Source: Flavobacteriales bacterium (GTDB taxonomy: Bacteria; Bacteroidota; Bacteroidia; Flavobacteriales; UBA7430). Taken from it: a DNA stretch of 64,000 bases. The stretch covers positions 1 through 64,000 of the forward strand of contig JAKMFX010000019.1 of assembly GCA_022425195.1 (NCBI GenBank), read 5' to 3'. The notes beneath the pieces were generated by a model. That model saw only the letters and a list, made by a program, of their open reading frames with translations, had not been told where the DNA came from and searched no databases. Positions 1 through 64,000 of the stretch are shown piece after piece. How positions within the stretch are numbered: the first letter of the stretch is position 1; the number at the start of each line of letters is the position of its first letter. Position numbers and translations under genes: made by a program.

Positions 1-2
1 AC

Positions 3-1514
3 TACGTAGTTTACATATTTTTTGTTGGATTAGCTCAATTATCTCTTCACAATTATACCTACAAATTATTTTGGCCAGAAATTCCATCACTAACCAGATA
101 CAGCGCCTATTTACTACCCTCTTTAGCGGGCATTACAGTTACCCTTTTTATTCAAAAATTTTTGAAAACTAAAGAAGGGACTAAAAGAATAAATTATATT
201 TTAAATATTATAATTGGTCTGTTTATAATATCTGCAATTCTCCCTCTATTCAAAAAATACCATATTGGTTATCAAGGGGTACAACTATCTACAGCAGCAA
301 TTTCATTTTTTGGACTTTACGTAGGGTTTTATAGACTAAGAGGTGGATACAAACCCGCTAAATATTTCATTGTGGGTTGGAGTGCATTATTGATAGGAGC
401 TTTCATGTATGTGTTAAAAGACATCGGACTTCTTCCTTATAATTTTATCACCGTAAATTCAATGCAAATAGGTTCAGCAATGGAAGTTGTTCTTCTTTCT
501 TTCGCTCTTGCTGATCGCATCAATATACTCAAAGAAGAAAAAGAAATCGCTCAGGCCGAGGAGTTAAAACAACGGCGAGAAAAACAACAAATCTTACTAA
601 AGCAAGCAGACACATTAAAATATAAAGTCAAACGGGCGACCTCTGCATTGCAAAGCAAAACAGATAAGTTAAAAGCCGCATACAAACTCATAGAAGCCGC
701 CAAGTCAGATCTAATACAAAGAGAAAAAATGTCGGCTTTAACACTCATGGCTGCAGGTACATCACATGAGTTTAACAATGCGAACACTAAGATTCAATTA
801 GCGGTGGATATCCTTGAGCTGAATTCGGACTTACAATTAAATTACGTTGAAAAATTGCATGAAATTTTACCCAAAGCGAAAGGAATTGAAATGGAATTAG
901 ACGATTTAGAAGCTTACAAAAAGAAAATCGATTTCAAATCAATTGAGGGAGACATCATGGATGCACGAGAAAAAGCAAATAGAGGTTTGGAAATAATATC
1001 CGTCAACACCAAAAAACTCAAAGATTTTTCAAAAATAGATAATGAGGGTTGGGTCATTACAAATATAAACGAAGACTTGATCAATTTGACCGACTTGTGG
1101 AAATTCAATCTTGGAGCGATCAAATTAAAGCTAGAACTTAATGAACATCTCCCTCGATTAAATTGTAACGCCCAAAAGATAAATGATTGCTTCAAAAGTA
1201 TATTACAAAATGCCATTGAAGCAATCAAAGAGAAAAATAGCCCTGAAAATAAAGGCTTAATCACTGTAAAAACAGGGTTAATTGCAGCATGTGCTGTCAT
1301 CTCATTTGAGGATAACGGAATAGGGATGACTAAAGATGTGCAAGAAAAATCCTTTGATATGTATTTCACAACAAAAGGAGCAAAAAAGACAGGTACAAGT
1401 TTGACAATTGTCAAATCAACATTATTTGCCCACAATGGACATGTTGAAATGGATTCAAAAGTTGATAAAGGGACTTCAATTAGACTTGTGATCCCCATTC
1501 AAAAAAACAAATAA
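3..1514 (+). CDS. Sensor histidine kinase with N-terminal multi-TM region (7TMR-DISM-like), 5' truncated by the window edge
   Basis: Frame 3 stays open from base 3 (YVVYIFFVGLAQLSLHNYTYKLFWPEIP...) into the tracked ORF at 162, so the real start is upstream of the window. Hydrophobic helices, coiled coil, H-box-like MAAGTSHEFNNA, N/G1-box DNGIGMTK. Confidence 0.8.
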   Translation, partial: YVVYIFFVGLAQLSLHNYTYKLFWPEIPSLTRYSAYLLPSLAGITVTLFIQKFLKTKEGTKRINYILNIIIGLFIISAILPLFKKYHIGYQGVQLSTAAISFFGLYVGFYRLRGGYKPAKYFIVGWSALLIGAFMYVLKDIGLLPYNFITVNSMQIGSAMEVVLLSFALADRINILKEEKEIAQAEELKQRREKQQILLKQADTLKYKVKRATSALQSKTDKLKAAYKLIEAAKSDLIQREKMSALTLMAAGTSHEFNNANTKIQLAVDILELNSDLQLNYVEKLHEILPKAKGIEMELDDLEAYKKKIDFKSIEGDIMDAREKANRGLEIISVNTKKLKDFSKIDNEGWVITNINEDLINLTDLWKFNLGAIKLKLELNEHLPRLNCNAQKINDCFKSILQNAIEAIKEKNSPENKGLITVKTGLIAACAVISFEDNGIGMTKDVQEKSFDMYFTTKGAKKTGTSLTIVKSTLFAHNGHVEMDSKVDKGTSIRLVIPIQKNK

Positions 1515-2453
1515 ATGCCAATTAGAATTATGCCATTAAAAAGTAATAATAGCAATACTGTACACAAAAGAAGACGCGTCAGAAAATCTAATCAAAAACT
1601 TAAGTCTAATCACTCTAAACTTAAACTACAGGTCAGAACACTGAACAAAAAACTCAAGAAATCAGAGTCCCTATATCTTCATTATGAACAGAGTTCTGAG
1701 ATCGCTCATGAAATCAACAATCCAATAAACTTAGTCGGAAACTCCATCAGCGTTCTCGAAATCAACATTCAATACATCGTCAAATTAATTCGACTTTACA
1801 ACGAGATGAAAGATGTTAATCATCCTACTTCTCCTGCAGATGTCAAAGCTTTTGAAAAGGAATTGGACATCGAGTTGACCACAAAAGAACTAACTAAGTC
1901 AATCCATCGGATCAAAAAAGGGATCAACCGAGTTAATGAAATATCAGGCAACCTAGCATTTATAGGGAGATCCAAAAACCCTATTCTTTTAAAAACAGAT
2001 ATTAATGAGAGCATTAAGAACACGCTTACAATGGCAGATTCAGCATTTGATAGCACCATACAATTGCAAACGCAATATGGAAATATTCCAATTGTAAAAA
2101 GTGTCAGAGGCAAGCTCAACCAAGTTTTCACGAATCTTATTGAAAATGCCCTTGAGGCCATTCGTGAAAAACCCAAATTAACCAATGAATACTTATCTAT
2201 AAAAACCCTTAAAAAGAACAAACATGTCGTAATTGAGATTAAGGACAGCGGCATTGGAATGACCAAAGAGACAAAAGAAAGACTCTATGAAAAGTTCTAC
2301 ACGACAAAGAGCCCTGACAAGGGCACTGGATTGGGCATGTCAATATCAAAGCGAATTATTGAAGAACACAAGGGAACCATAGAGGTCGAATCTGAATTTG
2401 GTAAGGGAACTACATTTACAATCTGTCTACCTATTGAGCTTGATAAAGGTTAA
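1515..2453 (+). CDS. Soluble sensor histidine kinase (no TM region; basic coiled-coil N-terminus)
   Basis: H-box SEIAHEINNPINL, N-box NLIENALEAI, DSGIGMTKE, GTGLGMSIS; starts immediately after the TAA of the preceding kinase. Confidence 0.85.
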   Translation: MPIRIMPLKSNNSNTVHKRRRVRKSNQKLKSNHSKLKLQVRTLNKKLKKSESLYLHYEQSSEIAHEINNPINLVGNSISVLEINIQYIVKLIRLYNEMKDVNHPTSPADVKAFEKELDIELTTKELTKSIHRIKKGINRVNEISGNLAFIGRSKNPILLKTDINESIKNTLTMADSAFDSTIQLQTQYGNIPIVKSVRGKLNQVFTNLIENALEAIREKPKLTNEYLSIKTLKKNKHVVIEIKDSGIGMTKETKERLYEKFYTTKSPDKGTGLGMSISKRIIEEHKGTIEVESEFGKGTTFTICLPIELDKG

Positions 2454-3580
2454 TCTATTGAAAATAGATCGGATGAGATTCGGTCTGCAAGTAACTTGCC
2501 TGAATCTGAAAGTGTATATATACCTCTATTTTCAATAACGCTCCCTTCCTCAACATGACAGTGTATCTCTTGTTTGAAATATGCAACCAATTCTTCGGGA
2601 TGGTCCGCACTTAGCTGCTGAATGCTACAGCCCCACTTTGTCCTCAAAGAAGTCATGATGTACTCATTGTAACGATCTACTTGACTTAAATTTTCCGCCT
2701 CAAGAGGAAGCTCTTTTTTAGATAGTGATTTTATGTATTTCATATTATTAGAGACATTCCACAACCTAACATTCCCCAGAAAAGAATGTGCAGATGGACC
2801 CAGACCCAAATAGTTCTCTTTTTTCCAATAGGAGCTGTTGTGTTTGCTGTAGCTATTAGATTTACAAAAGTTGGAGATTTCATATTGCTCATAACCATGA
2901 TGAGACATTTCTCTCATCAATAGCTCAAATTGGCGGGCACTTTGTTCTTCTGATAGGGGAGCCAATTTTTTGGTTTTGATCTGCTGATGTAGAGGTGTTT
3001 TTTCCTCTACGGTCAGCGCATACGAAGATATATGGGGGACATGAAGCTCAAAACAGGTTTGTAAATTTTGAATCCATGCTTCGTCAGTCATTCCTGGTGT
3101 TCCATAGATCAAATCAACACTAATGTTGTGAAAACCTGCCTGCTGAACCAGCTTAATACATTTATAGGCTTCATCTGCGCCATGAGCACGTTGCATAAAG
3201 CGAAGGTCATCATCGCGAAATGACTGAACTCCAATACTCAATCTGTTGATTGGTGAAGCTCTAAGGATTTGAATTTTCTCCTCTGTCAGATCATCCGGGT
3301 TGGCCTCTAAAGTAATTTCGGCATCGTCATCAATCTTAAAGCTTTGATGTAACTTTTCAAAAATGTGACTGAGTTCTTCTTCGGTCAGCAAAGATGGAGT
3401 CCCTCCTCCAAAATAGATGCTTGAGATCACTTGATGAGAGAAAACTGATTTGCGCAATTCAATTTCTTGAATTAGGGCCTCTACAAAGTCGGCTTTCATT
3501 TTTAGGGAAGTAGAAAAATGAAAATCGCAATAAGTACAAGCCTTTTTACAAAACGGGATGTGTATGTAAATTCCTGCCAT
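2450..3580 (-). CDS. hemW: Radical SAM family heme chaperone HemW (coproporphyrinogen III oxidase-like)
   Basis: MAGIYIHIPFCKKACTYCDFHF (CxxxCxxC), FGGGTPSLL, GVQSF. Confidence 0.9.
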   Translation of the reverse strand: MAGIYIHIPFCKKACTYCDFHFSTSLKMKADFVEALIQEIELRKSVFSHQVISSIYFGGGTPSLLTEEELSHIFEKLHQSFKIDDDAEITLEANPDDLTEEKIQILRASPINRLSIGVQSFRDDDLRFMQRAHGADEAYKCIKLVQQAGFHNISVDLIYGTPGMTDEAWIQNLQTCFELHVPHISSYALTVEEKTPLHQQIKTKKLAPLSEEQSARQFELLMREMSHHGYEQYEISNFCKSNSYSKHNSSYWKKENYLGLGPSAHSFLGNVRLWNVSNNMKYIKSLSKKELPLEAENLSQVDRYNEYIMTSLRTKWGCSIQQLSADHPEELVAYFKQEIHCHVEEGSVIENRGIYTLSDSGKLLADRISSDLFSID

Positions 3581-4734
3581 TAACTCTTTGAGAGACTTAT
3601 TCTAAAAGTAGTGCCTTTAGTCGGTTCAGAGTTTAAAACATACACCTCTCCTTTGTGGTAATCCTCCACAATTCTTTTTACCAAAGAAAGTCCTAAACCC
3701 CAACCTCGATGCTTGGTCGTATATCCTGGCTCGAATACTGTTTTTAGATTCGTGGGTTTTATTCCTCTTCCAGAATCTGCAATATCTATATGAACTTTCT
3801 TATCGCTGCAGGAAACTCGAATACCAATAGTGCCTTTACCCTTTAGGGCGTCGATAGCATTACGAGTGATGTTTTCGACAACCCAACCAAATAGCTGTGT
3901 GTTTAGCAAACACATTAACTCATTTTCATACACCTCTAATTTGAAGTCTATCTTCTCTGAGCTCCTGTCTTTCATATAATAAAAAGACCGTTCTACGACC
4001 TTATTGATGTCATTCAAATGAAGTTCAGGCTGTGAACCAATCTTAGAAAACCGCTCAGTGATCATCTGGAGCCTGTATATGTCTTTATTCATTTCAGAAA
4101 CAATATCCTCATTGTCATTTTGTGCTTTCAACAGAGCAACCCAACCCATTAATGAAGAAAGGGGCGTTCCTATTTGATGAGCTGTTTCTCGAGCCATTCC
4201 CGCCCACACTTTATTTTGCTCTGACTTTCTTGATGCGCTAAAGGCTAAATAAGCAATCATGATAAATAGACTCACAACAATCAAAATGACATAGGGGAAA
4301 TACTTCAGACGGGTAAGTAAAATGGAGTCTTTATAATATATTTTATTGTTTTGCCCATCCGCATATTCAAAAATAATCGGATCATGTGAAGCCTGCATGA
4401 TCTGAAGTTGATTTTTTAAATACCTTTTACTCTTGGATTTATGAACTGGGAAGTTTTTGTGGTAAAGAATTTCTCCACGTTGATCCGTTAATATAACTGG
4501 AATGGTGTTGTTGTGATTAATTACCTCAAAGACAAAACTAATGTCTTTGTCAAGGTTGTCAATATCCGTTGTTTGCTCAGTAGCTTTTGCCCAAATTTTC
4601 ACTTTGGTTCTTTCTTCCCTACTCAGATCCTCCACCAATTGATTGGTAAAAAAAAAGACCGCTACACCTATAATCAAAGCAATTAGCATCAGTAATTGCT
4701 TGCTCAATCTCTTTATTTTAAAATTAGAAATCAT
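3580..4734 (-). CDS. Two-TM sensor histidine kinase
   Basis: ARETAHQIGTPLSSLMGW H-box, ENITRNAIDAL, DSGRGI, GWGLGLSLVKRIVEDYH. Confidence 0.88.
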   Translation of the reverse strand: MISNFKIKRLSKQLLMLIALIIGVAVFFFTNQLVEDLSREERTKVKIWAKATEQTTDIDNLDKDISFVFEVINHNNTIPVILTDQRGEILYHKNFPVHKSKSKRYLKNQLQIMQASHDPIIFEYADGQNNKIYYKDSILLTRLKYFPYVILIVVSLFIMIAYLAFSASRKSEQNKVWAGMARETAHQIGTPLSSLMGWVALLKAQNDNEDIVSEMNKDIYRLQMITERFSKIGSQPELHLNDINKVVERSFYYMKDRSSEKIDFKLEVYENELMCLLNTQLFGWVVENITRNAIDALKGKGTIGIRVSCSDKKVHIDIADSGRGIKPTNLKTVFEPGYTTKHRGWGLGLSLVKRIVEDYHKGEVYVLNSEPTKGTTFRISLSKS

Positions 4735-4844
4735 AGTTAAAAAACGGCATCAGTGAAACATTATTGCGCGTTTATAACCCTGTAAAGAAAAGCTGAAAAG
4801 GGATTGCGTTTAATGTTGTGTTGTGAAAATACTAAAATTCTCTA

Positions 4845-5777
4845 CTATAACATGCGAAGAAGCTCTAACTCTTTTTTATCAAGGTGTTTCCAAGATCCAC
4901 GTTTCACATCTTTTTTGGTGAGATTCCCAAAAACTACACGATCCAGATGCATGACCTCATAACCTAAACTTTCAAAGATTCTTCGAACGATTCTGTTTCT
5001 TCCGATGTGTAACTCAATCCCAACTTGATTGTGGGAAGACCCGTCAATATATGACAACTGATCTACAGGTACAGGACCGTCGTCAAGAGTCAATCCGCTC
5101 TCAATGGCATTAAAATGATGCTTTGCTAACTTTTTATCCAAGGTCACATGATAAATTTTACGAACACCATGCTTGGGATGCACGAGCTTTTTAGCCAAAT
5201 CACCATCGTTTGTGAACAGCAGTAAGCCTGTCGTGTTACGATCGAGTCTTCCAACAGGATAAATTCTCTCTGAGCAGGCATTTTCCACCAATTGCATTAC
5301 CGTTTTCCTACCTTTATCATCAGAAGTCGTTGTGATGAAATCTTTAGGCTTATTCAAAAGAACATATTTCTTTTTTTCACCTCGAATGGTTTGTCCGTTG
5401 AACTTTACCAAATCTGAGGGAGACACACGATAGCTTAGGTCTGTAACGACTTTCCCATTGACAACAACAGCCCCTGCAGTAATGAACTTTTCGGCTTCTC
5501 TACGAGAGCAAGTGCCTCCTTGAGCTAAAAACTTATTAATACGAATCTTATCACTCGGAATAGCGCCTTCTTTAGCCTTACTGAAAGAAGTATTGGTACG
5601 TCTTTTTGGGAATTTTGAATACGATTTTTTATTCTCAGCAGCACGCCTTCGGTCTTCACTTCGCTTTTCTGGATCGAAATGACGATTCTTCTGATCCGCT
5701 GCTTTTTGACGCTCATCTGCTTTGTAGGCCTTACTTTTCCCTACACGCTTTTCCGGCCTAAAGTTCTTCTTAGTCAT
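4845..5777 (-). CDS. rluB: 23S rRNA pseudouridine synthase, RsuA/RluB family, with long basic N-terminal extension
   Basis: S4 domain (IRINKFLAQGGTCSRREAEKFI) and GRLDRNTTGLLLFTNDGDLA catalytic motif. Confidence 0.88.
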   Translation of the reverse strand: MTKKNFRPEKRVGKSKAYKADERQKAADQKNRHFDPEKRSEDRRRAAENKKSYSKFPKRRTNTSFSKAKEGAIPSDKIRINKFLAQGGTCSRREAEKFITAGAVVVNGKVVTDLSYRVSPSDLVKFNGQTIRGEKKKYVLLNKPKDFITTTSDDKGRKTVMQLVENACSERIYPVGRLDRNTTGLLLFTNDGDLAKKLVHPKHGVRKIYHVTLDKKLAKHHFNAIESGLTLDDGPVPVDQLSYIDGSSHNQVGIELHIGRNRIVRRIFESLGYEVMHLDRVVFGNLTKKDVKRGSWKHLDKKELELLRML

Positions 5778-5791
5778 GCTCTTAATTTGTG

Positions 5792-5799
5792 CAAAGATA
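5792..5799 (-). promoter_or_regulatory. -7 box TATCTTTG (minus), rluB
   Basis: CAAAGATA, 14 nt upstream of the rluB ATG. Confidence 0.55.
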
Positions 5800-5894
5800 G
5801 AAATACATACGGAGAACGTATCATAAAGAGGTCGCTAGTCTCAATATATATCCAAGAGATCCATTATCACGGACCTTTAATCTATAATTATAGC

Positions 5895-5902
5895 TAGATT
5901 TG
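5895..5902 (+). promoter_or_regulatory. -7 box TAGATTTG, tadA
   Basis: Exact TAnnTTTG, 13 nt upstream of the ATG. Confidence 0.55.
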
Positions 5903-5915
5903 TAAAAAAGAGACG

Positions 5916-6362
5916 ATGATTCAAGATAAGTCAGATGAATATTTCATGAAAGAAGCTCTCAAAGAAGCCCAAAGAGCTTTCGACATGAATGAAATACCTA
6001 TTGGAGCCGTGATTGTCTCCGAAGGAAAAATCATCGCTCGGGCGCACAACTTAACGGAACGGCTAAATGACGTTACTGCTCATGCAGAAATGCAAGCTTT
6101 TACTGCTGCTGCCGAATATTTAGGGGGGAAATACCTTCACCAATGCACACTTTATGTAACCATTGAACCTTGTGTGATGTGTTCCGGCGCTTCCTATTGG
6201 ACACAAATTGATAGAATCGTTATTGGAGCAAAGGATCCTAAGAGAGGGGCAAGCCAATTAGACGTTAAGTTGACGCATCCTAAGACGAAATTGAAAACAG
6301 GCGTTTTGGAAAAAGAATGTGCCTCAATCATGCAGAAATTTTTCGATCAAAAGCGCCACTAA
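5916..6362 (+). CDS. tadA: tRNA-specific adenosine deaminase / nucleoside deaminase
   Basis: HAEMQAF and PCVMCSGA zinc-binding deaminase motifs. Confidence 0.85.
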   Translation: MIQDKSDEYFMKEALKEAQRAFDMNEIPIGAVIVSEGKIIARAHNLTERLNDVTAHAEMQAFTAAAEYLGGKYLHQCTLYVTIEPCVMCSGASYWTQIDRIVIGAKDPKRGASQLDVKLTHPKTKLKTGVLEKECASIMQKFFDQKRH

Positions 6363-6412
6363 TGGAAAGACTTCGCATAGTGCTGACTCCCTGATGAAAC
6401 AAAAAACAGCTG

Positions 6413-6703
6413 CTATTTCTTGATGACCTTTGGGATTCTAATGTAATCGGTGTCTTTTTTTGGTGCGTTTTGTAAAGCTTCTTTCTGAGAAACCATTCCC
6501 TTTACTTTATCCTCACGCAATACGTTAGTTTCTCTGCTCATATAAACAAGAGGATCAACACCTTCAGTATCGACTTTTTCTAATTTGGTTACAAAATCTA
6601 ACATCTTTTCGAAATCAAATTTCATTTTCTCCTTAGATGTATCATCAAATTCTAAACGTGATAAATGAGCCAAATGCTCTACCATTTTATCATCTACTTT
6701 CAT
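6413..6703 (-). CDS. gatC: Asp-tRNA(Asn)/Glu-tRNA(Gln) amidotransferase subunit GatC
   Basis: 96 aa, VEHLAHLSRLEF...MLDFVTKLEKVDTEGVDPL. Confidence 0.9.
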   Translation of the reverse strand: MKVDDKMVEHLAHLSRLEFDDTSKEKMKFDFEKMLDFVTKLEKVDTEGVDPLVYMSRETNVLREDKVKGMVSQKEALQNAPKKDTDYIRIPKVIKK

Positions 6704-7430
6704 AGTCCGTCAATTTCTTGTTTATGATGTTGTAAACATCTTTTTTAAATTCTTTTATGTGCTCAACGCTATAGCTTTTCGAAGCAATCGGCTTATGTAC
6801 ACATACCCTTAATTTCCCTGGACTCCCTCCGAAATAACCACAAGGAAATCTTTTTTTATTGTCCAAAAATGTGACTGGAACTAAATCCACTTGTTGTTCC
6901 AAAGCCAGTCGGAAAGCCCCAGACTTAAACCGATGTAATCTGGTATCAACTTCTGGAATACCCCCTTCAGGGTATATGGCAATCCCAATCCCATTTTCGA
7001 TACGATCCGAAGCGTGCTTATAAGCTTTGTATGAACTTCTATTGCTAGAGCGATCAACCAAAATCATCGTCTTTTTGTAGACCCAGCCAAAAACAGGTAT
7101 TTTAGACAATGACTTTTTACCCACAAACACAAATACCCCGGGCATAATTGCAAAGGTAAGAGGTATATCTATATAAGAGACATGATTGGGGCAAATAATG
7201 TAAGCTTTGTTGGGGTCTAATGGCTCTTCATATTCGACCTCTAATCGGAAACCCGAACAAAATAAAATGAAACGAGACCATGTTTTACATAACAAGTGAA
7301 AGTGCCCATACCATTTTTTATTCAACAAAAGAAGCCATAAAAAAGGGAAGAATACGACCAAACCAAAAAATACAATTGAAGCAAACCATATTCGCCAGAT
7401 CAACTGTAAAAAATTATGTAAAAGTTTCAT
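6690..7430 (-). CDS. plsC: 1-acyl-sn-glycerol-3-phosphate acyltransferase family
   Basis: NHVSYIDIP (NHxxxxD-like) and YPEGGIPE acyltransferase motifs, N-terminal TM. Confidence 0.85.
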   Translation of the reverse strand: MKLLHNFLQLIWRIWFASIVFFGLVVFFPFLWLLLLNKKWYGHFHLLCKTWSRFILFCSGFRLEVEYEEPLDPNKAYIICPNHVSYIDIPLTFAIMPGVFVFVGKKSLSKIPVFGWVYKKTMILVDRSSNRSSYKAYKHASDRIENGIGIAIYPEGGIPEVDTRLHRFKSGAFRLALEQQVDLVPVTFLDNKKRFPCGYFGGSPGKLRVCVHKPIASKSYSVEHIKEFKKDVYNIINKKLTDYESR

Positions 7431-7434
7431 CTAG

Positions 7435-7442
7435 CAAAAATA
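7435..7442 (-). promoter_or_regulatory. -7 box TATTTTTG (minus), plsC-gatC
   Basis: CAAAAATA, 4 nt upstream of the plsC ATG. Confidence 0.45.
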
Positions 7443-7521
7443 TAAACTTTTAACGAATAGGAATTAGAAAGATATCAAAGCCTTTTCTATTTTTACAAAC
7501 TAAGACTATAAGGAAAATACT

Positions 7522-8490
7522 ATGGCAAGAATACTCACCGGAATTCAAAGTAGTGGCGTACCTCATTTAGGGAATCTATTGGGGGCGATCATTCCTGCAA
7601 TCGAATTGTCAAAGGATGCAAATAATGAATCCTTGTTTTTCATTGCGGATATGCACTCCCTTACCACCATTCGAGATGCCAAACAGTTGAAAGAAAATAC
7701 ATATGCCACCGCTGCTGCATGGCTGGCCTTTGGCTTCGATACGAACAAAAATATTTTCTACCGGCAATCTGATATTGCTGAAGTCTGTGAATTGATGTGG
7801 TATTTGAATTGTAATACGCCCTACCCAATGTTGGCTAATGCGCATTCATTCAAAGACAAAGCCAGCAAACTTCATCATGTAAATGCCGGCTTATTCACTT
7901 ACCCAGTTCTTATGGCCTCAGACATTTTACTCTATGATGCTGAAATTGTTCCGGTGGGGAAAGATCAAAAACAGCACCTAGAAATGACACGTGACATGGC
8001 AAAAGCATTTAACCATACTTATGGTGAAACGCTTATTGAACCGGAATCTCGGATTGATGAGCGAGTGATGATTATTCCCGGTACGGATGGTCAAAAAATG
8101 AGTAAATCCTACAACAACTTTATCAACATCTTTTTACCAGACAAGAAGCTTCGCAAGCAAGTGATGGGCATTCAAACGGATTCAACGCCGATGGAAGACC
8201 CTAAAGATCCTACTTCATGTAATGTATTTAAAATATATAAATTATTAGCTTCTCAGGAGCAAACCAACAACATGGAACTCAATTACAGAGGAGGGAACTA
8301 CGGCTATGGCCATGCAAAACAAGCATTATATGAAGTCATCATCGAAAAGTATGCTCAAGAAAGAATTCGATTTAATGAATTGATGGATAACACTGCTCTT
8401 ATCGAGCAAGAACTCCTAAAAGGTGCGGAAAAAGCGAGGTCAATAGCACAAAATGTACTAAAACGTGTGAGGACGAAAATTGGCTATTAA
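7522..8490 (+). CDS. trpS: Tryptophanyl-tRNA synthetase
   Basis: GIQSSGVPHLGNLLGAI (HIGH-like), DGQKMSKSYNN (KMSKS). Confidence 0.95.
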   Translation: MARILTGIQSSGVPHLGNLLGAIIPAIELSKDANNESLFFIADMHSLTTIRDAKQLKENTYATAAAWLAFGFDTNKNIFYRQSDIAEVCELMWYLNCNTPYPMLANAHSFKDKASKLHHVNAGLFTYPVLMASDILLYDAEIVPVGKDQKQHLEMTRDMAKAFNHTYGETLIEPESRIDERVMIIPGTDGQKMSKSYNNFINIFLPDKKLRKQVMGIQTDSTPMEDPKDPTSCNVFKIYKLLASQEQTNNMELNYRGGNYGYGHAKQALYEVIIEKYAQERIRFNELMDNTALIEQELLKGAEKARSIAQNVLKRVRTKIGY

Positions 8491-8511
8491 ATCCGAGCTG
8501 ATAAAGTCAAT

Positions 8512-9282
8512 TTAGTAAATTAAAAAGCGACTTACCTCTTCAAAAAATGGCTTCGGTTTTTCTGCGTGAACCCAATGGCCTGCCTTTTCAATTTCAACGA
8601 TTTCGGAATCTGGAAAGTGCTTTTCGATCAACTCCACATCAACGGAGGTAATGTAATCTGAGGCTTCTCCATCTATAAAAAGTGTGGGACCGTTAAAAAT
8701 AGCTTCCTCGCTCAGGGGCTCACCTACATTGTGAATCTCTTTTGCTAGCGCTTGTAGGTTGAACCTAAAGGTCAGCTCTTGTTCATTTTTCCAGTACAAG
8801 TTCTTTAACAAAAACTGACGAACACCCAATTGAGAAAAGTGCCCTGAAAGAACCTTATCGGCCTCGCTTCGCGATGAAACACGAGCATCTTCAACAGCAT
8901 TTAAACCTTCCAGGATTTCCTGATGATGGGGTGCATAATGTTTGGGAGCTATATCAACCACAACCAATTTATCTACTCTCTCAGGGTATGTACATGCAAA
9001 TAACATTGCTGTTTTACCTCCCATAGAGTGCCCCACCAAAGAAATTTTATCGATTCCTTTTTCATCGAGGTACAACAACAAATCACTGCACATCAATTCA
9101 TAATTATGCGCTGAGGCATGAAACGATTTTCCATGATTTCGTTGATCGAGAATGTGCGTTTCGAAAAACTGACCAAATTGCTTGGCAAGACCCTGCCAAT
9201 TGTCGAGCATACCAAACAAGCCATGAAGAATGACAAGAGGCTTCCCTTGACCAAAAACCTTAGAGTGGAGAACCTCAACCAT
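8512..9282 (-). CDS. Alpha/beta-fold hydrolase (YbfF-like)
   Basis: [21 protein letters not shown] nucleophile elbow, DxRNHGKS. Confidence 0.85.
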
Positions 9283-9991
9283 TTAGTCGAGCTAAATACA
9301 TTTGTACCGTATTTTCTAAACCGAAGTACAAAGCGTCAGAAATTAATGCATGCCCAATAGAAACTTCGCTTAAATCGGGAATGTTTTCGGCAAAATAGCG
9401 CAAATTATCAAGGTTTAAATCATGCCCCGCATTTAATCCTAAGCCTAACTTTTTGGACAACTGGGCTGCTGCTACAAAGTCTTTTATCGCCCCCGCCTTA
9501 TTACTAGGGAATTTTTCTGCGTAAGGCTCCGTATACAATTCTACTCGATCGGCTCCCACATGCTTGGCTCCTTCAATAAAGTTAAGCTCCGTACCAACGA
9601 AAATAGAGGTACGTATTCCCGACGCCTTAAAATCACTAATGACTTCAGTTAATAATTGTTTGTTTGCTATGGTGTCCCAACCAGAGTTTGAGGTCAGCAC
9701 CCCAGGTGGGTCGGGCACTAAAGTTACTTGCGCAGGGCTTGCCTCCTTTACCAAATCAATAAAACTAGAATTTGGATAACCTTCTATATTGAATTCTACG
9801 CTCAAAACACCTGACAGATCTCTGACATCAGCATAACGAATATGTCGCTCATCAGGCCTTGGGTGCACCGTTATTCCTTCAGCACCAAAGTGCTCTAAAT
9901 CTTTTGCTACTTGAACTAAATTTGGAGTGTTCGCTCCTCTCGCATTTCTTAAAGTCGCTACTTTATTGATGTTTACACTAAGGCGTGCCAT
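9275..9991 (-). CDS. pdxJ: Pyridoxine 5'-phosphate synthase
   Basis: [17 protein letters not shown]...HPRPDERHI. Start moved from 10012 to the internal Met ([10 protein letters not shown]), because the longer start overlaps a TAnnTTTG box and PdxJ normally begins at that Met. Confidence 0.9.
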
Positions 9992-10009
9992 AAAATCGAT
10001 TTTATTGGC

Positions 10010-10017
10010 CAAAGTTA
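10010..10017 (-). promoter_or_regulatory. -7 box TAACTTTG (minus), pdxJ
   Basis: CAAAGTTA overlapping the longest-ORF start of pdxJ. Confidence 0.55.
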
Positions 10018-10153
10018 ATCATTACTTGTGAATTTTACTTTGATTATAGGCTTCTAAACGAGAAATTTAAAACGAAATGCATACATAAAAAGTGGAATCG
10101 CCATTATTGCCTAAGAATAACAAAAAGTCGGTGGTAAGAACTATAAAAAATGC

Positions 10154-10161
10154 TAAATTTG
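10154..10161 (+). promoter_or_regulatory. -7 box TAAATTTG, CBS-nadK
   Basis: Exact TAnnTTTG, 15 nt upstream of the ATG at 10177. Confidence 0.5.
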
Positions 10162-10176
10162 TTTAAAGACAATACT

Positions 10177-10839
10177 ATGATTGTAGGCGATTTAATACAT
10201 AATGATACACCCACGCTCCAATTATTGGACCACGTGTCTACGGCACTTAACTTTTTTGATGACTACAAATTAACGCAGATCCCTGTGATTGGCCCAGAAG
10301 GTTTTTTAGGTTTAATTGAAGAAGAGGTCGTCTTAAATGCCGCCCTAAATAGTCATATTGAAGACTTAAAAAAGCATCTCATTAAAACACACGTTAATGA
10401 TGAGCAAAGCTTATTTGATGCGCTGCATTTTTTTAGAGAAGGCAACTTATGTGTTTTACCGGTAACTGATAAAAACAACAAATATGTTGGCTGTCTTCAC
10501 GAAAGAGATCTTCTACAAAAAGTATGTGACTGGCTAAAAGTTGGAGAACCCGGAGGGACACTGCATATTGAAGTCAGCATCAGGGATTACAGCTTGGCCC
10601 AGATCGCCCAGATTGTAGAAGGGAATGGTGCCAAAATATTAAATTCAATGTCTATCCCTCATCCAACCAATTCAAAAATGATTGAAGTTTTGATTAAAAT
10701 CAATCAAGACGAATTGTCCGGAATTATTCAAACCTTTGAGAGGTATGAATACCAGATTGTCGGTTCTTTTCACAAAAACATATACGACAAAGGCTTGGAA
10801 GATCGATTTAATTCTTTTATTCGCTATCTGAATACCTAA
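10177..10839 (+). CDS. CBS-domain-pair protein with ACT-like C-terminus
   Basis: Two CBS-like repeats (TQIPVIGPEGFLGLI; LCVLPVTDKNNKYVGCLHERDLL). Longest ORF starts at 10150, overlapping TAAATTTG; MIVGDLI at 10177 preferred. Confidence 0.8.
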   Translation: MIVGDLIHNDTPTLQLLDHVSTALNFFDDYKLTQIPVIGPEGFLGLIEEEVVLNAALNSHIEDLKKHLIKTHVNDEQSLFDALHFFREGNLCVLPVTDKNNKYVGCLHERDLLQKVCDWLKVGEPGGTLHIEVSIRDYSLAQIAQIVEGNGAKILNSMSIPHPTNSKMIEVLIKINQDELSGIIQTFERYEYQIVGSFHKNIYDKGLEDRFNSFIRYLNT

Positions 10840-10841
10840 AG

Positions 10842-11720
10842 ATGAAAGTAGCCGTATACGGAAAACAATTTCAGCCTGAAGTTGCTCCTTTTGTCCACGA
10901 ACTTTTCGTGGAATTGGAGAAGGCAAATATGGAAGTATTGGTCTATGAACCTTTTTACAACTTCCTTTCTCAACAAATTAAACTCAATCTTTTTCTTGGC
11001 ACCTACAATTCATACGAGGAGCTGAAAGAAAATATTGATTTGTTCATCAGCGTAGGTGGAGATGGAACCATTCTTGATGCTACGACACTAATAAGAGACA
11101 CCAAAATTCCTATCATCGGAGTAAATACGGGCAGGCTGGGCTTTCTGGCTGATGTTGCCAAAGATCAGATTCCAAAGACCATTAAACAGCTTGTTAACAA
11201 GCAGTATCGTATCGATCAGCGAACCTTAATAAGACTTGAGACCGAACAAGAAATTTTTGAAGGCCTCAACTTTGCCCTCAACGAGGTCGTTATCTCCAGA
11301 AAAGATACGACTTCGATGATTACCATCACCACCTATATTAATGATCAGTACCTCAATTCTTATTGGGCTGATGGACTCATCATATCAACACCTACGGGCT
11401 CCACTGGCTACTCATTGAGCTGTGGCGGACCCATCGTTATGCCCGCTTCTGAGAACTTCATCATTACGCCTATTGCGCCACACAATTTAAATGTACGACC
11501 GCTCGTTATAAGTGATAAATATGAAATTAAAGTAAAGGTTGAAGGTCGCGCAAACCAGTTCTTGGTCGCACTCGACTCGCGCATACAAACCATAGATGCT
11601 AGTGTCACACTTATCATCAAAAAAGAAGATTTTAAAATCAATATGATTGAAACGAATTCACAAGATTTTTCCAGCACGCTTCGCAACAAACTACTGTGGG
11701 GCTTAGACAAACGCAACTAA
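10842..11720 (+). CDS. nadK: NAD kinase
   Basis: SVGGDGTILDA, NTGRLGFLAD, STPTGSTGYSLSCGGPI. Confidence 0.95.
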   Translation: MKVAVYGKQFQPEVAPFVHELFVELEKANMEVLVYEPFYNFLSQQIKLNLFLGTYNSYEELKENIDLFISVGGDGTILDATTLIRDTKIPIIGVNTGRLGFLADVAKDQIPKTIKQLVNKQYRIDQRTLIRLETEQEIFEGLNFALNEVVISRKDTTSMITITTYINDQYLNSYWADGLIISTPTGSTGYSLSCGGPIVMPASENFIITPIAPHNLNVRPLVISDKYEIKVKVEGRANQFLVALDSRIQTIDASVTLIIKKEDFKINMIETNSQDFSSTLRNKLLWGLDKRN

Positions 11721-11743
11721 GGTCAAGAACCTAAGTAAATCAC

Positions 11744-11751
11744 TATATTTG
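11744..11751 (+). promoter_or_regulatory. -7 box TATATTTG, DUF6089 gene and downstream envelope cluster
   Basis: Exact TAnnTTTG, 21 nt upstream of the ATG at 11773. Confidence 0.6.
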
Positions 11752-11772
11752 CAGCCCTTAATAGGAGAAATC

Positions 11773-12582
11773 ATGACCAAAAACGTCCTTATCACTTTTG
11801 CACTCTTATTCTCTGGAGTATCGCTGGCTCAAAAACATGAGCTGGGGATGTTTTTCGGAAGTACGGGCTATTTCGGAGACCTAAAGGATGACCAATTTGG
11901 AGAGATTATCACCCATCAAAACCCTGCGATTGGATTTGTACACAAAATGAACTTACACGAGCACGTAAGTTTCAGATCCAGTGTACAATTAGGAACCGTA
12001 AAAGCCGACGATTTTTTGTCTGATGACCCGAACAAACAAAAACGAAACCTAAGCTTCCAATCCAGAGTTATGGATGTTAGTGTAGGATTTGAGTTTAACT
12101 TCTTTGAGTTCGCTGCTCAAAAAAGAAAAATTACACACAGCCCTTATGTCTATGGCGGCATTTCCTATTTCACGTTCAATCCGCAGGCGAAAAACAACCA
12201 AGGGCAATGGGTAGACCTACAACCAATAGGTACCGAAGGACAATTAGTTGATGGATCGAGCCCGAATAAATACGAGCTTTCAAGTTGGGCGATTCCTTTT
12301 GGACTGGGCTATAAAGTCAATGTAGGTGACAAACTCGGAATCAGTTTTGAGTGGGCGTGGCGTGCGACTGCAACGGACTTCTTGGATGATGTAAGTGGAT
12401 ACTATCCCGACCCTAATCTGCTTTCTGAAGAGGCTGCTGAATTATCCAATCCCGGAAATCTTCCTGATGTCGTTGGAAAAACGAGAGGGAATCCAAATCT
12501 AAATGACTGGTATAATTTTGCAGGTTTCACCCTCACTTATAAGATCAAGAATAAACTAAAACAATGCCTTAGAGCGTTATAA
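11773..12582 (+). CDS. DUF6089-type outer-membrane beta-barrel protein
   Basis: Signal peptide MTKNVLITFALLFSGVSLAQ, beta-barrel composition, position between nadK and uppS. Start trimmed from 11749 (TTG inside the promoter). Confidence 0.75.
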   Translation: MTKNVLITFALLFSGVSLAQKHELGMFFGSTGYFGDLKDDQFGEIITHQNPAIGFVHKMNLHEHVSFRSSVQLGTVKADDFLSDDPNKQKRNLSFQSRVMDVSVGFEFNFFEFAAQKRKITHSPYVYGGISYFTFNPQAKNNQGQWVDLQPIGTEGQLVDGSSPNKYELSSWAIPFGLGYKVNVGDKLGISFEWAWRATATDFLDDVSGYYPDPNLLSEEAAELSNPGNLPDVVGKTRGNPNLNDWYNFAGFTLTYKIKNKLKQCLRAL

Positions 12583-12587
12583 ATTTG

Positions 12588-13334
12588 ATGAAAAATCAAA
12601 CCTCAAATATCAATAAAGATCGAATACCCAAACACGTGGCCATCATCATGGATGGGAACGGGCGTTGGGCTAAGAAGAATGGGCTATTGAGAACCATCGG
12701 CCACTCAAATGGTGTGAAGTCTGTTAGAGAAGTTGTTGAAGCGTCTGTAGAACTAGGCGTCTCTTTTCTCACACTCTACGCCTTTTCCAATGAAAACTGG
12801 AAAAGACCTAAAACTGAAGTGAATGCCCTTTTGGAGTTGTTGGTGAAATCTCTCAACAAAGAACTTCCTACTTTTCAAGAAAATAACATCCAACTTCAAA
12901 CCATTGGTGAGACACAAAACCTACCAAAACGTTGTCATAAAATATTGCGAGAAACCATTGAAAAAACAGCAAATAATGACGGTCTAAAGCTTGTACTCGC
13001 ATTAAGTTACAGCTCAAAATTAGAAATATTAAATTCCGTAAAAACACTTGCACAAAAAGTTGCAGAAAAAATAATCTCCCCAGAAGATATTACAGAATCT
13101 GTTTTTTCGAATGAACTATACACAGCTGAGCATCCCGATCCTGACCTTTTAATCAGAACAAGTGGTGAACACAGAATCAGCAACTTTTTATTATGGCAAA
13201 TTGCCTATGCAGAGTTGTATTTTAGCCCTAAATTGTGGCCTGATTTCACGAAAGAAGATTTTTTTGAAGCGATCCTTGATTACCAGAACAGAGAACGGAG
13301 GTTTGGAAAAACTGCTGAACAACTAAAAAATTAA
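12588..13334 (+). CDS. uppS: Isoprenyl transferase / undecaprenyl diphosphate synthase
   Basis: HVAIIMDGNGRWAKK, LYAFSNENWKRP, DLLIRTSGEHRISNFLLWQ. Confidence 0.95.
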   Translation: MKNQTSNINKDRIPKHVAIIMDGNGRWAKKNGLLRTIGHSNGVKSVREVVEASVELGVSFLTLYAFSNENWKRPKTEVNALLELLVKSLNKELPTFQENNIQLQTIGETQNLPKRCHKILRETIEKTANNDGLKLVLALSYSSKLEILNSVKTLAQKVAEKIISPEDITESVFSNELYTAEHPDPDLLIRTSGEHRISNFLLWQIAYAELYFSPKLWPDFTKEDFFEAILDYQNRERRFGKTAEQLKN

Positions 13335-13335
13335 A

Positions 13336-15819
13336 ATGAAAAAAACATTCTTTATATATTGTTTACTCCTCCTGATATTTGGTTCGGATCGTTTATTCGC
13401 CCAGATTAATTCCGAAGATAACTTGAACAATATTTCTTACGAAAGACCCGTAGAATATGAAATCGGGGGAGTTACAGTTGAAGGAACTCAAAATCTTGAT
13501 AAAAATGCCATTGTCACCCTATCGGGTCTGACGCTGGGAGATAAGATTATGGTTCCCGGTGAAGACCTGTCAAAAGCCATCTCTAAGTTATGGGATCAGA
13601 ATTTATTTACTGACATTCAGATTGATGTTAGCCAAATTGAAGAAAACACGATCTTCCTAGTCATCAAGCTTCAAGAACTCCCTAAACTCTCTAAGTTTGC
13701 CTTCAAAGGAATATCAAAATCTGAAACGGATAATATCAGAGACAAAATAGATTTGGTTCGTGGTGAAATTGTAAACGAAAATCTCATCAACAACACCAAA
13801 CACATCATACAAAAGTATTTTGAAGACAAAGGGTATTTGAATACAACGGTCGAAATCGATCAAAACACTGACCCAAGTATTGTTTCTGGAATCATTTTAG
13901 ACATCAACATCAACAAAGGAGATAAAATAAAAATCAATCAAATTAACATCTTCGGCGCTCAAGCATTCTCAGAAAAAAAGCTGAAACGTCAACTCAAAGA
14001 AACCAAAGAAAAAAAATTCTTTAGAATTTTTAAAACCTCCAAATTCATACAAGATTCCTTTGAAGAAGATTTAGAGCAAGTCATTGCTCTATACAAAGAG
14101 AAGGGATATAGAGACGCGCGCATTATCAAAACAGAGAAAAGAGATCAGGCAAAAAACACACTTGATCTTGACATCATCATAGAGGAAGGTATTCAGTATT
14201 ACTTTAGAGATATCGATTGGTTAGGAAATACAAAATATAAGTCCGAGTACCTAGATCAATTACTTGGGATTCAATCTGGTGACCTCTTCGATGAAAAAAT
14301 GATGAATGAGCGACTGCAAATGAGTATGTCCGGTACAGACATCAGTTCATTGTATATGGATGATGGCTATCTTTTCTTTAACATCGATCCGGTCGAGATT
14401 CTCGTTGAAGAAGACTCCATCGATTTTGAAATCAGAATTTACGAAGGAAAACAAGCAACCATTAATAAGGTTACGGTTGTGGGTAATACGAAGACCAATG
14501 AGCATGTCATCATGCGAGAAATAAGAACCAAGCCGGGAGAACTTTTCCGCCGGTCAGACATCATCCGTTCTCAGGAAGAATTAAATCGATTGAACTATTT
14601 CAATCCTCAAACATTAGGCGTAAACCCAAAACCCGACCCACAGACTGGAAATGTTGACATTGAATATTCGGTAGAAGAAAAACCGTCAGACCAAATTGAA
14701 CTTCAAGGAGGTTGGGGTGCTGGTCGAATGATGGGGACTTTTGGCGTCACATTCAACAACTTCTCGGTAAAAAATATACTCGACAAAAGCACTTGGAGTC
14801 CCTTACCTTCAGGAGATGGCCAAAGGATTTCGCTCAGAGCTAGCTCTAATGGCTCTTACTATCAAAATTACTCTTTCTCTTTCACAGAGCCTTGGCTTGG
14901 AGGAAACAAACCGAACTCTTTAACCTTTTCAGCATATCACTCCATACAAGATTACAGCACCGCTGAACAAGACAACCGAATGGACATTACAGGTATTAAT
15001 ATCGGTCTTGGGAAAAGGTTAAAGTGGCCTGACGATTACTTCTCTATGAGTCAGTCCATCAGCTTTCAAAAATACGATCTAAAAAATCGTACCCTAGTTA
15101 CTGGATTTGACAATGGTATCTCCAAAAACCTCACCTACAAAGTGGTCCTTTCTCGAAGTTCAGTATTCGATCCAGTATTTCCAAAAACAGGTTCTAAGTT
15201 TACCTTTACCGGAGACTTCACCCCGCCGTATTCCTTATTTAACGATAAAGACTACGCGAACATGACACTCAAAGAAAAATACGAATGGTTGGAGTATTAC
15301 AAAATTAAATTAAACGGTACCTGGTATGCAAACCCATTTGCCGATCTCGTTGTAAAAGCACACAGTGAATTTGGGCTCTTAAGTGCTTACAATTCTGACA
15401 TAGGCATCCCTCCTTTCGAACGCTTCTATGTGGGGGGTAGTGGACTCACCTCGGGATACAATTTAAACGCAAGAGAAACCGTTGGGCTGAGAGGTTACAA
15501 CGACGGAATGGTTTCAAACCACTTGGAGGGTGGAGCAAGTATTTACTCCAAATACATTCTCGAATTGCGATATCCATTATCACTAAACCCAAGCTCTACA
15601 ATATACGCCACAGCATTTGCAGAAGCAGGAAATGCTTGGGGCCAATTCAATGACTTTAACCCTTTTCAAGTAAAAAGATCTATGGGTATGGGGGTGCGCA
15701 TCTTTATGCCTATGTTTGGATTGCTCGGGTTTGATTTTGCGTATGGCTATGATCCTCTCCCAGGAACATTGGAAAAGAGCGGTTGGCAAACCCATTTTTC
15801 CATTGGTCAACAATTTTAA
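13336..15819 (+). CDS. bamA: Outer membrane protein assembly factor BamA (POTRA + Omp85 barrel)
   Basis: POTRA repeats, barrel signatures YVGGSGLTSGYN and VRGYND-like LRGYNDG, C-terminal HFSIGQQF. Confidence 0.93.
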   Translation: MKKTFFIYCLLLLIFGSDRLFAQINSEDNLNNISYERPVEYEIGGVTVEGTQNLDKNAIVTLSGLTLGDKIMVPGEDLSKAISKLWDQNLFTDIQIDVSQIEENTIFLVIKLQELPKLSKFAFKGISKSETDNIRDKIDLVRGEIVNENLINNTKHIIQKYFEDKGYLNTTVEIDQNTDPSIVSGIILDININKGDKIKINQINIFGAQAFSEKKLKRQLKETKEKKFFRIFKTSKFIQDSFEEDLEQVIALYKEKGYRDARIIKTEKRDQAKNTLDLDIIIEEGIQYYFRDIDWLGNTKYKSEYLDQLLGIQSGDLFDEKMMNERLQMSMSGTDISSLYMDDGYLFFNIDPVEILVEEDSIDFEIRIYEGKQATINKVTVVGNTKTNEHVIMREIRTKPGELFRRSDIIRSQEELNRLNYFNPQTLGVNPKPDPQTGNVDIEYSVEEKPSDQIELQGGWGAGRMMGTFGVTFNNFSVKNILDKSTWSPLPSGDGQRISLRASSNGSYYQNYSFSFTEPWLGGNKPNSLTFSAYHSIQDYSTAEQDNRMDITGINIGLGKRLKWPDDYFSMSQSISFQKYDLKNRTLVTGFDNGISKNLTYKVVLSRSSVFDPVFPKTGSKFTFTGDFTPPYSLFNDKDYANMTLKEKYEWLEYYKIKLNGTWYANPFADLVVKAHSEFGLLSAYNSDIGIPPFERFYVGGSGLTSGYNLNARETVGLRGYNDGMVSNHLEGGASIYSKYILELRYPLSLNPSSTIYATAFAEAGNAWGQFNDFNPFQVKRSMGMGVRIFMPMFGLLGFDFAYGYDPLPGTLEKSGWQTHFSIGQQF

Positions 15820-15837
15820 TTTATATAAATTCGCATC

Positions 15838-16344
15838 ATGAAAAAGATTCTTCTCGTACTAAGTATTTTCCTTTTTTCATCGGGAGTCAAAGCACAAAAA
15901 TTTGCCTACGTAGATTCTCAGTTTATTCTGAATCAAATTCCTGAATACAAAGAAGCTCAAAAAGAAATCGATAACCTTTCTTATCAATGGCAAGAAGACA
16001 TTGAAACCGCATACCAAGGTATTGACAAGCTATATCGAGCTTATCAAACTGATAAAGTCTTGCTCACAGATAAAATGCGTCAATCTCGCGAAGATGAAAT
16101 CATCCAAAAGGAACAAGAAGTGAAAGAGCTTCAACAAAAACGATTTGGCGCTGAGGGTGATCTTTATAAAAAACAAGAAGAACTCATTAGACCGATACAA
16201 AACCTTATATACAATACGATTCAAGAATACGCAAAAGAAGCTCGATATGGAGTTATCTTTGATCAATCAAGTGATTTATTGATGCTTTACGCAGATGACA
16301 ACCTTGACAAAAGCGAAAAAATTCTTAACCGACTAGGCTACTAA
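15838..16344 (+). CDS. OmpH/Skp family periplasmic chaperone
   Basis: Signal peptide, KFAYVDSQFILNQIPEYKEAQ, coiled coil; directly after bamA. Confidence 0.88.
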   Translation: MKKILLVLSIFLFSSGVKAQKFAYVDSQFILNQIPEYKEAQKEIDNLSYQWQEDIETAYQGIDKLYRAYQTDKVLLTDKMRQSREDEIIQKEQEVKELQQKRFGAEGDLYKKQEELIRPIQNLIYNTIQEYAKEARYGVIFDQSSDLLMLYADDNLDKSEKILNRLGY

Positions 16345-16370
16345 CTACTAATCTCAACAACAACCAAAAA

Positions 16371-16877
16371 ATGAAAAGAATTGCGTCCATAGTACTGATC
16401 CTGTTTACTTTTTTAAATGGCAACCTCGTTGCTCAAGAAAAGTTTGGCCATATTCATTCTGAACAACTACTCATGACAATGCCTGAAACGGCTAGTGCTG
16501 ATAAGGAAATACAAGAGTACAGCAAAATGCTAGAGTCTCAATTGCAAGCTATGTATGGAGAATACCAAACGAAAGCAGGGGAGTTTCAAGCCAATGAAGC
16601 ACTAATGACTGATGTGGTTAAAGAAGCTAAGGTCAAAGAAATTCAAGACCTAGAGTTGCGTATCCAACAATTTCAGCAAACAAGCCAAGAAGGGGTTCAG
16701 CAAAAAAGAAATGAAGTCCTCGCTCCACTACTTGAAAAAGCTCAAAATGCCATCAATGCTGTAGCTGAAGAAAATGGTTACACGTACATCTTTGACATCA
16801 GTTTAGGGTCCATTGTTTATGGTGATGAATCCCGAGACATTATGCCTTTAGTGAAAATGAAGTTAGGTATAGAATAA
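16371..16877 (+). CDS. OmpH/Skp family periplasmic chaperone (second copy)
   Basis: Signal peptide, KFGHIHSEQLLMTMPETASADKE, coiled coil. Confidence 0.88.
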   Translation: MKRIASIVLILFTFLNGNLVAQEKFGHIHSEQLLMTMPETASADKEIQEYSKMLESQLQAMYGEYQTKAGEFQANEALMTDVVKEAKVKEIQDLELRIQQFQQTSQEGVQQKRNEVLAPLLEKAQNAINAVAEENGYTYIFDISLGSIVYGDESRDIMPLVKMKLGIE

Positions 16878-16890
16878 ACACCTTTTTATA

Positions 16891-16917
16891 AAGCATCCCT
16901 TCGGGGATGTTTTTTTT
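16891..16917 (+). terminator. Intrinsic terminator after the ompH genes
   Basis: aagCATCCC-TTCG-GGGATGttttttttt: stem with C(UUCG)G tetraloop followed by a T tract. Confidence 0.85.
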
Positions 16918-16919
16918 GG

Positions 16920-17723
16920 ATGAATAAAAAAGACGCCATAGGAATTTTTGACTCCGGCATCGGGGGCTTAACCGTTGGACATCAAGTTGCAAAATTGATG
17001 CCCAATGAACGCATCATCTATTTTGGCGACACCAAACATCTTCCTTATGGAGATAAATCCAAAGATGCTATCATTCAATACAGTAAAAGCATCACTCAGT
17101 TTCTACTACATCAAAATTGTAAAATGGTCGTGATTGCTTGCAATACAGCATCTGCACTTGCTTTTAAATCTGTAAAAGATTTGTGCGAGCAAAAGGCCAT
17201 TCCGGTCAATGTCATAGATCCCGTCATTGATTTTACACGCAATTCGAATGCTCAATCAGTAGGAATTATTGGAACTAAGAACACCATCTTGTCTGATGTA
17301 TACGCCTCTAAAATACAAGCGCTTCATTCAAAAGTAAACACAAAATCACTAGCGACTCCCCTTCTAGTTCCAATGATTGAAGAAGGCTTTTATCAAAATA
17401 AAATTTCTAATACCATCCTTTCTAACTATCTTGAAAGAGAGGAGTTACAAAACATAGATCATTTGATATTGGGGTGTACACATTATCCACTGATTGAAGA
17501 TGAAATCAAGCAATACTACAAGGGAAGCGTAGAAATCGTAAATTCTGCCAAAATAGTATCGAAGCACATTGAGAAGGAACTTATAGAATCCGATTTACTC
17601 AATACGTCCCAAAGCCATCCAAAACATCAGTTTCACGTTTCAGACTTCACAGATTCATTTGAGCAAAGTGCACAGTATTTTTTTGGACAGCGCATCAATT
17701 TGAAAGAAACTCGCTTGAAGTAG
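16920..17723 (+). CDS. murI: Glutamate racemase
   Basis: IGIFDSGIGGLTV, ACNTASA, LGCTHYPLI. Confidence 0.95.
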   Translation: MNKKDAIGIFDSGIGGLTVGHQVAKLMPNERIIYFGDTKHLPYGDKSKDAIIQYSKSITQFLLHQNCKMVVIACNTASALAFKSVKDLCEQKAIPVNVIDPVIDFTRNSNAQSVGIIGTKNTILSDVYASKIQALHSKVNTKSLATPLLVPMIEEGFYQNKISNTILSNYLEREELQNIDHLILGCTHYPLIEDEIKQYYKGSVEIVNSAKIVSKHIEKELIESDLLNTSQSHPKHQFHVSDFTDSFEQSAQYFFGQRINLKETRLK

Positions 17724-17780
17724 AGAATTGTGAATGCTTTCTGGGGAAATAAAATCTTGTTACTAGAGCTTCCCTTCTAA

Positions 17781-18545
17781 CTAATCTATTCGCACCAATA
17801 TCGGGCAGTGATCGGAATGTTTTGCTTCTGGAAGTATGGCTGCTCTCTTTAATCTTGGCAAAAGAGATTCACTGATCATGTGATAGTCTATCCTCCAACC
17901 CTTGTTTCGAGCTCTTGCAGCGGCCCTATAGCTCCACCATGAATAGTGATGCGGTTCTTTATTGAGGTGTCTGAAACTATCTACAAAGCCTCCCTCTAAA
18001 AATTGAGTAACCCACGTACGTTCTTCGGGTAAAAAACCGGAAGTATTTTTATTTGTGGCTGGATTGTGAATATCTATCGCTTCATGGCAGATATTGTAAT
18101 CCCCAGAAACAATCAGGTTGGGGATTTCCTTTTTAAGGTCGTTGATGTAGTTTTGAAAATCGGTTAGAAACCGGATTTTGAAGTCCTGACGGATCCCTCC
18201 AGTAGTTCCCGACGGGAAATATACCGAAATGACGGAATAATCTTTGAAATCAGCACGAATCACTCGCCCTTCAAAATCATAATCTTCAATTCCACATCCA
18301 TATTCTACATGCAGAGGCTTCTCTTTACATAAGAGTGCTACCCCGCTGTAACCTTTCTTTTGTGCTGAAAACCAATAATGATGATATCCAAGAGCTTCAA
18401 AAACAGACAGGTCCAACTGGTCCGGCTGGGCCTTAGTTTCTTGTAATGCTATCACATCGGCATTTGTGGCACGGGCCCATTCTGCCCATCCTTTTTTTAA
18501 AGCAGCGCGAATCCCATTTACGTTGTATGATATGAGGGTAGGCAT
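17781..18545 (-). CDS. xthA: Exodeoxyribonuclease III
   Basis: SYNVNGIRAA, LQETKAQ, GDYNICHEAIDIHNP, HSDHCPILV. Confidence 0.93.
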   Translation of the reverse strand: MPTLISYNVNGIRAALKKGWAEWARATNADVIALQETKAQPDQLDLSVFEALGYHHYWFSAQKKGYSGVALLCKEKPLHVEYGCGIEDYDFEGRVIRADFKDYSVISVYFPSGTTGGIRQDFKIRFLTDFQNYINDLKKEIPNLIVSGDYNICHEAIDIHNPATNKNTSGFLPEERTWVTQFLEGGFVDSFRHLNKEPHHYSWWSYRAAARARNKGWRIDYHMISESLLPRLKRAAILPEAKHSDHCPILVRID

Positions 18546-18600
18546 ATAAATTTGGTTTTTGAGCGTTGATAAATATCAGCTGTCACTAAGTATTTCAAAT

Positions 18601-19197
18601 CTAATCCAGTGCAGCCATTACGCGCTTCTGAAAAATAATCATCAGTCCAACACCAATGGAAATGGCAGCGTCAGCGACATTGAATACCGGTCTAAAAAAA
18701 ACAAAATAATCTCCTCCATAAAAAGGAAGCCAATCAGGCAAGTACCCCTTAAAAATAGGGAAATAGAACATGTCTACCACCCGACCAAAAAGTAAAGGTG
18801 CATACCCTCCAGACTCAGGAAGAAAATTGGCCAACTGGTGATAACTATCGGAAAATAATAGGCCATAGAAGGCGCCGTCCAAGATGTTGCCAATGGCACC
18901 CGCAAGTACCAATGAAAAACAGGTAATCAATATCGGATCGGTTTTTTTTCGAAGCAATTTGGCCAGGTATGAAATTAAATACCCTACAAATAAAATTCTA
19001 AATACACTTAGGGCTAGCTTTCCCCAAGCTCCGCCGAACTCAAGGCCGAAAGCCATGCCATTATTTTCTGTAAAATGAATGTAAAACCAGTCAAATATTT
19101 GATACTCTTGACCCAAGAACATATGAGTTTTGACCCATATTTTTGAGGACTGATCTAGAATTAAAACAACAAGAATGATCCAAATTGATTTTTTCAA
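18601..19197 (-). CDS. lspA: Lipoprotein signal peptidase
   Basis: LDQSSKIWV, ENNGMAFG, GAIGNILDGAFYG, VFNVADAAISIG. Confidence 0.92.
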   Translation of the reverse strand: MKKSIWIILVVLILDQSSKIWVKTHMFLGQEYQIFDWFYIHFTENNGMAFGLEFGGAWGKLALSVFRILFVGYLISYLAKLLRKKTDPILITCFSLVLAGAIGNILDGAFYGLLFSDSYHQLANFLPESGGYAPLLFGRVVDMFYFPIFKGYLPDWLPFYGGDYFVFFRPVFNVADAAISIGVGLMIIFQKRVMAALD

Positions 19198-19202
19198 GGA
19201 AC

Positions 19203-19592
19203 CTATTTGTTTCGGTTTTGCATCTCTTTGGCTTCAATGCTTAAAGTAGCATGCGGCACCAACTTAAGACGTTCTTTTTTGATTAACTTACCGGTAACTC
19301 TACAAATTCCATAAGTCTTATTTTCAATACGAATCAGTGCATTTCTTAAATCCCTGATGAACTTCTCCTGCCTTTGTGCCAAAAGTGAGTTTGACTCTTT
19401 AGATAGGGTCTCAGATCCTTCTTCAAAGGCTTTAAATGCCGAGTAAGTATCATTCGTTCCATTACCCGCTCCCTGAGTAATTGAATCTCTTAAACGTTTT
19501 AAATCTTTCTCGGCAGATTGAATCTTCTCTAATATTAAAGCTTTAAACTCAGCCAAATCATTATCTGAATATCTCTTACTTATCTCTACCAT
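19203..19592 (-). CDS. TraR/DksA-family protein lacking the Cys4 zinc site
   Basis: RIENKTYGICRVTGKLIKKERLKLVPHATLSIEAKEMQ; three of the four zinc-ligand positions are not Cys. Confidence 0.82.
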   Translation of the reverse strand: MVEISKRYSDNDLAEFKALILEKIQSAEKDLKRLRDSITQGAGNGTNDTYSAFKAFEEGSETLSKESNSLLAQRQEKFIRDLRNALIRIENKTYGICRVTGKLIKKERLKLVPHATLSIEAKEMQNRNK

Positions 19593-19620
19593 CACCTAAT
19601 AATTTTAAAGAATTGATGTC

Positions 19621-22600
19621 CTATTTTGTTAAGGCAATATAAGTTTTTATGTCATCAAATTCAACGGCTGTTGCATTTTTTGGTTCACTTTCACAGATAA
19701 GTATGTCGTCAGCAAGGGTTTCACCGCAAATGTAACTTTTATTAGAAACGATTGCAGATTCAACTTTCTCATTTTGGCTGATGCTCAACTTGATTCGATC
19801 CGTAACCTCTAAACCTGCATCTTTTCGCATGTTTTGAATGCGATTTACAAGCTCTCTGGCAATCCCTTCCTCCAGTAATGCCTCATTCATGGTAATGTCA
19901 AGAGCAACCGTTGTACCCTTATGATTCGTTACCAATAGGCCCGGGATATCTTGTGAACTGATGAATACGTCTTCAAGGGAGATGATCAATTCTGTATGGT
20001 CTATATCTAAAGTGTAAGAACCCTCTTTCTCCAGAAGATTAATGTCCGATTGCTCAAAATTAGAGATGGCTGCAGCAATGGCTTTCATCTGCTTTCCATA
20101 CTTTGGACCTAAAGCCTTAAAGTTCGCCTTAATTTCCTTCACTAGGACATTTGAATCCTCAGACATGAAATCCAATTCCTTGACATTCACCTCAGAGAGC
20201 ACCAAATCTTTTACAGCACTGATTTGTGCTTTCACTGCATCATCAGAAGCAGGAATCATAATTTTTTGCAGGGGCTGACGAACCCGTATTTTCTCTTTTT
20301 TACGAAGTGACAGCACCATCGAAGTGATGTTTTGCGCCATTTGCATTCGTTTCTCCAAATCAGAATCAATTAAGGTTTCTTCTGATATAGGAAACAATGC
20401 TAGGTGAACTGACTCTTCCATTGGCAAGTCTGTAGCGCCCATCAAATCCTGATACAAACGGTCAGAAAAGAAAGGTGCTATAGGGGAGGCCATTTTGGCC
20501 AAGTTTACCAAACAGGTAAACAGGGTTTGGTATGCCGATATTTTATCCTGAGCATAATCTCCCTTCCAAAAACGACGTCGACACAAACGAACGTACCAGT
20601 TACTTAAGTTTTCAGTCACAAAGTCCTGCAAAAGGCGTCCTGCACGGGTAGGCTCGTAATCCCCATAAGCTTTGTCCACCGCTTTCATCAAAGTATTTAG
20701 TTCTGATAAAATCCAACGATCAATTTCTGGTCTCTCTTCAATTGAAATATCGGATTCTTTATAGGTGAAGCCGTCAATATTTGCGTAAAGGCTGAAAAAT
20801 GAATAGGTGTTATACAAGGTCCCAAAAAACTTTCTTTGAACCTCAGTAATTCCATCTAAGTCAAACTTCAGATTGTCCCATGGTTGGGCATTGGTTATCA
20901 TATACCATCGAGTGGCATCAGGCCCGTATTGGTTTAAAGTTTCAAATGGATCCACAGCATTCCCCAATCTTTTGGACATCTTTTGTCCATTCTTATCAAG
21001 TACCAAGCCGTTTGAAACTACATTTTTATAGGCCACTGAATCAAAGCACATGGTTGCAATCGCATGAAGGGTGAAAAACCAGCCACGAGTTTGGTCAACG
21101 CCCTCGGCAATAAAGTCTGCAGGATATGACGTTTGCTGGTCAATCAAATCTTTATTCTCAAATGGATAGTGCCACTGCGCATAAGGCATTGACCCCGAAT
21201 CAAACCAAACATCAATGAGGTCCGACTCTCTGTGCATCGGCTTTCCCGTTTCCGAAACAAGAACGATTTCGTCAACGTAATTTTTATGCAGGTCCAATTT
21301 ATCATAGTTCTCTTTGGACATATTACCAGGCTCGAAGTCCGTAATTGGATTTCGGCTCATGACACCTGCTGCAACAGATTTTTCACATTCCTCATAGAGT
21401 TCAGCCGCTGAGCCAATACAAATTCTCTCATCTCCTTCTTCGGAGGACCATATAGGGATAGGAATACCCCAATATCGAGAACGAGATAAGTTCCAATCGT
21501 TTAAGTTCTCTAGCCAATTACCAAACCTTCCAGTACCTGTAGAGGCAGGCTTCCAATTGATGGTTTTGTTCAGTTCAATCATCCTATCTTTCATGGCTGT
21601 AGACTTCACAAACCACGAATCTAATGGATAATACAATACCGGTTTGTCCGTTCGCCAACAATGCGGATAGGAGTGCTCATACTTTTCTACCTTAAAAGCT
21701 TTGTCTTGCTCTTTCAGCTTAATGGCAATTTCCACATCTGCTGACTTATCGGGTGCCTCACCGTCTGCATAGTATTCGTTTTTCACATACATGCCTGCCA
21801 AATCACCCATTTCAGGAACAAACCTACCCTGTAAATCAACAAGAGGTCTAGGATTGTCATTTTCATCAAGCACCAACATGCCTGGAACTCCAAAATTCTT
21901 TGCAACCAAAGCATCGTCGGCACCAAAGGTAGGAGCGATGTGAACGATTCCAGTACCGTCTTCCGTAGTTACAAAATCCCCTGAAATGACCTGAAATGCC
22001 TTTTCTACATTTTCGTGGGGTTGCACATAAGGGAGTAGCTGCTCGTAATACGTTCCAACTAAGTCAGCCCCTTTAATTTCAGCCTCAATAACAAAAGGTA
22101 TTTTTTTATCACCAAATTTGTAGCTCTCAAGTTCTTCAGTAGATTCTACCTCAACATATTTACCGGAAAGTTGCTTGGCAACAAGTGCCTTGGCCAAAAC
22201 AATATTCATGGCATTTCCAGAGTATTGGTTATATGTTTTTACCAATACGTAATCTATTTTAGGGCCTACACACAAAGCAGTATTAGAAGGAAGTGTCCAA
22301 GGGGTCGTTGTCCAAGCTATGAACTGCACATCACCTTGAACGCTCTTTAACACCTCTGATCGAAGCGTTTCTTTTTTTGCCTTAAAAAGGGCTACTGCAG
22401 AGGTATCTTTAACATCTCGGTAGCAACCGGGCTGATTCAACTCATGCGAGCTCAATCCTGTTCCTGCAGCAGGGGAATAAGGCTGAATGGTATAGCCTTT
22501 GTAAATCAAATCTTTTTTGTAGAGCTCAGAAAGCAAATGCCAAACGGATTCCATGTACTTACTCTCGTAAGTGATATACGGGTTGTCCATATCTACCCAA

Positions 22601-23034
22601 TACCCCATTTGTTCTGTGAGCTTATTCCACACATCAGTATAACGCATGACGGTTTCACGGCAGGCCTTGTTGTAATCGTCAACAGAAATCTTGGTTCCTA
22701 TATCCTCCTTAGAAATCCCCAACTCTTTTTCAACTCCTAACTCTACAGGAAGACCATGTGTGTCCCAGCCTGCCTTTCGCTTTACTTGAAAACCTTTTAA
22801 GGTTTGATAACGGCAAAAAATATCTTTGATGGTTCTTGCCATCACATGGTGAATACCAGGCATTCCGTTAGCCGACGGGGGGCCCTCAAAAAACACATAG
22901 GGTGTGTTCCCATCACGAGATGCTATGCTTTTCTCAAAAATTTCATTGCGACCCCAATCCGCTAGGACATCAGCAGCTACATTAGGTAAGTTTAAGCCTT
23001 TATATTCTGGGTATTTCTTCATTTCTGTATGCAT
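19621..23034 (-). CDS. ileS: Isoleucyl-tRNA synthetase
   Basis: GPPSANGMPGIHHV (HIGH), NGQKMSKRLGN (KMSKR), WFDSGSMPYAQWHYP; about 1137 aa. Confidence 0.96.
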   Translation of the reverse strand: MHTEMKKYPEYKGLNLPNVAADVLADWGRNEIFEKSIASRDGNTPYVFFEGPPSANGMPGIHHVMARTIKDIFCRYQTLKGFQVKRKAGWDTHGLPVELGVEKELGISKEDIGTKISVDDYNKACRETVMRYTDVWNKLTEQMGYWVDMDNPYITYESKYMESVWHLLSELYKKDLIYKGYTIQPYSPAAGTGLSSHELNQPGCYRDVKDTSAVALFKAKKETLRSEVLKSVQGDVQFIAWTTTPWTLPSNTALCVGPKIDYVLVKTYNQYSGNAMNIVLAKALVAKQLSGKYVEVESTEELESYKFGDKKIPFVIEAEIKGADLVGTYYEQLLPYVQPHENVEKAFQVISGDFVTTEDGTGIVHIAPTFGADDALVAKNFGVPGMLVLDENDNPRPLVDLQGRFVPEMGDLAGMYVKNEYYADGEAPDKSADVEIAIKLKEQDKAFKVEKYEHSYPHCWRTDKPVLYYPLDSWFVKSTAMKDRMIELNKTINWKPASTGTGRFGNWLENLNDWNLSRSRYWGIPIPIWSSEEGDERICIGSAAELYEECEKSVAAGVMSRNPITDFEPGNMSKENYDKLDLHKNYVDEIVLVSETGKPMHRESDLIDVWFDSGSMPYAQWHYPFENKDLIDQQTSYPADFIAEGVDQTRGWFFTLHAIATMCFDSVAYKNVVSNGLVLDKNGQKMSKRLGNAVDPFETLNQYGPDATRWYMITNAQPWDNLKFDLDGITEVQRKFFGTLYNTYSFFSLYANIDGFTYKESDISIEERPEIDRWILSELNTLMKAVDKAYGDYEPTRAGRLLQDFVTENLSNWYVRLCRRRFWKGDYAQDKISAYQTLFTCLVNLAKMASPIAPFFSDRLYQDLMGATDLPMEESVHLALFPISEETLIDSDLEKRMQMAQNITSMVLSLRKKEKIRVRQPLQKIMIPASDDAVKAQISAVKDLVLSEVNVKELDFMSEDSNVLVKEIKANFKALGPKYGKQMKAIAAAISNFEQSDINLLEKEGSYTLDIDHTELIISLEDVFISSQDIPGLLVTNHKGTTVALDITMNEALLEEGIARELVNRIQNMRKDAGLEVTDRIKLSISQNEKVESAIVSNKSYICGETLADDILICESEPKNATAVEFDDIKTYIALTK

Positions 23035-23081
23035 CAATTAGTGCGACCACTCAAGGCAAAGAATTTGCCATCGTAAACGGA

Positions 23082-23089
23082 CAAATTTA
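23082..23089 (-). promoter_or_regulatory. -7 box TAAATTTG (minus), ileS
   Basis: CAAATTTA about 47 nt upstream of the ileS start. Confidence 0.5.
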
Positions 23090-23193
23090 GGTCAATACAA
23101 GCAGATATGCAACGAATTAAAGGGAAGACTGGGTTTCAGATTTAACCGTAACTTCGACCCAGTTGCGTAGATGAAAAGGAATGAAAAACTGGG

Positions 23194-24156
23194 CTATTTC
23201 TTTATCCATCTGACTGAACTCTTCTCAGAGCTAGAGGAAAGTGTAACGGTGTAGACTCCACTCGGCAGGGCCGGAAGATGGACCTCAATAAGATCGCTAG
23301 GATGAACATTACTTAGTGACCTGTAGAGTAGATTAGCTCCCAAAATATTTGTCATTGAAATTTCCAAACGCTCTTGTTTATGAGCACTCTGAATATTTAT
23401 TCGATCCTTACCTGGGTTGGGGTACAATTTAAAGTCAGAACGATTAACTTCCATCAAACTCACATTACAACTATCTATTCCAAAATACTCGCAACTGCCT
23501 TCATCCGTGGCTGTTGGGTCATAGTTACAAGCCATTGGCTCTGTACATCCAACGATTTCTAATTCGTCACAAATACCATCTCCGTCAGTATCGTTTAAAC
23601 ATTGATCATTGCAATCGGAATATTGTTGAGGATAAATACAACTTCCGTCGTCTTCGGTCGCTAATGCATCAAAATTACATGCAGAAAAGCCCGTACATCC
23701 TTTAATGGCTCCATCACAATCAAAATCTACAGCAACATAGCCTATTGGAAAGAAATTATTGGATTGATAAGACATGTTAACTCCTGAAGCTAAGCTAAAT
23801 AAATAGTTTCCGTCAACTAGTTTTAGTGATATCGCTTCCCCTCCGATCGCTCCGTCAATATCTGTAGTATACATGTCATCTCCCCATACCGCAATGGACT
23901 GTTGACCGTTGTCCAAATCATTGGCCTTTACGGATGATGAACCCACAACTATATCTTTGGTATTTATTGCGACTATGTAAGGATTATCACTAGCAGGAAG
24001 TGCTAAATCGCTTAAGGAAAGAAAAAAAGAATCTGTTAATAACAAAGTCATATTATCACCTGTGCTTCCACTACTATAGGGAACTGGCAAGTCACAGTCC
24101 TGTGCAAAAAGGTTAAGGTGACCTACTACAAAAAAGAGCCAGAAAAACTTCTTCAT
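23194..24156 (-). CDS. Secreted protein with T9SS type A sorting domain and GCTxxxACNYDxxATxDDGSC modules
   Basis: Signal peptide MKKFFWLFFVVGHLNLFAQ; GCTGFSACNFDALATEDDGSCIY and GCTEPMACNYDPTATDEGSCEY; C-terminal LYPNPGKDRINI...GVYTVTL...KK. Confidence 0.88.
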   Translation of the reverse strand: MKKFFWLFFVVGHLNLFAQDCDLPVPYSSGSTGDNMTLLLTDSFFLSLSDLALPASDNPYIVAINTKDIVVGSSSVKANDLDNGQQSIAVWGDDMYTTDIDGAIGGEAISLKLVDGNYLFSLASGVNMSYQSNNFFPIGYVAVDFDCDGAIKGCTGFSACNFDALATEDDGSCIYPQQYSDCNDQCLNDTDGDGICDELEIVGCTEPMACNYDPTATDEGSCEYFGIDSCNVSLMEVNRSDFKLYPNPGKDRINIQSAHKQERLEISMTNILGANLLYRSLSNVHPSDLIEVHLPALPSGVYTVTLSSSSEKSSVRWIKK

Positions 24157-24223
24157 TTTTTAATCGTTATAAGTCTTAGATTGAAAACGAAATACTCATG
24201 AGATTCGTGTAATATCTATAAAT

Positions 24224-24994
24224 TTAACCTTTAGTAATCTCTTTTACAAACTGTTGAGTAGCTTGTTCCGTAGAAGGCTTGTCACTCAAATACTTAATGA
24301 ATGCACTCCCAATGATCCCACCGTTCGCATGCTTTTGAACAAGCGAAAGGTCATCTGAAGTACTTATATTAAACCCAACAAGTATAGGATGTTTAAGCCC
24401 TAAGCCTTTCAAACCTGACAAATAGGTATTCCCATCACTAAGTCCACCCGTAGCCTTCCCCGTTGTACTGGAACTACTTACGGCATAAATAAAGGTACTA
24501 CTTAAATCATCAATTAACTTTAGGCGTTCTTTACTTGTCTGAGGAGTTATCAAGAAAACAGGACTTAATCCGTAATTCTTAAACATCTCTTCATAAGAAG
24601 CCTGGTATAAGCCTATGGGCATGTCTGGAATGATAATTCCCTCAACCCCTACAGATTGACATTGCTGACAAAAATGTTCAATTCCGTATTTAAATACCGG
24701 ATTGAAATACGTCATGACAACTTTCGGTATGTCAGGGGTACATTCTTTAAGTTGCTCAAAAATCAAATCAATAGTAATCCCATTGCTCAATGCTACCGCA
24801 TTACTTTTTTGAATGGTTTCTCCATCGGCAATAGGGTCTGAATAAGGAATCCCAATTTCTACCATATCTACACCTGAATCGTGCAAAGCATTAACGATCT
24901 TCGGTAAATCATTTAACTTTGGATATCCCGCAGTACAATAGATGTTCAGGAGCCCCTCTTGTTTTGCCTCTAATACTTTTTTTAATGTGCTCAT
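24224..24994 (-). CDS. trpA: Tryptophan synthase alpha subunit
   Basis: CTAGYPKLND, DMVEIGIPYSDPIADG, SSSSTTGKATGG. Confidence 0.95.
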   Translation of the reverse strand: MSTLKKVLEAKQEGLLNIYCTAGYPKLNDLPKIVNALHDSGVDMVEIGIPYSDPIADGETIQKSNAVALSNGITIDLIFEQLKECTPDIPKVVMTYFNPVFKYGIEHFCQQCQSVGVEGIIIPDMPIGLYQASYEEMFKNYGLSPVFLITPQTSKERLKLIDDLSSTFIYAVSSSSTTGKATGGLSDGNTYLSGLKGLGLKHPILVGFNISTSDDLSLVQKHANGGIIGSAFIKYLSDKPSTEQATQQFVKEITKG

Positions 24995-26157
24995 TAGATG
25001 TTTGCATTTATGTATGTGTTCATATCCTTATCGCCACGACCACTCAAATTGATGACAATTTTATCAGTAGTTGTAAAGTTCATCTTCTCAAGATAAGCCA
25101 GTGCGTGAGCTGTTTCTAGAGCAGGAATGATCCCCTCTAATTTCATAAGTCTGTTGGCGGCTTCCAAAGCCTCTTCATCCGTAACGTTTTTATACGTCAC
25201 CCTACTACAATCGTGTAAGTAGGCGTGCAGAGGCCCAATACCCGGATAGTCTAGACCTGCAGAAATACTGTGAGGCTCTACCACCTGACCATCGCTGGTT
25301 TGCATTAAATAGCTCATAGAGGCATGCAGCACCCCTTTGGTTCCCAGTGCAAGTGTCGCTGCTGACTTATCTGTTTGAACACCCATTCCACCTGCTTCAA
25401 CACCTATCAAATTAACCGATTCATCCTCTAAGAAATTATAAAAGGCTCCAATGGCATTACTACCCCCACCTACACAGGCAATCACGTGTGTTGGAAGTCC
25501 TTCCATCTGCTCTTTGATTTCTTTTGAAATGATGGCTTGTAATTGCGTAACCAAATCCGGATAAGGATCAGGACCTACAGCAGAGCCAATTATGTAATGG
25601 GTGTCATCGGGATTGTTTATCCAATCTCGGATGGCTTCATTGGTAGCATCTTTCAAGGTTTTACTTCCGCTGTGTACAGCGCAAACTTCTGCGCCCAACA
25701 TCTTCATTCTTGAAACATTAGGGGCTTGACGTTCAATATCTTTAGCGCCCATGTAAACAATACACTCTAAGCCCATCAAAGCGCAGGCAGTAGCTGTTGC
25801 CACTCCGTGCTGTCCGGCACCTGTTTCAGCAATAATACGCGTCTTATTTAATCGTTGGGCTAAGAGCACTTGACCCAGTGTATTGTTGATTTTATGCGCG
25901 CCCGTATGACATAAATCCTCTCGCTTCAAATAAATATCTGCACCATAATGAGTACTCAATCGCGAAGCATAGTATAAGGGGGTCGGGCGACCTACATAGT
26001 CTTTCAGTAAGCTCTCCAGCTCCTCCTTAAAGGCGTCTTCACTAAGTATTTCTCGGTAAGAACTTTTGAGTTCTTGAATGTTCGGATAAAGCATTTCAGG
26101 TATAAAAGCACCCCCAAATTCACCATAAAATCCTTGTTCATTTACATCGTATTTCAT
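24994..26157 (-). CDS. trpB: Tryptophan synthase beta subunit
   Basis: [54 protein letters not shown]. Confidence 0.97.
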
Positions 26158-26780
26158 CCTTCTCTGGTTTTAAGTATCAGTTCCTTTACTTTGTTCACAT
26201 CCTTATTTGCCGGTGAAATCTCCACACGACTGTTTACATCTATTCCCAATAACTTAGGAATCTGTAATCGTTTTATTCTTAGAATATCTTCAGCAGAAAT
26301 CCCACCGCTTAACAAGAAGGGAAGTTCTGATGAATAGGTAGTAAGTAAATTCCAATCGAAATGCTTGCCACTACCCCCATAACCTTTGGTTTTCGTGTCA
26401 AAGAGCAAAATATCCGCACAGTTCTCATAGGGCTTTATCTGATCCAAGTCAAAGACATCGCCCATGTGAAAAACTTTAATTACAGAAATGCCTTCCAACC
26501 GAACTTGAGCACAATACTCAGGAGATTCGTTGCCGTGTAATTGGGCATATGACAAGCCCAAGCGATGGCAAACCTCTACAACTTTTTCTATCCCCTCATC
26601 AACAAAAACACCCACGCGATTGATGGACTCAGGCAATTGATGAAGTGATTTACCTAAGGCTTCTTCATCGACGAATCTCGCAGACTTTTTGTAAAATATA
26701 AAACCTAAAAAATCAGGTGCTAAAGAAGCCACCTCATTAATGTTTTGAAGGTCTTTCATTCCACAAATTTTAATTTTCAT
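26154..26780 (-). CDS. trpF: Phosphoribosylanthranilate isomerase
   Basis: [38 protein letters not shown]. Confidence 0.93.
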
Positions 26781-27577
26781 TGCTGCTCGAGTTTTTTCAC
26801 TTCCTCAATCAACTTCGCACATGCGAGGTTGGGTTGTTGATGATTCATAAAATGAGTTCCAATCAAGAAGCCTTCGAACCCGTACTTTTTTAATTCGACA
26901 ATGTGCGCTGCTTTCGTAATCCCACTTTCACTAATTTTAACAAATTCATCCGGTATGTATTCGGACAATTCAATACTCGTTTGAATGCTCGTCGTAAAAT
27001 TATGAAGGTTTCGATTGTTGACACCTACCACATCCACAGAAGCAGAAATATGACGCTCTATCTCTTGTTTATTATGAACTTCCAAAAGAACTTCGAGCCC
27101 AATGCTTTTTGCAAAATCAGCGAGCTCATTACACCTCTTTTCTGGCAATGCGGAAGCGATAAGCAAAATACAATCTGCACCTACACTACGAGCTTCTAGA
27201 AGTTGATATTCGTCAATAATAAATTCTTTTCGAAGAATCGGACAGTTGTTGTACTTTCGTGCAGTAAGTACATCATCGAGAGTTCCTCCAAAATATTTAT
27301 GGTCACTCAAAACAGACAAAGCGGTTGCTCCTGCATGAATGTATCCCGTACTTAATTGCTCAACATCAATCTGATCATTGATGGACCCCTCACTCGGTGA
27401 GCTTCTCTTTATTTCGGATATAATTCCTACCCTATCTTCTCTTCTGAGATGAGCACTCATGGAGACAATCGGCTTCTCAAAATACAAGCTTCCTTGAAGA
27501 GACTTTTCCGAAACTATTTTTCGCCGCTCTCTGACTTCTTGAGCTTTATGGAGTAATATTTCTTCTAAAATGCTCAT
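26777..27577 (-). CDS. trpC: Indole-3-glycerol phosphate synthase
   Basis: IISEIKRSSPSEG, VLSDHKYFGG, LRKEFIIDEYQ, VGVNNRNL, SESGI. Confidence 0.95.
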   Translation of the reverse strand: MSILEEILLHKAQEVRERRKIVSEKSLQGSLYFEKPIVSMSAHLRREDRVGIISEIKRSSPSEGSINDQIDVEQLSTGYIHAGATALSVLSDHKYFGGTLDDVLTARKYNNCPILRKEFIIDEYQLLEARSVGADCILLIASALPEKRCNELADFAKSIGLEVLLEVHNKQEIERHISASVDVVGVNNRNLHNFTTSIQTSIELSEYIPDEFVKISESGITKAAHIVELKKYGFEGFLIGTHFMNHQQPNLACAKLIEEVKKLEQQ

Positions 27578-28563
27578 AAGGAGAGTAACGTTTTAAATGC
27601 GTTGTAAGCCTTGCCTGTTTGTAGAGATTCTATCGCCATTTCTCGACATTGCTCTCTTGTTTTACTAGGAAAAGCTGAATGAATTGCCATGCTTGAATTT
27701 GCAACAACGACGGCATTCTGAGCTTTCGTCCCTTTACCTTCAAGAATATCAATAAAAATTTTAGCCGAAGATTCCACCGTATTACCTCCACTAATTGCAC
27801 TAGGATCAAGCTGCTTTTCAGACAAATGATAAGGACTCAACAATTCTTCTTTTTCAGGGCTGATGACCTTTACATCTCCAGTTAAACTGATCTCATCATA
27901 TCCATCTAGAGAGTGAACAATTCTATATTGAATATCACTTTCTTCATATAAATATTTGTAGTACCGCTGTAGCTCGAGCGAAAAGACTCCCACGAGTTGG
28001 CCTTTTGGGAAGGCTGGATTCACCATCGGACCTAACATGTTAAAAAAGGTCCTCACGCCCAAGTTCCTTCGAATAGGGGCCACCTCTTTCATTGCGGGAT
28101 GAAATAGAGGCGCGTGTAAAAAGCAAATCCCTGCTTGATCAATTTGTTTTTCAATTTTATCTGCATCATTCGTAAATTGAAATCCAAGATGCTCTAAAAC
28201 ATTTGAAGAACCACAAGAAGAACTCACACCATAATTACCGTGCTTAGCTACTTTTGCTCCTGCCCCTGCAGCAACGAAAGAAGATAGCGTACTGATATTA
28301 AAGGTATCTTTACCATCACCTCCAGTTCCACATAGATCTATAGGTGCATAAGCATCTAGTTCTACACGTTTACATAGATTTCTGAGTGCATCTCGAAAAC
28401 CTTTAAGTTCTTGAACCGTAATTCCTCGCATTCGAAAAACGGTTAAAAAAGAGCTTATCTGATAGGCATTAAAATCTCCCTTCGATATTTGAGTTAGCGT
28501 TTCTTTAGCCTCATCACAACTTAGGGTATTGTGTTCAAACAAATGTTCTAATAAGTCTTTCAT
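27574..28563 (-). CDS. trpD: Anthranilate phosphoribosyltransferase
   Basis: DLCGTGGDGKDTFNISTL, KHGNYGVSSSCGSSNVLE, GPMVNPA. Confidence 0.95.
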   Translation of the reverse strand: MKDLLEHLFEHNTLSCDEAKETLTQISKGDFNAYQISSFLTVFRMRGITVQELKGFRDALRNLCKRVELDAYAPIDLCGTGGDGKDTFNISTLSSFVAAGAGAKVAKHGNYGVSSSCGSSNVLEHLGFQFTNDADKIEKQIDQAGICFLHAPLFHPAMKEVAPIRRNLGVRTFFNMLGPMVNPAFPKGQLVGVFSLELQRYYKYLYEESDIQYRIVHSLDGYDEISLTGDVKVISPEKEELLSPYHLSEKQLDPSAISGGNTVESSAKIFIDILEGKGTKAQNAVVVANSSMAIHSAFPSKTREQCREMAIESLQTGKAYNAFKTLLSL

Positions 28564-29132
28564 GACTGGGCAATTTTAAGAAAGTTTCGCATCATTTGGT
28601 CGCCGTGTTCTGTCATAACACTCTCGGGATGAAACTGTATGCCATACATTTTTTTCGAAGGGTCTGACAAAGCCATCACTCCACCGTATTCGTCTTCTGC
28701 AGTGATCAAAACATTTTCGGGTAATCCCTCACGGATGACCTCCCAAGAATGGTATCTTCCCACTTCAATTTTCTCAGGAATCCCTTCAAAAATTTCTTCG
28801 TCAGAGGTAATAGATATCTGACTTTTTACACCGTGATAAACAGTAGACATGTTATTGAGCTTTCCTCCTAAATACTCTGCAATGGCCTGATGTCCTAAGC
28901 ATATACCTAAGATTGGCTTTTTTCCTGCACAAGTAGAAATGATCTCGCCCATATTACCTGCTTCAGAGGGTATCCCGGGCCCCGGAGACAGTATGATTAA
29001 ATCAAACTCTAAGGCCTCTTCTGCAGTAATTTTGTCATTTCTATAAACCTCGTGTTCGATGTTCATACTACGGAACATGTGCACCAAGTTATAGGTGAAA
29101 CTGTCGTAATTATCAAGAACTAATAGTTTCAT
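28560..29132 (-). CDS. trpG: Anthranilate synthase component II (glutamine amidotransferase)
   Basis: DNYDSFTYNLVH, SPGPGIP, ILGICLGHQAI, GIQFHPESVMT. Confidence 0.94.
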   Translation of the reverse strand: MKLLVLDNYDSFTYNLVHMFRSMNIEHEVYRNDKITAEEALEFDLIILSPGPGIPSEAGNMGEIISTCAGKKPILGICLGHQAIAEYLGGKLNNMSTVYHGVKSQISITSDEEIFEGIPEKIEVGRYHSWEVIREGLPENVLITAEDEYGGVMALSDPSKKMYGIQFHPESVMTEHGDQMMRNFLKIAQS

Positions 29133-30550
29133 ATTTCTACTGCGTTTATGATGGCACGACGAATAGCCGCTACCTTGTTATCAATTTCTTTTCGCTCACC
29201 TTGAGGTGTACTTCCCACCACAATTCCCGCTCCTGCTTGATAAGTAAGCGTATTATTTTTACTGAGAATCGATCGTATGACGATCGCATGGTTTACGCTA
29301 CCGTCAAAACCAAAGTATCCTATAGCGCCACCGTAAAAGTTTCTTTTACTAGGCTCATTCTCATCAATGATTTGTAATGCCCTGTATTTAGGCGCACCCG
29401 AAAGTGTACCCGCTGGGAAGGTGTCAAAATAAAGGTCTAAACTACTCTTCCCCTCCAGCAGCTTCCCACTTACCTTACTCACCATGTGAATGACGTGAGA
29501 ATAATATTGTGTTTCAGCATATTCATCAACCTTGACGTCATCAGCACTTCGGCTTAAATCATTTCTGGCGAGGTCAACCAACATGATGTGTTCTGAAATC
29601 TCTTTGGGATTCTCTCTCATTTCTTGCGCCAAACGCAAGTCATCTTTAGCATCCCCAGTTCTCCTAACTGTACCCGCAATAGGTGCAATAACAGCTTCAT
29701 GATCTCTTACAGAAATTTGCAACTCCGGAGAAGATCCGAAAAGTTTAAAATTTCCGTAATCAAAATAAAACAAATAAGGGGAAGGGTTAATGCTACGAAT
29801 ACTTCTGTATACATTGAATTCATCGCCTTTAAACCCTTGTTTAAATTCTCGAGACAACACGACTTGAAAAACATCTCCTCGGCGGCAGTGGTCCATACCT
29901 TTTGAAACCGCATTCTCATATTCACCATCGGTCAGGTTACTTATTTCCGTTCCTGACTTCGAAAATTTGAATTGTTCTGTACGCTCTACTTTTAGTTGAG
30001 CATATAGTTTCTTAAAGTCTGCATCATCAGCGCTTATTGGAGAAGTTCCATACTTAAGAATATAGAGCTGATTCTTGAAGTGGTCAATCGCCAGGACATA
30101 TCTAAAAAGTTGATATTTCATGTCCGGATTATCCTTGTGTGCATCTTCTTTAGGACTTAAATCAATATCTTCAAAGTACTGTACCGCTTCAAATGAAGTG
30201 TACCCAAAAAGACCACAAATACCAATAGGGTTTTCGCTCTCTACTTCTTCAAACTGGGCTAGAAATTTTTTAAACACCCCAGTCATCTCATTTTTAGCAC
30301 TCACCTCAAAGTGTTCGACAGACCCGTTTAAGTCAGAAATGCTGTAATTCTTATCTTTTGCCTCAAAACCTGCCATAGGCTGGAGGCAAATAAAGCTAAA
30401 ACTATCCTCCTTACTGTGATAGTCAGAGCTTTCTAACAAGAGCGCATTCGGATAATGGTCTCTCATCTTAAGATAGGCGCCCACGGGTGTAATCGTATCC
30501 GCTAAAACCTTGATACAATTGCTATAAATTTTTTGTTTCTTCATCATCAT
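29129..30550 (-). CDS. trpE: Anthranilate synthase component I
   Basis: PIAGTVRRTGD, HIMLVDLARNDLSR, FPAGTLSGAPKYRALQII, QAGAGIVVGSTP. Confidence 0.95.
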   Translation of the reverse strand: MMMKKQKIYSNCIKVLADTITPVGAYLKMRDHYPNALLLESSDYHSKEDSFSFICLQPMAGFEAKDKNYSISDLNGSVEHFEVSAKNEMTGVFKKFLAQFEEVESENPIGICGLFGYTSFEAVQYFEDIDLSPKEDAHKDNPDMKYQLFRYVLAIDHFKNQLYILKYGTSPISADDADFKKLYAQLKVERTEQFKFSKSGTEISNLTDGEYENAVSKGMDHCRRGDVFQVVLSREFKQGFKGDEFNVYRSIRSINPSPYLFYFDYGNFKLFGSSPELQISVRDHEAVIAPIAGTVRRTGDAKDDLRLAQEMRENPKEISEHIMLVDLARNDLSRSADDVKVDEYAETQYYSHVIHMVSKVSGKLLEGKSSLDLYFDTFPAGTLSGAPKYRALQIIDENEPSKRNFYGGAIGYFGFDGSVNHAIVIRSILSKNNTLTYQAGAGIVVGSTPQGERKEIDNKVAAIRRAIINAVEI

Positions 30551-30556
30551 ACATAA

Positions 30557-30576
30557 AAAGTCATTAAAGTGACTTT
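30557..30576 (-). other. Short inverted repeat immediately upstream of the trpE start
   Basis: Minus strand AAAGTCA-CTTTAA-TGACTTT followed by TT, 6 nt before the first trpE ATG. Confidence 0.5.
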
Positions 30577-30626
30577 GGTGAATATGAAATTATTTGCCAC
30601 TTAAAAACACAGTGTTTGTTAAAGCA

Positions 30627-30655
30627 AAAAAAGACCCGCGAGAAGCGAGTCTTTT
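30627..30655 (-). terminator. trp leader intrinsic terminator (attenuator 3:4 hairpin)
   Basis: Minus strand AAAAGACTCGC-TTCTC-GCGGGTCTTTTTT: 11-bp stem with one G-U pair, then T tract; lies between the leader ORF and trpE. Confidence 0.85.
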
Positions 30656-30687
30656 ATTATGATTTATACACAACAGAGCTTCTCCGA

Positions 30688-30735
30688 TTATCTAAATCGA
30701 ATCCACCATGAGTTGTTTGTATTTTTATTTTCCAT
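30688..30735 (-). CDS. trpL: trp operon leader peptide, MENKNTNNSWWIRFR*
   Basis: Minus strand ATG GAA AAT AAA AAT ACA AAC AAC TCA TGG TGG ATT CGA TTT AGA TAA; tandem Trp codons followed by a terminator in front of trpE. Not in the ORF track. Confidence 0.85.
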   Translation of the reverse strand: MENKNTNNSWWIRFR

Positions 30736-30744
30736 AACCTAGTG

Positions 30745-30752
30745 CAAATATA
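30745..30752 (-). promoter_or_regulatory. Bacteroidota -7 box TATATTTG, trp operon promoter
   Basis: Exact TAnnTTTG on the minus strand, 9 nt upstream of the leader ATG. Confidence 0.7.
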
Positions 30753-30899
30753 CAACATTTTTAATCACATTAAAAAAACAACTCAATAAAAAAAAACTAT
30801 CATAAAGGCCTTATGAATAGAGCGTTTATCGATGGTGTTAAAAGCAATTTATCGCCAAACTTTATGTACATTGCAGCTTCAAAATTAGAGTCCAAGATT

Positions 30900-32798
30900 A
30901 TGAGCGATGAGCTGAAACATGAGTGTGGTATTGCGATGATAAGGTTGCTAAAACCATTGGAGTATTATCAGAAAAAATACAACACTTCTCTATACGCCCT
31001 CAATAAAATGTATCTATTGATGCAAAAACAGGTAAATAGAGGTCAGGATGGAGCTGGGTTAGCAAACATAAAACTTGACCTAGAGCCCGGTAAAAGATAC
31101 ATCAGCAGATACCGTTCAAACAAATCGAATTCGGTACAAAAAGTTTTCCAATACATCAACAAGAAGTTTGAGGACATCGAAAAAACGAATCCTGGAAAAC
31201 TTCAAGACGTACAGTGGTTAAAAGAAAACGCTGCCTTTTCTGGAGAATTGTTTTTGGGACACCTTCGCTACGGAACTTACGGGGGAAATAGTATTGAGCA
31301 GTGTCACCCATTCTTACGCCAAAACAACTGGATGACGAGAAACTTAGTCTTGGCCGGGAACTTTAACATGACGAATGTTGATGAACTTTTCAATCAATTG
31401 ATTGACTTGGGTCAGCATCCTAAAGAAAAATCGGATACCGTAACCATTCTCGAAAAAATTGGACACTTTTTAGACGAAGAAAACAGTAAGCTATACCACG
31501 CAAATAAAGAGGACTATCCTGACAAACAAGAAATGGCAAAATTTGTTGCCAAAAATATCAATGTCAAAGATGTACTGGTCAATTCAGCCAAAAAGTGGGA
31601 TGGAGGTTACGTCATGTGTGGCTTAATGGGGCATGGAGACGCCTTTGTCCTCAGAGATCCTGCTGGAATTCGCCCGGGCTTTTACTATAAAGACGATGAA
31701 ATTGTAGTGGTCGCTTCTGAACGTGCAGTCATTCAAACTGCCATGAATGTACCGCAAGATTCCATTTCAGAGATAACGCCTGGACACGCCTTAATCGTGA
31801 AAAAGGATGGTCGTGTGAGTATGGATCAAATTACAGAACCCCAAGAAAATAAAGCCTGCTCATTCGAACGAATCTACTTTTCAAGAGGAAATGACGCAGA
31901 CATTTACAACGAGAGAAAAAAATTAGGGAAACTCATCAGTCTAAAAGTGATGGAAAGTATAGGTGGAGACCTCAAAAACTCCGTTTTTTCTTTCATTCCC
32001 AATACCGCTGAAACTTCATTCTACGGGATGGTTGAAGGCTTAGAATCACTTTACAAAGACAAGCAAGCAAAACGGGTTCTAGAGTTGGGTAGCAACTGCA
32101 CCACAGAACAAATAAAAGAAATTTTCTCAGTTCGACCACGTGTGGAAAAGATCACAATAAAAGATGCGAAGTTGAGAACTTTTATCACCGATGACAACAA
32201 CAGAGATAGCCTTGTCGGGCATGTCTATGACATCACCTACGGACAAGTTGAAAAGAAAGACAATCTAGTCATGATTGATGACAGTATTGTGAGAGGAACC
32301 ACTTTGAAGAAAAGTATCCTAAGAATACTGGATCGCCTGAATCCAAAAAAGATTGTCATTGTCTCCTCCGCACCTCAAATTCGATATCCCGACTGCTATG
32401 GGATTGACATGGCACGGATGGGCGATTTTATTGCCTTTAAAGCTGCCATAGCACTATTAAAAGAACGGGGGCTAGAATCAATCATTGATGATGTTTATCA
32501 GCAGTGTAAAGCACAGGCTTTACTCCCTAAAGAAGAGGTTGTCAACTGCGTAAAACAGATATATAATCCATTCACGGCAGAAGAGATTTCAGCAAAAATT
32601 GTTGAACTTCTAAAACCTGAAGACATCAATACAGATGTAGAAATTATATTCCAAAGTATCAGTGGACTTCATGAGGCCTGCCCTAATCACAAAGGGGACT
32701 GGTACTTCACGGGAGATTATCCAACGCTGGGAGGTAACAAAGTAGTTAACAAGGCCTTTATGTATTATGTAGAAGGAAATAATAAGCGAGCTTATTAA
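30900..32798 (+). CDS. Amidophosphoribosyltransferase-type protein (long Bacteroidota PurF form)
   Basis: MSDELKHECGIAMIRLL (N-terminal nucleophile Cys context), RGQDGAGLA, HLRYGTYGG, PRTase motif VMIDDSIVRGTTLKKS. Longest ORF starts at 30813; internal Met preferred. Confidence 0.82.
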   Translation: MSDELKHECGIAMIRLLKPLEYYQKKYNTSLYALNKMYLLMQKQVNRGQDGAGLANIKLDLEPGKRYISRYRSNKSNSVQKVFQYINKKFEDIEKTNPGKLQDVQWLKENAAFSGELFLGHLRYGTYGGNSIEQCHPFLRQNNWMTRNLVLAGNFNMTNVDELFNQLIDLGQHPKEKSDTVTILEKIGHFLDEENSKLYHANKEDYPDKQEMAKFVAKNINVKDVLVNSAKKWDGGYVMCGLMGHGDAFVLRDPAGIRPGFYYKDDEIVVVASERAVIQTAMNVPQDSISEITPGHALIVKKDGRVSMDQITEPQENKACSFERIYFSRGNDADIYNERKKLGKLISLKVMESIGGDLKNSVFSFIPNTAETSFYGMVEGLESLYKDKQAKRVLELGSNCTTEQIKEIFSVRPRVEKITIKDAKLRTFITDDNNRDSLVGHVYDITYGQVEKKDNLVMIDDSIVRGTTLKKSILRILDRLNPKKIVIVSSAPQIRYPDCYGIDMARMGDFIAFKAAIALLKERGLESIIDDVYQQCKAQALLPKEEVVNCVKQIYNPFTAEEISAKIVELLKPEDINTDVEIIFQSISGLHEACPNHKGDWYFTGDYPTLGGNKVVNKAFMYYVEGNNKRAY

Positions 32799-32931
32799 CT
32801 CTAGCCTCATCTATTAAAGGCTCTCTTGAGTTACAGTAAAAAATTGACAACAATCATCTCAGCCAAAGGCGAGTGATACAATTGAGAATGATAAGGAGAG
32901 GAGAAATAGATTTTCATTTAAGAAAAAGTAA

Positions 32932-33927
32932 ATGAATCCTGATAAAAAAATAGCCGTAATAGGAGGTGGTAGCTGGGCAACAGCTATAGTGAAAATGTTA
33001 TCTCATAATGTTACAGAACTTCTGTGGTGGATGCGAAATGAAGATGCCGCACAACACATTAGAGAGACACAACACAACCCTCGTTATTTAAGTGATGTTC
33101 GTATTGATACGGATATTGTGAGTGTGAGTAGTGATCTAGAATCTGTATGTAAGACTGCAGACATCATCATTCTGGCTGTTCCGTCGGCATTTCTTCATAC
33201 TACATTATCAGGCATGACACTTGATTTTAGCTCAAAAACATTCTTCTCAGCGGTCAAAGGAATCATTCCCGAACACAATCAAATTGTTGGAGAATATCTG
33301 CAAAAGGAACATGGAGTCCCCGTTCGTCAAATTGGGGTCATTACTGGGCCTTGTCATGCCGAAGAGGTTGCCCTAGAACGCCTATCCTATTTAACTGTTG
33401 CTTGTGAGGACTCAGCAACAAGTGAATTTATGGCGGCACAATTAACAGGCCGCTACATAAAAACAACTACCAGCGACGACATCTATGGCACCGAATATTC
33501 CGCAGTTTTAAAAAATGTCATTGCAATAGCTGCGGGGGTTGCTCATGGTCTTGGCTACGGAGACAACTATCTTTCCGTCCTTGTTTCCAATGCGATTCGA
33601 GAAATAAAAAGATTTGTAGATGCCGTTCATCCCATCAACAGAGACATTAAGGACTCTGCTTACCTAGGCGATTTACTGGTAACAGCTTACTCAAAATTTA
33701 GTCGAAACAGAACCTTTGGAACCTACATAGGAAAAGGCTACTCTGTTAAAACGGCTCAGATGGATATGAATATGGTTGCCGAAGGTTATTATGCTGTAAA
33801 ATGCATTAAAGAAATCAATAGGGAACTTCAAGTAAATATGCCCATCACGGACTCTGTATATCGTATTGTATACGAAAAGATGTCTCCAAGGTTAGAATTC
33901 AAATTACTTTCTGAAGAGTTAGACTAA
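32932..33927 (+). CDS. gpsA: NAD(P)H-dependent glycerol-3-phosphate dehydrogenase
   Basis: IAVIGGGSWATAIVKML, AVKGI, GPCHAEEVA, KNVIAIAAGVAHGLGYGDN. Confidence 0.93.
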   Translation: MNPDKKIAVIGGGSWATAIVKMLSHNVTELLWWMRNEDAAQHIRETQHNPRYLSDVRIDTDIVSVSSDLESVCKTADIIILAVPSAFLHTTLSGMTLDFSSKTFFSAVKGIIPEHNQIVGEYLQKEHGVPVRQIGVITGPCHAEEVALERLSYLTVACEDSATSEFMAAQLTGRYIKTTTSDDIYGTEYSAVLKNVIAIAAGVAHGLGYGDNYLSVLVSNAIREIKRFVDAVHPINRDIKDSAYLGDLLVTAYSKFSRNRTFGTYIGKGYSVKTAQMDMNMVAEGYYAVKCIKEINRELQVNMPITDSVYRIVYEKMSPRLEFKLLSEELD

Positions 33928-34002
33928 AGCAAAACCTTAAGATCTTTCCTGTTCACGCTATTATTTATAAAATAGAAAAAGTATGCATTTAATAATAAAC
34001 CT

Positions 34003-34010
34003 TACTTTTG
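34003..34010 (+). promoter_or_regulatory. -7 box TACTTTTG upstream of the SDR gene
   Basis: Exact TAnnTTTG, 13 nt before the ATG. Confidence 0.55.
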
Positions 34011-34023
34011 TAAAAACAAGCTG

Positions 34024-35124
34024 ATGAACGTCATACTAACAGGGGTTACCGGAACTTTAGGCTCACAAATCCTCTACCAGTTGTTACAAAACAAAAGAAT
34101 CGATACTATTTTTCTTTTGATTCGAAAAAAAGGCAATGCCTCTGCAGACGCCAGACTGAAAACTATCATTAGTAATAATAAAGCCCCAAAAGCGATTCTT
34201 GAAAACAAGGAGACCTGGATAAAAAAAATGACTGTTTTAGAGCCTGATGATTTTCTAAATCCCGGTCGTTATTTATCTAAATCCACAAAAAATTATTTAA
34301 TTCATTCAGCAGGTTGTGTAAACCTGAGTACTGACATTGCTCAAAAAGAGTTTCTATATCAAGAAAACCTAGAGTTCACAAAGACCGTTTTTGAGGCACT
34401 TTCATCATTCATCACAAAGTTTACCTACATAAGTACCGCGTTCAGCATTGGTGATATTGGGGGGCTCATTGACAATGACTATCACAATAAAAAACCGAAG
34501 TTTAGAAACTTTTACGAGGCATCTAAACACGCTACAGAAAAATTCCTTAGAGAGAAAGGGCTAGAGTTGAATTTAGAAATACAGATTTTACGTCCTAGTG
34601 TATTGGGGGGGAATATTTTCCAAGACTCCAAGTACTTTATCTCAAAGTACATGGTGTACTACCTTGTTGGTAAATTCTTCCACAATAAAAACGTCAAGAA
34701 AGACAGCCCTGTTCGGTTGGCTCTAAATCGCGAAACAGGATTGAATATTGTACCCGTTGATTATGTAGCAAAAGTCATTGCTCAAGTTTTCACAAAAAAA
34801 ATCCCTCAGCTAAATATTGTTCAACGGAACAACACTAATGTTCGCAATGGAATGAAGAAAATCATTGATGCGGTAGGCTTCGAAAATTATACCTTTGTAA
34901 ACACATCAGATGCTGATTTTGTTTTAGAAGCTAAGAATAAATTGGAAGAGATTTATTACAAGACCATTGGACTTCACCTTAACAAATACATCACCTCAAG
35001 CCCTTATGAATTCGACACGCAGCTTTTGGAATCGATTGTACCCATGCCGATGTACAATACAGAAGACTATTTGACGCACACCATAGAGTATGCTAAAAAC
35101 AATCAATTTAAAAGTGCTTGGTAA
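34024..35124 (+). CDS. SDR / NAD-binding (thioester-reductase / acyl-CoA-reductase-like) protein
   Basis: ILTGVTGTLGSQILYQLL Rossmann motif, YEASK (YxxxK), PVDYVAKVI. Confidence 0.75.
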   Translation: MNVILTGVTGTLGSQILYQLLQNKRIDTIFLLIRKKGNASADARLKTIISNNKAPKAILENKETWIKKMTVLEPDDFLNPGRYLSKSTKNYLIHSAGCVNLSTDIAQKEFLYQENLEFTKTVFEALSSFITKFTYISTAFSIGDIGGLIDNDYHNKKPKFRNFYEASKHATEKFLREKGLELNLEIQILRPSVLGGNIFQDSKYFISKYMVYYLVGKFFHNKNVKKDSPVRLALNRETGLNIVPVDYVAKVIAQVFTKKIPQLNIVQRNNTNVRNGMKKIIDAVGFENYTFVNTSDADFVLEAKNKLEEIYYKTIGLHLNKYITSSPYEFDTQLLESIVPMPMYNTEDYLTHTIEYAKNNQFKSAW

Positions 35125-35141
35125 ATCAACTATAACAGACT

Positions 35142-35645
35142 TTACCGCCTTTTGAAAAGGGGAACTTTTGAACAAGCCTCCCCATAGCTAAGTGACTTAA
35201 CAATGGGCTGCAACCTTTTACAAAGCTCTACATAGGTGGATTCTGGAACTGGAACTTTAGCACAACCTTTTACAATAACAAACTTATCTTCGAATTCATT
35301 CAGATCCATCTTCTGAATTACATTACTGTACAAGTACTTATTGAGGTCTTCTAGAGAACCTTTAATGACTGTTTTGGCAAAAGGAGAAACTGCACTGGCC
35401 ACCAACATAAAAGCCCAAGCAGGGATAATGGCATCCGTAGTAATATCAATAGCCACGTTCGCACCTTGATACGTGGACCAATCATTTGTTTTGACAAACG
35501 CTCTAAAATCTCGTTCTCGGAGAATTAAACCTTCGTAAAGATGTGCTTTCAAATCGATAAACTCCCTTCTGTCGGTATCGTAATAATCTTCCAGGTTAAG
35601 GGTTATCAATCCTGATTGCTCAACTTTGTTGATGATTTGATCCAT
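35142..35645 (-). CDS. DUF2480 family protein
   Basis: Recognised composition (LEDYYDTDRREFIDLKAHLYEGLILRERDFRAFVK...DWSTYQGANVAI) and position downstream of the suf cluster. Confidence 0.78.
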   Translation of the reverse strand: MDQIINKVEQSGLITLNLEDYYDTDRREFIDLKAHLYEGLILRERDFRAFVKTNDWSTYQGANVAIDITTDAIIPAWAFMLVASAVSPFAKTVIKGSLEDLNKYLYSNVIQKMDLNEFEDKFVIVKGCAKVPVPESTYVELCKRLQPIVKSLSYGEACSKVPLFKRR

Positions 35646-35699
35646 TTTGTAACTCGTTTAAAGTCTTTACTTTTAAACCAATGTTCTTAGATGTGTTTC

Positions 35700-36020
35700 T
35701 TAAAGAAATCCCAGTTCAAGTTTCGCTTCTTCGCTCATCATGTCTTTGGTCCAAGTAGGCTCAAAAACCATAATCACTTTAGCGTCATTCACCTCATCAA
35801 TAGAGCTGACCTTCTCCCGAACTTCTTCGGGCATCGTTTCTGCAACAGGACAAGAAGGTGAGGTTAATGTCATATCGATTTCTACATCTCCTTGATCACT
35901 TACACGAACATCATAAATTAGACCTAACTCATAGATGTCTACAGGGATTTCAGGGTCGTAAATACCGTGAAGTACTTCTACTACTTTTTCGCCTATGGCT
36001 TGCATTTGTTCTTCGTTCAT
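35700..36020 (-). CDS. DUF59 / SufT-like metal-sulfur cluster assembly factor
   Basis: IYDPEIPVDIYELGLIYDV...MTLTSPSCPVAETMPEEV. Confidence 0.9.
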   Translation of the reverse strand: MNEEQMQAIGEKVVEVLHGIYDPEIPVDIYELGLIYDVRVSDQGDVEIDMTLTSPSCPVAETMPEEVREKVSSIDEVNDAKVIMVFEPTWTKDMMSEEAKLELGFL

Positions 36021-36074
36021 CTTCTTTTATTTTAGATTTAAGCCACCTAAATTGTGAACTCTTAATTGCTAATA

Positions 36075-36491
36075 CTATTGTGCTTGAAATACCAGCGCGT
36101 ATATTTTCATTTGTTTGATCATTGAGACCAATCCATTAGATCTGGTCATCGACAAATGCTCCTTCAAGCCAATGGCATCAATAAAATGCAATTCATTGTC
36201 CATGATGTCTTGGCATTTTTGACCGTCCAATACACGAACCAAAAGTGCTACGATTCCTTTGGTAATGATGGCGTCACTATCCGCCATAAACCGAACGGAA
36301 TCACCTTCTTTTTTTGCATGTAACCAAACCTTTGATTGGCATCCTTTGATTAAATTTTCATCCACGCGATCGCTTTCATCAATCAATGGAACATCCTTGC
36401 TCAACTCAATCAAATAATCGTATTTCTGAATCCAGTCATCAAACATGTCAAATTCATCAATAATCTCTTCCTGTATCTCTTGAATCGTCAT
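36075..36491 (-). CDS. sufE: SufE family sulfur acceptor
   Basis: YLIELSKDVPLID...LIKGCQSKVWLHA. Confidence 0.93.
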   Translation of the reverse strand: MTIQEIQEEIIDEFDMFDDWIQKYDYLIELSKDVPLIDESDRVDENLIKGCQSKVWLHAKKEGDSVRFMADSDAIITKGIVALLVRVLDGQKCQDIMDNELHFIDAIGLKEHLSMTRSNGLVSMIKQMKIYALVFQAQ

Positions 36492-37712
36492 CTATGTAAA
36501 TAATTGTTTCACTTTTTGTACGCCCTCAATAAACGTGTCTATTTCCTCCTTAGTGTTGTATACCGCAAAGGAAGCCCGCATCGTCCCTGGAATTGAATAC
36601 CGATCCATCACTGGCTGAGCACAATGATGACCGGTTCTAATGGCAATTCCTAGTTTGTCGAGTATCGTTCCGGCATCATAAGGGTGAACACCATCGATAA
36701 TAAACGAAATGACTCCCGCCTTTTCTTTTGCCTCTCCAATAAAACGAATGCCACCTATATCCTTGAGTCTTTGTGTTGCATAAGCCAATAACTCAGCTTC
36801 TTGCTGAGCGATGTTCTCTATGCCGATTTCTTCTATAAATCGTATGGAAGCTTCTATACCTATTCCTCCAACAATATTCGGAGTACCGGCTTCAAACTTA
36901 AAGGGTAAATCATTGTAGGTTGTCCCTTCAAATTTCACCTCTTTGATCATTTCTCCTCCTCCGTGATAAGGAGGCATTTTCTCTAAAATTTCTTTTTTCC
37001 CAAACAAAACACCCACACCCGTTGGTCCGTACATTTTGTGTGCAGAAAAGCAGTAAAAGTCTGCATTTAAGGACTGAACATCTACCGACATGTGGGGAGT
37101 TGCCTGTGCCCCATCAATCAATACCAAAGCACCTTTTTCATGGGCTAATGAAGTGATTTCTTCAACCGGATTAATCGTCCCTAAAGCATTTGATATATGA
37201 TTTACCGTGACAAACTTTGTCTTATCACTCAGCAAGTTTCGATAGGCATTCATATCAAGTTCTCCAGAATCTAAAACAGGAATAACCTTAAGAATCGCTC
37301 CAGATTGCTCACAAGCCATTTGCCAAGGAACAATATTAGAATGATGCTCGATGGCTGAAATGATAATCTCGTCACCAGGCTGGAACAACCATTTTGACAA
37401 ACACGAAGAGACCAAGTTAATTGCCTCTGTAGTTCCTCGAGTAATGATAATCTCCTCAGTAGATGGTGCATTGATAAATCGTCGAATCGCCTCTCGAGCC
37501 AATTCGTATTTATCAGTAGCCTTTTGACTCAAATAATGCACTCCTCGATGAATATTACTATTCTCCTTGTTATAATAATGAGCTATCGCATCGACCACCA
37601 TTTTTGGCTTTTGGCTCGTTGCTGCATTGTCAAAATAAATCAAAGGATGTCCGTGAACTTCTTGATGAAGGGCTGGGAATTGTGCACGTATTTGTTTGAT
37701 GTCTACTGCCAT
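36492..37712 (-). CDS. sufS: Cysteine desulfurase SufS
   Basis: YFDNAATSQKP, NIHRGVHYLSQ, SAHKMYGPTGVGVL, RTGHHCAQP. Confidence 0.96.
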   Translation of the reverse strand: MAVDIKQIRAQFPALHQEVHGHPLIYFDNAATSQKPKMVVDAIAHYYNKENSNIHRGVHYLSQKATDKYELAREAIRRFINAPSTEEIIITRGTTEAINLVSSCLSKWLFQPGDEIIISAIEHHSNIVPWQMACEQSGAILKVIPVLDSGELDMNAYRNLLSDKTKFVTVNHISNALGTINPVEEITSLAHEKGALVLIDGAQATPHMSVDVQSLNADFYCFSAHKMYGPTGVGVLFGKKEILEKMPPYHGGGEMIKEVKFEGTTYNDLPFKFEAGTPNIVGGIGIEASIRFIEEIGIENIAQQEAELLAYATQRLKDIGGIRFIGEAKEKAGVISFIIDGVHPYDAGTILDKLGIAIRTGHHCAQPVMDRYSIPGTMRASFAVYNTKEEIDTFIEGVQKVKQLFT

Positions 37713-39047
37713 TTATAAGTCTAATTCATTCAACTCTAGGTTTACATTTAACTTTTTAGCAACTAAATTTATAAGTTGTTCTTTAAGCTCAGGAATTGTG
37801 ATGTTTTTAAGCGTGTCTCCCGCAAAAGCAAACATTAAAAAAGCTTTGGCCTCTTTGATCGGAATTCCTCTGGATTGCATGTAAAATAGTGCCTCATCGT
37901 CTAACTGTCCGATGGTACATCCATGAGAGCAAGCAACATCATCGGCGAAAATTTCCAACTGAGGTTTTGTATCTATAGCTGCAAGATCCGTCAACAGCAA
38001 ATTGTTGTTTTGTTGAAAGGCATTTGTTTTCTGAGCGTCTTTACGGACCATAACCTTTCCGTTGAATACCCCCTTAGACTTCTCATCATAGATTCCCTTA
38101 TACAATTGATTCGATTGACAGTTAGGTACCGCGTGATCTACAAAGGTATGATGGTCTACAATGGTGTCTCCCTTCAAAAGGGTAATCGCATCCATATTTG
38201 CTTCTGCATGTTCACCAGAAAATTCAAAGTGTAAGTTGTTTCTCGTCAAATCTCCTCCAAAAGCAAAGGTATCTACCAGAGTAGAGCTCTTGGCGCCTTG
38301 TCGAACAAATGTACTGTCGACAAGCGTTGTCTCATCAAGATTGTTTTGAACTTTAAAGTGTTTAAAATGGGCTTCCTTACCAACAGATGTTTCAGTAACC
38401 ACATTAGTGAACGCATACGCTTCAGTTAAAGATTGGTGGCGTTCTAAAATTTGAACTTCAGCCCTATCTTCAACCACAAAAAGATTTCGAACTTGGCTCA
38501 ACTGAGCTTCAGATTTATCGTTATTGATATAAATGATTTGGACGAGCTTATCAACTACTGCACCTGCTTTAACATATACAAAGGCCCCTTCTTGAGCAAA
38601 AGCCGTATTTAAAGCAACCATACTCTGTTGCGTATCGGCAAGCTTACCGAAATACTGATTAAAAACCTCTGATTCTCCTGTGTAAGCATCCTTGAGGTTC
38701 GTGACGAAGAATGTGTCTTGGCATGCTATATTTGAAAGGGATTTATTAAAAACCCCGTTAACGAACACAAGTCTGTAGGAATCAATTCCTGTGCACAAAA
38801 AAGGATCTATATCTGAAGATCTTAGGCTTGTATTCTCATGGGACTTTAGATGATAGTCCCTTTTAATGCTTTTGTTGAGTGGCGTGTACTTCCACTCTTC
38901 CTCTTTCATTGTCGGGAACCCTTGGGCGGCAAAGATGGCCATCCCCTCGGCACGTTTTGTACGCACATCTTCGGATTCAGAACCGTTTGTGTTCTGTGTA
39001 AACTGCTCAAAAGAGTTTATGAGTTTATCTTTTAAATTCAAGGGCAA
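37713..39047 (-). CDS. sufD: Fe-S cluster assembly protein SufD
   Basis: EEWKYTPL, C-terminal NNNLLLTD...PQLEIFADDVACSHGCTIGQLDDEALFYMQSRGI. Confidence 0.95.
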   Translation of the reverse strand: MPLNLKDKLINSFEQFTQNTNGSESEDVRTKRAEGMAIFAAQGFPTMKEEEWKYTPLNKSIKRDYHLKSHENTSLRSSDIDPFLCTGIDSYRLVFVNGVFNKSLSNIACQDTFFVTNLKDAYTGESEVFNQYFGKLADTQQSMVALNTAFAQEGAFVYVKAGAVVDKLVQIIYINNDKSEAQLSQVRNLFVVEDRAEVQILERHQSLTEAYAFTNVVTETSVGKEAHFKHFKVQNNLDETTLVDSTFVRQGAKSSTLVDTFAFGGDLTRNNLHFEFSGEHAEANMDAITLLKGDTIVDHHTFVDHAVPNCQSNQLYKGIYDEKSKGVFNGKVMVRKDAQKTNAFQQNNNLLLTDLAAIDTKPQLEIFADDVACSHGCTIGQLDDEALFYMQSRGIPIKEAKAFLMFAFAGDTLKNITIPELKEQLINLVAKKLNVNLELNELDL

Positions 39048-39086
39048 AAATTAAAAGTTAAAAATTAGCTTTATAAAAAGGCAGTC

Positions 39087-39836
39087 TTACTTAAGCTCTT
39101 GCTTAATCCAATCATAGCCTTTATCCTCTAGTTCTAGCGCCAGGTTTTTATCTCCTGATTTGACAATTTTTCCATCAAATAAAACGTGAACAAAATCTGG
39201 AACAATGTGATCTAGAAGCCTTTGATAGTGGGTAATAACCATCACCGCATTATCTTCACTTTTGAGTTTATTAACTCCATTCGCAACAATTCTTAAGGCG
39301 TCAATATCCAAACCTGAATCTGTTTCGTCCAAGATGGCAAGTTTAGGGTCTAACATGGCCATCTGAAAGATCTCATTACGCTTCTTTTCCCCTCCAGAAA
39401 AACCTTCATTGATAGAACGAGACATGAAAGCCTTATCCATCTCAAGCAATTGCTGTTTTTCTCGCATTAACTTCAAAAGATCTTTGGCCTCCATAGCCTC
39501 CAATCCTTTCGCTTTGCGACTTTCATTGATTGCTGTTTTGATGAAATTTGTAACCGAAACTCCAGGAATCTCAACAGGATATTGAAAGGACAGAAAAACA
39601 CCTGCATGTGCTCGCTCTTCTGGAGCTAAGTCCATAATATCTTTTCCATCAAATTCAATCGTTCCACCGGTAACTTCATACTCATCCCGACCTGCTATTA
39701 CGGCTGAAAGGGTACTTTTACCTGCCCCATTGGGCCCCATAATGGCGTGTACTTCACCTTTTTTTATTTCTAAGTTGAGTCCTTTGATGATTTCTTTTCC
39801 TTCAATCTCAACTTTTAAATCTTGTATTTTAAGCAT
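39087..39836 (-). CDS. sufC: Fe-S cluster assembly ATPase SufC
   Basis: IMGPNGAGKSTLSAVIAG, GFSGGEKKRNEIFQ, AILDETDSGLDIDAL. Start trimmed from the TTG at 39863. Confidence 0.96.
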   Translation of the reverse strand: MLKIQDLKVEIEGKEIIKGLNLEIKKGEVHAIMGPNGAGKSTLSAVIAGRDEYEVTGGTIEFDGKDIMDLAPEERAHAGVFLSFQYPVEIPGVSVTNFIKTAINESRKAKGLEAMEAKDLLKLMREKQQLLEMDKAFMSRSINEGFSGGEKKRNEIFQMAMLDPKLAILDETDSGLDIDALRIVANGVNKLKSEDNAVMVITHYQRLLDHIVPDFVHVLFDGKIVKSGDKNLALELEDKGYDWIKQELK

Positions 39837-39852
39837 GTTCTGTTTCTTTGGT

Positions 39853-41295
39853 TTAACCAACACTCCCCTCTAGGGAAAGTGAAAGTAATTTTTGTGCTTC
39901 TACGGCAAATTCCATAGGAAGCTGGTTAAGTACGTCTTTACAGTATCCGTTTACAATCAATCCGATGGCTTCATCAGTTCCTATACCTCTTTGGTTGCAA
40001 TAGAAGAGTTGGTCTTCACCAATTTTAGAGGTCGTCGCTTCATGCTCAATTCGGGCTGTTTTATTTTTCACTTCAATGTATGGGAAGGTATGAGAGCCAC
40101 AAGTATCGCCCATCAATAATGAATCACACTGAGAGAAGTTTCTGGCATTTTCAGCACCCTTCATAATCTTCACCAATCCTCTATAGTTTCCATCACTTTT
40201 CCCAGCAGATATCCCCTTGGAGATAATCGTGCTCTTGGTGTTCTTGCCAATGTGAATCATTTTTGTTCCTGTATCGGCTTGTTGGTGGTTGTTGGTGACC
40301 GCTACGGAAAAGAATTCTCCGATAGAGTAGTCTCCTTTCAATATACAAGAAGGATATTTCCAGGTTACAGCTGACCCTGTCTCCACCTGTGTCCAAGATA
40401 TTTTTGCATGATTGTGGCAAATCCCTCTTTTGGTCACAAAATTGAATACACCACCCTTACCTTCCTTATCTCCGGGATACCAATTCTGAACCGTAGAGTA
40501 TTTTATTTCTGCCTTATCTAAGGCGATCAATTCCACCACAGCGGCATGTAACTGATTCTCGTCACGTGATGGCGCTGTACAACCTTCTAAGTAAGAGACG
40601 TAGGAGCCTTCATCGGCAATTAACAAGGTTCGCTCAAATTGTCCTGTTCCAGCTTGATTAATTCGGAAATACGTGGACAATTCCATCGGACATCGAGTTC
40701 CCTTGGGGATGTAACAGAAAGATCCGTCTGTAAAGACAGCTGAGTTAAGCGCAGAATAAAAGTTATCTGTTTTGGGCACTACCGAGCCAATATATTTTTT
40801 CACCAATTCAGGGTGCTCCTGAATGGCTTCACTGATAGAGCAAAAAATAATCCCTAGCTCACCCAACTTCTCCTTGAATGAAGTCGCCACAGAGACTGAA
40901 TCAACAACAATATCAACAGCAACACCCGAAAGTCGTTTTTGTTCCTCGAGAGAAATTCCAAGCTTGTCAAAAGTCTTCAACAATTCTGGATCTACCTCAT
41001 CAAGGCTTTCAAGCGTTTTCTTTTGTTTGGGTGCAGAGTAGTAAGAAATCGACTGTAAATCCGGTTTTTTGTAGGTAACATTTGCCCATTCAGGCTCGGT
41101 CATCTCTTTGAACTTCTTAAATGCATCAAGTCGCCAATCCAACAACCATTCGGGCTCATTTTTCTTCATTGAAATCAGACGAATCACATCTTCATTCAAG
41201 CCCTTACTGATGGTATCAGATTCAATATCAGTAACAAAACCGTATTTGTATTCGGTATTGGTTACTTCGTGTAATATTTTGTCTTCTTCTGTCAA
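39853..41295 (-). CDS. sufB: Fe-S cluster assembly protein SufB
   Basis: [58 protein letters not shown]. Confidence 0.96.
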
Positions 41296-41358
41296 CTTTT
41301 TGTCTGATTAAAAGTTAAAATTCAATTGAGGTAATACCCTTGTGCTTTCTTTTCAAAA

Positions 41359-41685
41359 TTACACGGCAAATGATTCTCCACAGCCACATGTTCGGGTTGC
41401 ATTGGGATTGTTGAAGGTAAACCCCTTCCCGTTTAAGCCTCCTGAAAAATCCAATTCAGTACCCGCTAAGTACAACAGGCTCTTTTTATCCACTAAAATT
41501 CGAACATCATTATCTTCAATCAACTTATCTCCTTCCGAACGATCGTTAGTAAAGTCTAACTTATAAGACAAGCCGGAGCACCCCCCACTAGAAACTCCAA
41601 CCTTTACGTAGGCTTCTTTTCCTAGGCCATCCTCCTCGAGTAGAGAAAAGATTTTTTTCTTTGCTGTTTCCGTTACACTTACCAT
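41359..41685 (-). CDS. sufA: HesB/IscA/SufA family A-type Fe-S carrier
   Basis: GVSSGGCSGLSY ... TCGCGESF conserved cysteines. Confidence 0.93.
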   Translation of the reverse strand: MVSVTETAKKKIFSLLEEDGLGKEAYVKVGVSSGGCSGLSYKLDFTNDRSEGDKLIEDNDVRILVDKKSLLYLAGTELDFSGGLNGKGFTFNNPNATRTCGCGESFAV

Positions 41686-41734
41686 AATTAACTCTGTATT
41701 ATTTTAACTAATTCTTAATCGTTATTATATTTTG

Positions 41735-41742
41735 CAAAGATA
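41735..41742 (-). promoter_or_regulatory. -7 box TATCTTTG (minus), suf operon
   Basis: CAAAGATA on the plus strand, about 50 nt upstream of the sufA ATG. Confidence 0.6.
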
Positions 41743-41799
41743 CGAAATAAAAATATCTATAAATTGAATTTTATAGAATCAATACGCCATAAAAAAACA

Positions 41800-41807
41800 T
41801 AATTTTG
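41800..41807 (+). promoter_or_regulatory. -7 box TAATTTTG, thiL
   Basis: Exact TAnnTTTG, only 4 nt upstream of the thiL ATG. Confidence 0.55.
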
Positions 41808-41811
41808 TAGC

Positions 41812-42870
41812 ATGAGTATATTCGAAAAAAAAGAGGGACAATTTACGTCCATCTCAAACATAGGTGAGTTCGGGTTGATCAATCAGATCACCAAAGATGT
41901 AGAGCACTACAACGATTCTACACTGAGAGGAATTGGAGACGATGCAGCAGTCATTAAGTGTGGCAATTCATGCCAAGTTGTTTCGACCGACTTATTGATT
42001 GAAGGGGTGCACTTTGATTTGTCATACGCACCCCTAAAGCACCTTGGGTACAAGGCAATTGTTGTGAACCTATCCGACATTTGCGCAATGAATGCCATTC
42101 CAAGTCAAGTAACCGTTTCACTAGCCCTCTCAAATCGGTTTCCGGTAGAGGCTGTAGAGGAGTTGTATGCCGGGGTGAAACTTGCATGCAAGCAATATCA
42201 GGTCGATTTAATTGGAGGAGACACCACAAGCTCTATGTCTGGTTTAATGATTAGTGTTACAGCCATTGGCTCAGCAAAAGAGGAAGATGTTGTATACCGT
42301 TCAGGAGCTCAAGAGAAGGATTTAATCGTAGCTACAGGAGATCTGGGAGGCGCCTATTTAGGTTTGCAAATCCTAGAGCGCGAGAAGGCGGTTTTCATGG
42401 AAGATAAAAATATGCAACCTGATTTACATGGGTCTGAATATGTTCTTGAAAGACAATTAAAGCCCGAAGCTAGAAAAGACATCATTGAGATGTTCAAGAA
42501 AATGGATTTGAAACCTACATCTATGATTGACATTTCTGACGGACTCTCTTCAGAGCTCTTGCATCTAGCAAAATCATCTGATGCTGGACTTCAAGTTTAT
42601 GAGGAAAAAATACCGGTGGACCCAACCGTAATGACAATAGCTGAAGAGTTCAATTTAAACGGGGTCACTTGCGCCCTGAACGGGGGCGAAGATTACGAAT
42701 TGCTTTTTACGGTGGCTCAAAAAGATTACGATAAGATTAAAGCGAACCCCAACATGACCGTTATTGGGTACATGACTGACAAAAGTTCGGGAGTTCACCT
42801 AATCACCCATGATGCCAAAGCAATTCCATTGACAGCCCAGGGATGGAATTCTCATCAAGAAGAAAGCTGA
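41812..42870 (+). CDS. thiL: Thiamine-monophosphate kinase
   Basis: GIGDDAAVI, STDLLIEGVHFDL, GGDTTSS, IDISDGLSSELLHLA, GGEDYELLF. Confidence 0.95.
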   Translation: MSIFEKKEGQFTSISNIGEFGLINQITKDVEHYNDSTLRGIGDDAAVIKCGNSCQVVSTDLLIEGVHFDLSYAPLKHLGYKAIVVNLSDICAMNAIPSQVTVSLALSNRFPVEAVEELYAGVKLACKQYQVDLIGGDTTSSMSGLMISVTAIGSAKEEDVVYRSGAQEKDLIVATGDLGGAYLGLQILEREKAVFMEDKNMQPDLHGSEYVLERQLKPEARKDIIEMFKKMDLKPTSMIDISDGLSSELLHLAKSSDAGLQVYEEKIPVDPTVMTIAEEFNLNGVTCALNGGEDYELLFTVAQKDYDKIKANPNMTVIGYMTDKSSGVHLITHDAKAIPLTAQGWNSHQEES

Positions 42871-42876
42871 CCATAG

Positions 42877-43656
42877 CTAGAGTAAGGCTTTTCTAATAAA
42901 TTGAATCGCTTTTTCAGGGGCTTCAATGTGGCTCATATGCCCCGCTGTATCAATTTCTAGATAGACCGCTTGATTGTCCGATGCTTCTTGTCGAAGATCT
43001 GAACGGTTTAAGACAGGATCTGCGGCTCCGGAAATGTAGGTTTTCTTTCCCGAAAATACTTTCAACAAATCACTCGTATCTTGTCTTTGCCCCATGCCTT
43101 TTAAAGCAGCAATGATTGTATTTTCACTGATTTCATGAGCTTCAGCAATCATTTTTTCAATGTTGATAGCGCATGCTTTGTCAAGTTTTTCTTGAAACAA
43201 AAAAGGAATCGCTGAATTAAGATAAGCGCTTTTTTTTCGCTCAACCATATGCATTGCGCGTTGACGATTTTTTTTCCGCTCAATGGAATCAGGTTTTACC
43301 GTTGAATGATACAAGCAAATATGGTTGATTTTTTCTGAATACGTCTCCAAAGCTGCAAGTGCGATATACCCGCCCATTGAATGGCCTACCAAAGCACATT
43401 CATTGATTTTTAGATTGGTCAGCAACCCCCCAATACAATGCGTAAGGAAACTCATAGAATAGGGCTTATTCATGATGTCGGACTTACCAAATCCGGGTAA
43501 ATCCAAGCGAATGACACATCTGTCTATGGAAAGCGCCTCCGAAATATCATCCCACATTCTGCAATTTTCAAGAAAGCCATGGATGAGTAAAACAGCTTCT
43601 CCACAGCCTTCTTGCTCGTAGTATATGTTGATGTTATCGAATGAAAAATAGGGCAT
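42877..43656 (-). CDS. Alpha/beta-fold hydrolase
   Basis: LLIHGFLENCRMWD, VGHSMGGYIALA, DTAGHMSHIEAPEKA. Confidence 0.88.
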   Translation of the reverse strand: MPYFSFDNINIYYEQEGCGEAVLLIHGFLENCRMWDDISEALSIDRCVIRLDLPGFGKSDIMNKPYSMSFLTHCIGGLLTNLKINECALVGHSMGGYIALAALETYSEKINHICLYHSTVKPDSIERKKNRQRAMHMVERKKSAYLNSAIPFLFQEKLDKACAINIEKMIAEAHEISENTIIAALKGMGQRQDTSDLLKVFSGKKTYISGAADPVLNRSDLRQEASDNQAVYLEIDTAGHMSHIEAPEKAIQFIRKALL

Positions 43657-43728
43657 TTATGATTTCATTTATTAATAATTTCGGGGAGCGTTTCCCGCAT
43701 TTTTATTTGAAAATAGATGACATCAAAC

Positions 43729-45021
43729 TCATTGGTTGCGCATTAAAGATTCAATATCATCCGCTTCAATAGGAATGTTTGCCATTAAGTCTACAGGCCC
43801 ATTTTCAGTCACCAAAATATCATTTTCTAAACGGATACCAAGATTTTCCTCGGGAATGTAAATTCCCGGCTCACAAGTGAAAACCATTCCTGCTTCCAAA
43901 GGTCTCGAAAACGAACCTACATCATGAACGTCCAACCCCAAAAAGTGTGAAGTCCCATGCATGAAATACTTTTTATAAGCAGGCCTATCGGCACTTTGAG
44001 ATTCGATATCACTCTGAGTAAGCAAACCCAAACCCAGAAGCTCTTGCTCCATTAAGCTTCCCACTTTCTCCTGATATTCAGAAAGAAGCGTTCCGGGGAC
44101 TAACATTTTTGTAGCGGCCTTCATCACTCTTAAAACGGCATTATAAACGTCTTTTTGTCTGGGCGAAAACTTCCCACTAACGGGAACACATCGGGTCAAA
44201 TCGGATGCATAATTCGCGTATTCAGCAGCGAAATCCATCAAGATTACATCCCCAGATTTACACACTGCATTGTTATCCGTGTAATGAAGTACACATGCAC
44301 TTCGTCCCGAAGCGATAATCGGTGCATAAGCGAATCCTCGTGACCTATTCCTGATGAATTCATGTACAATATCAGCTTCAATTTCATACTCCATAACACC
44401 AGGCTTGATGGTTTTGAGGATTTTACGGAACGCTGACTCCGTAAGGTTGCATGCCTTTTGAATAAGTGCAATCTCGCCGACATCTTTCACCGCCCGAAGA
44501 TCGTGCATCATAAAAGCACCACATTCGTAGTTGTGATCTGGATAAGCATGACGTATCCACTTTGCAAATCGGGCGTCTCGCGTTTCCACCTCTACATTTG
44601 CTCTAGTGTGTTTATTGCTATTTAAATAAATACTTTCGACATCATCAATGAGACCTTCCAGTACAGATTCAAATTGATCCAACCAATAAACGGTTTTAAT
44701 TCCTGAAATCTCAAAAGACTGTGCTTTGTTCAATTTGGCTCCTTCCCAAACAGCAATGTGTTCATTGGTTTCCTTGACAAACAAAACTTCCCTATGTTGT
44801 GCATTTGAACACTCTGGAAAAAGAAGTAAAATCGATTCTTCCTGGTCGATGCCAGACAAGTAAAATAAATCGCTATTCTGCTTAAAAGGCATCGTACCGT
44901 CTGCATTTGTGGGCATGATGTCGTTGGAGTTGAAAATCGCTAAAGAGTTAGAAGGAAGCTTTTCGCAAAAACGCGCTCTATTTTTGACAAACAGTCTTTG
45001 ATCAATTTTTTCGTATTTCAT
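43729..45021 (-). CDS. pepP: Aminopeptidase P family Xaa-Pro aminopeptidase
   Basis: DFAAEYANYASDLTRCVPVSGKFSP, HGTSHFLGLDVHDVG, TCEPGIYIPEENLGIRLEND. Confidence 0.93.
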   Translation of the reverse strand: MKYEKIDQRLFVKNRARFCEKLPSNSLAIFNSNDIMPTNADGTMPFKQNSDLFYLSGIDQEESILLLFPECSNAQHREVLFVKETNEHIAVWEGAKLNKAQSFEISGIKTVYWLDQFESVLEGLIDDVESIYLNSNKHTRANVEVETRDARFAKWIRHAYPDHNYECGAFMMHDLRAVKDVGEIALIQKACNLTESAFRKILKTIKPGVMEYEIEADIVHEFIRNRSRGFAYAPIIASGRSACVLHYTDNNAVCKSGDVILMDFAAEYANYASDLTRCVPVSGKFSPRQKDVYNAVLRVMKAATKMLVPGTLLSEYQEKVGSLMEQELLGLGLLTQSDIESQSADRPAYKKYFMHGTSHFLGLDVHDVGSFSRPLEAGMVFTCEPGIYIPEENLGIRLENDILVTENGPVDLMANIPIEADDIESLMRNQ

Positions 45022-45054
45022 TGCATTGTTCTTTGTTCATATATACCAATAGTG

Positions 45055-45062
45055 CAAATATA
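45055..45062 (-). promoter_or_regulatory. -7 box TATATTTG (minus), pepP
   Basis: CAAATATA about 33 nt upstream of the pepP ATG. Confidence 0.55.
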
Positions 45063-45117
45063 AGTTTATAAGTTTTGAAGCTACTCTATTAAGAATCAAT
45101 ATTAATTAAACTGATCG

Positions 45118-45148
45118 TTGTCTACTAGCTGTTTGTGTCGTAAATTTG
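45118..45148 (+). promoter_or_regulatory. sdhCAB promoter TTG-N20-TAAATTTG
   Basis: TTG at 45118-45120 and exact TAnnTTTG at 45141-45148, upstream of sdhC. Confidence 0.65.
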
Positions 45149-45196
45149 CAAAATCGAATTGACAACTACTTTAAAAACCAAGAAAAGGGAATCATC

Positions 45197-45871
45197 ATGA
45201 GCAACAACGCTGGATTGTTTTCATCATCATTAGGGAGGAAGTATTTGATGGCCATCACGGGCTTGTTCTTGTGTAGCTTTCTTTTAGTTCACCTTATTGG
45301 AAATGTGGCCTTGTACACAGATCCTGTGAAATTTAACGAGTACACTCGTTTTATGTCCTCAAACCCATTGATACGTGTCATGGAAATCATATTAGTCGTT
45401 GGTTTCTTAGCGCACATCATTGATGCGGTTCTTTTAACAAAAGCCAACAAAGCAGCCCAGCCTGTGAAGTATGCCATGGATAAAAAGAACAGCTCTTGGT
45501 ACTCGAGAAATATGGGCCTTACTGGTTCTATCATCCTCGCTTTTTTAGTTTTACACCTACAATCTTTTTGGTACCAATACAAGTTTGGAGAAGTAGTTTA
45601 CGTTCTAGATAGCAATGGCGAAAGCATCAAAGACATGTACACTATCGTCATCACTGCTTTCCAACAATCTTGGTACGCTGGAATTTACGTTATTGCTATG
45701 GTTTTATTGGGTTCGCATTTGAATCATGGATTCCAGTCGGCTTTTCAGTCAGTAGGACTCCGTCACAAAAAATATACGCCCACCATTAAAAAATTAGGAA
45801 CAGCCTTTTCCGTTCTTATTACTCTAGGGTTTATTTCTTTTCCAATCTATTTCTACTTTTCACAACTATAA
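45197..45871 (+). CDS. sdhC: Succinate dehydrogenase cytochrome b subunit
   Basis: MSNNAGLFSSSLGRKYLMAITGLFLCSFLLVHLIGN, five TM segments, followed by sdhA. Start moved from 45146 (inside the promoter box). Confidence 0.92.
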   Translation: MSNNAGLFSSSLGRKYLMAITGLFLCSFLLVHLIGNVALYTDPVKFNEYTRFMSSNPLIRVMEIILVVGFLAHIIDAVLLTKANKAAQPVKYAMDKKNSSWYSRNMGLTGSIILAFLVLHLQSFWYQYKFGEVVYVLDSNGESIKDMYTIVITAFQQSWYAGIYVIAMVLLGSHLNHGFQSAFQSVGLRHKKYTPTIKKLGTAFSVLITLGFISFPIYFYFSQL

Positions 45872-45874
45872 GAC

Positions 45875-47815
45875 ATGACGAAATTATTCGACAATATACC
45901 AGAAGGTCCTTTAGTTGATAAATGGACCAAGTACAAAGCTGATGCAAAGCTTGTAAACCCTTCTAACAGAAGAAATATTGACGTGATCGTCGTTGGTACA
46001 GGTTTAGCTGGAGCTTCAGCTGCCGCATCACTCGGTGAGATGGGCTTCAACGTGAAATCCTTCTGTTTCCAGGACTCTCCAAGACGAGCACACTCGATTG
46101 CTGCGCAGGGAGGTATCAACGCAGCTAAAAATTATCAAAATGACGGAGACAGTACATACCGTCTCTTCTACGACACCATCAAAGGTGGCGATTACAGATC
46201 TCGTGAAGCAAATGTTTATCGTTTGGCAGAGGTGTCTACGAACATCATCGATCAATGTGTTGCACAAGGGGTGCCATTTGCACGTGAGTACGGCGGACTC
46301 CTAGACAACCGCTCTTTTGGCGGAGTACAAGTACAAAGAACTTTTTATGCCAAAGGTCAAACGGGGCAACAATTATTGATTGGAGCATATCAAGCCTTAA
46401 GCCGTCAAATCAGTAAAGGTAGTGTTACCATGCACAACCGTCATGAAATGATGGATATTGTAAAAGTTGATGGTAAAGCCAGAGGGATTATAGCTAGAAA
46501 CCTTATCACAGGAGAAATAGAACGTCATTCAGCTCACGCTGTCGTGATCGCATCTGGAGGTTACGGAAATGTATTCTTCCTTTCTACCAATGCTATGGGA
46601 TCTAACTGTACAGCAAGTTGGAAATCTTACAAAAGCGGCGCGCTTTTTGGAAACCCTTGTTACGTACAAATACATCCAACATGTATTCCCGTCTCAGGTG
46701 ACCACCAATCAAAATTAACCCTGATGTCCGAATCACTCCGTAACGATGGACGAATATGGGTGCCTAAGAAAAAAGAAGATGCTCAAGCGATTGCAAACGG
46801 AGAAAAAACTGCACTTGACATCCCTGAAGAAGACAGAGACTATTATTTAGAAAGAAAATATCCTGCTTTTGGTAACCTTGTCCCTCGTGATGTCGCATCA
46901 AGAGCTGCAAAAGAAAGATGTGATGCAGGATTCGGTGTAAGTAAAACAGGGCAAGCTGTATTCTTAGATTTCTCTGACGCGATCAAACGTATGGGTAAAG
47001 ATGTCGTAGCGGCTCGCTACGGGAACTTGTTCCAAATGTACGAGAAAATTGCTGCGGAAAATCCTTACGAATTACCGATGAAAATATACCCTGCAGTTCA
47101 CTACACCATGGGAGGCGTTTGGGTTGACTACAACCTTCAAACTACCGTTCCAGGATTGTTTGCTGCTGGTGAAGCTAATTTCTCAGATCACGGAGCCAAT
47201 CGTCTTGGTGCTTCAGCGCTAATGCAAGGACTCGCAGACGGATACTTTGTCTTACCATACACGATATCCAACTATCTTGCTGACGATATTCGTACCGAGA
47301 AAATCTCGACGGAGAGTGCAGAATTCGAAAAAGCAGAAAAAGCGGTGAAGGAGCGTTTGGACTTTTTCATTAATAATAAGGGGACAAAATCTGTTGACTA
47401 TTTCCACAAAAAACTAGGTAAAATCATCTGGGAAAACTGTGGAATGGCACGTAATAAAGAAGACCTTGAAAACGCCATCAAAGAAGTAAAAGAGCTTCGT
47501 GAAGAATTCTGGAAAGACCTCAGAGTGCCTGGAGTACAAAATGGTCTTAACCAAGAATTAGAAAAAGCAGGTAGAGTAGCTGACTTCATTGAGTTGGGAG
47601 AATTAATGTGTTACGATGCATTAGATCGTCAAGAATCTTGTGGAGGTCACTTCCGAGAGGAATACCAAACCCCTGAGGGTGAAGCAATGCGTAATGACGA
47701 AGATTATACCTACGTTGCTGCTTGGGAATACAAAGGTGAGAATGAAACACCTGAACTTCACAAGGAAGATCTGACTTACGAAAATATTGAGTTGAAACAA
47801 AGAAGCTACAAATAA
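45875..47815 (+). CDS. sdhA: Succinate dehydrogenase/fumarate reductase flavoprotein subunit
   Basis: [66 protein letters not shown]. Confidence 0.96.
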
Positions 47816-48576
47816 TGGCTGGAATGAATCTTACACTAAAAGTTTGGCGCCAAAACGGTGCAGAAGACAAAGGACGGATAGTAGAATACAAAATATCTGA
47901 TATTTCTCCAGATATGTCGTTCTTGGAAATGATGGATGTACTTAATGGACAGCTCATTGATAAAGGGGACAATCCTGTTTCTTTTGATCATGATTGTCGT
48001 GAAGGAATTTGCGGGTCTTGCTCTATGTACATTAACGGGGAACCGCACGGACCAGAAAATTTGATCACTACATGTCAATTGCACATGCGTTCGTTCAAAG
48101 ATGGTGACACCATATACATTGAGCCATGGAGAGCTGCCGCATTCCCTGTAATCAAAGACTTGGTTGTCGATCGATCTGCATTTGATGCCATCATTCAAGT
48201 AGGTGGATATGTTTCTGTAAACACCTCTGGGAATACCCAAGATGCAAATGCAATACCGATTCCCAAAGCGGATGCTGATTCAGCTTTTGATGCTGCTACC
48301 TGTATTGGTTGTGGGGCGTGTGTAGCCACCTGTAAAAACTCTTCAGCGATGCTATTCACCTCAGCTAAAATTTCACATTTAGCACATTTACCGCAAGGTA
48401 AAGTCGAAGCCAAAGAGCGGGCCTTAAATATGGTGGCAAAAATGGATGAACTTGGATTTGGTAACTGTACCAATACAGGAGACTGTGAGGTGCAATGTCC
48501 TAAAGGGATTTCCTTGGATAATATAGCTCTAATGAATCGAGAGTTCCTCGGAGCCTCACTGAAATCAGAAAAATAA
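47815..48576 (+). CDS. sdhB: Succinate dehydrogenase/fumarate reductase iron-sulfur subunit
   Basis: [47 protein letters not shown]. Confidence 0.96.
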
Positions 48577-48579
48577 TAG

Positions 48580-48627
48580 TTCGATGATAGCATCGAAAAA
48601 GCCCGAGCAATGCTCGGGCTTTTTTTG
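48580..48627 (+). terminator. Tandem hairpins and intrinsic terminator after sdhB
   Basis: TTCGATG-ATAG-CATCGAA followed directly by AAAGCCCGAGC-AAT-GCTCGGGCTTTTTTT. Confidence 0.88.
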
Positions 48628-48642
48628 ATTAAAACTTTTAAT

Positions 48643-49371
48643 TTAGCTCATCCCTCTTTCGTTCTTAATGGCTTCGTAGGCTTCTTGAACTTTCATAAAC
48701 TTCTGCTTACCCATTTTTTGCTGAGACGCACTCAAATCACTCAATTTATCAGGATGATATTTCATAGCCATTTTTCGAAAAGCCTTTTTCACTTCAGCAT
48801 CAGAAGCTGATGAATCGATCTCTAATATCTTATAATTCTGCTTGGGCTCTTTGTAGAACATCGCCTTTATGGATCCTAAATCGTGGGCATTGATGTACAT
48901 ATAGCGCCCAATTTTTTCAATAATTTCAACCTCCTTAGCATCGATATGTCCGTCCGCCATGGATATGCCGTAGAGGAAATGTATCAATTGCAAACGTTGT
49001 GCATGAGAAACATGTTTGTCAATTTGCAAGCATATTTGACGAAGAGAAACCGGTTTGCTATTGATGATGTGCTTGAAGACCTTAAAACTCTCTTGAGCTC
49101 TTTGAGCTCCAAACATCTGGTTAAACTGAGCTCTTACATACTCAAGTTCTCTTTTATCCACTTTACCATCAGCCTTAATTACATAGGCTGCAAGAATTAA
49201 TAAACTGATTTCAAACTGAGCTGCAGATTGACTCATGTTTTGATAATGACTTTGGAACTTCTCTTGCTCGTTGGCTTTGCTGAATAGAGAACCCAATGCA
49301 TATCCTAATAATGCTCCCATCGGGCCAGCAAACATCCAACCAAGCCCACCTGTGATCCATTTTAACTTCAT
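48643..49371 (-). CDS. TerB-like + DnaJ-domain co-chaperone (DjlA-like)
   Basis: C-terminal J domain YKILEIDSSASDAEVKKAFRKMAMKYHPDKL; central TerB-like helices. Confidence 0.85.
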   Translation of the reverse strand: MKLKWITGGLGWMFAGPMGALLGYALGSLFSKANEQEKFQSHYQNMSQSAAQFEISLLILAAYVIKADGKVDKRELEYVRAQFNQMFGAQRAQESFKVFKHIINSKPVSLRQICLQIDKHVSHAQRLQLIHFLYGISMADGHIDAKEVEIIEKIGRYMYINAHDLGSIKAMFYKEPKQNYKILEIDSSASDAEVKKAFRKMAMKYHPDKLSDLSASQQKMGKQKFMKVQEAYEAIKNERGMS

Positions 49372-49496
49372 ATCATTCTATAATTTAGTGTCCATCATTA
49401 CTACGCTCTCACAAAAGAACGAAATTTTTAAACTGAAACCCAACACATAAGGGATGAAAAGGAATCTAAAAACTAAACATTTTGTACATTTAATCT

Positions 49497-50378
49497 GTGC
49501 ATCATAATTTCAAAAATAAAGCGGTCAGAGACTTAGCTTGGGCCATAAGTTCGGTAGGGCTACTCAATCATTCAAAAGCCGTGGATCATCATATTCTCGT
49601 TAAGGAATATGAAAAATTTATTCCTCAGCTCAACAAGTTAGATAAGAACCCTAGAGCTCTCATTGAGTTTCTGGATTCAAAAAATACGAGAAGGCTAGGG
49701 CATTATTTCGAACAACTCTTGTTTTTCTGGCTGGAGCAATCAAAACGATACACCATCATAGCGAGTAACCTACCTCTTAGGTCAGAAAAAAAAGAAACCC
49801 TTGGCGAGGTAGATTTAATCGTGTATGATACAGAACTAAAACTTCATCAACACTGGGAATTGGCAGTGAAGTTTTACCTGGCACACCAAAGGCAAGGAGA
49901 GACCACCTACATCGGTCCTAATGCCAACGATTACTTCCATCTTAAACTGGACAAGCTAGTCAAGCGTCAATGTAAGATTTTGGAGACTGTGGAAGGTGAG
50001 AAGATATTAAATCAGCTTAAAATTCATGAGATAGAAACTAAATTATTTGTGAAAGGCTGCCTATACTACCATCCAGAACAAAATTATATTTCAAAAGAAT
50101 TTATCCATCCCGAACACAGTCGCTCATGGTGGATTTATCTGAATGAAGCTGAGGCCTTTTTGTCTGATGAAAATCAATACGCACTCATACACAAGAATGA
50201 ATGGTTAAGCACGCCAAAACAACCTCATAGCCTTATCCGTAAAGCAGAATGTTTGGACCTGATTCACCATCAATTGTCTGAAAGCCCTAGAAGCCTTCAG
50301 TTGGCCTGTTATAAGGACAACGTTCTGATCGATCAAGGCTTTGTGACGAGAGATGCTTGGCCAAAGCTAATCGTGTAA
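49497..50378 (+). CDS. DUF1853 family protein (GTG start)
   Basis: KAVRDLAWAISSVGLL...LGHYFEQLLFFWLEQS...ETLGEVDLIVYD...HWELAVKFYL, recognised as DUF1853-like. Confidence 0.75.
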   Translation: MHHNFKNKAVRDLAWAISSVGLLNHSKAVDHHILVKEYEKFIPQLNKLDKNPRALIEFLDSKNTRRLGHYFEQLLFFWLEQSKRYTIIASNLPLRSEKKETLGEVDLIVYDTELKLHQHWELAVKFYLAHQRQGETTYIGPNANDYFHLKLDKLVKRQCKILETVEGEKILNQLKIHEIETKLFVKGCLYYHPEQNYISKEFIHPEHSRSWWIYLNEAEAFLSDENQYALIHKNEWLSTPKQPHSLIRKAECLDLIHHQLSESPRSLQLACYKDNVLIDQGFVTRDAWPKLIV

Positions 50379-51704
50379 TGGTTTGGTTTTAAAACGCAAA
50401 ATAAGATAACCGATAAGCCCCGCTAAAGCCGAAGTAACCAGAATGCTTATCTTAGAAAGTTGAATGATGGCATCATCAGTAAAAGCAAGATCAGAGATAA
50501 ATAAAGACATGGTAAATCCAACAGCAGCTAAAAAAGCCACGCCATAGATATGGTTCCAGTTGGACTGATCAGGTAATTCAGCCCACCCGAAACTGACCAT
50601 TAATTTAGAAAGCCCTACAATACCTATAAATTTACCTAAAATTAAACCCAATCCAATCCCTAAACTTACAGGATGCATCAAAACGGACAAACCTTCACCC
50701 TCAAGATGTATCCCTGTATTTGAAAGGGCAAATAGGGGGATCACTATAAAAGCCACGAAACGGCTCAGTGAGTGCTCCACCTTCTGTAGTGGTGTAGCCG
50801 CATCAGTACTGACTTCCCGAATGGTCTCTAAAATTTCCATTTGATCGTGAGTCACATATTCATTATCGTTGGGGTTTGCCTTCTTGAACATATCGGTTAA
50901 CACCTGAAGATTACTCAAAAACAACTTCTCATTTATTTTCACCCTACCCGGGATGGTAAATGCTGCTAAAACACCCGCAATCGTTGGGTGCACACCTGAG
51001 AAAAAGAAAGCCAACCACAAACCTCCAATGCTGATTAAAGAATAAAATAATTGATTTCTAATCCCCACATAATTACCTAAAAGTAGAATGAGAAGAAACA
51101 CGAAGCCCCACATCAAATCATTCACAAAAATATCCGAGGTATAGAAAAAAGCGATGATGAGTACAGCGCCTAGGTCATCTACAATGGCCAGGGCTGTCAA
51201 AAAAATCTTAACCGAAATAGGTACACGCTTGCCAAGAAGAGAAAGTATCCCTAAGGAAAAAGCGATATCTGTTGCCATGGGGATTCCCCAACCGTCTGCC
51301 GCCTCTGTTCCCTGATTGAAGAATATATAAATGAGTGCAGGCACCAACATACCTCCCGCAGCAGCTGAAATAGGAAGAAGCGCTTTTTTGGGCGAGGACA
51401 ACTCTCCTCCAAAAATTTCTCTTTTAATCTCCAAGCCAACGCTAAAGAAGAAAATAGCCATGAGGCCATCATTAATCAATACATGCAATGTCTGAGATAT
51501 GGAAAAAGACCCTATCGTCAGAGCTAAAGGTGTATGCCAAAGTGCTTCGTAAGAATAGCTCCACGCAGAATTGGCCCAGGCCATGGCAATAACTACAGCA
51601 AAAAAAGTAATGATTGCTGATGTAGATTGGTTTTGTAGTAAATGATTTAATGGCTTAAACAATCGCTCTATAGGGGTATACCTACGCTTGATTTTTATCT
51701 TCAT
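50367..51704 (-). CDS. nhaA: Na+/H+ antiporter NhaA
   Basis: GLMAIFFFSVGLEIKREIFGGELS, GWGIPMATDIAFSLGILSLLG, LTALAIVDDLGAVLIIA, GFTMSLFISDLAF. Confidence 0.95.
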   Translation of the reverse strand: MKIKIKRRYTPIERLFKPLNHLLQNQSTSAIITFFAVVIAMAWANSAWSYSYEALWHTPLALTIGSFSISQTLHVLINDGLMAIFFFSVGLEIKREIFGGELSSPKKALLPISAAAGGMLVPALIYIFFNQGTEAADGWGIPMATDIAFSLGILSLLGKRVPISVKIFLTALAIVDDLGAVLIIAFFYTSDIFVNDLMWGFVFLLILLLGNYVGIRNQLFYSLISIGGLWLAFFFSGVHPTIAGVLAAFTIPGRVKINEKLFLSNLQVLTDMFKKANPNDNEYVTHDQMEILETIREVSTDAATPLQKVEHSLSRFVAFIVIPLFALSNTGIHLEGEGLSVLMHPVSLGIGLGLILGKFIGIVGLSKLMVSFGWAELPDQSNWNHIYGVAFLAAVGFTMSLFISDLAFTDDAIIQLSKISILVTSALAGLIGYLILRFKTKPLHD

Positions 51705-51797
51705 AGTTTCTCAAAGAATTAGGGAATTAAGTAACATTCCTACACAAAATTACGTGTAGAAATGTTATTTTCATAATATTAAGGTGAAAACTAGGCC

Positions 51798-53342
51798 TTA
51801 CAGGTCAAACTTTATGCCTTGCGCCAAGGGTAACTCTGCAGAGTAATTGATCGTGTTGGTTTGCCTTCGCATGTATGACTTCCATGCATCTGAGCCTGAT
51901 TCACGACCTCCACCTGTTTCTTTTTCTCCGCCAAAAGCGCCTCCAATCTCGGCTCCTGAAGTGCCGATATTTACGTTGGCAATGCCACAGTCTGATCCAG
52001 CGTGTGACAAAAATTGCTCTGCTTCTCTCAAGTTGGTGGTCATGATGGCAGAGGACAAGCCCTGAGGAACGTCGTTTTGTATTTCTATAGCTTCGTCAAG
52101 GCTAGAATACTTTAGTAAATACAAAATGGGGGCAAAAGTTTCTTGTTGAACAATTGCATAGTGATTTTTAGCTTCTGCAATAGCGGGCTTCACATAACAA
52201 CCCGACTCATAACCGTCACCATTCAATACCCCTCCTTCAACAATGATGGTTCCTCCTACTTCGTCAACGGCTTCTAAAGCCTTGTTGTAAATCTCAACTG
52301 CAGCTTTGTCAATCAAGGGCCCCACATGATTTTTCTCATCCAATGGGTTTCCTATTCGCAACTGTTGGTAAGCAGCCACTAACTTTTCCTTAAGGGTATC
52401 GTAAATGCTTTCATGAATAATCAAACGACGGGTAGATGTACAACGCTGTCCTGCCGTGCCTACGGCGCCAAATACGGCACCGATGATCATCATTTCGATG
52501 TCGGCGTCAGGCGTAACAATCATCGCATTATTACCCCCGAGTTCCAGAATGGACTTACCAAATCGCTTAGCAACTGTTGCCCCAACGGTTCTTCCCATAC
52601 GAGTAGATCCCGTAGCAGAAATTAGAGAAATGCGCTTATCATTTGTCATCCATTCGCCCACTTCAGCATCCCCATTAACCAAAGTACAAATACCTTCAGG
52701 TAAATCATTTTCTTGAAGGACCTCGGACATGATCTGTTGACAAGCCACAGCGCACAAAGGTGTTTTTTCAGATGGCTTCCAAACACATACATTTCCACAT
52801 ACCCATGCCAAGGCTGTATTCCAAGCCCAAACGGCTACAGGGAAGTTAAAAGCAGAAATAATACCTACAACACCTAAAGGATGGTATTGATCGTACATTC
52901 GATGCCCCGGTCGCTCAGAGTGCATGGTCATCCCGTTTAGCTGTCGAGAAAGCCCAACAGCAAAATCACAAATATCAATCATCTCCTGAACTTCCCCTAA
53001 GCCTTCTTGGTAAGATTTTCCCATTTCATAAGAAAGTAATTTCCCTAAAGACTCTTTGTAGCTTCGGAGTTTGTTTCCAAACTGACGAACCATTTCTCCG
53101 CGCTCAGGTGCTGGCAACAACCTCCACTCTTTGAAAGCTGTAACGGCACTGTTTACTACAGACTCATAATCTTGATTTGATGTAATACTTACCTTACCAA
53201 TCAGCGCTCCATCTACAGGAGAATAAGAGCTGATTGCCTGATTTGATACAGATTGCAACCATTTTTTTCCAGTGCAAGTACCTTTGTTCGATTTAGACAA
53301 GCCCAAGGCATCAAGGGCTTCATTTATCCCATAACCATTCAT
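51798..53342 (-). CDS. Aldehyde dehydrogenase (ALDH7-like, aminoadipate-semialdehyde type)
   Basis: FNFPVAVWAWNTALAWVCGN, ILELGGNNAMIV, GTAGQRCTSTRRLI, GAFGGEKETGGGRESGSDAWK. Confidence 0.9.
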   Translation of the reverse strand: MNGYGINEALDALGLSKSNKGTCTGKKWLQSVSNQAISSYSPVDGALIGKVSITSNQDYESVVNSAVTAFKEWRLLPAPERGEMVRQFGNKLRSYKESLGKLLSYEMGKSYQEGLGEVQEMIDICDFAVGLSRQLNGMTMHSERPGHRMYDQYHPLGVVGIISAFNFPVAVWAWNTALAWVCGNVCVWKPSEKTPLCAVACQQIMSEVLQENDLPEGICTLVNGDAEVGEWMTNDKRISLISATGSTRMGRTVGATVAKRFGKSILELGGNNAMIVTPDADIEMMIIGAVFGAVGTAGQRCTSTRRLIIHESIYDTLKEKLVAAYQQLRIGNPLDEKNHVGPLIDKAAVEIYNKALEAVDEVGGTIIVEGGVLNGDGYESGCYVKPAIAEAKNHYAIVQQETFAPILYLLKYSSLDEAIEIQNDVPQGLSSAIMTTNLREAEQFLSHAGSDCGIANVNIGTSGAEIGGAFGGEKETGGGRESGSDAWKSYMRRQTNTINYSAELPLAQGIKFDL

Positions 53343-53384
53343 TCCATTAAAATTAAAAAATTAAACTATAAAATTAAAAACTTA

Positions 53385-54713
53385 TTATTTGAGGAGTTTA
53401 ATAATGTCTTGACCGTTCGCAAAAAGTAGCAAACCAACCAGAATCAAAAATCCTACGATTTGTGCGTATTCTAATAATTTATCTGAGGGTTTTCTGCCCG
53501 TGATCATCTCACCAATGAGGAACATTACGTGCCCACCATCTAAAGCCGGTATTGGAAGTATATTCATAAAGGCCAATACAATAGATAGGAAAGCTGTGAA
53601 ATTCCAAAAAGACTGCCAATCCCAAACGGGGGCAAACATTTTACCAATACTGATAAATCCTCCCATTCCTTTCCATGCTCCAGTTTCTGGATTCAGCATT
53701 AATTTCATTTGCTGCACGTATGAATCTAAGGTGCCTATTGCTCTCGACGTACCTGCTGGGAAAGACTCAAAAAACCCATATTCTTTTCTGTCGTAGTCAA
53801 TCAGTTCGTTAGCTGGAAGTGCGTATACTCCCATTTTAGCATCTGCACCCAAAGTCATATCATAGTGAAGCGTATCTCGATTTCGTAAAACAGAGATGCT
53901 TACCTCTTGATTTGCTAGACTTGGCAATTTATTGATGTAATCTGAAAAATACTGAGCCTCTTCACCGTTGATGGCAATAAACTGATCGCCAGCTTGAACT
54001 CCTGCCACTTCTGCTACAGAACCTTCACTAAACTTGTGGGCTATATAAGGTAAGGCAATATTTATAAAGCCATTCTTACTATTGCTCTCTATCAACTGCT
54101 CAATGATATTTGAAGGAATAGAAACTGACACCTTTTCACCCTTTCGATCAACGAGAACTTCGGTAGCTCCTGATATCAGAATGGCCTCTGGAACTTCGGC
54201 AAAATTCTCGTAGTATACGCCATCAATTTCCAGGATTTTATCCCCGTTTTGAAAGCCAATTTCCTTCGCCAAATCGGAACATTGAATACCGTATTTTACG
54301 TTTTCTGTTTTCAGATAAGCATCTCCCCAGGTGAATAAAATCATGGCATAAATAAACATCGCCAAAAGAACGTTTACGGCAACGCCGCCAACCATAATGA
54401 TCAGTCTTTGCCATGCTGGTTTAGATCTAAACTCCCATGGTTGTGGCTCTTTATTGAGATGTTCCTTATCCATAGACTCATCAATCATTCCAGATATTTT
54501 TACATACCCTCCCAAAGGCAACCAGCCGATACCGTATTCTGTTCCTCCTACCTTCTTCTTAAACAAAGAAAAATAAGGATCGAAGAATAAGTAGAATTTT
54601 TCAACGCGCGTCTTGAACAATTTAGCGGGAATAAAATGCCCCAATTCGTGCAAAACTATTAGTATGGAGAGGCTTAAAAAAAACTGTGCCGCCTGAATCA
54701 ATGTTTCAGTCAT
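53385..54713 (-). CDS. rseP: RIP metalloprotease RseP (site-2 protease family)
   Basis: LIVLHELGHFIPAKLF (HExxH), PDZ-like segments, NILPIPALDGGHVMF. Confidence 0.95.
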   Translation of the reverse strand: MTETLIQAAQFFLSLSILIVLHELGHFIPAKLFKTRVEKFYLFFDPYFSLFKKKVGGTEYGIGWLPLGGYVKISGMIDESMDKEHLNKEPQPWEFRSKPAWQRLIIMVGGVAVNVLLAMFIYAMILFTWGDAYLKTENVKYGIQCSDLAKEIGFQNGDKILEIDGVYYENFAEVPEAILISGATEVLVDRKGEKVSVSIPSNIIEQLIESNSKNGFINIALPYIAHKFSEGSVAEVAGVQAGDQFIAINGEEAQYFSDYINKLPSLANQEVSISVLRNRDTLHYDMTLGADAKMGVYALPANELIDYDRKEYGFFESFPAGTSRAIGTLDSYVQQMKLMLNPETGAWKGMGGFISIGKMFAPVWDWQSFWNFTAFLSIVLAFMNILPIPALDGGHVMFLIGEMITGRKPSDKLLEYAQIVGFLILVGLLLFANGQDIIKLLK

Positions 54714-54717
54714 TGTA

Positions 54718-55869
54718 TTAAATCTTGTCGGTTGCTAATCTACGTGCTTCGGCGTCCGAAGCAATGTAATCTTCTAGTGAAGGTTGTTTGACAAATGTAC
54801 ATTTTTGTAACGTATCTGCAAGTACATCGGACATCTGTAAAAATCCTATTTTGTCATTCAGGAAAGCTTCAACCACAATCTCATTGGCAGCATTCAAAAC
54901 ACAAGGTATATTCCCACCTTTGTTGAGGGCATCATAAGCCAATTGTAAATTTCTGAACGTCTGTAAATCGGGTTGCTCAAAAGTCAAATTTGGGTAATCC
55001 ATAAAATTGAATCGTTCAAATGTATTCTGTAAACGATCTGGATAAGCCAAGGCGTATTGAATCGGTAATTTCATGTCTGGTAATCCCAACTGAGCTTTCA
55101 TAGAACCGTCTTCAAACTGAACCAAAGAATGAACGATCGATTGCGGATGAACGATAACTTCTATCTGCTCGGGCTTTAACCCAAACAACCACTTCGCTTC
55201 AATCACCTCTAAACCTTTATTCATCATGCTGGCAGAATCAATGGTGATTTTAGCTCCCATATCCCAATTGGGATGCTTCAAAGCTTGTGCTTTTGTGACG
55301 TTTGCCAGAGCGGTCCGATTCATCCCTCTAAAAGGGCCACCTGACGCGGTTAAGACTATTTTCTCAATGGGATTGTGAAACTCTCCTGCCAAACACTGAA
55401 AAATAGCAGAATGTTCAGAATCTACTGGGTAGATATTTACCCCTTTGGCCTTTGCTCTTTGGGTTACCAATTCTCCCGCAACTACGAGAGTCTCCTTATT
55501 TGCCAAAGCAATATTTTTACCCGCATCAATAGCAGCCAATGTGGGGATAAGGCCTGCATAACCAACCAGTGCGGTTAGAACTACATCTACAGAATCCATC
55601 TGAACGACTTGCGATAGAGCTTCATCACCCGCATAAACTTTTATAAAATGAGCATCTAAAGCTTCAAACACTTTTTCGTAATGTCGTTCGTCGCCAATAA
55701 CAACAGCATTGGGCTGATGAAGTAAGGCTTGTTCAATCAGTAAATCGGCATTACTGTGGGCTGTTAAAACCTCTACTTCAAAGTGTTCATTTTGCTCCAC
55801 AACAACGCTTAGTGCTTGCGTGCCTATAGAACCTGTAGAGCCTAATATAGCGAGGCGTTTTTTTGTCAT
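54718..55869 (-). CDS. dxr: 1-deoxy-D-xylulose-5-phosphate reductoisomerase
   Basis: LGSTGSIGTQALSV, ALANKETLVVAG, PVDSEHSAIFQCL, KITIDSASMMNKGLEVIEA. Confidence 0.96.
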   Translation of the reverse strand: MTKKRLAILGSTGSIGTQALSVVVEQNEHFEVEVLTAHSNADLLIEQALLHQPNAVVIGDERHYEKVFEALDAHFIKVYAGDEALSQVVQMDSVDVVLTALVGYAGLIPTLAAIDAGKNIALANKETLVVAGELVTQRAKAKGVNIYPVDSEHSAIFQCLAGEFHNPIEKIVLTASGGPFRGMNRTALANVTKAQALKHPNWDMGAKITIDSASMMNKGLEVIEAKWLFGLKPEQIEVIVHPQSIVHSLVQFEDGSMKAQLGLPDMKLPIQYALAYPDRLQNTFERFNFMDYPNLTFEQPDLQTFRNLQLAYDALNKGGNIPCVLNAANEIVVEAFLNDKIGFLQMSDVLADTLQKCTFVKQPSLEDYIASDAEARRLATDKI

Positions 55870-55874
55870 AAGCG

Positions 55875-55882
55875 CAAAGATA
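55875..55882 (-). promoter_or_regulatory. -7 box TATCTTTG (minus), dxr
   Basis: CAAAGATA with only 5 nt to the dxr ATG. Confidence 0.55.
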
Positions 55883-56040
55883 ATTATTTCGTAGTTGGCA
55901 ATGATTGTTTATTACAAAAAGCGGACCCGAGTCAACTTTTTAAAATAAATCGATCCGTATTTCAAGTTTTTTGACCTAAGCCCTTTCTTTCCAGAACGCA
56001 AAAGTCTGGTGTTTCTGATCAATAATTGGGAAAAGGCTCG

Positions 56041-56048
56041 TATTTTTG
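56041..56048 (+). promoter_or_regulatory. -7 box TATTTTTG, hem operon
   Basis: Exact TAnnTTTG, 22 nt upstream of the proposed TTG start at 56071. Confidence 0.6.
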
Positions 56049-56070
56049 TGGGAATCAACGCACACAGGAT

Positions 56071-57306
56071 TTGAGTCAAACAAAGAATACATTTATCACG
56101 TTCGGAATCAGCCATTGGAAAACCCCAATTGACATCCGTGAGAAATTTAGTTTCAGCCCACAAGCTGTTGACCAAATACTTGAAGAGGCAAAGTCCTTAG
56201 GAGTAAGCTCTCTTTTCGTGGTGAGTACCTGTAACCGAGCTCAATTTTTTGCAAACAGTCACAACAGCTTCCTGCTCAAAGAGCTTTTTGTAAAATACAA
56301 TGAGGCCACACAAAAAGAGTTTGATTCCTATCATTTTCAACTTTCTGGAGACGATGCCGTACACCACCTTTTTGAATTATGCTGTGGTCTGGACTCCTTG
56401 ATGTTGGGTGATCTTCAAATCGTGAGTCAGGTAAAAGAAGCTGTGAAATACGCTTCCCAAAAAGAAATGCTAGACGGCTACACCCATCGATTGATGCAAT
56501 TCGTCATGCAGGCCTACAAAGATGTTCGAACAGATACCGCTATTAACGAAGGCCCTGCTTCAGTAGCACACGGAGCAATTCTATTCATCAAAGAACGCTA
56601 CAAAAGTCTGAGAGATAAAAAAATAGTACTGCTAGGAACCGGTGAGATAGGAGAAACTACAGCTAAAAATCTACTTAAGCACCCGCACAAAAAAATGGTT
56701 CTGATCAATCGCACGCGCTCCAAAGCAGAAGCCATTGCTGAGCCTCTAGGATACAGTGTTGCTAACATTGAAGACTTGAAAAAAGAATTGACGGATACGG
56801 ACATTCTAATTGTTGCCACAGGGGCGCCTAAATTCACCGTTGATTCAGAACACTTCAATACTTTGAACCACGAAATGTTACTGGTTGATTTGTCAGTACC
56901 CAGAAACATAGACCCTTCACTTGAGCAAAGAGAGGGTCTTGAGTTAATTGACATGGATCAACTGAATCATATCCAAGATGAAACGCTTGCCATGCGCCGC
57001 AAGAACATTCCAAAAGCGCGTACCATCATTAATCTTCACAAAAACGAGTTTTATGATTGGGTATTAATGCGCGATTTATCTCCCGTGATTCAGTCCCTGA
57101 GAGAAAAACTTCACCAATACCGTATCGATGAACTCGAACAGCAAAAATTTCGATTGACTTCAGACGAGGTGAAAAAAGCAGATAAGCTTACAACGAGTGT
57201 TGTAAACAAAATTGCCAATCAGGCAACAGAATACATAAAATTTAAATACCGACACTCAGACGAGGTGGTAAAGATGATTGAAGAAATGTTTAAACTTAAT
57301 CCATGA
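56071..57306 (+). CDS. hemA: Glutamyl-tRNA reductase
   Basis: FITFGISHWKTPIDIREKFSF, VVSTCNRAQFF, LGTGEIGETTAKNL. Start moved from 56026 (upstream of and overlapping the promoter) to TTG at 56071. Confidence 0.92.
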   Translation: MSQTKNTFITFGISHWKTPIDIREKFSFSPQAVDQILEEAKSLGVSSLFVVSTCNRAQFFANSHNSFLLKELFVKYNEATQKEFDSYHFQLSGDDAVHHLFELCCGLDSLMLGDLQIVSQVKEAVKYASQKEMLDGYTHRLMQFVMQAYKDVRTDTAINEGPASVAHGAILFIKERYKSLRDKKIVLLGTGEIGETTAKNLLKHPHKKMVLINRTRSKAEAIAEPLGYSVANIEDLKKELTDTDILIVATGAPKFTVDSEHFNTLNHEMLLVDLSVPRNIDPSLEQREGLELIDMDQLNHIQDETLAMRRKNIPKARTIINLHKNEFYDWVLMRDLSPVIQSLREKLHQYRIDELEQQKFRLTSDEVKKADKLTTSVVNKIANQATEYIKFKYRHSDEVVKMIEEMFKLNP

Positions 57307-58223
57307 TTCGTATAGGGACTCGAAAAAGCAAATTGGCTTTGTGGCAAGCCCACAAAGTACAAGAGGAGCTCCAAGCCTTAGGAAGCTCTTCCGAATTGAT
57401 ATTGATTGAGTCGGAAGGTGACAAAGTCCTTGATACTCCACTTCCACTCATGGGTGGAAAAGGGGTTTTTACCAAGGCCCTAGATGATGCGCTGATTGAG
57501 GGCAAAATAGATATTGCTGTGCACTCACACAAAGACATTCCAACAGACTTACCCGAAGGAATTTCTTTGTGTTCTGTAATGGAAAGAGGAAACCCTTTTG
57601 ATGTATTGGTGGTGAGAGAGAACAGTAATTTCTTAAATGATGAAAATTATTCTGGCTTAATTGCAACAAGCTCCAATCGAAGAAGGTCGCAATGGATAGA
57701 TCGCTATGAAAAACACCGCACCTGCGACATTAGAGGAAACGTCCAGACACGCATCAAAAAGTTGAGAAGTAGCGAATGGGACGCAGCTATTTTTGCTGCT
57801 GCAGGTCTAGAGCGTCTGGAACTTGAGCACGAAATTGCAGTGGTACTAGATTGGATGATTCCTGCTCCCGCTCAAGGGGCTGTTGCTGTCGTTTGCAGAG
57901 AAGATGATCATTCCACAGCAAGTATTTGCAGAGGATTTCACGACAAAGAAACAGCTTTGTGCACCCAGATAGAAAGAGATTTTTTAAATCGCCTCAATGG
58001 TGGTTGCTCTGCGCCCATTGGGGCTTATGCCAAAATTGAAGAGGGGATCTTAAAGCTTCACGCCTTGGTGATGGACCCGAATGCTGAAGTCAAAATTGAA
58101 GTAAAATTAGAAAAGGATGCGCTACTTGCGCACAATTTAGGCGTTGAAGCCGCTCAACATGCTTTGAAGAGAGGGGCGAAAGAGATCATCGACAAACTTC
58201 CGAAGGAAAAGCGACTACACTAG
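57303..58223 (+). CDS. hemC: Hydroxymethylbilane synthase
   Basis: IRIGTRKSKLALWQA, AVHSHKDIPTDLP, RRRSQW, NGGCSAPIGAYA. Confidence 0.95.
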   Translation: MIRIGTRKSKLALWQAHKVQEELQALGSSSELILIESEGDKVLDTPLPLMGGKGVFTKALDDALIEGKIDIAVHSHKDIPTDLPEGISLCSVMERGNPFDVLVVRENSNFLNDENYSGLIATSSNRRRSQWIDRYEKHRTCDIRGNVQTRIKKLRSSEWDAAIFAAAGLERLELEHEIAVVLDWMIPAPAQGAVAVVCREDDHSTASICRGFHDKETALCTQIERDFLNRLNGGCSAPIGAYAKIEEGILKLHALVMDPNAEVKIEVKLEKDALLAHNLGVEAAQHALKRGAKEIIDKLPKEKRLH

Positions 58224-58886
58224 ATGAATCAAAAAGGGCAAATATGGATGACGAAATCGCTCAACGAGCGGCAACGCGCCTATGCGCAATCTTTGGAGCT
58301 TAACATTCATGAAGTTCCGCTAACACGCATCAAATATTTAGAGCACCCCAAAGACATCGCGAACTCGGAAGCATGGGTTTTTACCAGCCAAAATGCAGTA
58401 CAACATTTAAAGCAATCCCATTTCAAGGGGAACATATATGTATCTGGCAAGCAAACTGCAGATGCCCTGAAAGAAAAAGGTTTTGAAACCAAATGCGGTG
58501 ATTCAGAAACCGCATTGAGTTTGGCCGAAACAATCGTTAAAGATGGTGTTCAGTCCGCCCTCTTTTTTTGCGGTAACATCCGCCGAAATGAATTGCCACA
58601 ATACCTAGCGAAAAATGGAGTTCAATTGAAAGAAGAAGTGGTTTATCATACTTTGTTAGAACCTGAAACCATTCCGGCCCAAGAAGGGGACGCGCTCTTT
58701 TTTATGAGCCCATCCGCAGTAGAGTCATATGCCATGATAAACAGCTTTAACCCTGAGTTTAACTACTATAGTATTGGTGAAACTACGGCTCACTTGCTTC
58801 GCAGGAAAGGCGTGCAAAAAATTAACACATCAACAGACGCTTCTTTCGAAGCCATGATTAAACAATACACAACAGAAAATAAGTAA
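58224..58886 (+). CDS. hemD: Uroporphyrinogen-III synthase
   Basis: Weak sequence conservation ([25 protein letters not shown]), position between hemC and hemE. Confidence 0.82.
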
Positions 58887-58887
58887 T

Positions 58888-59916
58888 ATGGAGTTTCCTG
58901 AATTAAAAAACGATCTCTTACTAAGAGCTTTAAAAGGTGAAACGGTAGAAAGACCACCCGTATGGATGATGCGCCAAGCGGGAAGATTTCTCCCTGACTA
59001 CAGAGTTTTAAGAGAAAAATACACCTTCTTCGAACGTTGTGAGACCCCTCACCTGGTTTCTGAAATCACCACCATGCCCATCTGGCAAGTTGGAACCGAT
59101 GCTGCCATTTTATTCTCAGACATATTAGTCGTGCCTATGGCTATGGGATATCATGTGGATATGGTTCCAGGCGTAGGGCCTCGTCTGCCAAAAACTGTAA
59201 AGACGCTTGCAGATGCAGAAGCCATTGAGATACCTGACGTTCATGAAACTCTCGGGTATGTCATGGCAGGAATCCAACAAACACGAATGGACTTGAAAGG
59301 AGAAGTTCCCCTAATCGGATTTGCTGGAGCTCCCTGGACACTTCTCTGTTATATGGTTCAAGGAAAAGGTTCTAAGGACTTTTCAGAGGCCAAACGTTTT
59401 TGCTTTGAGCAGCCAGAAGCGGCAAAGCTATTACTGCAAAAAATCACTGATACGACCATAGCATATATGAAAGCTCAGATTGATGCCGGTGCGCAAGCCT
59501 TTCAACTTTTCGACTCTTGGGCAGGCTTGTTAAGCCCTGACGACTTTATGGAATTTGCCTACCCCTATTTGAAGCAAATTGTGGCCGAATGCACGGTCCC
59601 TAATATCTTGTTTGCTAAGGGCTCTTGGTATGCTTTGGAGGAACTCAAGGCTACAGGTGCCAATGGTATTGGAATTGATTGGGCAGTGACGCCTGAAATG
59701 GCAAGGAAAGTTTTAGGTCATGACGTTACCATTCAGGGGAATTTTGATCCTTCCAGGTTGTACGCTCCTATTCCTAGGATTGAAAAATGGGCAAAGGAAA
59801 TGATTGACCGATTTGGAAAAGATCGATACATTGTAAATCTCGGACACGGCATTCTACCAGATGTTCCCGTTGACCATGCCAGAGCATTTATAAATGCGGT
59901 TAAAAATTATAGTTAA
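58888..59916 (+). CDS. hemE: Uroporphyrinogen decarboxylase
   Basis: [43 protein letters not shown]. Confidence 0.96.
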
Positions 59917-60825
59917 ATGAACATCAAAGAGACATTTACCAAACATCTTTTCGATTTACAAGATCGCATTTGCCTGGCTTTGGAAAAAGCTGATGGCGAA
60001 GCCAAGTTTATTGAAGATGCTTGGGAAAGACCTGGCGGCGGAGGTGGTAAAACTCGTGTGATTGCCAATGGTCATGTCATAGAAAAAGGGGGCGTCAACA
60101 CCTCCATTGTTCACGGTAATCTACCGGATGTGTTCAAAGAGAAATTTGGTGTGAGCGACGCACATTTTTACGCTTGTGGCTTGTCATTAGTGATTCATCC
60201 GGAAAGCCCTAAAATTCCTACCGTTCATGCTAACTGGCGATATTTTGAAATGTACGACGGAGCAGGTCAAATTGTGAAACAATGGTTTGGTGGTGGATCT
60301 GACCTTACTCCTTATTATTTGGTAGATGAAGACGCTATTCATTTCCATCAAGTCATGAAAAATATGTGCGATAAGCACAACAGCAATTACTATCCAGAAT
60401 TTAAAAAAGCTTGCGACGCTTATTTCTTCAACAGTCACAGAGACGAAACACGAGGTGTTGGAGGTATCTTTTATGACTACATGCAAGAAGATGAGAACAT
60501 GAGTTGGGAGCAACTCTTAAACTTTCAGTTGGATGCTGGAGACTGCTTTATCGAAGCTTATCTTCCTCTTGTTGAAAAGCACAAAGATGATTCGTATAAT
60601 GATGAGGAGAAATACTGGCAAGAGATTCGTCGAGGTCGCTACGTAGAATTCAATCTACTCCATGACCGAGGCACCCATTTCGGCATCAAAACCAAAGGAA
60701 GGACAGAATCTATTTTAATGAGCCTGCCGGCGAAGGTTCGATGGGATTACAATTTCCAAGTCCAAGAAGGATCTGAAGAGGCGAAATTGATTGATGTCCT
60801 AATGAATCCAAAAGATTGGGTCTAG
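59917..60825 (+). CDS. hemF: Oxygen-dependent coproporphyrinogen III oxidase
   Basis: WERPGGGGGKTRVI, HANWRYFEM, WFGGGSDLTPYY, RGVGGIFYDY. Confidence 0.96.
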   Translation: MNIKETFTKHLFDLQDRICLALEKADGEAKFIEDAWERPGGGGGKTRVIANGHVIEKGGVNTSIVHGNLPDVFKEKFGVSDAHFYACGLSLVIHPESPKIPTVHANWRYFEMYDGAGQIVKQWFGGGSDLTPYYLVDEDAIHFHQVMKNMCDKHNSNYYPEFKKACDAYFFNSHRDETRGVGGIFYDYMQEDENMSWEQLLNFQLDAGDCFIEAYLPLVEKHKDDSYNDEEKYWQEIRRGRYVEFNLLHDRGTHFGIKTKGRTESILMSLPAKVRWDYNFQVQEGSEEAKLIDVLMNPKDWV

Positions 60826-60845
60826 ATGAACCTTATCATTTACTT

Positions 60846-60878
60846 AAATAAAGAAGTCCCCCCACAATGTGAGAGGAC
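60846..60878 (-). terminator. leuS terminator
   Basis: Minus strand GTCCTCTCAC-ATT-GTGGGGGGAC then TTCTTTATTT; 10-bp stem with two G-U pairs that would be C-A mismatches on the plus strand. Confidence 0.65.
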
Positions 60879-60913
60879 CCTGCATTCGTAGCACAAACAA
60901 TCTTCAAAGATTT

Positions 60914-63697
60914 TTAGACTACAATATTGATGATCTTTTTAGGTACGATGATCACTTTTTTAGGTGACTTCCCATCCAAGTAATGAACTGACTTTTCGTG
61001 GGCCAAGATTTGTTTCTCAATCTCAGCCCTATCCATATCCAATGGGTACTCCACCTTAAAACGCATCTTTCCATTGAAAGAGACCGGATACAAATGCGAA
61101 CGCTCTACCAAATGAGAGGCATCAAATGATGGAAAATCTTGATACGTAACTCCATCTGTATGTCCTAACTGCTCCCACAATTCCTCGGCAATATGAGGGG
61201 CATAAGAAGAGATCAAAACGACTAGCGGTTCCAGAATAGATCGCTTATTACACTTTTGAGCGGTTAATTCATTAACACAAACCATAAAGGTACTTACGGT
61301 CGTGTTGAAAGAAAAAGCTTCAATATCCTCAGCAACTTTCTTAATGGTTTTGTGGAGTATTTTCAACTCCTCTTTTGACGGGGCGTCATCAGAAATCAAG
61401 AAGTTCCCTTCCTCGTTATGGAACAAACGCCAAAGCCTACGTAGGAAGTTATTTACACCTGAGATCCCATTGGTGTTCCACGGTTTAAACTGCTCCAGTG
61501 GCCCCAAAAACATCTCGTACATTCTCAGTGTATCGGCGCCATACTTCTCTACAATTAAGTCTGGACTAACTACGTTAAACTTTGACTTGGACATCTTCTC
61601 TACTTCGGCTCCACATTTGTAAACCCCCTCTTCAAGAATGAATTCAGCATCGCTAAAATCTGTACGCCATGCTTTGAAAGCCGCTACATCTAAAATATCA
61701 TTCTCTACCATGTTCACATCTGCGTGGATGGCGGTTGTTTCATACTGATCTTTAAGGCCGGATGAGACAAAGGTGTTGGTATCCTTTATGCGATATACAA
61801 AGTTCGAACGACCCAATATCATCCCTTGATTGATCATTTTTTTGAAAGGCTCTTGCTCAGATACAAAACCTCTGTCAAACAAAAATTTCATCCAAAAACG
61901 TGAATACAACAAGTGACCTGTTGCATGCTCTGATCCTCCGATGTATAAATCTACATTTCTCCAATACGACTCAGCTTCTTTCGATACAAATGCACCCTCG
62001 TTGGTAGCATCCATATAGCGCAAGAAATACCAAGACGAACCGGCCCAACCGGGCATCGTATTCGTTTCTATGGCACTCCCCTCAGCAGTCTCCCAATTTT
62101 GTGCTCTGGCCAATGGTGGCTCTCCATCTTCCGTAGGTAAGTATTTCTCTACCTCCGGCAAAGTCAGTGGAAGATCTGTGTCCGCCATTGCTTTTGGTAA
62201 TCCATCTTCAAAATAAATTGGGAAAGGCTCTCCCCAATACCGCTGACGAGAAAATATAGCATCACGAATTCGGTATTGAATCTTTCCATAGCCAATCCCT
62301 TTTTCTTCAATCTTCTCAATAATGAGTCGCGTTGCTTCTTGAACTTCCAATCCATCCAAAAATTCTGAATTTAAGATCGTACCCACTTTACCGTCATGTG
62401 ATTCATGAGGTAAATTACCTCCAGAGATGACTTGAAGAAGTGGTAAATCAAAGTGCTTTGCAAAAGCAAAATCACGAGTGTCGTGAGCTGGAACAGCCAT
62501 TACGGCCCCTGTTCCATAACTTGCCAACACATAATCTCCTATCCAAACTGGAATTTTAGCTCCCGTGAAAGGATTTTTTACATAGGCCCCTGTAAATTGT
62601 CCTGAAACGGTTTTCACGTCTGACATACGATCGCGCTCAGAACGTTTTTTTGTCTCATCAATATATTCCTGAACGGAATCTTTGTATTCAGCAGTTGTTA
62701 TCTTCGATACATATTCGTGCTCTGGCGCAAGCGTCATGTAGGACACGCCAAAAATGGTATCCGGTCGCGTCGTAAACACCTCAATTTCAAGATTTTCATC
62801 ACCAGATAAGGCATCACTTTCGAGTTCAAATCGAATGGAGGCTCCCTCGGATCGCCCAATCCAATTTCTTTGTTGTTCTTTTATCGCATCCGTCCAATCT
62901 ACAGCATCCAATCCGTCCAACAAACGTTGAGCATATGCTGTAATTCGCATGGACCACTGCATCATTCTTTTTTGAACGACAGGGTGGCCTCCCCTTTCAG
63001 ACAAGCCATCTTTGACCTCATCATTTGCCAAAACAGTCCCCAATTCAGCGCACCAGTTGACCATTGTTTCCGAACGAAAAGCCAATCGGTAGGCCAATAA
63101 AATTTCTTCCTGCTCTTTTGCTGTTTTTGAAAGCCACTCTTCGGAAGTAAAGACTTTTGTCTCATCACATTCCGCTTTCACAGAAGCATTACCCTCTTTT
63201 GCAAAGCGCTCAATCAAAGTCTCAATTGGCTTCGCTTGATCTTCATCCTTACAATACCATGAATTAAAAACTTGCTTAAAAATCCATTGGGTCCACTTGT
63301 AATAATTGGGTTCAGAAGTTCGCACCTCTCTATCCCAATCAAATGAAAATCCAATCTTATCCATTTGCTCACGATATCGGGCAATGTTTTTTTCTGTCGT
63401 TATCGCAGGGTGTTGTCCCGTCTGAATTGCGTACTGCTCTGCGGGCAAACCAAATGAATCATAACCCATTGGATGCAACACATTATAACCTTTCAAACGT
63501 TTGTAACGTGCATAAATATCAGATGCAATATAGCCTAGGGGATGACCAACATGAAGTCCAGCACCCGATGGATAAGGAAACATATCCAAAACATAATATT
63601 TGGGTTTGTCAGAATTCGCCTCTACTTGAAAGGTTTTTTCTTTTGCCCAACGCTTTCTCCACTTATCTTCTATGCTGTTAAAATTGTACTCTGCCAT
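60914..63697 (-). CDS. leuS: Leucyl-tRNA synthetase
   Basis: [15 protein letters not shown] (HIGH), [22 protein letters not shown]. Confidence 0.96.
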
Positions 63698-63750
63698 AAT
63701 TCCTAATCTGCAAGTTTACAAGACCTTAGCAGGCCTTTTTTTGAGAGGGG

Positions 63751-63758
63751 CAAAGATA
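63751..63758 (-). promoter_or_regulatory. -7 box TATCTTTG (minus), leuS
   Basis: CAAAGATA about 53 nt upstream of the leuS ATG. Confidence 0.5.
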
Positions 63759-63944
63759 GGATTTTTACGTTAAATGAAATGTGATTAGCAGGTAAATGGT
63801 CATTATACATTTGCAATCATTCGCAGTTGAGGTTCACCAGATGAAAACCTGATGAAGAACAAAATTTTATCGAACAGATCCGTGATGATATAAGGCAACA
63901 AACAATAACTAATTTTAGTATTTTAGCTATCTAAATCCGAAGCA

Positions 63945-64000
63945 TTGATTCCAAAGGAAACCATAGATTTAATTTTTGAAACCGCTCGAATAGACGAGGT
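63945..64000 (+). CDS. dnaG: DNA primase DnaG, 3' truncated by the window edge (first ~19 codons)
   Basis: TTG-initiated frame reads (M)IPKETIDLIFETARIDEV, matching the typical Bacteroidota DnaG N-terminus; too short for the ORF track. Confidence 0.75.
   Translation, partial: MIPKETIDLIFETARIDE

Follow-up and report, generated by a model that had tools for sequence, protein, structure and literature searches.

The trp operon of the Flavobacteriales bacterium analyzed here (GenBank assembly GCA_022425195.1, contig JAKMFX010000019.1) lies on the minus strand of a 64,000-nt stretch of DNA, referred to below as the window, and has the gene order trpEGDCFBA by NCBIfam best matches. Upstream of the start of trpE (30550), the window contains a short open reading frame (ORF) with tandem Trp codons (WW), and, between this leader ORF and trpE, an intrinsic terminator (Table 1). 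A preliminary description of this DNA had proposed a −7 box, the WW leader ORF, three helices (1:2, 2:3, and 3:4), and a T tract; each occupies, to the base, the minus-strand position given there.

Table 1. Features of the trp leader and operon in the window (positions in the 64,000-nt stretch).
Feature	Position	Strand	Basis or remark
−7 box TATATTTG (consensus TAnnTTTG)	30745-30752	minus	sequence check
Predicted transcription start (A); leader AUG preceded by a 5-nt 5′ UTR	30740	minus	inferred from −7 box position and sequence
Leader peptide ORF, 15 codons, MENKNTNNSWWIRFR, stop TAA 30688-30690	30688-30735	minus	sequence check; kept in relatives
Tandem Trp codons TGGTGG (sensor)	30703-30708	minus	sequence check; conserved
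Segment 1, TTCGATT, 5′ arm of 1:2 helix	30695-30701	minus	sequence check, folding
Segment 2	30678-30689	minus	AATCGGA 30683-30689 pairs with segment 1; GAGAAGC 30678-30684 pairs with segment 3
2:3 antiterminator arms CGGAGAAGC and GCTTCTCGCG	30678-30686 with 30637-30646	minus	sequence check
Segment 3, GCTTCTC(GCG), partner of segment 2	30637-30646	minus	
Terminator arms AAAAGACTCGC and GCGGGTCTTTT	30645-30655 and 30629-30639	minus	3:4 hairpin, 11 bp, 30629-30655
Intrinsic terminator including T tract	30626-30655; T tract 30626-30632	minus	terminator scan, folding
Fossil of second, downstream trp attenuator: weak hairpin AAAGTCA/TGACTTT and T run	30555-30576	minus	alignment with relatives
trpE	29129-30550	minus	NCBIfam best match; TrpE comparison
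trpG	28560-29132	minus	NCBIfam best match
trpD	27574-28563	minus	NCBIfam best match
trpC	26777-27577	minus	NCBIfam best match
trpF	26154-26780	minus	NCBIfam best match
trpB	24994-26157	minus	NCBIfam best match
trpA	24224-24994	minus	NCBIfam best match

The combination of parts is rare by chance. A WW leader (8-30 codons) with a hairpin-T-tract of −12 kcal/mol or lower no more than 115 nt behind it occurs once in the window, at the trp site; in 15 dinucleotide shuffles, the frequency of this pattern is 0.07 per 64 kb. The 11-bp hairpin was recovered by a terminator scan, in which terminator-like sites numbered 2 vs. 0.1 expected from shuffles, and the folding energy of the full leader is −31.2 kcal/mol vs. 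−23.0 kcal/mol in dinucleotide shuffles (z = −2.35). The match between segments 2 and 3, taken in the window alone, is modest (p = 0.065 vs. mononucleotide shuffles).

The position of the −7 box predicts that transcription starts almost at the leader AUG. In Flavobacterium psychrophilum, the TAnnTTTG box occupies positions −12 to −5 (PMC9723704), and application of this spacing to the window places the start at about 30740. Neither a convincing −33 TTTG element beside the −7 box nor a sigma-70-type promoter was found at the window leader. Among 74 distinct leader units from the related loci described below, a perfect −7 box is present within 60 nt of the leader in 46 units, vs. 4% in shuffles, and in 27 of these 46 the box is separated from the leader ATG by 4-9 nt, corresponding to a predicted 5′ UTR of 0-5 nt. 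Many Bacteroidota trp leader mRNAs are thus predicted to be leaderless or near-leaderless. Since 5′ UTRs shorter than 10 nt make up only ~3.7% in B. thetaiotaomicron, and leaderless mRNAs only 5.5% of those examined in F. psychrophilum (PMC9723704), near-leaderless starts look favoured at trp leaders. The preliminary description had noted that no obvious Shine-Dalgarno sequence precedes the leader ORF; the sequence is indeed absent, but this is no difficulty, since Bacteroidota mRNAs are without Shine-Dalgarno sequences and Bacteroidota ribosomes fail to recognize them (PMC6847099, PMC9976891), and since the ORF is predicted to begin ~5 nt from the mRNA 5′ end. The arrangement suggests how attenuation can work with ribosomes that ignore Shine-Dalgarno sequences, namely by translation from the very 5′ end.

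The leader and the terminator are conserved across the phylum. We analyzed 81 loci, comprising the window and 80 TrpE relatives picked by protein alone, and found that 76 of them carry, ahead of trpE, a WW/WWW or WxW leader and, after it, a terminator; WW or WWW is present in 67 of the 74 distinct leader units. In an independent sample of genomes across the phylum, chosen by TrpE alone, all 39 genomes of the same class have the leader and 37 of the 39 have the terminator; among 20 genomes of other classes, the leader is present in 12 and leader plus terminator in 11. In the three loci L003, L004, and L005, with TrpE identities to the window of 97%, 93%, and 90%, the leader peptide ORF is conserved, and the leader, segments 2 and 3, and the terminator are nearly unchanged in an alignment in which the downstream spacer is scrambled.

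The antiterminator covaries. Since segment 2 is in many cases located within the leader ORF, it was sought from the last Trp codon onward, up to 20 nt beyond the leader stop; a search begun at the stop codon fails in many lineages. From lineage to lineage, segments 2 and 3 vary in concert, as GAGAAGC/GCUUCUC, GACAGCG/CGCUGUC, GAUCGG/CCGAUC, and GCCGG/CCGGC. The segment 2/3 duplex is better than in shuffles (p < 0.05) for 43% of units, and pairings within a locus are better than those across loci (mean rank 0.26; KS p ~2e-9, a value uncorrected for phylogeny and inflated by kinship). For Flavobacterium-type loci, this simple duplex test was not significant. In the 39 better-supported units, the distance from the last Trp codon to the start of segment 2 has a median of 16 nt (IQR 13-18.5; sd 4.6, vs. 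12.3 for a shuffled control; 18 nt in the window), while the distance from segment 2 to the stop codon varies (sd 10.6). The near-fixed first distance, together with the variable second, indicates that the conserved feature is the geometry of a stalled ribosome.

We conclude, with a probability of about 0.9, that the window element attenuates transcription of the trpEGDCFBA operon by a ribosome-mediated mechanism. The preliminary description had called for a comparison of trpE leaders from related Bacteroidota, and this comparison shows conservation of the WW ORF and the terminator together with covariation in the antiterminator. The proposal of ribosome-mediated attenuation in that description is backed by the conserved leader and terminator, by the segment 2/3 covariation, and by the near-fixed spacing between Trp codons and segment 2. 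According to the mechanism that we propose, RNA polymerase would start at about 30740, and translation of the leader ORF would begin at once, at the AUG ~5 nt downstream of the mRNA 5′ end. If Trp-tRNA is plentiful, the ribosome would reach the UAA and cover segment 2, the 3:4 hairpin would form, and transcription would stop at the T tract (~30626). With scarce charged tRNA-Trp, the ribosome would stall on the two Trp codons, blocking segment 1, with its leading edge short of segment 2; segment 2 would then capture segment 3 ahead of segment 4 synthesis, leaving polymerase to read through into trpE.

Geometry and covariation are in accord with a 2:3 antiterminator exclusive of 3:4, with a ribosome on the Trp codons that spares segment 2, and with a ribosome at the stop codon that covers it, on the assumption of kinetic control. 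Equilibrium folding with ribosome footprints masked was rejected as a means of discriminating the states, as the terminator wins in all of them (P = 0.93-0.97 in every ribosome position, with P < 0.01 for 2:3). With the transcript cut off short of segment 4, folding yields 2:3 when a ribosome occupies the Trp codons but not when it occupies the stop codon, and 2:3 is also predicted to form with no ribosome. The ribosome-position argument of the preliminary description thus holds for a transcript in which segment 4 has not yet been made, but not at equilibrium, and, in view of the equilibrium dominance of the terminator, the 2:3 helix can act only kinetically, before segment 4 exists. Kinetic capture of this kind is accepted for the enterobacterial system.

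According to one alternative reading, the attenuator has decayed under genome reduction and regulation has been lost. The genome is small (1.77 Mb), a second attenuator unit has decayed in the window's family, and L006 is without both WW leaders; however, in the window, L003, and L004, the first attenuator is almost unchanged amid the scrambled spacer, which argues for purifying selection on it, and we regard loss of regulation in the window as improbable. Still less credible is a plain promoter-proximal terminator, for example that of a short transcript or an independent small RNA, next to which the WW ORF stands by coincidence. The thermodynamic preference for 3:4 in all states is as such a terminator would predict, but almost every Bacteroidota trpE locus carries a WW/WWW leader ORF at this place, spaced at a near-constant distance from a segment 2 that covaries, and the chance rate of the pattern is only ~0.07 per 64 kb anywhere.

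Comparison with Rfam shows that the proposed ribosome-mediated attenuator is of a class that is already known. Family RF01692, Bacteroid-trp ('Bacteroidete tryptophan peptide leader RNA'; Weinberg et al., 2010, PMC2864571), is a Trp leader-peptide cis-regulatory RNA of the same phylum. The window fits its description, as a Bacteroidota RNA with a Trp leader peptide located ahead of trp genes, and aligns over the full model, but at 32.8 bits, below the 49-bit cut-off for formal membership; it carries WW and a GAGAAGC/GCUUCUC switch, whereas the family has WWW and a Flavobacterium-type switch. Of 18 sources scanned, nearly all of which have the parts, only L036, L084, and the second unit of L009 pass the cut-off, and these three share the window's layout. 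The curated model therefore misses divergent copies, and the window is one such divergent, unannotated copy. Attenuation in a Bacteroidota trp operon, which the preliminary description had presented as worth characterizing, gains comparative support but is not a new idea, the class being catalogued as RF01692. What is added here to the known class is breadth, the near-leaderless start, and attenuators in series or as fossils; trp leader-peptide attenuation looks close to universal in the taxonomic class of the window organism, beyond Flavobacterium-like leaders. A literature search on trp attenuation in Bacteroidetes returned few results. Vitreschak et al., in FEMS Microbiol Lett in 2004, had reportedly already listed candidate attenuators in Bacteroidetes/Chlorobi.

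T-boxes, riboswitches, and protein-controlled (TRAP-like) attenuators control trp genes in other phyla, but such a device in place of a leader peptide is the least probable reading here, as Rfam at gathering cut-offs detects no T-box, riboswitch, or other family in the 64-kb window, Bacteroid-trp ranks first at low threshold (with Phe_leader, Trp_leader, and Thr_leader also listed), and the Trp codons are conserved.

The enterobacterial trp leader (RF00513) shares with the window tandem Trp codons, four alternating segments, a stop codon adjoining segment 2, and a terminator before trpE. The likeness shown here is one of layout and not of sequence homology: the window scores 17.8 bits against RF00513, below its 41-bit cut-off, and, unlike the enterobacterial leader, has a predicted 5-nt 5′ UTR and no sigma-70-type promoter that we could find. 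The mRNA of the Sinorhizobium meliloti trpLE(G) attenuator is leaderless, its 5′ end being the trpL AUG, as predicted for many Bacteroidota leaders, but phylum and operon differ, and its products have trans-acting roles (PMC7298713). The 5′ leaders of amino-acid operons described in F. psychrophilum are from another organism, and the main text of that report does not name the trp operon (PMC9723704).

Some loci have two Trp leaders before trpE. We found nine: L005, L008, and L009; L010, L015, L016, L017, and L022 from Rufibacter, in which the first unit has a weak T tract; and L027 from Marivirga. The nine fall in at least three lineages (the window clade with L008 and L009, Rufibacter, and Marivirga), and the tandem label requires four changes on the TrpE tree. 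Convincing tandems were found in none of the 39 sampled same-class genomes. No second leader was assigned a perfect −7 box, which suggests a single promoter with units in series. In Salmonella mgtCBR, two leader ORFs likewise stand in series before one operon, but the trp tandems differ in that both leaders carry Trp codons, so that the same amino acid would be read twice (PMC3641672). A literature search found no paper on tandem trp leader-peptide attenuators.

In the window's family, which groups with L007-L009 at full support on the TrpE tree (with some long branches there), the second unit appears at successive stages of loss. Aligned to the window, the second units of L008 and L009 are intact. 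In L005, leader 2 is cut short, with WW followed by TGA where L009 has a third TGG, and terminator 2 is intact (a single-base difference, at risk of error as these are mostly metagenome bins). In the window, L003, and L004, the leader ORF of the second attenuator is missing and only a weak hairpin remains, in the same aligned block (CATTCACCAAAG...; window 30555-30576); the window thus has unit 1 alone intact, with unit 2 a fossil, and is not itself a tandem of two intact units. The series ends with L006, in which both WW leaders are gone. We consider it reasonably likely that some Bacteroidota, in several lineages, run two Trp-leader attenuators in series behind one promoter (the first of them on an mRNA that is leaderless or nearly so), presumably for sharper or deeper repression, with stepwise loss in the window's family. 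The tandem units constitute a natural series for what a second attenuator adds and how decay proceeds.

Two observations concern individual members of this group. At L006 (2290-2515; also L122), where TrpE is 86% identical to that of the window, the second terminator is degraded along with the absence of a WW leader, and trp attenuation has apparently been lost. TrpE proteins of L009 (Haloflavibacter) and L008, from distant taxa, group with the window's family instead of other Flavobacteriaceae. Both loci have tandem attenuators, and in these two cases the trp operon may have been transferred horizontally together with its leader.

Examination of other operons of the genome, one by one, gave no comparable leader in the leu/ilv region read (L145, L146, L149) or in the parts read around the homoserine dehydrogenase gene (L148, L150). 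Comparable leaders are present at two other operons. Upstream of hisG, a His attenuator (L143, G000:C38) has a leader at −160 to −100 with five consecutive His codons (MNLIQTHHHHHTGSQTSQG), a terminator of −20.4 kcal/mol, and a segment 2/3 duplex of −13.3. A Phe-type attenuator (L144, G000:C37), located ahead of the prephenate dehydratase gene at a distance of about 130 nt, has the leader MNRLENTFNSFYFIYDR, a terminator of −13.6, and a segment 2/3 duplex of −11.1, with a GAGGCUU/AAGCCUC switch. From these leaders, the organism appears to use leader-peptide attenuation at several operons, and the presence of His and Phe attenuators in the same genome increases confidence in the trp case.
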